Positions 1 through 29,710 of a stretch of DNA of 29,710 bases are shown here, one piece after another. Under the pieces are notes generated by a model. That model was not told the DNA's origin, searched no databases, and was given only the letters and a program-made list of their open reading frames with translations. The translations under genes were made by a program, and so were the position numbers. Location: the IMG/VR virus record IMGVR_UViG_3300046463_000079, positions 1-29,710 of that record. One strand, given 5' to 3'. This DNA is from a virus. How positions within the stretch are numbered: the first letter of the stretch is position 1; every line of letters begins with the position of its first letter.

Positions 1-2
1 AG

Positions 3-1448
3 GGGCCGCAGACGATGGCGTACGAGTCCACGGCCGACGTGATCGGATTCGGTGGCGCGGCCGGCGGCGGCAAGACCGATCTGGCGATTGGCAAGGCGCT
101 GACGCAGCACAAAAAGTGCATCGTCGTGCGGAAGAACGGGACCGAGCACGTCGGCATGGTCGACCGTATGGGCGAACTGCTCGGCAATCGCGATGGATGG
201 AGTTCGAAGGATGGGATCTGGCGCCTGCCCGATGTGCAGGTTGAGTTCGGCTCAGTGCCGAATATGGGCGACGAGCAGAAGTATCGCGGCCGCCCGCACG
301 ACCTGATCATCTACGACGAAGCCGCGGAGATCCCGCAAATACAGATCCGCTTCCTGATGGCGTGGAACCGGACCACGGACCCGAAGCAGAAGTGTCAGAC
401 CCTGCTCACGTTCAACCCGCCTTCATCCGCAGAGGGCCGCTGGCTGATCGAGTTCTTCGCACCTTGGCTCGATCGCAAGTACCCCGGCAAGCGCGCCGTG
501 CCGGGTGAACTACGCTGGTTCGCCACGGTCGACGGCCACGATATCGAAGTCGCAGACAGCACGCCGTTCGAGCACGGTGGCGAACTCGTGATACCGCGCT
601 CGCGCACGTTCATTCCCTCACGCGTGACAGACAACCCGCACCTGGTGGGCACGAACTACGTGTCGCAACTCCAGGCGCTGCCTGAACCACTGCGTTCGCA
701 GATGCTGTACGGCTCATTCGAGGCAGGCATGGAAGACGACGCAATGCAGTTGATCCCGACCGAGTGGGTCGATATCGCAATGGCTCGGTGGGAAAAGCGC
801 GAAGCCAAACCGCCTATGGACTCGATGGGCGTGGACGTGGCGCGCGGCGGGCGTGACAACACGATCATCGCGCGCCGCCACGGCATGTGGTTCGACGAAG
901 CGATCGTCAAGCCCGGCAGCGCGACGCCTGACGGCCCGACCGTGGCCGGCTACACGATCGCCGCGCTGCGCGACGGCGCACCGATCCACATCGACGTGAT
1001 CGGTGTTGGCTCGTCGCCGTATGACTTCCTGAACCAGATGAGCGTTCAGGTGTACGGCGTGAACGTGTCGGAAGCTGCGCGCGGTGTGGACAAGTCGGGC
1101 AAGCTGCGGTTCTTCAACCTGCGCACCGAACTGTGGTGGCGCATGCGCGAGGCGCTGGACCCGCTCGCGAACAACGGCATAGCCCTACCCCCTGACAAGC
1201 GTCTCGCGGCCGATCTGTGCGCCCCCAAGTGGCGCGTGCAGGGCAAAACAGTCCAGGTCGAATCCCGCGAAGACATCGAGAAGCGCATCAAGCGGTCCCC
1301 TGATTGGGCATCTGCTTACGTGCTCGCATTGATCGACACGCCCAAGCTGGCTGACCTTACGCGTAACCATACCGCGCGACACGCCGAATACGATCCGTAC
1401 GCATATTCGATGCCTCGCAACCGTGGCGAGCACAACCCGTACGCGTAG
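3..1448 (+). CDS. terL: Terminase large subunit, ATPase/nuclease (5' end cut by window)
   Basis: This is the DNA-packaging motor that docks on the portal, pumps DNA with ATP and cuts the concatemer. Numbering from the first ATG (position 15), a Walker A loop GGAAGGGKT lies at residues 13-21 (K20). The Walker B acids are D101-E102 in LIIYDEAAE, and the coupling motif LLTFNPP is at 130-136. The C-terminal RNase H-like nuclease has candidate acids D274 (GVDVARGG), D327 (IDVIGVG) and D430 (SPDWASAY). The frame stays open to the window edge, giving GPQT before the ATG. Packaging ATPases usually have more sequence before Walker A, so I infer that the true start lies upstream, with a small terminase before it. 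Six bases separate its stop from the next ATG. Confidence 0.95.
   Translation, partial: GPQTMAYESTADVIGFGGAAGGGKTDLAIGKALTQHKKCIVVRKNGTEHVGMVDRMGELLGNRDGWSSKDGIWRLPDVQVEFGSVPNMGDEQKYRGRPHDLIIYDEAAEIPQIQIRFLMAWNRTTDPKQKCQTLLTFNPPSSAEGRWLIEFFAPWLDRKYPGKRAVPGELRWFATVDGHDIEVADSTPFEHGGELVIPRSRTFIPSRVTDNPHLVGTNYVSQLQALPEPLRSQMLYGSFEAGMEDDAMQLIPTEWVDIAMARWEKREAKPPMDSMGVDVARGGRDNTIIARRHGMWFDEAIVKPGSATPDGPTVAGYTIAALRDGAPIHIDVIGVGSSPYDFLNQMSVQVYGVNVSEAARGVDKSGKLRFFNLRTELWWRMREALDPLANNGIALPPDKRLAADLCAPKWRVQGKTVQVESREDIEKRIKRSPDWASAYVLALIDTPKLADLTRNHTARHAEYDPYAYSMPRNRGEHNPYA
1362..1376 (+). repeat. Repeated motif CGTAACCATACCGCG, copy 1
   Basis: Identical 15-mer to 19453-19467. It lies inside the 3' end of the terminase gene, 78 bp before the GNAT-like start. 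Being coding sequence, it may be coincidental. Confidence 0.3.
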
Positions 1449-1453
1449 AGCCC

Positions 1454-1927
1454 ATGACCATCGCAATCCGCCAATGCACGTTCGACGATCTCGCCAGTGC
1501 GGCGGGCTTCGACGCGTTGTGTGCGGAATACGCCGCCGAGTCGGGGCGCATGTCGGAGTTCGGTGAGCCGAAGGTTGACGCCGACGCGTACCGGGCAATG
1601 GAAGCCGCAGGCGTTGCGGTATGCATCGGCGCATGGGACGTGGGCGCATACCGCGAAGTGCCGGTCGGATTCGGCGTGATCACGCTGTCGGTGTTGCCGC
1701 ATTACTCGAAGCTGATCGGTTGCCTGATCTCGTTCTTCGTTGCAGAGCACGGCCGCAAAGGCAGCGTGGGCACACGAATCCGCGAACTTGCAGAGCAGAT
1801 CGTGAAAGAGCGCGGCGCCCTGGGCCTGATGATCAGCGCACCTTGCGAAAGCAGGCTCGATGTGATCCTCCCGCGTGTTGGCTACCGCCCGACGAACCGC
1901 CTGTACTTCAAGGGGTTCGGGCAATGA
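1454..1927 (+). CDS. GNAT-like acetyltransferase-fold protein
   Basis: A 157-residue protein with the layout of a GCN5-related N-acetyltransferase. The N-terminal strand IRQCTFDDL resembles the GNAT beta1/alpha1 region. A central strand (PVGFGVITLSVLP, about 70-82) is followed by RKGSVGTRIRELAEQ (about 101-115). That last stretch matches the acetyl-CoA pyrophosphate-binding loop, R/Q-x-x-G-x-G/A, at the start of the helix. The substrate is unknown. Its position directly after terminase, and the ATGA overlap with the next gene, place it in the late operon; many podophages carry a GNAT-like gene here. It could be a structural derivative with no catalysis, because no obvious catalytic base can be named from sequence alone. 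Confidence 0.7.
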   Translation: MTIAIRQCTFDDLASAAGFDALCAEYAAESGRMSEFGEPKVDADAYRAMEAAGVAVCIGAWDVGAYREVPVGFGVITLSVLPHYSKLIGCLISFFVAEHGRKGSVGTRIRELAEQIVKERGALGLMISAPCESRLDVILPRVGYRPTNRLYFKGFGQ

Positions 1928-2376
1928 ACGAACTCACCACAATCGCCGCACTCGTCGCGCCGGATGCGCAGACCCTTGTCGCGTTGCGCGATCTGGACAC
2001 CGCGATGCTCGCGCATCCGCAGGCAGAAATCAGCATCGATCACCTGCTCCACGGCGGCATGTACGCGCGCACCGCGCACGTTCCCGCCGGCACGGTGGTA
2101 TCGGGCGTGGTCATGGCCCGCGCGACGGTGCTCGTGCTGCAGGGCGATGTCACGGTTTTCACTGGCGCCACGTCGGTACGGCTGACGGGCTTCAACGTGC
2201 TGCCGGGGAGTGCCGGGCGCAAGCAGATCTTTCGCACGCACAGCGATGTGCACATGACGATGCTGCTGCCGAGCAATGCGCAATCAGTCTTCGAAGCCGA
2301 GCACGACTTCACCGACGAACCGGAACTGCTCATGTGGACGCCGGGCCACGTCACGATCACAGGGGAAAAAGCATGA
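1924..2376 (+). CDS. Cupin-like late-operon protein
   Basis: A 150-residue protein starting at an ATG that overlaps the previous stop (ATGA, 1924-1927). The sequence is rich in short beta strands and glycine turns: GGMYARTAHVPAGTVVSGVV (about 45-64), then VLVLQGDVTVFTG (about 69-81), then a third strand set ending TMLLPS. The pattern 'PAGT...G...VLQGDVTV' is typical of single-domain cupins that phages carry near the terminase or portal. The usual metal-binding His/Glu set is not clearly present, so enzymatic function is doubtful. It may be a minor virion or regulatory protein. The fold call is inference from pattern. Confidence 0.55.
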   Translation: MNELTTIAALVAPDAQTLVALRDLDTAMLAHPQAEISIDHLLHGGMYARTAHVPAGTVVSGVVMARATVLVLQGDVTVFTGATSVRLTGFNVLPGSAGRKQIFRTHSDVHMTMLLPSNAQSVFEAEHDFTDEPELLMWTPGHVTITGEKA

Positions 2377-2702
2377 GCGGAGTTATTGCAGCTATCGGCG
2401 TGGGCGTTGCTGCCGCAGGCGCAGTCGCCGCGCACGTGCAGGCTAACCAGCAGGCCGCAGCGCAACGCGGCGCAGCAGGCCAGGCCGCAGCAGCTACGGA
2501 CCAGGCCACGAAGGCCGCAGGCACCGCACAGAAATCCACGCCCGCTGACACGTCGAGCCTGAACGCAGGCGGCACGCCCGCTGCGGCCGGCGTGAACAGC
2601 GGCCCGGCATCCACGCTGCTGACCGGTTCGGGCGGTGTCGCCAATTCCGCACTGAATCTCGGTGGCGCGGGACTGGGCGGCAATACGTTGCTGGGCAGCT
2701 AA
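2373..2702 (+). CDS. Small Ala/Gly-rich protein preceding the portal
   Basis: The chosen start, ATG 2373, overlaps the upstream stop and has a strong ribosome site (AGGGGA at 2361-2366) at good spacing. The 109-residue product begins with a hydrophobic, helix-forming segment (VIAAIGVGVAAAGAVAAHV) that could be a membrane anchor. It continues with an Ala/Gln-rich region and ends with the motif STLLTGSGGV...LGGNTLLGS. Short proteins with this 'STLLTG...TLLG' ending commonly sit next to the portal gene in podophages. Their role is not known to me. It is probably a minor structural or assembly protein, given that its stop abuts the portal start. Confidence 0.6.
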   Translation: MSGVIAAIGVGVAAAGAVAAHVQANQQAAAQRGAAGQAAAATDQATKAAGTAQKSTPADTSSLNAGGTPAAAGVNSGPASTLLTGSGGVANSALNLGGAGLGGNTLLGS

Positions 2703-4529
2703 GTGGCAACGCTACTGACCAACGACCAGGCCGCGCCACCGGACGCAACCGCCGACAAACCGAGTCAATCGGGCGGCAATGCGAAGCCGGTGAAGACGCG
2801 CAAGGAACTCATTCTGCAACGCTGGTACGCGCTGAATAATGAACGGTCGTCGTGGATTCGCGAGTACAAGGACATCAGCAATGTCCTGCTGCCGCGCGCG
2901 GGCCGCTTCTTCGTGGAAGACCGCAACCGCGGCAACCGGCGCAACCAGCAGATCTTTGACAGCACGGCCACGAAATCGCTGCGCGTGCTCGGCGCCGGGC
3001 TGATGGCTGGCGCCACGTCGCCCGCGCGGCCGTGGATCGCGCTCAAGACGCCGTATGACGACCTGAACAAAAAGAAGCCCGTCAAGACGTGGTGCGCGGA
3101 TGTCACGAAGCTGATTCTCGACATCTTCAACCGCTCCAACGTGTACCGCTCGCTGCACTCGATGTACGAGGAAATCGGCGCATTCGGCACGGCGGCGGCG
3201 ATCATCATGACCGACTACGACGACGTGATCCGCATGTACCCGCTGACGGCCGGCGAGTATTGCATCTCGACCAGTGATCGCGGCGAAGTCGATACGCTCT
3301 ATCGCGAATTCCAGAAGACCGTCGCCCAGCTCGTGAAGCAATTCGGCTACGAGAACGTGAGCGACAACTGCCGGAGCATGTACGACACTGGCAATCTGGA
3401 TGTGTGGCGCACGGTGATCCACTGCATCGAGCCGAACGAAGACCGCGACCCGTCGAAGTCCGACGCGCGCAACATGGCGTGGACATCGACGTATCTCGAA
3501 CTCGGCGGGTCGTCGGACTCGCAGCAGAGTTCGAACATGGGCACGACGGGCGGCGACAACGCTTTGCTATCCGTGTCGGGCTTCAAGAAGTTCCGCGCCG
3601 TGGTGCCGCGCTGGTCGACCTACGGCGGCGACATCTACGGCAACGGGCCGGGGATGGACGCGCTGGGCGATGTTCGCCAGCTGCAGCACGAGCAACTGCG
3701 CAAGGGCCAGGCGATTGACTACATGACGAAGCCACCGATTCAGGTGCCGACTTCGCTGAAAAATCACGACATCGATACGTTGCCGGGCGGCATCTCATAC
3801 GCCGATTCGGCCTCGCCGAACGGTGGCATCCGCTCGCTGTTCGAAGTCAACCTGCGTCTGGATTACCTGCTGCAAGACATTCAGGACGTTCGAGCGCGCA
3901 TCAAGATGATCTTCTACGAGGATCTGTTCCTCATGCTCGCGAACAACACCAACGCGAACATGACGGCGACGGAAGTCGCGGAACTGCACGAAGAAAAGAT
4001 GCTGATGCTCGGGCCGGTGATCGAACGACTGCACGATGAACTGCTCAAGCCGCTGGTGGACGCCGCATTCGACATCATCGTCGAAGCGGGCCTGCTGCCG
4101 CCACCCCCGCCGGAACTTGCCGGCGTGCAGTTGCAGGTTGAGTTCGTCTCGATCCTCGCGCAGGCGCAGAAACAGATCGGCACCAACGCAATCGACAAGT
4201 TCACGATCGCGCTGAACGGCATCGCGCAGATGCAACTCGCCGCGCAGCAACCGCCGACCGTGCTCGACAACTTCGACGCCGACGGCTGGTACGAACAGTA
4301 CGCCGACGCGCTCGGCACCGATCCGGCACTCGATGTCGATCCTGACCAGCGCGACGCCACACGACAGGCGCGCGCCAAGGCCGCAGCACAGGCCCAGCAG
4401 CAGGCATCCATGCAGCAGGCCGCAGAGACAGCGAAGACCGCCGCAGCGGCACCCACGCAAGGTGGCGCAAGCAATGCGCTGTCCGATGTCATGAGCAACC
4501 TTTCCGGATACACAGGCGGCCCGCAATGA
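2703..4529 (+). CDS. Portal (head-to-tail connector) protein
   Basis: A 608-residue protein that forms the dodecameric DNA channel at the capsid vertex and docks terminase, then the tail. It resembles the podophage 'head-to-tail connecting protein' family (T7 gp8-like). Features seen are the N-terminal helical part (RWYALNNERSSWIREYKDISNVLLP), the LGAGLMAGATSPARPW segment near residue 100, and a central portal core including QAIDYMTKPPIQVP. A long Ala/Gln-rich C-terminal helix (about 555-590) would fit the portal barrel. It uses a GTG start directly after the upstream TAA; no in-frame ATG fits the N-terminus better. Its last four bases overlap the next gene (ATGA). Confidence 0.93.
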   Translation: MATLLTNDQAAPPDATADKPSQSGGNAKPVKTRKELILQRWYALNNERSSWIREYKDISNVLLPRAGRFFVEDRNRGNRRNQQIFDSTATKSLRVLGAGLMAGATSPARPWIALKTPYDDLNKKKPVKTWCADVTKLILDIFNRSNVYRSLHSMYEEIGAFGTAAAIIMTDYDDVIRMYPLTAGEYCISTSDRGEVDTLYREFQKTVAQLVKQFGYENVSDNCRSMYDTGNLDVWRTVIHCIEPNEDRDPSKSDARNMAWTSTYLELGGSSDSQQSSNMGTTGGDNALLSVSGFKKFRAVVPRWSTYGGDIYGNGPGMDALGDVRQLQHEQLRKGQAIDYMTKPPIQVPTSLKNHDIDTLPGGISYADSASPNGGIRSLFEVNLRLDYLLQDIQDVRARIKMIFYEDLFLMLANNTNANMTATEVAELHEEKMLMLGPVIERLHDELLKPLVDAAFDIIVEAGLLPPPPPELAGVQLQVEFVSILAQAQKQIGTNAIDKFTIALNGIAQMQLAAQQPPTVLDNFDADGWYEQYADALGTDPALDVDPDQRDATRQARAKAAAQAQQQASMQQAAETAKTAAAAPTQGGASNALSDVMSNLSGYTGGPQ

Positions 4530-4858
4530 TCTCGATGAAACTCACGCCGGCAGAAGCCAAGGCCGAAACGATGCTGGGCGACGACCAGGAAGACGGCGGC
4601 CCGCAATATCCGTACGGTCTGACGATCTGCCTCGACGACGACGACCTGTTCGCCAAGCTCGGGCTCGATCCGGCCAATCTGCCGAAGGTCGGCGCGGTGT
4701 TCTACATCGAAGCCAAGGCCGAAGTGTGCAGCACGAGCCAGTACGCGAACCAGAACGACACCGATACCAGCATCTCGCTGCAGATCACGGACATGTCGCT
4801 GTCCACCACCGACGATGACGCGGACAAGCCCGACATCGCCAATCGCCTGTACGGGTGA
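4526..4858 (+). CDS. Capsid staple-like minor capsid protein
   Basis: A 110-residue acidic protein starting in an ATGA overlap with the portal. It matches a short family placed between portal and scaffold in many BPP-1-like phages. Landmarks are the N-terminal MISMKLTPAEAK, the central YPYGLTICLDDDDLFAKLGL, the strand FYIEAKAEV, and the closing SISLQITDMSL. I recall this family being annotated as a capsid staple protein, a small protein that ties capsomers together; that name is from memory and unverified. The compact beta-rich core after about residue 28 suits a decoration or staple role. It is followed by a 43-bp gap containing the repeated CGTAACCATACC motif. Confidence 0.65.
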   Translation: MISMKLTPAEAKAETMLGDDQEDGGPQYPYGLTICLDDDDLFAKLGLDPANLPKVGAVFYIEAKAEVCSTSQYANQNDTDTSISLQITDMSLSTTDDDADKPDIANRLYG

Positions 4859-4859
4859 C

Positions 4860-4871
4860 CGTAACCATACC
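4860..4871 (+). repeat. Repeated motif CGTAACCATACC, copy 2
   Basis: The 12-mer CGTAACCATACC occurs here, at 1362-1373 and at 19453-19464, always on the plus strand and 40-92 bp before a gene start. This copy begins two bases after a stop codon and precedes the Bbp19-like gene. It could be a binding site or promoter part; nothing in the sequence proves this. Confidence 0.35.
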
Positions 4872-4901
4872 TCAAACCCGTGCCCTTATTCTCCGCTCAC
4901 G

Positions 4902-5237
4902 ATGACCGACGACTTTAATCCGACTGATCTCGCGGCCCTGGACGTGGCGCGTAGTACTGCTAAAGAGCAGTCGAAGTTCGAAGCCGCGGTCGAGATGGAC
5001 GATATCCGCTGGCTCATGAGCGGCAAACGCGGCCGTCGGCTCATGTGGCGCCTGCTCGGCGACGCAAGGCTGTACCAGCAGTCGTTCGACGGCAATGCGA
5101 ACTGGTCGATTTTCAACGAAGGCAAACGCAGCATTGCGCTAAAGCTCATGGCTCAGATCCATTCGATCGAAGGCGGCCTCGAACTCTACGCGCAGATGGC
5201 GACTGAAGCGCAGGTAAAGGAAAAACCAAATGGCTGA
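4902..5237 (+). CDS. Bbp19-family protein
   Basis: A 111-residue protein resembling Bbp19 of Bordetella phage BPP-1. The characteristic segment is DDIRWLMSGKRGRRLMWRLLGDARLYQQSF (about 33-62), followed by FNEGKRSIALKLMAQI. It is helical and basic in the middle. Its function is unknown; the conserved position between portal and scaffold suggests a head-assembly role. An upstream in-frame ATG at 4815 would lie inside the previous gene and add a low-complexity, unrelated N-terminus, so 4902 (MTDDFNPTDL) is preferred. No clear Shine-Dalgarno sequence precedes 4902 (CTCCGCTCACG), which is unusual among these late genes. The scaffold start overlaps its end by 8 bp. Confidence 0.8.
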   Translation: MTDDFNPTDLAALDVARSTAKEQSKFEAAVEMDDIRWLMSGKRGRRLMWRLLGDARLYQQSFDGNANWSIFNEGKRSIALKLMAQIHSIEGGLELYAQMATEAQVKEKPNG

Positions 5238-5883
5238 CCCCATCACTGATAGCCAGGCGGCACCGGCAGACGCGACCAGCACGACGGCAAGCCCCGCCGA
5301 TGCATCGCAGAGCCAGGCGGCAACGCCCGAAGCCAGCACTACGCCGGCAACGAGCGCCGAAGCAAAGCCAGCCGATGCAGCGAAACCGGAAGACAAACCG
5401 GTCGAAGCCGCAAAGGAAGTCGTCTACGAATTCAAGCTGCCCGAAGGTGTGGAGTTCAAGGGCGAATTGCTGGACGAGTTGAAGACGACGGCGAAGGAAC
5501 TCGGCTTGACGCAGGAGCAGGCGCAGCGTGTCGCAGATCTTGGCGCCAAACAGGCGCAAGGGTTCGCGGCGCAGCTGATCGAGCAGCAGAAAACGATGAC
5601 CGCCGAGTGGGCTGAACAGACCACGACGGACAAGGAAATCGGTGGCGACAAGCTGCCGGAAAACCTGGGCGTCGCGAAGAAGGCGCTCGATTCGTTCGGT
5701 ACTCCTGCGTTGAAAACGCTGCTGAATCAAAGCGGCCTTGGCAATCACCCGGAAGTCGTCCGGTTCATGGTCAAGGCAGGCAAGGCAATCAGTGAGGACG
5801 GCCACCTCGTGACAGGTGCAGCGGCGCAGGCAGATCGCGCCAATACGCCGATCGAGAACCGTCTCTATCCGAACCAGAAATAA
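5230..5883 (+). CDS. Head scaffolding protein
   Basis: A 217-residue, highly charged helical protein directly before the major capsid gene, the usual place for a scaffold. Residues 1-60 are a low-complexity Ala/Thr/Glu/Pro tract, probably disordered. Residues about 65-130 (EFKLPEGVEFKGELLDELK, then TTAKELGLTQEQAQRVADLG) form a predicted coiled coil typical of phage scaffolds. The C-terminal part (GTPALKTLLNQSGLGNHPEV, then VRFMVKAGKAISEDG) is a conserved segment in podophage scaffold proteins. It would template procapsid assembly and then leave the head. The ribosome site AAAGGA sits 8 bp before the ATG. No protease motif was found. Confidence 0.85.
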   Translation: MADPITDSQAAPADATSTTASPADASQSQAATPEASTTPATSAEAKPADAAKPEDKPVEAAKEVVYEFKLPEGVEFKGELLDELKTTAKELGLTQEQAQRVADLGAKQAQGFAAQLIEQQKTMTAEWAEQTTTDKEIGGDKLPENLGVAKKALDSFGTPALKTLLNQSGLGNHPEVVRFMVKAGKAISEDGHLVTGAAAQADRANTPIENRLYPNQK

Positions 5884-5895
5884 GGGGCGCACATC

Positions 5896-6915
5896 ATGGC
5901 CGTACTTGGCACCAAGAATCCCACGCTGCTCGACGTAGCGAAATCGCTCGACCCGAACGGCACGACTGCCGATGTGGTCGAACTGCTGAACCAGACCAAC
6001 GAGATCCTGCTCGACGCCACCTGGGCTGAAGGCAATCTTCCGACTGGTCACCGCACGACGGTTCGCACCGGCTTGCCGTCGGTCGTATGGCGCCGCATGT
6101 ACGGCGGCGTGCCGGCCAGCAAGTCGACGCGCGCACAGGTCGACGAAGCGTGCGGCATGCTCGAAGCGCGCAACGAAATCGACGTGAAGGCCGCAAACCT
6201 GAATGGCAATAGCGCTTCGTTCCGCCTCTCGGAAGCCAACGCTTTCCTCGAAGCGATGAACGAGACGATGGCGCAGACGCTGTTCTACGGCGACACGACC
6301 GTCTTCGCCGAGCGCTTCAACGGTCTCGCGCCGCGCTACAGCACGATCTCGGGCGCGGCGAACGGCAACAACATCGTCGACTGCGGCGGCACCAGCTCGA
6401 ACAACTGCTCGATCTGGCTCGTGAGCTGGGGCGATCAGACGCTGACCGGCATTTTCCCGAAGGGTACGAAGGCCGGCATCATCCATCAAGACCTGGGTGA
6501 AATCGACGCGTTCGACGCCAGCAACAACCGCTTCCGCGCACTGGCTGACCGCTGGGAATGGAACTGCGGCATTGCGCTGAAAGACTGGCGCTATACAGTG
6601 CGCGCGGCAAACATCAACGTGGCCGACCTGGTCACGTCGACCGCGCCGACGTTCCCCGGTGTCAACGGTACGTCGCCGGTCAGCCTGCCGGATCTGCTGA
6701 TTGAAATGACCGCACGCCTGCCGCGTCAAGGTGTCGGTCGTCCGGTGTTCTACGTGAACCGCACCGTGGGCAAGATGCTGCGCCGGCAAGCGATGAACAA
6801 GTCGCAGAACGCGCTGAGCATCGAAGTCGCGCAAGGTCAGATCACGACCATGTTCCTCGGCATCCCGATCCGCATCTGCGATCAGCTGCTGTCGACCGAA
6901 GCTCGCGTCGTCTAA
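5896..6915 (+). CDS. Major capsid protein (Bbp17-like, HK97 fold expected)
   Basis: A 339-residue protein that forms the capsid shell. It resembles the BPP-1 major capsid protein Bbp17. Landmarks are the N-terminal TLLDVAKSLDPNG, the segment WRRMYGGVPASKS, EANAFLEAMNETMAQTLFYGD near residue 115-135, and the C-terminal LGIPIRICDQLLSTEARVV. No cleavable prodomain is apparent, consistent with a separate scaffold. The ribosome site AAGGGG overlaps the scaffold stop, 8 bp before the ATG. It is followed by a UUCG hairpin and then the cement protein gene. Codon use looks strongly biased to C- or G-ending codons, as expected for an abundantly made protein. Confidence 0.93.
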   Translation: MAVLGTKNPTLLDVAKSLDPNGTTADVVELLNQTNEILLDATWAEGNLPTGHRTTVRTGLPSVVWRRMYGGVPASKSTRAQVDEACGMLEARNEIDVKAANLNGNSASFRLSEANAFLEAMNETMAQTLFYGDTTVFAERFNGLAPRYSTISGAANGNNIVDCGGTSSNNCSIWLVSWGDQTLTGIFPKGTKAGIIHQDLGEIDAFDASNNRFRALADRWEWNCGIALKDWRYTVRAANINVADLVTSTAPTFPGVNGTSPVSLPDLLIEMTARLPRQGVGRPVFYVNRTVGKMLRRQAMNKSQNALSIEVAQGQITTMFLGIPIRICDQLLSTEARVV

Positions 6916-6927
6916 GCGCAAAGGTGC

Positions 6928-6945
6928 AGGCCGTTTCGACGGCTT
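6928..6945 (+). other. UUCG-tetraloop hairpin between capsid and cement genes
   Basis: The arms AGGCCGT and ACGGCTT (one G-T pair) close a TTCG tetraloop, an especially stable RNA hairpin. It follows the capsid stop by 12 bp. There is no long T-run after it (GCTCTTAAA), so it is more likely an mRNA stability or processing element, or a weak attenuator, than a strong terminator. Confidence 0.6.
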
Positions 6946-6977
6946 GCTCTTAAACGAAAACACAGGAGTAGTACGCC

Positions 6978-7430
6978 ATGATCATGGACCAGCAAAACGT
7001 GTTCTCGGATGCGCAAGCGGTTACCGCGTCCGCGAATTCGACGAATGTCATCGACACCCTGCCCAGCGGCGGCCCGAACACGAAAGCCAGCATCGGCGAC
7101 GGTCAGGACATCACCCTGTTCGCCCAGGTCGGCACGGCATTCGCCACCCTCACGTCGCTGAATATCCAGCTCGTGTCGGCTGACGATGCCGGTTTGACCA
7201 CGAACGCAATCGTCCACTTCGACAGCGGTGCGATTCCGGTTGCCTCACTGACCGCGAAGGCGCGGCCGGTGGCGCTCGATCTGCCGTATGGCAAGTATCG
7301 CCGGTACGTCGGCCTGAAGTACGTCGTGACGGGCTCGGCGGCTACCGCCGGCACGATCACCGCTGCTCTGGTCGAAGACCTGCAAACGCTCAACGGCACG
7401 GTGGATTACGCCAAGGGCTTTACGGCCTAA
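6978..7430 (+). CDS. Capsid cement protein (Bbp16-like)
   Basis: A 150-residue beta-rich protein resembling Bbp16, the cement protein of BPP-1 that trimerises on the outer capsid surface and stabilises it. Landmarks are MIMDQQNVFSDAQAVTASAN, the segment SIGDGQDITLFAQVGT, the strand pair SLNIQLVSADDAGL, and PYGKYRRYVGLKYVV near residue 105-115. The ribosome site ACAGGAG is well spaced from ATG 6978; a second ATG two codons later is possible. It lies directly downstream of the major capsid gene, as in BPP-1. Stable TTCG hairpins lie on both sides of it, suggesting separate control of its transcript level. Confidence 0.88.
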   Translation: MIMDQQNVFSDAQAVTASANSTNVIDTLPSGGPNTKASIGDGQDITLFAQVGTAFATLTSLNIQLVSADDAGLTTNAIVHFDSGAIPVASLTAKARPVALDLPYGKYRRYVGLKYVVTGSAATAGTITAALVEDLQTLNGTVDYAKGFTA

Positions 7431-7436
7431 TCAGGC

Positions 7437-7454
7437 GCCGGGCTTCGGCCCGGC
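7437..7454 (+). other. UUCG-tetraloop hairpin after the cement gene
   Basis: Perfect arms GCCGGGC and GCCCGGC close a TTCG loop, starting 7 bp after the cement stop. The following bases (CATTCATCGGGG) hold no T-run, so full termination is unlikely. An mRNA 3'-end protecting element for the capsid/cement message, or a partial terminator, fits better. Confidence 0.65.
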
Positions 7455-7474
7455 CATTCATCGGGGCTTGAACC

Positions 7475-7699
7475 ATGGGTATCAAAGTTATCGCAACCGC
7501 GCCGGGCTATTACGTCCATTACCGTGAAGTCGGCGACGAGTTCGAAGTCGACGACGAGCAGGCACTTCACCACTCGTGGATGGATCGTGCAGACGGCAAA
7601 CAGATCAAGCGGCCGAAAGTAGCGCAGCCGCAGACCACCGGCAACAACCCGGCAGGCGCATTGCCGCGCGATCCGACACTCGAAGCCGACCTGTCGTAA
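7475..7699 (+). CDS. Small conserved late protein (function unknown)
   Basis: A 74-residue protein with start ATG 7475 and a purine-rich leader (TCGGGG). Its first half is a short beta domain (IKVIATAPGYYVHYREVGDEFEVDD) followed by HSWMDRADGK; the rest is polar and probably flexible. Small proteins of this pattern ('ATxxGYYxxxRxxGDxFEV...WM') often lie between capsid and tail-adaptor genes in podophages and in Mu-like phages. They may be head-completion or decoration proteins, but no function is established that I can name. It is followed by an imperfect hairpin and the adaptor gene. Confidence 0.7.
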   Translation: MGIKVIATAPGYYVHYREVGDEFEVDDEQALHHSWMDRADGKQIKRPKVAQPQTTGNNPAGALPRDPTLEADLS

Positions 7700-7701
7700 G
7701 C

Positions 7702-7733
7702 GGCTCGCGTATTGGTGAGCGAATACGGGAGCC
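7702..7733 (+). other. Imperfect 11-bp hairpin before the tail adaptor gene
   Basis: The arms GGCTC-G-CGTATT and AATACG-G-GAGCC pair over 5 + 6 bp with one G/G mismatch and an 8-base loop (GGTGAGCG). It fills the gap between the small protein and the tail adaptor gene. No T-run follows it. It may affect translation of the adaptor. Confidence 0.5.
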
Positions 7734-7745
7734 CAAGAAGTCGAT

Positions 7746-8393
7746 GTGTGCAACCTGGCGCTTGGGCACCTTGGCGATCGCGCCACGGTGTCGAGCATCA
7801 ACCCGCCCGAAGGCAGCGCCCAGGCCGAGCACTGCCAGCGTTTTTACCCGATTGCGCGCGATCTCGTGCTTGAAGCGCACGAGTGGGGCTTCGCGACGAA
7901 GCGCGCAAATCTCGCGCTGCTCGCCGATACCCCGCCGCCCGGCTTCCAGTTCGTCTATCAGGCGCCCAGCGATTGCCGCAACATCATCGATCTGATCGAT
8001 CCGAACGCACCGACGTTCTATCCGATCGACGAGCGCTGCGGCCACTGGCAAGACGACGCGTTCACGATGCCGGCGGTGCCGTACGAACTCGAAGCGCGCA
8101 GCGACGGCACTGCGGTCATTTATACGAATCTCGAAAACGCGATCGTCCGCTACGTTGCGAGCGTCACGGATACGACGAAGTTCAGCGCACAGGTTATCGA
8201 CGCGATCGCGTGGCTGCTTGCCGCGTATCTGGCCGGGCCAGTGATCAAGGGCGATGCCGGCGCCGCGATGGGCGCCACGTGCATGAAGGCGTATCAGCTC
8301 AGCCTCATGGCAGCCAGCGCGAGCGACGCGAACAACCGGCGGCGCTCGATCTCTCAGTCGCAACGCCCCGCGCCCTGGATCCAGAACCGATAA
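7746..8393 (+). CDS. Tail adaptor (tail tubular protein A-like)
   Basis: A 215-residue protein that would form the ring between portal and nozzle in the short tail (role of T7 gp11). It opens with the family hallmark CNLALGHLGDRATVSSI and contains HCQRFYPIARDLVLEAHEWGFATKR near residue 29-53 and a C-terminal helical part (IDAIAWLLAAYLAGPVIKGD). The only usual in-frame start is GTG 7746, which places the initiator right on the conserved CNLALG, earlier than expected. Upstream in-frame codons read ANTGAQEVDV back to a TGA, which looks like genuine coding sequence (see findings). The nozzle gene starts in the TAATG overlap at its end. Confidence 0.85.
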   Translation: MCNLALGHLGDRATVSSINPPEGSAQAEHCQRFYPIARDLVLEAHEWGFATKRANLALLADTPPPGFQFVYQAPSDCRNIIDLIDPNAPTFYPIDERCGHWQDDAFTMPAVPYELEARSDGTAVIYTNLENAIVRYVASVTDTTKFSAQVIDAIAWLLAAYLAGPVIKGDAGAAMGATCMKAYQLSLMAASASDANNRRRSISQSQRPAPWIQNR

Positions 8394-10462
8394 TGGCGAA
8401 CGTCAAAAACCTGCTTCGTTCCTTCGCGGCCGGCGAGATCACGCCGGAACTGTTCGGCCGCGTCGATCTGGACCAGTTCCAGACCGGCCTCGCGCTCTGC
8501 CGCAACTTCATCACGCTGCCGCACGGCCCCGCCGTGAACCGCGCCGGCACGACGTTCGTGCTCGCAACGAAGTTCAGCGGCGGTTCGCGCTCGCGCCTGA
8601 TCCCGTTCACGTACAGCATCACACAGACGATGGCGCTGGAATTCGGCGTCGGGTACATCCGCTTCCACACGCAGGGCGAAACGCTGCTCACCGCCGACGG
8701 CAGCGCGATCTACGAAGTCCCGACATCCTACGCCGAAGCCGATTTGTTCGATCTGCATTACGTGCAATCGGCCGACGTAATGACGATCGTGCATCCGAAC
8801 TATCCGCCAATGGAACTGCGCCGGCTCGGCCCGTCGAACTGGACGCTGACGGCGATCAACTTCGTGTCGTCCGTTGCCACGCCACCCAACCCGCCGACTG
8901 CTACCGCCACGCACGGCACGACAGGCACGCCGAACTACGTCGATTGCACCTACGTGTTCACGGCGCTGTCGTCGACCGGCGAAGAATCACTCGCGTCGCC
9001 GCCCGCGACGTGCAGTAACGATCTGACGCTCGCAGGCTACACGAACGCGATTGCGTGGACAGCGCAGGCCGGCGCGGCGCGGTACAACGTGTATCGCAAG
9101 TTTCAGGGCATCTACGCATTCATTGCGCAGACCGAAGACACGAGCATCGTCGACAACAACATCGGGCCGGATACCGGGCTGACGCCGCCCGAGCTGACGA
9201 ACCCGTTCGGGAGTCCCGGCAACTATCCTGGCGCGGTCAGCTATGAGCAGCAGCGCCGGGTGTTCGCGAGCACGATCAATCTGCCGCAAACAATGTGGAT
9301 GACGCGCACCGGCACCGAGTCGAACCTGTCGGCGAGCACGCCGTCACGAGACACGGATTCGCTGGTGTTCCGCATCGCGGCGCGCGAAGCGAACACGATC
9401 CGCCACATCGTGCCGCTGTCCGAACTGGTGCTGCTCACATCGAGCGCGGAATGGGCGGTGACGGCCAATGGCTCGGCCACGCAGGCGCTGACGCCAAGCA
9501 CGCTGTCGGTGCAGCCGCAGGGCTACACAGGCGCGTCGAACGTCGTGCCGGTCACCGTCAGCAATTCGCTGCTGTACGCGATGGCGCTCGGTGGCCACGT
9601 AGGCGAGATGACCTACAACTATTACGCTGGTGGCTATGTCACGCAGGACGTGAGCCTCATGGCGCCGCACCTGTTCGACTTCAATACCATCGTCGACATG
9701 GCGTACGCCAAGGCGCCCTACCCGATCATGTGGTGCGTGTCGTCAAACGGCATGCTGCTCGGCCTGACTTACTCGCCCGCGAACAAGGTATCGGCGTGGC
9801 ACCACCACGATACCGACGGCACGTTCGAATCGGTCTGCACGGTCACCGAAGGCAACGAGTCGGTGCTCTACACGATAGTCAACCGCACGATCGGCAACAC
9901 GCAGGTGCGCTATGTCGAACGCATGCACTCGCGCCAGGTGCAAGTGCTGACCGACAGCTATTTCGTCGACGCGGGCGTGTTCTATTCCGGGGCGCCAATC
10001 ACGACATTTCCCGGTCTCAACCATCTCGAAGGCAAGACCGTCAGCATTCTGACCGATGGCGCCGTGCAGCCGCAGCAGGTCGTGACGGGCGGCCAGGTCA
10101 CGCTACCGGTCGCCTCGCGGATTGTCGCGGTCGGCCTGCCGATCACCGCCGATCTGCAAACGCTGCCCTTCTCGTTCGAAGCGCAGGGCTATGGCCAGGG
10201 CGCGGTCAAGAACGTCAACCGCGTGTGGCTGCGCCTGCACAATTCATCGGGCATCTTCGCCGGGCCGACGCTCGACGAGCTGGTGCAGTACAAGCAGCGC
10301 ACGACCGAGCCGTACGGCTCGCCGCCCGCGATGATCACCGGCGTGATCGAACTCGACATGTCACCCGGCTGGGATGATGACGGTTCGGTGTACATCCGAC
10401 AATCCGACCCGCTGCCGCTGATCGTGGCGTCGATGGTTATTGAAGCATCAATCGGGGGCTGA
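8393..10462 (+). CDS. Tail nozzle (tail tubular protein B-like)
   Basis: A 689-residue protein that forms the distal tube of the short tail and holds DNA in the virion (role of T7 gp12). The conserved N-terminus NLLRSFAAGEITPELFGRVDL is followed by LALCRNFITLPHGPAVNRAGT, and later by SNSLLYAMALGGHVGEMTYNYY and PIMWCVSSNGMLLGLTYSP. Residues about 162-266 look inserted: PNPPTATATHG...YVFTALSSTGEESLASPP...ITWTAQAGAARYNVYRK has the rhythm of a fibronectin type III-like module (exact residues there read AIAWTAQAGAARYNVYRK). The start ATG 8393 overlaps the adaptor stop. A 2-bp shifted start is excluded by the good match from MANVKNLL onward. Confidence 0.9.
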   Translation: MANVKNLLRSFAAGEITPELFGRVDLDQFQTGLALCRNFITLPHGPAVNRAGTTFVLATKFSGGSRSRLIPFTYSITQTMALEFGVGYIRFHTQGETLLTADGSAIYEVPTSYAEADLFDLHYVQSADVMTIVHPNYPPMELRRLGPSNWTLTAINFVSSVATPPNPPTATATHGTTGTPNYVDCTYVFTALSSTGEESLASPPATCSNDLTLAGYTNAIAWTAQAGAARYNVYRKFQGIYAFIAQTEDTSIVDNNIGPDTGLTPPELTNPFGSPGNYPGAVSYEQQRRVFASTINLPQTMWMTRTGTESNLSASTPSRDTDSLVFRIAAREANTIRHIVPLSELVLLTSSAEWAVTANGSATQALTPSTLSVQPQGYTGASNVVPVTVSNSLLYAMALGGHVGEMTYNYYAGGYVTQDVSLMAPHLFDFNTIVDMAYAKAPYPIMWCVSSNGMLLGLTYSPANKVSAWHHHDTDGTFESVCTVTEGNESVLYTIVNRTIGNTQVRYVERMHSRQVQVLTDSYFVDAGVFYSGAPITTFPGLNHLEGKTVSILTDGAVQPQQVVTGGQVTLPVASRIVAVGLPITADLQTLPFSFEAQGYGQGAVKNVNRVWLRLHNSSGIFAGPTLDELVQYKQRTTEPYGSPPAMITGVIELDMSPGWDDDGSVYIRQSDPLPLIVASMVIEASIGG

Positions 10463-10463
10463 T

Positions 10464-10922
10464 TTGGCGAAGCTGATCGTGCGCGGCGTGCGCGATGGGG
10501 ATGTCGAAGCGATTGCCGCAAACCTGCGCAACGCCGACATCGAAGAAATCCACGGCTTGATTGGACGAAACGATTACCTCGCCGTGATGTGCCAGGCCGC
10601 CGAACAGTCGACGTTGCTGTGGACGATCGAAGTCGACGGCGAGCCGGCGGCGCTGTTCGGCGTAGCGCCAGCTGGCGACATCGGTGCGCCGTGGATGCTC
10701 GGCACGCCCGCACTCGAACGAGCGCCGAAGCAACTCACGAAGCTCGGCCGCACGTACGTAACCTTAATGAGCGACAAGTACGCGACTCTGCTGAACTATG
10801 TCGACGCGCGCAGCCTGAAATCGATCTACTGGCTCGCGTGCCTGGGCTTCACCGTACAGAAAGAAACCGAGCCCTACGGCGTTTTCGGCTTGCCGTTCCA
10901 CCGCTTCGGGATGAATCGATAA
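10464..10922 (+). CDS. Internal virion protein, T7 gp13-like (DUF2833/GNAT-like)
   Basis: A 152-residue protein with the shape of the T7 gp13 / DUF2833 family, which is related to acetyltransferases and is needed for internal-core assembly. Seen here are the N-terminal VRGVRDGDVEAIAANLRNADIEEI, the strand WTIEVDGEPAALFGVAP, then PWMLGTPALERAPKQLTK and a C-terminal SIYWLACLGFTV, like the end of a GNAT fold. Two TTG starts are possible: 10440, inside the nozzle gene, or 10464. I chose 10464 because the GGGGG at 10454-10458 is well placed and the product MAKLIVRGV begins at the conserved strand. It stands first in the ejection-protein cluster. Confidence 0.78.
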   Translation: MAKLIVRGVRDGDVEAIAANLRNADIEEIHGLIGRNDYLAVMCQAAEQSTLLWTIEVDGEPAALFGVAPAGDIGAPWMLGTPALERAPKQLTKLGRTYVTLMSDKYATLLNYVDARSLKSIYWLACLGFTVQKETEPYGVFGLPFHRFGMNR

Positions 10923-11560
10923 TGTGCCTGACTCCTGGTCTTCTATCCGCCACGAGCACCGCCGCCGCCAGCGCGACGACGGGCAGCGGTGCGCCCTACG
11001 CGTTTGGCGGGTCCGCGCCAGCGAGCACGTCGACGATCTTCACGCCCGGCAATGTGAATCTCGCACTCGGCTCGGCCGGCGGTGCGCTCAGTCTGATCGG
11101 CGCGATCACGAAGGCCAACAACACGATCACCGCCGATAACGCGCAGGCGAACACGCTCACGCAGAACGCAGTGAACGCCGAGCAGGCCGCCGCGAGCGCG
11201 GTCACGACCGGGCAGGCAACCGCCGGAAACGCGCAGACCAAGGGTGCGCAAACCGTTGCATCGCAGCGCGCCGCCATGGCCGCGAACGGCATCGACATCG
11301 ACGCGGCGGGCACCGCGCAGAACGTGCAGAACAGCACGCAGTACGTTACCCAGCAGAACGTCGAGACGATCAACGCGAACGCCGCGCGCGCCGCGATGGG
11401 CTACACGCAGCAGTCGCAGGCTGATATCTCGAATGCGGCCGCGTACCGCGCCGCCGCAGCTTCGGTCAGCCCGACCATGGCCGGCGCTACGTCGCTGCTG
11501 ACCAGCGCGAGCAGCGTCGCGTCCACCTGGTATCGCAATCAACGTGCAGGGGTTTCCTGA
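10922..11560 (+). CDS. Internal virion protein, T7 gp14-like
   Basis: A 212-residue Ala/Gln/Asn-rich helical protein starting in a TAATG overlap. A hydrophobic patch (LALGSAGGALSLIGAITKA, about 43-61) could insert into the outer membrane during ejection, as gp14 of T7 does. The segment SQRAAMAANGIDIDAAGTAQ, followed by NSTQYVTQQNVETINANAARAA, is typical of the gp14-like family. Its place between the gp13-like and transglycosylase genes supports the call. It ends in a TGATG overlap with the next gene, suggesting translational coupling and balanced synthesis of core proteins. Confidence 0.78.
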   Translation: MCLTPGLLSATSTAAASATTGSGAPYAFGGSAPASTSTIFTPGNVNLALGSAGGALSLIGAITKANNTITADNAQANTLTQNAVNAEQAAASAVTTGQATAGNAQTKGAQTVASQRAAMAANGIDIDAAGTAQNVQNSTQYVTQQNVETINANAARAAMGYTQQSQADISNAAAYRAAAASVSPTMAGATSLLTSASSVASTWYRNQRAGVS

Positions 11561-13737
11561 TGCCCGTCGTACCTTCCCTCGATTCTTCGCAGCTGGTCAC
11601 ACCGAGTCAGGCGCCTGACGTTCAGTCGTCGACCGCGGTATCCGCCGGGCTGCTCGATCAGGGCACGCAGCAAATAAGCCAGGCCGGTGACGCGCTCGGG
11701 CAGGCTGCGAACGCGCATTCGCAGATGATCATTGACGCGCAGAATCTGGCGAACCAGACGCGCGTGAACGATGCCGTCAACCAGCTCAAGACGCAGCAGC
11801 AGGATCTGATGTACAACCCGCAAAGCGGGGTGATGACTCAGACTGGCGCGGCGGCGGTGCAGCGCGACAGCGGTATGAGCCTGGCCGACGAATACACCGG
11901 CAAGCTGACCGACAGCGCATCACAGATCAGCGCACAGCTCACGAACCCGATGCAGTTGCGCATGTTCAACGAACAGGCGAACGACATCGCCACGTCGTTC
12001 CACGGCGCGGCCACGCAATGGGAAGGCCAGCAGTTCAAGGCGTACGCGCTGTCGACGCAGCAAGGCACGGTAAAGCTGGCGTCGAATCAGGTCGCGCTCA
12101 ACTTCAACAACCCCGAGCAGATCGACAAGGGGCTGCAGGCGATCGACGCCGCAACGTATCAGGCCGGCAAAATCAACGGTACTGCCGCGACCGAGATCGA
12201 AGCCAACCAGACGGCGATGAAAAGCAACGCGCTGACGGGGGCGATCGACGCGGCGCTGCAGCAGGGGCAAACGACCTACGCGAACCAGTTGCTCGCGAAG
12301 TACTCGCCACAGATGACGGCCGATGACATTCTCAAGGTCAACGGCAAACTGAACACGTATCTCGGCACGCAGGTTGCGTCAGCCACGGTTGCGAACGTGA
12401 TGGCTGGCGTGGCGCCGCAGATGTCCAACAGCCCGATCTCGCGCATGGTGGCGATCACCGCGCAAAGCGAATCGAACAACCGCGAGACGAACACCGACGG
12501 CTCGACCGTCACGTCGCCCAAAGGCGCGCAGGGCGTGATGCAAGTCATGCCGACGACCAACACGAATCCGGGTTTCGGCGTGCGGCCGGCGGCCGACAAC
12601 AGCCCGCAGGAACGCGCGCGGGTCGGCGCGGATTACCTCACGGCGATGGTGCAGCGCTACGGCGATCCGGCGAAGGCGTGGGCCGCGTACAACGCCGGGC
12701 CGGGTACGCTCGACGACGCGATGGCAAAAGCCAAGGCAGCGGGTACGCCCAACGCGTGGCTGCCGTACATGCCGACGGAAACGCAGCAGTACGTCCAGAA
12801 GAACGTCGCGGCGTACCAGTCCGGCGCAGTCAACACGACGCGCCCGGCGCTGGTCGACGTGATAGCACAGGTGCGCGCGAATCCGGTCCTGCAACAAAAA
12901 CCCGAATGGATGCAGCAGGCCGTCACGCTCGCGACGCAGCAATACAGCGAGCAGACGCAGGCGATTGACCAGCGCGACGTTGCGGCGGTCGCGCAGGTGC
13001 AACGCACGCTCGCGTCGAACCGCGGCAATTGGGCGTCGATCAATCCGGCCGACCTCGCCGCAGTGAACCCGAAGGATCTGCCGGGCCTGCAGACATACGC
13101 GAAGAACATGTCGGAAGGCACGAACACGACGAACACCGCGCTTTACCAGACGCTCGTCACGTCGCCGCAGATCATGGCGGGCATGACGAACGACCAGTGG
13201 CAGGTACAGGCGCAGAACCTGTCGGTGGACGACTTCAAGACACTATCGAAGCAGCGCGCCGATCTGATCAACAACACCGGTTCGAACGCGCCGGGTAGCC
13301 TGAACCTGCGCGCGGTAAATGAAACGTTGTCGCAGCGCCTGCAGACGATGGGCATTAACCCCTATCCGAAGTCGACAGGTTTCAACTCGGACCCGGATGC
13401 CGTGTCACAGGTCGGCGGTATTCGCCAGTTCGTGAATCAAAGCATTCTCGATGCGCAGCATCAGGCCGGAAAGAAGTTCACGGAAGCCGACATCGAGCAG
13501 CACATCGACTCGCTGTTCACGAAATCGGTCACGTTCCAGAACCATCTCGACCTGGGCTTCATGTCGATCAAACGCGATCCGACCACGCTGAACATGATGT
13601 CGATGACGCCCGGCGATATCCCTGATGACGTGCTGCCGAAGCTGAAAGCTGACTTCAAGGCGAACGGCGTATCGAACCCGACACCGGGCCAGTTGCTCGG
13701 TGCTTACTGGCACTTCAAAACCGCGAGCAACCGCTAA
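11560..13737 (+). CDS. Ejected internal virion protein with lytic transglycosylase domain
   Basis: A 725-residue protein of the internal core. Residues about 288-410 form a soluble lytic transglycosylase domain. The catalytic Glu is E304 in AQSESNN, followed by KGAQGVMQVMPTT (321-333) and AAYNAGPG (375-382), the usual GXMQ and YN motifs. It would cut peptidoglycan locally so that DNA can pass. The flanking N-terminal 280 and C-terminal 300 residues are Gln-rich and helical, like T7 gp15. In T7 the transglycosylase sits on the larger gp16, so here the activity lies on the gp15-sized partner. It starts in a TGATG overlap and ends directly before the 1904-residue partner. Confidence 0.9.
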   Translation: MPVVPSLDSSQLVTPSQAPDVQSSTAVSAGLLDQGTQQISQAGDALGQAANAHSQMIIDAQNLANQTRVNDAVNQLKTQQQDLMYNPQSGVMTQTGAAAVQRDSGMSLADEYTGKLTDSASQISAQLTNPMQLRMFNEQANDIATSFHGAATQWEGQQFKAYALSTQQGTVKLASNQVALNFNNPEQIDKGLQAIDAATYQAGKINGTAATEIEANQTAMKSNALTGAIDAALQQGQTTYANQLLAKYSPQMTADDILKVNGKLNTYLGTQVASATVANVMAGVAPQMSNSPISRMVAITAQSESNNRETNTDGSTVTSPKGAQGVMQVMPTTNTNPGFGVRPAADNSPQERARVGADYLTAMVQRYGDPAKAWAAYNAGPGTLDDAMAKAKAAGTPNAWLPYMPTETQQYVQKNVAAYQSGAVNTTRPALVDVIAQVRANPVLQQKPEWMQQAVTLATQQYSEQTQAIDQRDVAAVAQVQRTLASNRGNWASINPADLAAVNPKDLPGLQTYAKNMSEGTNTTNTALYQTLVTSPQIMAGMTNDQWQVQAQNLSVDDFKTLSKQRADLINNTGSNAPGSLNLRAVNETLSQRLQTMGINPYPKSTGFNSDPDAVSQVGGIRQFVNQSILDAQHQAGKKFTEADIEQHIDSLFTKSVTFQNHLDLGFMSIKRDPTTLNMMSMTPGDIPDDVLPKLKADFKANGVSNPTPGQLLGAYWHFKTASNR

Positions 13738-16700
13738 ATGGCTGACCTGATTGTCCCGGATTCCGGCACCTCGTTCGAAGGCAAGGTAACGCCGCAAGCC
13801 GCGCCGGTCAGCGTTGACCCGGCGCCGACCACGGTCCCGAATCCGTTCATCCCGGATGCAAAGCCCGCGCCGACGCCCGCAGTCAGCCCGGCGACTGCGT
13901 ATCTGCAGAGCACCGCGCAGACCGCGCAAAGCAATATCGCGCTGGCCGTTGGCGCGAACCCGGATTACGAAGCCGAAATGCAGCGGCTCGCGCAGCAGAC
14001 CGGCACGCCGGTCGACAGCGTGAAAGCGTTCCCCGACACGGTGAAGCAGAAAGCCGCCGTCAACAGCATCGACTTCCAGAACCTCGCGAAGCAGTTCCCG
14101 ACCACGGCCGCGTTCTACCAGTCGCAGAACAACGCGAAGATCGCGCACGACGACGTGGGCGGCTTGCAGTCGGTCGAGCAGGCAACGAGCGCGCTCGGCC
14201 CGGCTGGCAATACCGTGCCGCTCGCGCCGGGCACGACGGGCTATTTCCAGCCCGACAACAGCGCGTTGCCGCTGCGTGAACGCCTGATCAATTGGGGGCG
14301 CAACCTGTTCGGCATGGGCGACGCGGTGCCCACTGGCAACGCCCAGGGCGCGGGCAGCGCGCAGGCGTTCATCCAGAACTACGCGAAACAGAACGGGATG
14401 ACCGTCGGCGAGGCGCGCGACGCCGTGGGCGGCGCTTCGGAAATCCCGACGCAGTTCGCGCAGGGCTTCGAGAACGCGTTCACTGCCGGGCTCGCGCCCG
14501 ATGTAAACGGTCCGGCGCAGACGACGGCGGGCGGTGTCGCGAGCGGCGCAGGTAATCTCGCCGGCTTCATCGCGGGCGCACCCCTGAAACTCGGCGCGGC
14601 GGCGGTCGAAAAGATCGGCGGTTCGTTGCTCGAACATGCGGCCGGCGAATCGTTCGCGAAGGCCGCGGCTAAAGACGTGATCGGCCAGGCATCCACGCTG
14701 GGGCTCGCGAGCGCGCTGACCGCAACCGGTGACGCGCTGAACCAGAACAGCCCCGAAGCAGCGCTGACGACGATCGGCCTGCAGGGTCTGCACGGTGCCG
14801 AAATGGGCGGCGTATTCGGCGCGGCCGGGCGCATCCTGCCCGATGCGACTGCTGCGCAGACGCTCGCGCGCGTAGTCGGCGTGAACGCGGCGATGGACGC
14901 GATCCAGGGCTCGACGCCGTGGGATAGCCGCACGACCGCACAGAAGGTCATGGATTACGGTCTGAACTCCGTGTTCGCGCTGCACGGCGCGGGCCGCGCG
15001 ACGGGCGCGTGGCTGACGGACGCCGCGCGCGCTGATGTCGCAATGGGCGACGCGCAGACGCTCACGGATCTCGCCACGTCGGCGGCAAACTCGAAGCTGC
15101 GCCCGCGCGACCCGCAGGCGTTCAAGGATTTCGTGGCCACGGCCAACGCAGACGGCCCGGTGCAAAACGTGTACGTGGACGGTGCGACGCTCGCGAACGC
15201 GCTGAACCAGACGGGCGTGAAGATCGGCGATGTCGAAGCGACCATGCCGCGAGTTGCGCAGCAGTTGCCCGAAGCGCTCGCCACCGGCGGCGATGTGTCG
15301 ATCCCGGTCGAAGACTTCGCGACGCACATCGCGGGCGGCCCGATGCAGGACGTGCTTATGCCGCACCTGAAGACGGACCCGGACGGCATGACGCAGCAGC
15401 AGGCGCAGGAGTTCTACCAGTCGCACGTCGACACGTTCAAGCAGGCGCAGGAGACGGCCAGCGCGGATAAGGCAAACGACGACGCGGTGGCGCAGTCCGC
15501 ACAGGTCGTGCATGACGTGGTGTTCGACCAGCTCACGCAGGCGAACCGCTTCCGGCCGGACGTGAACAAGGTGTATGCCGCGCTCGTGCGCGACAGCTAC
15601 ACTGCAGCCGGCGCACGCGCGGGCCTGTCGCCCGAATCGATGTACACGAAATACCCGCTGCAGATCACCGCCGAAGATGCGCCGGGCGCGAACGCGTTGT
15701 CGCAGGAAGCGCGCGGCAAGATGTCATTCTCCGACGACATCACCAGCGCGCCGAGCACGATCACGCTGAACAAGGACGCAGATCTCTCGACGTTCGTGCA
15801 CGAGCTGGGGCACTTCCACCTGGAAATGCTCAGCCACATGGCGAAGGATGGCATGCTGCCGGAAGTCAGCAAGGACTTCGACACCGTGGCGCAGTGGATG
15901 GGCACGACGCCGGAAGCCTGGCGCGGCATGTCGCTCGAAGAAAAGCGCGACATGCACGAGCAATTCGCACGCGGCTTCGAATCGTACCTGTTCGAAGGCA
16001 AAGCCCCGACACCGGAACTGCAGGGCGTGTTCCAGCGCGTGCGCGCGTGGATGATCAACGTGTATCGCTCGCTGCAGAACCTGGGCGTGCAACTGTCGCC
16101 CGAAGTGCGCGGAGTGTTCGACCGGCTGCTCGCGACGAATGACGCGATCCGCAGCGCCGAAGCCGAGCGCGCGTACACGCCGATGTTCCGCACGCCCGAA
16201 GAAGCGAACATGTCGCCGGAAGAATTCCAGGCGTACCACGCGCTCGGCAACGAAGCGACGCTCGAAGCCTCGGACGAGCTGACTGCGCGCACGCTGCGCG
16301 ACATGCGCTTCACCGAGATCGCGAAGGAACGCGCGAGCAAGGAAGTGAAAGCTGACGTTGCCGCCAAGCGCGCCGCGATCCGCGAACAGGTGAAAGATGA
16401 CGTTGCCAGGGAACCGGTCTACGCCGCGCAGGATTTCATGCTCGGGCAGGCGAACAAAGAAAATCAGGTGCCCGCCGACATCGTGGCCGAGCGTTTCGGC
16501 TTTGCGAACGCCGACGAAATGACGAAGGCAATTGCCGACGCGGAGCCGCGCCGCGAAGTCGTCGAAGCGCTGACCGACCAGCGCATGCTGGAAAAGTACG
16601 GCGATATAACGTCACCGCAGGCAATGAACGCCGCGGCGAATCAGGCGATCCACAACGAAGTTCGCACGCGTTTCATCGCGACCGAATACAAGGCGCTGAC

Positions 16701-19452
16701 GAAAGCGACGGGCGGCGTGCGCGTGCTCGAAAAGGCTGCTAAAGCCGCAGCCGAGACGGTCATCGCGAAGGCGCGCGTGCGCGACATCAACGCGTCGAAG
16801 TACGGCGCGGCCGAAGCGCGCGCCGGCAAAGCCGCCGATGCCGCCCGGCTCAAAGGTGATCTGACCGAAGCCGCGCAGCAGAAGCGCAATCAGCTGCTGA
16901 ACAACCAGCTTGAGAAGACCGCGCGCGCCGCGGCGGCCGAAGTGCTGAAATCGCTGCAGTACCTGAAGAAGTTCAACAAGGAAAGCGTACGCGGCAAGCT
17001 CGACGTAGACGTGCGCGACCAGATCGACGACATGCTCGCGCGCTTCGATCTGCGCACGAACCCGGTCGATACGCCGACGCGTCAGCAGGTCAATCTCGAA
17101 CGCTGGGTCGAATCGCAGAACGCGCTCGGCATGGCGCCGAACGTGTCGCCCGACATGCTCAACGCGGCATTCCGGACGCCGTACCGCGACATGACAATGG
17201 AGCAGTTCCGCGGCCTTACCGACGCGGTGCAGTCGCTCGAAAAGATCGGCCGCGACCGTAAGACCGCGATGATCAACGGCGAGAAGCAGGACATCCAGCA
17301 GTACGTCACCGAGCATCTGATCCCGAAGATGCAGGCGCGCGGCGATCAGTTCAGCGACGCCGAGATATTCGACAAGCCGAGCGACCGCAGCAATAACCCG
17401 TTCCGGATTGCGCTCGATCACCTGACCTCGCAGCTCCGCGCGATCCGCGTCCAGCTCAAGCCGCAGGAATACAAGCGCAACCAGTACGACATGCATGAGT
17501 TGCTCGGCCCGTTCGGCGAAGCGATCTATGAGCCGGTGTTCCGTGCGAACTACCACGAAGTCGACATGCTGAAGGGTATGTCCGACGACTTCCAGAAGAT
17601 GGCCGACCACCTTGGCCGCGAGTGGCAAGACAGCCTGCGCGACGGCGTGCCGAATACCCGGCTGATGGACGTGAACCGCAGCACAGACGGGCAGCAGGTT
17701 CCGTTGCGCATGACGCGCGGGAAGATGATCGGCATCGCCCTGCACGTCGGCAACGAGTCGAACTTCGACAAGATGACGCAGGGCTGGAAGTGGAACCAGC
17801 AGGACGTGTGGCGTTTCCTGCACGACAACATGACCGAGAAAGACTGGCAGGCCGTGCAGTCGGTGTGGGACCAGTACGATAAGCACTGGCCCGACATGGC
17901 CGCAATGAATCAGCGTCTCGGCAACACGTCGCCCGAGCGCATCGAGCCGCGCGCCTTCAAGACGAAATTCGGCGAGCAGCGCGGCGGCTATGCCGCGATC
18001 AAGTACGATCCGCTGCGCTCGCGTCGCGGCGAGAAGGAAGCCGCCGGCCGCGCGATCGACCCGGGCGAGGGTCTGTTCGGCAAGTCGTATTATCGGCCCG
18101 ACACCACGACGAACGGTTCGCTGAACGCGCGGAACCAGGGGTACACCGACGTGGTGGATCTCGACTTCCACACGATCCCGCAAACGATGACCGAATCGAT
18201 TCACGATCTCGCGTATCGCGAAGCGCTGATCGACGTGCACAAGATCATCACGAATGGCGATTTCCGCCGGCAGTTTCAGAAGACCTACGGGCCGGAAGCG
18301 TACCGCTCGTTGCAGGAGTGGCTGGGCAAGGTGGCGAACGCCGACAATCAGGACCGCGAAATCGGTGCGCTCGGCAAGGTGCTGCAGTATTCGCGCACCG
18401 GGCTTGTGATCAACGGCATCGCGTTCCGGATCTCGACCGTGCTCAAGCACGGCGGCTCGGCGGCGATCAAGACGGGCGGGTACTTCACTGGCGGCGGTGA
18501 AAAGTTCCTCGCGCGGCGCTTCGCCGCAATGGGCACGAACTACGCCGCCGAGATCCGCGGAGCGCAGGAGAAATTCCCCGAGATCCGCGCACGCCTGCTG
18601 CAGCAGGACCGCGACTTCCGCGCGATGTCGGCGAACCTGTTCGAGCCAGAAAGCAAGATCAGCAAGGCCGAGCGCTTCGGCCACGCCGCGGTCGCATGGT
18701 CCGACATGATGACGGCCGTACCGACGGCGTGGGCCGCATACGATCGCGCGGTCACGACCGGTATCCCCAAGAACATGGGGGGTACCGGCGAGCCGATGAC
18801 AGAAGAACAGGCCGTCGCGTACGCGAGCAAGGTCGTGCGCGAAGCCCACGGCAGCAACATCACGTCGGCCCGCTCGATGGTGATCAACAACAGTTCCGAA
18901 GCGGTCAAGATGTTCACGACGCTGTACGGCTTCATGAACAACAGCTATGGGCAGGCGGCCGACATCGCTGACAAGCTGAAGACCGCTGGCATTAGCAACC
19001 CGCAGACGCTCGCGCGCGGCTTCATGGCGCTGATCGTGCCGGCGATATGGGCCGGGTACCTGACCGAAGGGCCGCCCAAGGATAAAGACGGTTGGGCGCA
19101 CTGGATCGCGAAGTCGATCGGGGTTGAAGTCGCCGGCATGGTCCCGTTCGTGCGCGATGCTGCGGCGATGGTCGAAGGTTACAGCCACGCGGGGCAAGTC
19201 GGTGTCGAATCGTTCCTTAACACGCTCGTCGGCGCAGGCAAGGATGTCTACCACCTGGCGACCGGTCAGCACGTGAACGCGCCGATTAAGGACATCGCGA
19301 ACGCGGTCGGCATGGGCCTGCACATTCCGGGGCTCGGTCAGGCCGGCGGATCGGCGCAGTACCTGGCCGATGTGGCAAGCGGAAAACAGCGCCCGAAGGA
19401 CGCGCTCGACGTGGCCGAAGGCGTGGCGCTGGGGCGCGCTCCGAAGCACTGA
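13738..19452 (+). CDS. Giant ejected virion protein with HELGH zincin motif (T7 gp16 analogue)
   Basis: A 1904-residue protein, the largest in the window, placed where T7 encodes gp16. It resembles phage 'large polyvalent protein' chains. Residues 1-400 are Ala/Gly-rich with several helices. Residues 684-700 read STFVHELGHFHLEMLSH: H688-E689-x-x-H692 is a zinc metallopeptidase signature. E-rich MHEQFARGFESYLFEGKAPT (about 740-760) follows, and could supply the third ligand. Residues about 850-1080 are charged coiled coil. The C-terminal 360 residues (QYSRTGLVINGIAFRIST near 1550, ARGFMALIVPAIWAGYL near 1760) hold hydrophobic helices suited to crossing the inner membrane. It has no transglycosylase motif. 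It starts right after the previous TAA. Confidence 0.85.
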   Translation: MADLIVPDSGTSFEGKVTPQAAPVSVDPAPTTVPNPFIPDAKPAPTPAVSPATAYLQSTAQTAQSNIALAVGANPDYEAEMQRLAQQTGTPVDSVKAFPDTVKQKAAVNSIDFQNLAKQFPTTAAFYQSQNNAKIAHDDVGGLQSVEQATSALGPAGNTVPLAPGTTGYFQPDNSALPLRERLINWGRNLFGMGDAVPTGNAQGAGSAQAFIQNYAKQNGMTVGEARDAVGGASEIPTQFAQGFENAFTAGLAPDVNGPAQTTAGGVASGAGNLAGFIAGAPLKLGAAAVEKIGGSLLEHAAGESFAKAAAKDVIGQASTLGLASALTATGDALNQNSPEAALTTIGLQGLHGAEMGGVFGAAGRILPDATAAQTLARVVGVNAAMDAIQGSTPWDSRTTAQKVMDYGLNSVFALHGAGRATGAWLTDAARADVAMGDAQTLTDLATSAANSKLRPRDPQAFKDFVATANADGPVQNVYVDGATLANALNQTGVKIGDVEATMPRVAQQLPEALATGGDVSIPVEDFATHIAGGPMQDVLMPHLKTDPDGMTQQQAQEFYQSHVDTFKQAQETASADKANDDAVAQSAQVVHDVVFDQLTQANRFRPDVNKVYAALVRDSYTAAGARAGLSPESMYTKYPLQITAEDAPGANALSQEARGKMSFSDDITSAPSTITLNKDADLSTFVHELGHFHLEMLSHMAKDGMLPEVSKDFDTVAQWMGTTPEAWRGMSLEEKRDMHEQFARGFESYLFEGKAPTPELQGVFQRVRAWMINVYRSLQNLGVQLSPEVRGVFDRLLATNDAIRSAEAERAYTPMFRTPEEANMSPEEFQAYHALGNEATLEASDELTARTLRDMRFTEIAKERASKEVKADVAAKRAAIREQVKDDVAREPVYAAQDFMLGQANKENQVPADIVAERFGFANADEMTKAIADAEPRREVVEALTDQRMLEKYGDITSPQAMNAAANQAIHNEVRTRFIATEYKALTKATGGVRVLEKAAKAAAETVIAKARVRDINASKYGAAEARAGKAADAARLKGDLTEAAQQKRNQLLNNQLEKTARAAAAEVLKSLQYLKKFNKESVRGKLDVDVRDQIDDMLARFDLRTNPVDTPTRQQVNLERWVESQNALGMAPNVSPDMLNAAFRTPYRDMTMEQFRGLTDAVQSLEKIGRDRKTAMINGEKQDIQQYVTEHLIPKMQARGDQFSDAEIFDKPSDRSNNPFRIALDHLTSQLRAIRVQLKPQEYKRNQYDMHELLGPFGEAIYEPVFRANYHEVDMLKGMSDDFQKMADHLGREWQDSLRDGVPNTRLMDVNRSTDGQQVPLRMTRGKMIGIALHVGNESNFDKMTQGWKWNQQDVWRFLHDNMTEKDWQAVQSVWDQYDKHWPDMAAMNQRLGNTSPERIEPRAFKTKFGEQRGGYAAIKYDPLRSRRGEKEAAGRAIDPGEGLFGKSYYRPDTTTNGSLNARNQGYTDVVDLDFHTIPQTMTESIHDLAYREALIDVHKIITNGDFRRQFQKTYGPEAYRSLQEWLGKVANADNQDREIGALGKVLQYSRTGLVINGIAFRISTVLKHGGSAAIKTGGYFTGGGEKFLARRFAAMGTNYAAEIRGAQEKFPEIRARLLQQDRDFRAMSANLFEPESKISKAERFGHAAVAWSDMMTAVPTAWAAYDRAVTTGIPKNMGGTGEPMTEEQAVAYASKVVREAHGSNITSARSMVINNSSEAVKMFTTLYGFMNNSYGQAADIADKLKTAGISNPQTLARGFMALIVPAIWAGYLTEGPPKDKDGWAHWIAKSIGVEVAGMVPFVRDAAAMVEGYSHAGQVGVESFLNTLVGAGKDVYHLATGQHVNAPIKDIANAVGMGLHIPGLGQAGGSAQYLADVASGKQRPKDALDVAEGVALGRAPKH

Positions 19453-19467
19453 CGTAACCATACCGCG
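19453..19467 (+). promoter_or_regulatory. Repeated motif CGTAACCATACCGCG, copy 3 (possible regulatory site)
   Basis: This 15-mer is identical to 1362-1376 inside the terminase gene and shares 12 bases with 4860-4871. It lies in the gap before the tailspike. CTGACG (19449-19454) and TCAAAT (19473-19478), 18 bases apart, would make a weak sigma70-like promoter overlapping the motif, which could give the tailspike its own transcript. The support is slight. Confidence 0.25.
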
Positions 19468-19483
19468 TTGTTTCAAATAGAGA

Positions 19484-19512
19484 ATCCGTGCATCTCAAAG
19501 GGGTGCACGGAT
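19484..19512 (+). promoter_or_regulatory. Hairpin sequestering the tailspike ribosome site and start codon
   Basis: ATCCGTGCA (19484-19492) and TGCACGGAT (19504-19512) are perfect 9-bp complements. The inner bases TCTC and GGGG can add four more pairs (two G-U), leaving an AAA loop. The Shine-Dalgarno AAAGGGG (19497-19503) and the first two bases of the ATG (19511) therefore lie inside one 13-bp stem. No T-run follows, so it is not a terminator. It should limit translation of the tailspike unless opened. Confidence 0.75.
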
Positions 19513-21772
19513 GACTATTTCGAGCGCTGTGCGCAAAGCGGGACCGTTCGCAGGTAACGCCACGGCAACAGTATTCCCGTTCGCGTTCAAGGTTTTTACA
19601 AAGAACGACATCAAGGTTGTGCGTACCGATGCGCTCGCGAATGAGACGACATTGGTTCTCGACTCTGATTATTCCGTCGCGCTCAACACGAACCAGGATA
19701 CAAACCCTGGCGGCTCGATCACTTATCCGATCATCGGTTCCCCGCTGCCGGTGGGGTTGTCTCTCGTGCTGCTCGGTGAACTCGCGTACGACCAGCCGAC
19801 CGATATAACGAACAGTGGCGGGTTCTATCCGAACGTCGTTGAGGACATGTCGGATCGTTCGACGATCCAGATCCAGCAGCTCGCCGAATGGCTTTCGCGC
19901 GCTATCGTTGTGACCGAAGCTGAAAGCGCCGTCGCGCCTTTGCCGACCGCGCCAAACCGGGCAAACCGGGCGCTGGTATTTAATTCGCTCGGCGTGCCGG
20001 GCGTATCCCCGAGCCCCTATCTGGATTCGTCGGTCATTGTTGACGAAGCTATCGCCGCTGCAAACGATATCGTCGCGGGAATCACTACGCCGACATTTCA
20101 GGCATTCGTCCCGACGGTGCTGCTCAACGGTCCCGACTTCACCGCAGGCACGTCGCAGTCAGTAACGCTGCCTGCCGTCACCGGAAAGGTTATCGCTGGC
20201 GTGTTCATGGACGGCGTCTACCAGTCGAGCACACAGTACACGCTCAATCCCGCCGGCACGCTTCTCACGTTCTCGTCGATCATTCCGGCCGGTATCTCCG
20301 AGATCGATGTCATGTACTACTCGCCGGGTTTGCTCGGCGCGTTTCTTCAGAACGGCTTCGGCGCGGTACCGCGGGCGTTCCAAAGCAAGATGCAGGACGT
20401 GGTAAGCGTGAAGGATTTTGGCGTGAAAGGTGACGGCATCACCGATGACACAGCCACTATCACTACCGCGATAGCCGCCGCGGCGGTATCCGGGTGCGAG
20501 CTGTTCTTCCCGCCGGGCACCTATCTTTGCAGCCCCGACACACCTATTTCTGCGGCCTCGCCGATGAGTATCCGGGGTAGCGGCAAGTACAGCACCATCA
20601 TCAAGACGACGAAACTTAACGCGCAGATATTCAGCTTTTCAGGCCAGTACATAAGCCTTCGTGATTTCCAGCTGTGTGGGCCTGCTGGGGCATCAAGCGG
20701 CACGCTGTTGAATATGAACTGCATCTATGAACAGGTGCAACGGGTCGCGTTCATCAATTATTTCATTGCGCTGAAAGGCACCGGGATTATCGGAAGCTAT
20801 ACCGATTGCGAATGGAATGGGCCACAGAACGCCGCCTCGATCGGCTGGCAGATCGACGGTTACGCGGGCGGCCTGAATGCCTATAACGCGTTCATGTATC
20901 AGCCTGTCATCCAGCCGGCGGCGGGTATTCAGGTGCTTTCAGTTGGCGGGATGCTGGGCGTTAATCTGAATATCGTACGCAACGGCTCGAATTTCTCGGT
21001 ACAACCGCCGAATGGCAAACAGGCAGATTCGATTCAACTGGTTAATTGCTTCCTCGACTCGGCGCAATTCGCCAACCTGTTTGTTGCCCCGCAAGCTGGC
21101 GGCATAGTCAGCCGCATGTACCTGACGCAGGTTGAATGCAGCAGCTCCGACAGTAACGGCATGGTCTTCGATGGGAGCGCCGGCACGATCGACGGCGTAA
21201 CCATCATGTCCGCCCAAGGAAATTTCTGCCATGCGAACGGGATAACGATCAGCGGAGCCAACGCGAAAAACATCGACATTGTGGGTGGGTCGGCCTGTGG
21301 CAACGGCAGCGCGGGGCTGAGCATCGGGTCGAATTCCGTTCGCGTGAATAACCTCGTGGCCGGAGCTGCCTACGGTGCCGTCGGCAATGGCGTAACGGGG
21401 ATAAATCTCGCTGCGGCAACGAGTGGCGTTCAGCTGATCAATTGCACGCTTACCGGGAATGGAACGGGCGCCCCCGGCGTCGCGGGCAACATTGATGGCG
21501 TCCAGATCGTCAACTGTTCCGGTTACGTGAGCGCGAACTCCGGTACTTCGCAGATCGTCGCGGGCAATTCGTCGGTGGTGGTAACACACGGACTAGGGGC
21601 GGGGCCAGTAGCGCAAAGCATTCTTATTTCGCCATTGGGCGCCGCTGGCAGCAACCCGATGTACGTTGACGCCGCGAGCATTACAGCAACGACATTTACA
21701 GTACGCACGGCTTCAGCGGTCGGTTCCACGATCGGATTCGCATGGCGCGCGACATGTAACGGCGTTAGCTGA
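19511..21772 (+). CDS. Tailspike with pectate-lyase-like beta-helix
   Basis: A 753-residue receptor-binding protein. Residues 1-140 (SSAVRKAGPFAGNATATVFPFAF, then KVFTKNDIKVV) are a virion-anchoring head found on many podophage fibres, which also fixes the start at ATG 19511. Residues about 205-275 are a linker domain (VIAGVFMDGVYQSSTQYTLN). From about 294, VVSVKDFGVKGDGITDDT is the entry motif of the pectate-lyase-3 type right-handed beta-helix, running to about 660 with Gly/Asn-rich turns. The C-terminal domain (VVVTHGLGAGPVAQSILISP onward) is beta-rich and probably trimerises or binds sugars. It is inferred to bind and possibly depolymerise a capsule or O-antigen. Catalytic residues cannot be assigned. 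Its start is buried in a hairpin. Confidence 0.88.
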   Translation: MTISSAVRKAGPFAGNATATVFPFAFKVFTKNDIKVVRTDALANETTLVLDSDYSVALNTNQDTNPGGSITYPIIGSPLPVGLSLVLLGELAYDQPTDITNSGGFYPNVVEDMSDRSTIQIQQLAEWLSRAIVVTEAESAVAPLPTAPNRANRALVFNSLGVPGVSPSPYLDSSVIVDEAIAAANDIVAGITTPTFQAFVPTVLLNGPDFTAGTSQSVTLPAVTGKVIAGVFMDGVYQSSTQYTLNPAGTLLTFSSIIPAGISEIDVMYYSPGLLGAFLQNGFGAVPRAFQSKMQDVVSVKDFGVKGDGITDDTATITTAIAAAAVSGCELFFPPGTYLCSPDTPISAASPMSIRGSGKYSTIIKTTKLNAQIFSFSGQYISLRDFQLCGPAGASSGTLLNMNCIYEQVQRVAFINYFIALKGTGIIGSYTDCEWNGPQNAASIGWQIDGYAGGLNAYNAFMYQPVIQPAAGIQVLSVGGMLGVNLNIVRNGSNFSVQPPNGKQADSIQLVNCFLDSAQFANLFVAPQAGGIVSRMYLTQVECSSSDSNGMVFDGSAGTIDGVTIMSAQGNFCHANGITISGANAKNIDIVGGSACGNGSAGLSIGSNSVRVNNLVAGAAYGAVGNGVTGINLAAATSGVQLINCTLTGNGTGAPGVAGNIDGVQIVNCSGYVSANSGTSQIVAGNSSVVVTHGLGAGPVAQSILISPLGAAGSNPMYVDAASITATTFTVRTASAVGSTIGFAWRATCNGVS

Positions 21773-21790
21773 TAACAGGGGAACAAGTAC

Positions 21791-22102
21791 ATGAGCGACA
21801 TACAAAAACCTCGCTGGATCGACACGACGATCAATATCCAGACGTTGGTAACCGGGGTGATCGGCGCAGGTATCGCGCTCACTGTCGCTTACTTCACGCT
21901 GGTTTCACGCGTGTCGCTGATCGAGCAGGACGTAGCGAACCTGAAGACGGCGCAGCACGACAAGCAGGTGCAGACGGAAAACAGCCTGACCGAGATCAAG
22001 GGTTCGGTGCACGACACCAACGACAAGATCGACAAGCTGACGAACTTCCTGTTGCAGCACAACGCCGATAACCGGCCGGAAACACAAAGGTGGTCCAAGT
22101 GA
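21791..22102 (+). CDS. Lysis-cassette membrane protein with coiled coil (holin partner or antiholin candidate)
   Basis: A 103-residue protein with one membrane segment (about 17-40, IQTLVTGVIGAGIALTVAYF) followed by a heptad-like coiled coil (VSLIEQDVANLKTA to IDKLTNFLLQH). This shape is common in small proteins directly before holins in Gram-negative podophages. It could tune holin triggering or act as a holin itself. The ribosome site CAGGGGAAC precedes the ATG. Its last bases overlap the holin start (GTGA), placing it first in the lysis cassette. Confidence 0.7.
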   Translation: MSDIQKPRWIDTTINIQTLVTGVIGAGIALTVAYFTLVSRVSLIEQDVANLKTAQHDKQVQTENSLTEIKGSVHDTNDKIDKLTNFLLQHNADNRPETQRWSK

Positions 22103-22386
22103 TTAAAGACCTGTTCATCGCGGATCTGAAAACGATCCGCTCGTGGTGGTCGGTGCGCATCGGCGTTACCGGCGCGCTGCTCATGGGCGCGATCCCGGCG
22201 GTCTCTGACCAATTCCCCAACGTGGCGCCGTCGCTGATGTCGTTCTTCCCGAAGCACGGCCAGCAATGGGTGCCGATCGTTGGCGCGCTGCTGGCCGTCG
22301 TCGCGCGCATCGTGAGCCAGGCCGAGCTTATTGCGCGCGTGCGTGCCATGCTGCGCAAGCGGAGTGATGACGATGGCGCGCATTGA
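22099..22386 (+). CDS. Holin, two membrane segments
   Basis: A 95-residue protein with two hydrophobic helices: WWSVRIGVTGALLMGAIPAV (about 14-33) and WVPIVGALLAVVARIVSQ (about 59-76). It has a short basic C-terminus (RVRAMLRKRSDD), as in class II holins. The start GTG 22099 overlaps the preceding stop and has AAGG 8 bp upstream; an in-frame GTG at 22090 lies too close to that ribosome site. It would form the inner-membrane lesion that releases the endolysin encoded next. It overlaps the endolysin start by 14 bp. Confidence 0.8.
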   Translation: MIKDLFIADLKTIRSWWSVRIGVTGALLMGAIPAVSDQFPNVAPSLMSFFPKHGQQWVPIVGALLAVVARIVSQAELIARVRAMLRKRSDDDGAH

Positions 22387-22861
22387 CGCTGGCACCGCGG
22401 GCGGTGAGAACCGGCTCGCGTTCCTCGACATGATTGCGGTGAGCGAGATCGGCTCGCCGCTGCTCGCGGTGAGTGACGACGGATACAACGTACTGGTCGG
22501 CTCTACCGCCGCGCACCCTCTGCTGTTCAAGAGCTACACCGATCATCCGAACGTACTGAACGCCGCGCTTCACTCGACGGCGGCCGGGCGCTACCAGATC
22601 CTCTATCGGTGGTGGCGCATCTACAAGGCGCAGATGTTTCTACGCGATTTTTCGCCGATCTCACAGGACCGGTACGCGTTGCAGCAGTTGCGCGAGCACG
22701 GCGCGTTGCCGTACATCGACGCCGGGCGGTTCGAGCTGGCAATCGCGAAGTGCTCGAATGTTTGGGCCAGCCTGCCGGGCGCGGGATACGGCCAACACGA
22801 AAACCAGCTTGAACATTTGCAGGCTGCCTATCAGGCGGCCGGCGGGACGGTATCAGCATGA
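22373..22861 (+). CDS. Endolysin, lambda R-like lytic transglycosylase (GH104)
   Basis: A 162-residue protein that closely follows the phage lambda R endolysin. Shared segments are NRLAFLDMIAVSE, STAAGRYQILYRWWRIYKAQ, DFSPISQDRYALQQLREHGA, and CSNVWASLPGAGYGQHE. The catalytic Glu equivalent to lambda R E19 is E25 with this start. It cleaves the MurNAc-GlcNAc bond with anhydro-ring formation. ATG 22373 has GCGGAG 8 bp upstream; ATG 22367 (adding MT) and a GTG at 22364 are alternatives. There is no signal sequence, so it needs the holin. Its stop overlaps the Rz start (ATGA). Confidence 0.93.
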   Translation: MARIDAGTAGGENRLAFLDMIAVSEIGSPLLAVSDDGYNVLVGSTAAHPLLFKSYTDHPNVLNAALHSTAAGRYQILYRWWRIYKAQMFLRDFSPISQDRYALQQLREHGALPYIDAGRFELAIAKCSNVWASLPGAGYGQHENQLEHLQAAYQAAGGTVSA

Positions 22862-23160
22862 TGGCACTTATTGCACCTTTCCTTCCCTACATCGTCGGCG
22901 CCCTCGGCCTGATTGGCGGCTTGCTCGGCATTGCGTGGGGGCGCAAGACGACGCAGACGGCCAAGGCCCAAGTCGACACCGCCAAAGCGCAGGCCGTGGC
23001 ACAGGTTAGCGTTGAGCGGACCGCCGAAGCGCAGGCCAATCAGGCCGCCGCGCAGACCGGCGCCGCCGCTGTCGCCGCGCGTACCGACATCGACAACGAT
23101 GTCGCCGCCAAATCTACTGACGAGGTACGCAATGATCTTCAGAACTGGACTCGCCCTTAG
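22858..23160 (+). CDS. Rz: Inner-membrane spanin subunit (Rz-like)
   Basis: A 100-residue protein starting in an ATGA overlap with the endolysin. It has an N-terminal membrane anchor (IAPFLPYIVGALGLIGGLLGIAW, about 5-27) followed by a periplasmic Ala/Gln-rich helix (KTTQTAKAQVDTAKAQAVAQ onward), the layout of an i-spanin. The Rz1-like gene starts inside its 3' end in another frame, the classic nested arrangement. Together they would bridge and fuse inner and outer membranes in the last step of lysis. The sequence itself diverges from lambda Rz; the call rests on architecture and position. Confidence 0.8.
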   Translation: MMALIAPFLPYIVGALGLIGGLLGIAWGRKTTQTAKAQVDTAKAQAVAQVSVERTAEAQANQAAAQTGAAAVAARTDIDNDVAAKSTDEVRNDLQNWTRP

Positions 23161-23371
23161 CCTGCTCACGCTGGCCGGGTGCGCCACGACGTGCCCGCCA
23201 GCAGCCGTGCCGGAAGTAGTCACGAAAACCCGGATCGTCGACACCGCGTGCGATTGGGTCAAGCCGATCTATCTCGACAAGACTGATGTGCTGTCCGATG
23301 CCACCGCAAAGGCGATTCTCGCGCACGACCAAGCCGGCGCGAAAGCCTGTAACTGGAAACCGCTCAAATGA
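23132..23371 (+). CDS. Rz1: Outer-membrane spanin lipoprotein (Rz1-like)
   Basis: A 79-residue protein that starts within the Rz gene (29-bp overlap, different frame) after a GAGG ribosome site. MIFRTGLALSLLTLAGC is a lipoprotein signal with lipobox LAGC and lipidated C17. The mature part is Pro/Val-containing at first (CPPAAVPEVVTKTRIVDTAC), then CDWVKPIYLDKTDVLSDATA, a pattern I recognise from podophage and Mu-like Rz1 proteins. It is longer than lambda Rz1. It would sit in the outer membrane inner leaflet and pair with Rz. The next gene starts in an ATGA overlap. Confidence 0.85.
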   Translation: MIFRTGLALSLLTLAGCATTCPPAAVPEVVTKTRIVDTACDWVKPIYLDKTDVLSDATAKAILAHDQAGAKACNWKPLK

Positions 23372-24351
23372 AAAAACTGTTCGCTTCGATTCTTCTGGCA
23401 CTTGGCGCATTCGCGGCACATGCGACGACGCTTGTCCCGCCAGGTCTGCTTAACCCGGCAGGCTCGGCAGCCGGGCAGGCGATCGTATCGACTGGCGCGG
23501 GCAACGCGCCGGCTTGGGGTAATGTCGCCGCAACGAGTCTCGCGACGCAGGCGGCGAACACTGTGGTGGCCAATGTCACCGGGTCAGTTGCTTCGCCTAC
23601 AGCGTTCGCCATGCCGAGCTGTAGCACGGCGAATAGCGCGCTCAAGTACACGCTCGCATCGGGCTGGTCATGTGGGACGACCTACGCGCTAACCACCGGG
23701 GCGCTCGCACAATTCGCCGCGACGACCAGCGCGCAACTGGCGGGAGTGGTTAGCGATGAAACCGGTTCGGGCTCACTGGTCTTCGGCACGTCGCCGACGA
23801 TCAGTTCGCCGACGATTTCAGGCGGGACGGTCAACAATGCGAGCGTTGGTGCGACTACGCCGAGCACCGGCAAGTTCACCACACTTCAGGCAACCAGCAC
23901 GATCACGCCGTTGAGCACCGCGGGAATCGTCGGTACGGTGACGAACGACAGCGCGAATGCGGGGAGTGGGGGGGAGTACGTCTCTAACACGGCTTCTGGT
24001 GTTGCCCTCACAACAGCAACTACTGCAAATGTGACTTCAATCAGCCTCACGGCGGGGGACTGGGATGTTACCGGAGCGGTGGCATTTGTTAATACCGGTG
24101 GTACAACCTCAATTAGCGCTCAAATTGCGGGCATTAGTCTCACCTCCGCTACTTTTACGCCGATTCCGTCTGGCTTTGGGCAAGCTTCACTTCAGAACAC
24201 CGCGGCGGTTATCCCCGGCTCTAATATGAGTCTTATGCCTACCCGGATTTCTGTAGCCACTACTACAACTGTTTACCTGATAGCACAGTCTACGTTTACG
24301 GTCAGCACAATGACAGCAAACGGCTTTATCCGCGCCCGCCGCGTTCGCTAG
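23368..24351 (+). CDS. Exported fibre-like protein (signal peptide, mosaic C-terminal domain)
   Basis: A 327-residue protein starting in an ATGA overlap with Rz1. MKKLFASILLALGAFAAHA is a textbook Sec signal peptide with AHA cleavage near residue 19. The body is Thr/Ser/Ala/Gly-rich with fibre-like repeats (SPTISSPTISGGTVNNASVG, then ATTPSTGKFTTLQATS), ending in a beta-rich domain (SISLTAGDWDVTGAVAFVNT to the RRVR end). Fibre-like stalk plus signal peptide is odd, since virion fibres are made in the cytoplasm. It may be exported during lysis or lysogeny, or be a fibre-like surface protein. From about 23960 onward GC drops to about 45-55%, and the change begins at a run of seven Gs (23968-23974), suggesting a swapped module. 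Confidence 0.7.
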   Translation: MKKLFASILLALGAFAAHATTLVPPGLLNPAGSAAGQAIVSTGAGNAPAWGNVAATSLATQAANTVVANVTGSVASPTAFAMPSCSTANSALKYTLASGWSCGTTYALTTGALAQFAATTSAQLAGVVSDETGSGSLVFGTSPTISSPTISGGTVNNASVGATTPSTGKFTTLQATSTITPLSTAGIVGTVTNDSANAGSGGEYVSNTASGVALTTATTANVTSISLTAGDWDVTGAVAFVNTGGTTSISAQIAGISLTSATFTPIPSGFGQASLQNTAAVIPGSNMSLMPTRISVATTTTVYLIAQSTFTVSTMTANGFIRARRVR

Positions 24352-24363
24352 AGATCCCAGGTT

Positions 24364-24516
24364 TTATTCGCGCTCGTCGAACAGAGGGAGTTCGTAGACG
24401 TAATCGATCGAGTAATCGATCAGCGGGGGCTCCTTCAGTTCGGGAAGAGGTTCGAATTCGCGGCCCAATGCGTCTTGGGATGACAAAAACACCCGGATTG
24501 CGTCATCGCGATTCAT
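24364..24516 (-). CDS. Small acidic protein, 50 residues (function unknown)
   Basis: A short ORF at the end of the leftward operon. Its ATG (24516-24514) overlaps the SNF2 ATPase stop as ATGA, and GGAGG lies 8 bp upstream, so translation is well supported. The 50-residue product has 13 Asp/Glu against 5 Arg/Lys, for a net charge near -8. The C-terminus (IDYSIDYVYELPLFDERE) is aromatic and acidic, and is encoded over a duplicated GTAATCGATC in the plus strand. Such small acidic phage proteins are sometimes inhibitors or DNA mimics, but nothing here identifies a target. It ends 12 bp from the stop of the convergent exported-protein gene. Confidence 0.7.
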   Translation of the reverse strand: MNRDDAIRVFLSSQDALGREFEPLPELKEPPLIDYSIDYVYELPLFDERE

Positions 24517-25955
24517 TTTTGTTTCCTCCGTTTCATTGCGTCGAGCAAAATATCCTGCACTTCACGTTTGGACTCGCGGCGTAACATCACATCTTCGTCG
24601 ATCGTGTCACGCGCAATTATATGGTAAATAAAAACGGGCCGGCGATACCCGGCCTGCATCTGGCGCACCGGCCCGATCCGCTCGATGATCTGCTGGAATT
24701 CTTCCAGGTTCCACCAGTGCCCGAAGAACGCGATGATGTTGCCGCCGTCCTGCAGGTTCAGCCCGTGGCCGGCGCTGGCCGGATGCGCGAACAGAACGGG
24801 GATCTTGCCGGCATTCCAGTCGCGGATCGTCTGCGGGTTGCTGTCTAGGACTCGTCCTTTCGGGAACGCTCGCAGTAGACGCGCCAAGTCAGACTTGAAG
24901 TGATATGCCACCAGCACAGGCATTCCGGCAGCTTCTTCAACAATGTCCTCAAGCGCGTGAAGTTTTTCATCGTGAACCTCTTTCCAGTTGCCGCCATCGT
25001 CGACATACGCCGCGCCGTTAGCGAGTTGTAAACATTTCATGGTCCGGCTCGCGGCGTTCAGCGCCTCGACTTCGTGCTCGCCGTTTTCCATGAACATCTT
25101 GCGTTCCATGTCCTGGTAGAGCCGCCGCGCGCCGCTGGGCAGATCGACGAACACCGGCCGCACGATCGGCTGTTCAAGGTCGAACCAGTCGGCGGGGTCG
25201 AGCGACACCGTGCAGTCCTGCAGCTTGGCTTGAATCTCGGTCTGCGCATGGTCGAGCGGCTTGGTTTGCCGGTAGCCGTTGCCGCCCGGCACAGCCTGAA
25301 ACCAGCGCCCCTCAAACGCGGTATAGCTACGGCCGAGCCGCTGGCCGCCGTCAATGAACCACTGCTGGCCCCACAAGTCTTTCAATCCGTTCGGGGCCGG
25401 CGTGCCGGTGAGGTTGATCCAGCGCCGCACCTTCGTGTGCGCGACTTCGGCCAGCGCGCGGCCGCGCACGCCGCCCCCGCCCGATCGCGTGAATTCCTTG
25501 CCCGTCTTGCTTTTCTGCGTCGATATCCGCGTCGACTTCAACTTCGTCGACTCGTCCGCGACGATCGCGCCGAACGGCCAGGGGCGCGGGTTGTGCTTAA
25601 ACCAGTCAATCAGCCAGGGGATGTTTTCGTAATTGATCGAGAAAACCGGCGCGTCGCGGCGCAGCCGCATGGCGCGCTCGGCCGCGCTGCCGATCAGCGG
25701 CACGACTTCCATGCCGCGCAGATGCTCCCACTTCTCGCACTCGTCGGGCCAGGTCGATTGCGCCACGCGCAGCGGCGCGATCACGAGCGACGGCTGCGTT
25801 TCGATGCCGAGCGAATAGAGCGCGTCAAGGTGCGTGAGCGTCGAGCTGGTCTTACCCATGCCCATGCCCGCCCACACGTTACAGCGCTCTACTTCAGCCT
25901 GGTGTTCGAGAATCAGCTTTTGATACTCGAAAGGAACGTAAGCGCGACGGGTCAT
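24513..25955 (-). CDS. SNF2-type DEAD/DESK-box ATPase (helicase-like)
   Basis: A 480-residue superfamily 2 ATPase, likely a double-stranded DNA translocase. Motif I is AGMGMGKTSS (K35), motif II is VADESTK (D134-E135), and motif III is LTGTPAPNG (183-191). In the second RecA-like lobe come VLVAYHFKSDLARLL, SAGHGLNLQDGG, FGHWWNLEEF and QQIIERIGPVRQ (motif VI region with the arginines). The start ATG 25955 overlaps the pyrophosphatase stop (ATGA) and gives MTRRAYVPFEYQ, the family's Q-motif-like N-terminus; a longer frame to 26018 lies inside the upstream gene. Related phage enzymes are often found with VRR-NUC nucleases, one of which is encoded 2.6 kb upstream here. A role in replication, recombination or counter-defence is inferred. 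Confidence 0.9.
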   Translation of the reverse strand: MTRRAYVPFEYQKLILEHQAEVERCNVWAGMGMGKTSSTLTHLDALYSLGIETQPSLVIAPLRVAQSTWPDECEKWEHLRGMEVVPLIGSAAERAMRLRRDAPVFSINYENIPWLIDWFKHNPRPWPFGAIVADESTKLKSTRISTQKSKTGKEFTRSGGGGVRGRALAEVAHTKVRRWINLTGTPAPNGLKDLWGQQWFIDGGQRLGRSYTAFEGRWFQAVPGGNGYRQTKPLDHAQTEIQAKLQDCTVSLDPADWFDLEQPIVRPVFVDLPSGARRLYQDMERKMFMENGEHEVEALNAASRTMKCLQLANGAAYVDDGGNWKEVHDEKLHALEDIVEEAAGMPVLVAYHFKSDLARLLRAFPKGRVLDSNPQTIRDWNAGKIPVLFAHPASAGHGLNLQDGGNIIAFFGHWWNLEEFQQIIERIGPVRQMQAGYRRPVFIYHIIARDTIDEDVMLRRESKREVQDILLDAMKRRKQK

Positions 25956-26326
25956 ACGAAATCGAATTCCGCGCCGCAGTCTTCGCACCGGTTGACGTTC
26001 ATGCGGACGTGTAGGCAAGGCTTGGTTTCGACCAGCCCAAGCGATCGCGAATACGCCAGGTAGTGTTCCACCTTTGCCAGCTTCGTGGCGATTGCCACGT
26101 GATCGGGCGAGCCGATGTCGAACCAGAATTCACCGCCCGACACTTCGCCCAGCCGGTGAACCATCGCCAGCAAGTCGTTCAGTTCGGCGTAAATGCGCTG
26201 CGCGTTTGTTTCGGTCAGTGCCGGGTGTTTTTCGGTCAGTCCAAACTGCGCGGTCTTCAGGGCGATCTGCGCAACCTCGGACGCTTCCTCGGCGATTTTC
26301 AGCAGGTAGAACTGTTGGATGTTCAT
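25952..26326 (-). CDS. MazG-like NTP pyrophosphohydrolase with C-terminal zinc-binding tail
   Basis: A 124-residue protein. The N-terminal helices carry EEASE (E13, E14, E17) and AELND (E48, D51), the EExxE...ExxD metal site of all-alpha NTP pyrophosphatases (MazG/dUTPase-like). These hydrolyse (d)NTP to (d)NMP plus PPi. The C-terminus has C104-x-H106 and C114-x-x-C117 in CLHVRMNVNRCEDCG, a small zinc-binding knuckle not usual for the family. AGGA precedes ATG 26326 at good spacing. It is the first gene leftward of attP and overlaps the SNF2 start. It may adjust nucleotide pools or degrade a signal nucleotide; the substrate is unknown. Confidence 0.75.
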   Translation of the reverse strand: MNIQQFYLLKIAEEASEVAQIALKTAQFGLTEKHPALTETNAQRIYAELNDLLAMVHRLGEVSGGEFWFDIGSPDHVAIATKLAKVEHYLAYSRSLGLVETKPCLHVRMNVNRCEDCGAEFDFV

Positions 26327-26334
26327 AGCGATTC

Positions 26335-26345
26335 CTGTCTAATAA
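26335..26345 (+). repeat. attP arm repeat P1 (CTGTCTAATAA)
   Basis: Identical to 26569-26579 in direct orientation on the other side of the tRNA core. It contains the TGTCTAAT octamer found four times in 243 bp. It is a likely arm-type binding site of the integrase's N-terminal domain. Confidence 0.6.
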
Positions 26346-26402
26346 GTGCTCTGCAATTGGCCGCAAACCCGCGTGGTTTGTTGCCCGTTTCTTAGGCATT
26401 CG

Positions 26403-26415
26403 ATTAGACAGCAGT
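26403..26415 (-). repeat. attP arm repeat P2 (inverted)
   Basis: ATTAGACAGCAGT is the exact 13-bp reverse complement of 26542-26554 (ACTGCTGTCTAAT). The pair brackets the tRNA core at about 46 bp on the left and 32 bp on the right. Confidence 0.65.
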
Positions 26416-26460
26416 GCCGGGTACGCCTTATGCTGTAAGCCTTTGCGCGTCGTTTCACAT

Positions 26461-26510
26461 TCTGATTTGGGATCAGAGGGTCGAAGGTTCGAATCCTTTC
26501 GCTCCGACCA
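26461..26510 (+). other. Attachment core: tRNA-Pro(TGG) anticodon arm to CCA end
   Basis: TCTGA-TTTGGGA-TCAGA forms a perfect anticodon stem-loop with anticodon TGG. It is followed by a short variable region, a T arm (GAAGG-TTCGAAT-CCTTT) and the acceptor 3' strand CGCTCCG-A-CCA. The 5' half (acceptor 5' strand and D arm) is absent from the preceding 50 bases, so no complete tRNA is encoded. On integration this segment would rebuild the 3' half of the host gene. The likely host gene is tRNA-Pro(UGG). Confidence 0.88.
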
Positions 26511-26541
26511 ACGAATACGGGGCTTTCAGCGGGGTAGCAAA

Positions 26542-26554
26542 ACTGCTGTCTAAT
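26542..26554 (+). repeat. attP arm repeat P'1
   Basis: ACTGCTGTCTAAT is the inverted partner of 26403-26415. It lies 32 bp after the CCA end of the tRNA fragment. Confidence 0.65.
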
Positions 26555-26568
26555 GCCAAGTCTAACGA

Positions 26569-26579
26569 CTGTCTAATAA
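26569..26579 (+). repeat. attP arm repeat P'2
   Basis: CTGTCTAATAA is the direct copy of 26335-26345. It lies between the degenerate AGTCTAAC (26559-26566) and the stop of the Gp49-like gene. Confidence 0.6.
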
Positions 26580-26580
26580 T

Positions 26581-26949
26581 TTACTGACTTTCGTGAAGGC
26601 GCTGCTTCAGCAGGTAGCCTTCAAGCGGCCATATTTTCTGCACGGCGCTCTGCCGTGCAATCTTCCGACCGATCTCCGCGTCGAAGTTCTCCGGGCTTGC
26701 GCATGCGCTCTCACCGGTCACCGTGAAGCCGTTGCGCAGCACCAGCACGCAGAAGGTCAGGAGTTCCAATGCGCGCGACGGACCGCACATCATGTGCGCT
26801 TCCATCGTCGCAGCGTAACGCTCCCCGGATACACCATCGGCTGCGGTGAAGTAGTGTTCGGCGATGACCGCCGCGTCGATATCGGCTGGGGTGATACGCG
26901 GCGCGGTCTTACCTTTCTCGATAATTTCCTGCTCGATTGCATCGTTCAT
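26581..26949 (-). CDS. N4 Gp49/Sf6 Gp66 family protein
   Basis: A 122-residue protein belonging to a widespread phage family named after N4 gp49 and Sf6 gene 66. Its hallmark is the C-terminal block LTFCVLVLRNGFTVTGESAC, then ASPENFDAEIGRKIARQSAV, then QKIWPLEGYLL. The N-terminal ITPADIDAAVIAEHYFTAAD is also typical. Its function is unestablished; it is usually encoded with early or accessory genes. GAGAGG lies 7 bp before ATG 26949, so it can be translated separately from the integrase gene 17 bp upstream. It lies between integrase and attP. Confidence 0.85.
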   Translation of the reverse strand: MNDAIEQEIIEKGKTAPRITPADIDAAVIAEHYFTAADGVSGERYAATMEAHMMCGPSRALELLTFCVLVLRNGFTVTGESACASPENFDAEIGRKIARQSAVQKIWPLEGYLLKQRLHESQ

Positions 26950-26966
26950 GCTTTTACCTCTCTAGG

Positions 26967-28055
26967 TTATGCCGACTTCGCGGCGGGTATGCGCAGCCGA
27001 ACGTCCGCAACCGGCACGTTACGCTGCTTGATGTAGTCTTCCGTCATTTCCTTCGTGGTGTGCGCGCCGGCAACCTGCAGCGCTTCGATGCTGTAGCCGT
27101 CGCGCACGCCGTCAGTCAGCGCCTTCGCGCGAATGTCCTTTATCGTGTAGCCCAGCTCGGCCAGCTTCGCGCGCTCGGCCGCAACCTTCCACGCTTTCAG
27201 TACCGTGTTCGCCGCGTAGCGCGCGCCGCGCTGCGTGTGGATCACGTACTTGTCGCCGATGCTCGGGCGCCCGTCGATCGTCTGGACGCGCGCAAGCACG
27301 GCTTCGATCTCGGGCGTGATCCTGAAGTCGACGCGCACGCCGCTGCTGTCTTCCGTCTTGCTCGGCACGAAGTGGATCACCCCGGCCTTGCGGTCAATGT
27401 CCGACCACTTCAAATTGCGGATCTCGGTCGAGCGCTGCGCGGTCAGATAGCACAGGTCGACCATGCATTGCATCATCGGGCCGGTGGGAACCTCGGCGGT
27501 GACTTCGCGGCCTGCGCGCTCGTACGTGGTTTCGAGCATGGCCGCACGGATCGCGGCGAAGTGCTCGTCGGTGATATACGTCTGCCGCACCTTCGGCTTT
27601 TTCAGCTTCACTTCCTTGCAGGGGTTCGTGTCGCGCTTGTTTTCGTTCACGCACCACTGGAAGAACCCCGACAGGAACGCGCGCATCACGCGCTGCATCG
27701 GCAGCTTGCCGGCGTACTTGATCTTGAGCCAGTTCGAGATGTGCGAAGGCTTCACGTCGGCCACGTTCACGTTACGGAAACCCTTGCCCGCGTACGCGCC
27801 GTACGACGGCCACGCCTTTTCGCGGTGCTCGGCCTTGTGCTTGCGCACGTACTCGTCGATCAGTGGGCGCATGTCGCCCGTACCTTCGGGCCGCTCGACC
27901 TTGGCGCGCTCGGCGGCGAGCCGCGTCACGAGCACCGTTTCGCTTTCCTCAAGCGAACAGAGCCGAATCCATTTTCCGGATATCGGCTCGGACCAGTACC
28001 ACGCGCCGTGCTTCTCATACACGCGCGGGTATTTAGCTTTCTTACGTGGCGGCAT
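26967..28055 (-). CDS. int: Tyrosine-family integrase
   Basis: A 362-residue site-specific recombinase. The N-terminal 60 residues are basic and probably bind arm sites. Residues about 61-150 form the core-binding SAM-like domain (IDEYVRKHKAEH to FFQWCVNENK). The catalytic domain has R208 (TAQRSTEIR), K233 (PSKTEDS), K306-x-x-R309 (KDIRAKAL, in place of the common HxxR), H332 (AGAHTT) and the nucleophile Y341 (TEDY). ATG 28055 is preferred over TTG 28061, which adds only MT. Either start is coupled to the DUF4224 stop, and no strong ribosome site is seen. It would recombine attP with the host tRNA-Pro gene. Confidence 0.95.
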   Translation of the reverse strand: MPPRKKAKYPRVYEKHGAWYWSEPISGKWIRLCSLEESETVLVTRLAAERAKVERPEGTGDMRPLIDEYVRKHKAEHREKAWPSYGAYAGKGFRNVNVADVKPSHISNWLKIKYAGKLPMQRVMRAFLSGFFQWCVNENKRDTNPCKEVKLKKPKVRQTYITDEHFAAIRAAMLETTYERAGREVTAEVPTGPMMQCMVDLCYLTAQRSTEIRNLKWSDIDRKAGVIHFVPSKTEDSSGVRVDFRITPEIEAVLARVQTIDGRPSIGDKYVIHTQRGARYAANTVLKAWKVAAERAKLAELGYTIKDIRAKALTDGVRDGYSIEALQVAGAHTTKEMTEDYIKQRNVPVADVRLRIPAAKSA

Positions 28056-28057
28056 GG

Positions 28058-28282
28058 TCAATCAAAACAGAGTTCTACGGGTTGCGAAGCGGCAGCGCCG
28101 GCCGTGCCGTTCTTCTTTGCGAGCAGCGCGTCGAACTGCACCCAGGTCATCACGAGCTTACCGTCGGCTGCGCGCGTGACGCTGACACCGAACTGCGCCG
28201 CGAACCATTCGGCCTGCTTCGTGTATCGGCGCTTGCCGGTGACGCGCACCAGGTCATCGTCGGACATCAGTCGGGCGTTCAT
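28058..28282 (-). CDS. DUF4224 protein (excisionase candidate)
   Basis: A 74-residue protein with the DUF4224 pattern DDDLVRVTGKRRYTKQAEWF (about 8-27), then FGVSVTRAADGKLVMTWVQFDALLAKK. Proteins of this family are commonly encoded directly upstream of phage integrases, as here. The small winged-helix-like size suggests a DNA-binding recombination directionality factor, though this has not been shown in general. Its ATG overlaps the regulator's stop (ATGA, 28282-28279). Its stop lies just inside the possible integrase leader, so production of the two proteins is probably coupled. Confidence 0.8.
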   Translation of the reverse strand: MNARLMSDDDLVRVTGKRRYTKQAEWFAAQFGVSVTRAADGKLVMTWVQFDALLAKKNGTAGAAASQPVELCFD

Positions 28283-28644
28283 AGCAACCCCTTAAGGCGG
28301 CCCACTACCAGCAGGGCAAGGATAGCGCAGCCGGTGCCGAGCTGGAAATAAACCAGCGCGCGGTCGGCGCGCAGAAGCAGGTCGAGCGATTCGCGGTTCA
28401 CGGCGCCACCTTCAACGGACGGCGCTCGGCGCTCGTCGCTCAGACCGGCCAGCCAGTCAATCGAAACGTTCAGCGCGCGGGCCAGTTCGCAAAGGCTCCA
28501 GAACGTCGGCATCTGCCGGCCGCGCTCGTATGCCGAAACCTCTGACTTGTGCATCCGAATGGCTTCGCTGACCTGCTTCTGTGTCAGGCCGAGATCCTTG
28601 CGCACAATCTGAAGACGCTGACCGAACGATACGTAGGTGTTCAT
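28279..28644 (-). CDS. XRE-type HTH regulator with C-terminal membrane segment
   Basis: A 121-residue protein. Residues 7-66 are a Cro/C1-type helix-turn-helix: GQRLQIVRKDLGLTQKQVSE, then MHKSEVSAYERGRQMP, with LCELARALNVSIDWL closing the domain. After a polar linker (about 70-92), residues about 97-116 (ALVYFQLGTGCAILALLVVG) are hydrophobic enough for one transmembrane helix, followed by a short basic end (RLKGLL). There is no S24 peptidase domain, so it is not a standard LexA-cleavable repressor. It may be a membrane-tethered phage regulator. The ATG overlaps the VRR-NUC stop; its own stop overlaps the DUF4224 start. Confidence 0.85.
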   Translation of the reverse strand: MNTYVSFGQRLQIVRKDLGLTQKQVSEAIRMHKSEVSAYERGRQMPTFWSLCELARALNVSIDWLAGLSDERRAPSVEGGAVNRESLDLLLRADRALVYFQLGTGCAILALLVVGRLKGLL

Positions 28645-28919
28645 GGTGCAACCTCATTAAAGAAAGCATCCACGGCTTCGAGCGTATCGAGCACGCGCAC
28701 ATCGGCGCCGATACGGCGAAGTCGTTGATGTTCTCGGGCCTGGTGATCGTCTGCGCCCTTGCCGGGGCGCTTGAGTTCGACGAAGAAGATGCGGCCATAC
28801 GGCAGCACCAGCAGCCGATCAGGCGCGCCACGGCGGCCGATGTAGGCCAGCTTGCGCACTTCGCCACACCGCGCGTTAGCGCAGTCGACGAAGTGCTGCT
28901 CGACCTTGCTCTCAAGCAT
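28641..28919 (-). CDS. VRR-NUC domain nuclease
   Basis: A 92-residue stand-alone VRR-NUC (PD-(D/E)xK superfamily) nuclease. The active-site pattern is G31-APDRLL with D34, FFVELKRPG with E48 and K50, and Q60 after a glycine-lysine turn. The C-terminal RRIGADVRVLDTLEAVDAF completes the fold. VRR-NUC enzymes cut branched DNA structures, and in phages they are often found with SNF2 ATPases, such as the one encoded beyond attP here. The 8-bp overlap with the upstream gene and the ATGA overlap with the downstream regulator place it in one transcript. Confidence 0.9.
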   Translation of the reverse strand: MLESKVEQHFVDCANARCGEVRKLAYIGRRGAPDRLLVLPYGRIFFVELKRPGKGADDHQAREHQRLRRIGADVRVLDTLEAVDAFFNEVAP

Positions 28920-29172
28920 GGCGGCGCATTTCCATGCGGGTGAGTTCGAGACTCACCGCTTCAGCCTGGCGGCGCAGTTGCGATTCGCGGCGAACCGTTT
29001 CGCGGCGCACGTCGAACACGTAATCGAGTTCGTGTGTCAGGTGGCGCAACTGGTGGCGCAGTTGCGATTCGCGGCGAACCGTTTCGCGGCGCACGTCGAA
29101 CACGTAATCGAGTTCGTGTGTCAGGTGGCGCAACTGGTGGCGCAGGAAGAAGCGGCGGATCAGGGTTTTCAT
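28912..29172 (-). CDS. 86-residue protein with perfect internal duplication (function unknown)
   Basis: I chose ATG 29172 (MKTLIRRFFLRHQ), one base beyond the stop of the upstream pentapeptide gene; a longer frame would run through that gene. The protein is almost entirely helical and basic. Its core is two identical 28-residue units of sequence LRHLTHELDYVFDVRRET-VRRESQL-type, encoded by an exact 84-bp tandem duplication. Each unit looks amphipathic (hydrophobic L/F/V positions, many Arg/Glu), compatible with a coiled coil or helical hairpin. I do not recognise the family. It overlaps VRR-NUC by 8 bp. Confidence 0.65.
   Translation of the reverse strand: MKTLIRRFFLRHQLRHLTHELDYVFDVRRETVRRESQLRHQLRHLTHELDYVFDVRRETVRRESQLRRQAEAVSLELTRMEMRRHA
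28971..29138 (+). repeat. Perfect 84-bp tandem duplication
   Basis: Copies at 28971-29054 and 29055-29138 are identical over all 84 bases, with seven more matching bases (GGCGCAG) after the second. 84 is a multiple of three, so the reading frame is kept (28 codons). The junction holds an inverted repeat, CGCAACTG-GTGGCG-CAGTTGCG (29045-29066). The lack of any synonymous change indicates a very recent event, or an assembly duplication. Confidence 0.95.
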
Positions 29173-29173
29173 G

Positions 29174-29710
29174 TTAGTAAGCCTCGGCTTCGGCGCGGGT
29201 AATAAAGAAGTGGATACCGTTGGTGCACTCTTCACGGAAGTCCCCGTTGTACGAATCGGGACGAACGATCTCGCCAACGCAGTAAGTAGTCTTGCGGTCA
29301 TGCTGGCTTACCCCTTCGGTGGCGCCGAACAGTTCCAGCACGCGCACGAACTCAGCGCGATTTTTCCGACTGCGTGTCGTCGACGTGCGCTTTGCGTCGG
29401 CGGGTATTTCCAGTTTCGCGATGACGCCGCCTGCGAGCTTTTTCCAGCCGACAAAAGCGCCTTCTTCCGGCACGATCGCGAACGTCAGATTTTTAACTTG
29501 ATCGGTGTTCGCGCCGTACAGGTTCGCGCCGCGCAGGTTCGCGCCGCGCAGGTTCGCGCCGTACAGGTCCGCGCCGCCCAGGTTCGCGCCGCCCAGGTTC
29601 GCGCCGCCCAGGTCCGCGCCGCCCAGGTTCGCGCCGTACAGGTTCGCGCCGTACAGGTTCGCGCCGTACAGGTTCGCGCCGTACAGGTTCGCGCCGTACA
29701 GGTCCGCGCC
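29174..29710 (-). CDS. Pentapeptide-repeat protein (N-terminus beyond window)
   Basis: The frame is open from the right window edge to TAA 29174. About 14 pentapeptides of form A(D/N)L(Y/R/G)G come first: [10 protein letters not shown]..., then [10 protein letters not shown], then [20 protein letters not shown]. They would build a right-handed four-sided beta-helix. The C-terminal domain starts [20 protein letters not shown] and ends [14 protein letters not shown], a module often attached to phage pentapeptide proteins. A GTG at 29473 (in IVPEEG) is not the true start, because the repeats continue upstream in the same frame. Roles of this group are unknown; some other pentapeptide proteins mimic DNA and bind gyrase. 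At least 178 codons are visible. Confidence 0.88.
29507..29710 (+). repeat. 15-bp tandem array encoding pentapeptides
   Basis: Twelve full 15-bp units lie at 29521-29700 with partial units on both sides. The unit is GGTTCGCGCCGTACA with variants (GGTCC for Asp; GCGCA or GCCCA at the end). Five consecutive units from 29626 are identical. The array is in frame with the leftward gene and continues out of the window. It is not a CRISPR array, as it has no spacers. Confidence 0.95.

Follow-up and report, generated by a model that had tools for sequence, protein, structure and literature searches.

The tailspike gene of this phage begins inside a strong hairpin, and its Shine-Dalgarno sequence and start codon are largely enclosed in the stem. 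This raises the question of how the gene would be translated, and from which RNA. The window, which is the whole 29,710-base virus record IMGVR_UViG_3300046463_000079, contains terminase, portal, capsid, tail and other virion genes, the tailspike, a helicase and an integrase. A DNA similarity search with the window gave no match in the phage collection, so its relatives were reached through their proteins. They are BPP-1-like temperate podoviruses, with epsilon15 as a more distant relative, and their hosts include Paraburkholderia, Caballeronia, Achromobacter and Cupriavidus, among others. The start codon of the tailspike has been assigned correctly, since relatives share the N-terminus MTISS..RKAGPF, in which M1 and T2 are invariant. 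The stop codon of the upstream gene ends at 19452, which leaves the leader of 58 bases originally described.

The features of this locus are listed in Table 1. The hairpin (19484–19512) has 13 pairs: the outer nine are Watson-Crick, and the inner four (U-G, C-G, U-G, C-G) include the two G-U pairs. Both the sequence and its computed fold agree with the original prediction of nine perfect and four inner pairs closed by an AAA loop. On the other hand, the Shine-Dalgarno sequence AAAGGGG, which had been placed in the stem arm, is only partly paired: GGGG lies in the stem, its AAA is the loop. Folding of 19453–19560, the check that had been proposed, gives a minimum free energy of -41.9 kcal/mol (z -3.56), and none of 200 dinucleotide shuffles is equally stable. 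The cost of opening the tailspike start is 22.0 kcal/mol, the highest value among 11 gene starts of the window that were compared (2.3–11.2 for the others). It is also the costliest to open among the 28 sites in the window with a Shine-Dalgarno sequence and an ATG. A search of Rfam found no match to a curated covariance model up to E = 5.

Table 1. Position of the hairpin, the two-box element and the neighbouring genes at the tailspike border, and of the other copies of the element in the window.
Feature	Position	Strand	Remarks
Third copy of the element, GTAACCATACC-N15-TACGAT	1363..1394	+	Within the last part of the terminase gene; next gene at 1454
Second copy of the element, GTAACCATACC-N15-TATTCT	4861..4892	+	Right after a stop codon; next ATG at 4902, leaderless-like
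Large virion protein gene	13738..19452	+	1904 aa, LPD22 domain, PHROG 9880; directly upstream of tailspike
Box 1, phage-specific word at the -35 position, GTAACCATACC	19454..19464	+	Also at 1363 and 4861
Spacer	19465..19479	+	15 bases; length fixed, sequence free
Outer stem	19475..19520	+	AAAUAG (19475-19480) with CUAUUU (19515-19520); extends the hairpin, in read-through RNA only
-10-like box, GAGAAT	19480..19485	+	
Hairpin, 5' arm, ATCCGTGCATCTC	19484..19496	+	
Predicted transcription start	19491..19493	+	Inferred; about 7 bases past the -10 box, within the 5' arm
Hairpin, loop, AAA	19497..19499	+	
Hairpin, 3' arm, GGGGTGCACGGAT	19500..19512	+	Includes GGGG of the Shine-Dalgarno sequence and AT of the ATG
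Tailspike gene	19511..21772	+	753 aa; conserved podovirus head, beta-helix PF12708

The leader contains more than a hairpin. We have compared 97 distinct sequences at the border of the tailspike gene: 87 have a spacer, usually of 50–70 bases, and the other 10 have an ATGA overlap. The spacers have a two-part element in common, GT(G/A)CNCNTACC, followed by exactly 15 free bases and then by (T/G)AnnnT. The 15-base gap is kept in about 75 of 82 tailspike leaders, while the stop codon and the ATG lie at variable distances from the element; this is the behaviour of a promoter, not of an RNA motif tied to either gene. Among relatives, the second box has A at position 2 in 95% of cases and T at position 6 in 97%. 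These are the two key bases of the bacterial -10 box. They are also the only conserved part of it, and the GAGAAT of the window is a poor sigma-70 box. The first box stands at the -35 position, yet it holds a different word than the sigma-70 box. A sigma-70 promoter (TTGACA, TATAAT, 16–18 spacing) was sought at the tailspike leader and none was found. The first promoter pattern we used, GTNCNCNTACC, missed the word of the window itself, which was found by a matrix search. We infer that the two-box element represents a family of late promoters, in which each phage would have its own word.

The element is not limited to the tailspike. The window has three copies with GTAACCATACC and BPP-1 has three with GTGCCCGTGCC, and the gene borders at which they lie correspond. 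Most relatives have 3–6 copies of the element per genome, and with few exceptions these lie on the late strand: in the records of 30 relatives, a search with the pattern yields about 90 hits, nearly all of them on this strand, and a search with the reversed pattern about 12. In 25 of the 44 unique copies outside the tailspike leader, an ATG is found 6–10 bases past the -10 box (background 1.3%). This is the place where the start point is expected, so the corresponding RNAs would be leaderless or nearly so, and this suggests that leaderless mRNAs may be the rule for the head and packaging late genes of this phage group. The late genes other than the tailspike had been described as coupled by overlaps, which is not true for all of them, as the gene at 4902 follows the same kind of promoter-like element. 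Copies with a close ATG are found before head and packaging genes at 4861–4902 in the window, at 5380–5418 and 1995–2034 in L124 (BPP-1), and in L128–L166. We have found nothing relevant about BPP-1 late promoters or leaderless late genes in the literature, whose coverage was incomplete.

In order to ascertain whether burial of the start site exceeds chance, the cost of opening the Shine-Dalgarno sequence and AUG in read-through RNA was calculated for 48 non-redundant tailspike leaders. The mean is 12.6 kcal/mol, compared with 8.35±0.32 for shuffles in which the boxes, the Shine-Dalgarno sequence and the coding start are kept and the remainder is shuffled; all 200 null means were below the observed value. 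Individually, 22 of the 48 leaders have p<0.05. The combined Fisher value (p about 2e-16) is a guide only, since the leaders are related and not fully independent, fewer than half are significant alone and several show nothing. Pairing partners upstream of the predicted start are also in excess (7.2, compared with 5.2±0.5 in shuffles). Copies of the element outside the tailspike which have a leader present little burial (8.4 vs. 7.2 for the null), and the hairpin is therefore a feature of the tailspike promoter.

The arms themselves are very heterogeneous: No sequence is shared between relatives, the distance from the promoter differs, loops have from 3 to about 20 bases, and the opening cost ranges from 4 to 26 kcal/mol. 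The hairpin is kept at the tailspike promoter with differing arms across phages, though not in all of them. Compensatory changes, which had been proposed as a check, provide weak evidence within the close group, where two-sided stem changes are few (2 pairs, 4 cells); unrelated arms which still pair are strong evidence. Some relatives do have the same tailspike head and no complementary arms, which the original prediction had named as contrary evidence. Six of them lack a hairpin (L008, L015, L073, L080, L085 and L115), and about ten others have ATGA overlaps and no leader.

The position of the predicted start relative to the arms gives a probable answer to our question. This start is located either within the 5' arm or past it; the ribosome site would then be buried in read-through RNA and free in RNA started locally. 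In fact, the mean opening cost falls to a predicted 6.0 kcal/mol in locally started RNA. In the window, the predicted values for the Shine-Dalgarno sequence and AUG are 21.0 kcal/mol in read-through RNA and 5.9 in locally started RNA. In the group to which the window belongs, the predicted start is within the 5' arm and 4–6 weak pairs remain downstream of it, so that its exact position matters. In other relatives (L119, L086, L094, L074, L033, L013, L092 and BPP-1) the entire 5' arm is upstream of the start, with the -10 box in the hairpin loop.

We consider it probable that a late promoter has been laid over a translation-blocking hairpin, so that translation of the tailspike would be gated by the start site of its RNA. 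The RNA of the upstream virion gene would run on into the tailspike. This putative read-through RNA would carry both arms and fold, with the Shine-Dalgarno sequence and AUG closed, and little tailspike would be made from it. The locally started RNA would begin in the 5' arm, as in the window group, or past the whole arm, as in the other relatives; it would have no blocking strand and would be translated. The amount of tailspike would then depend on the gene's own promoter, and the upstream operon would not set it. The original suggestion that the hairpin holds tailspike translation down is well supported by the predicted burial, conserved with differing arms. The switches it listed (structure, RNA processing, temperature or a protein) do not include the one we favour: with a predicted start point in or beyond the 5' arm, the switch would most likely be the promoter from which the RNA came. 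Nothing in the sequence favours a temperature switch or a protein switch.

Other explanations should be considered. The hairpin might be a plain translational damper on a sole, polycistronic tailspike RNA, with the two-box element serving otherwise and the dose set by hairpin strength, a bound protein or temperature. The Shine-Dalgarno sequence and AUG are strongly buried, the strength of the hairpin differs widely among relatives, as indicated above, and the local transcript start is a predicted one, all of which would suit a damper. Nevertheless, with a lock of 21 kcal/mol that nothing opens, hardly any of this structural protein would be made. Besides, in nearly all leaders with a hairpin most of the 5' arm precedes the predicted start, and the tailspike element is one of a series of late-strand copies whose distance to the ATG is that expected of a promoter. 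We consider a simple damper unlikely, though it deserves some weight.

It is quite unlikely that the hairpin is mainly a terminator or a 3'-end guard for the upstream virion RNA, which would insulate a new unit, with burial of the ribosome site as a by-product. The stem of the window has no U run, nor do those of most relatives, no plus-strand terminator is called at the hairpin, and the 3' arm tracks the Shine-Dalgarno sequence and start codon. The case for it comes from BPP-1, whose hairpin (CCCCTGGGGAAG...CTTCCCCAGGGG, with the -10 box in the loop) is followed by TTTTT in the classic shape of an intrinsic terminator, and from L094 and L040, which have TTTT after the stem. Since the BPP-1 hairpin is terminator-like, insulation may act at both the RNA and the translation level in some members. 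Repressor sites commonly overlap the -10 box and start region, and the palindrome, by its computed position, does so too. It might thus be a DNA operator for a dimeric regulator of the promoter, with no RNA structure involved. This is very improbable: the arms have the heterogeneity in sequence, promoter distance and loop size described above, G-U pairs are used, and the other promoter copies in the same phages have no palindrome.

A late promoter placed over a blocking hairpin has a precedent in phage T4. Long early transcripts close the ribosome site of T4 gene e and lysozyme synthesis is cut about 100-fold, while late promoters in the 5' strand yield open RNA (PMC3014915). In T4 genes e, soc, 49 and I-TevI, the Shine-Dalgarno sequence and/or AUG are closed by a helix in read-through RNA (PMC3014915), as is predicted for the tailspike. 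Our locus would also share with the gene e group a late promoter within the region of the 5' strand and a truncated RNA which can be translated, both of them predicted here: The conserved promoter-like element, with its predicted start, is placed as this type of gating would need. The promoters are different. T4 late promoters have a TATAAATA box (gp55), which we looked for at this locus; GT(G/A)CNCNTACC and (T/G)AnnnT are found instead, with a phage-specific word at the -35 position, so the locus would work like gene e, not with a T4-type late promoter. Unlike gene e, it belongs to unrelated temperate podoviruses, it codes for a tailspike and not a lysozyme, and many unrelated arms are found in two layouts. 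On our best reading, start-site gating, itself known from gene e, would here control a tailspike, in phages unrelated to T4. If this is true, control of the T4 lysozyme type arose independently, with many unrelated arms, and keeps the receptor-binding tailspike under its own promoter.

Two known phages may be compared with the window. The leader of bbp9 in Bordetella phage BPP-1 (NC_005357) has the same gene order and the same two-box element, here GTGCCCGTGCC-N15-TAGCCT. It also has a hairpin, whose loop contains the -10 box and whose 3' arm contains AGGGG. This leader differs in its promoter word and in the five T which end the hairpin, which may also terminate transcription; this putative promoter inside a terminator-like hairpin is found at 19955–19997 of L124. 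On the other hand, tailspike gene 20 of Salmonella phage epsilon15 has a related head (36% identity), and its leader contains no copy of the element. The upstream region is different, with an annotated repressor and an IHF site.

A candidate late factor, which might read box 1, is a protein of 75–86 aa with a single helix-turn-helix. Its gene lies shortly before the terminase genes, and in several phages the first copy of the element comes right after it. Of 30 records, mostly near-complete and mostly with the motif, 29 have this protein; where the motif is absent, most records do not have it. The record of the window is cut inside the terminase and hence cannot show this gene. The protein weakly resembles sigma region 4 and the phage late activator family PHROG 836. 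Distances between recognition helices correlate with distances between promoter words (r 0.29, partial r 0.17), but the correlation is stronger for the N-terminus (r 0.46), so the pattern follows descent and is no proof of a pairing between helix and word. It is found in BPP-1 (bbp27, L126 638–874) and in relatives L174–L221. In BPP-1 it is annotated as an endonuclease; no HNH domain was found in it, despite this annotation. Records L007, L009, L098, L103, L107, L109 and L118 have the same tailspike head with an ATGA overlap and no promoter leader, and in most of them the helix-turn-helix protein is absent or a weaker match.

We may tentatively extend this scheme to the whole late programme, which would tie translation to the start of the RNA: head and packaging genes would be near-leaderless, the tailspike, which has a Shine-Dalgarno sequence, would be locked by its hairpin in RNA started upstream, and all copies would be read through the phage-specific -35 word, possibly by the 75–86 aa protein. 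The BPP-1/epsilon15-like phages of Burkholderia, Achromobacter, Bordetella and others would then have a family of late promoters, with near-leaderless genes, which has apparently not been described before. The presence of a different word in each phage would make the pairing of promoter and factor directly testable.

The window also contains two sets of repeats. An 84-base unit is present at 28966–29133 in two tandem copies, which are 99% identical. Repeats of 15 bases occupy 29477–29710, up to the end of the record, and their minus strand reads as a pentapeptide-repeat protein of the A-N/D-L-x-G type.
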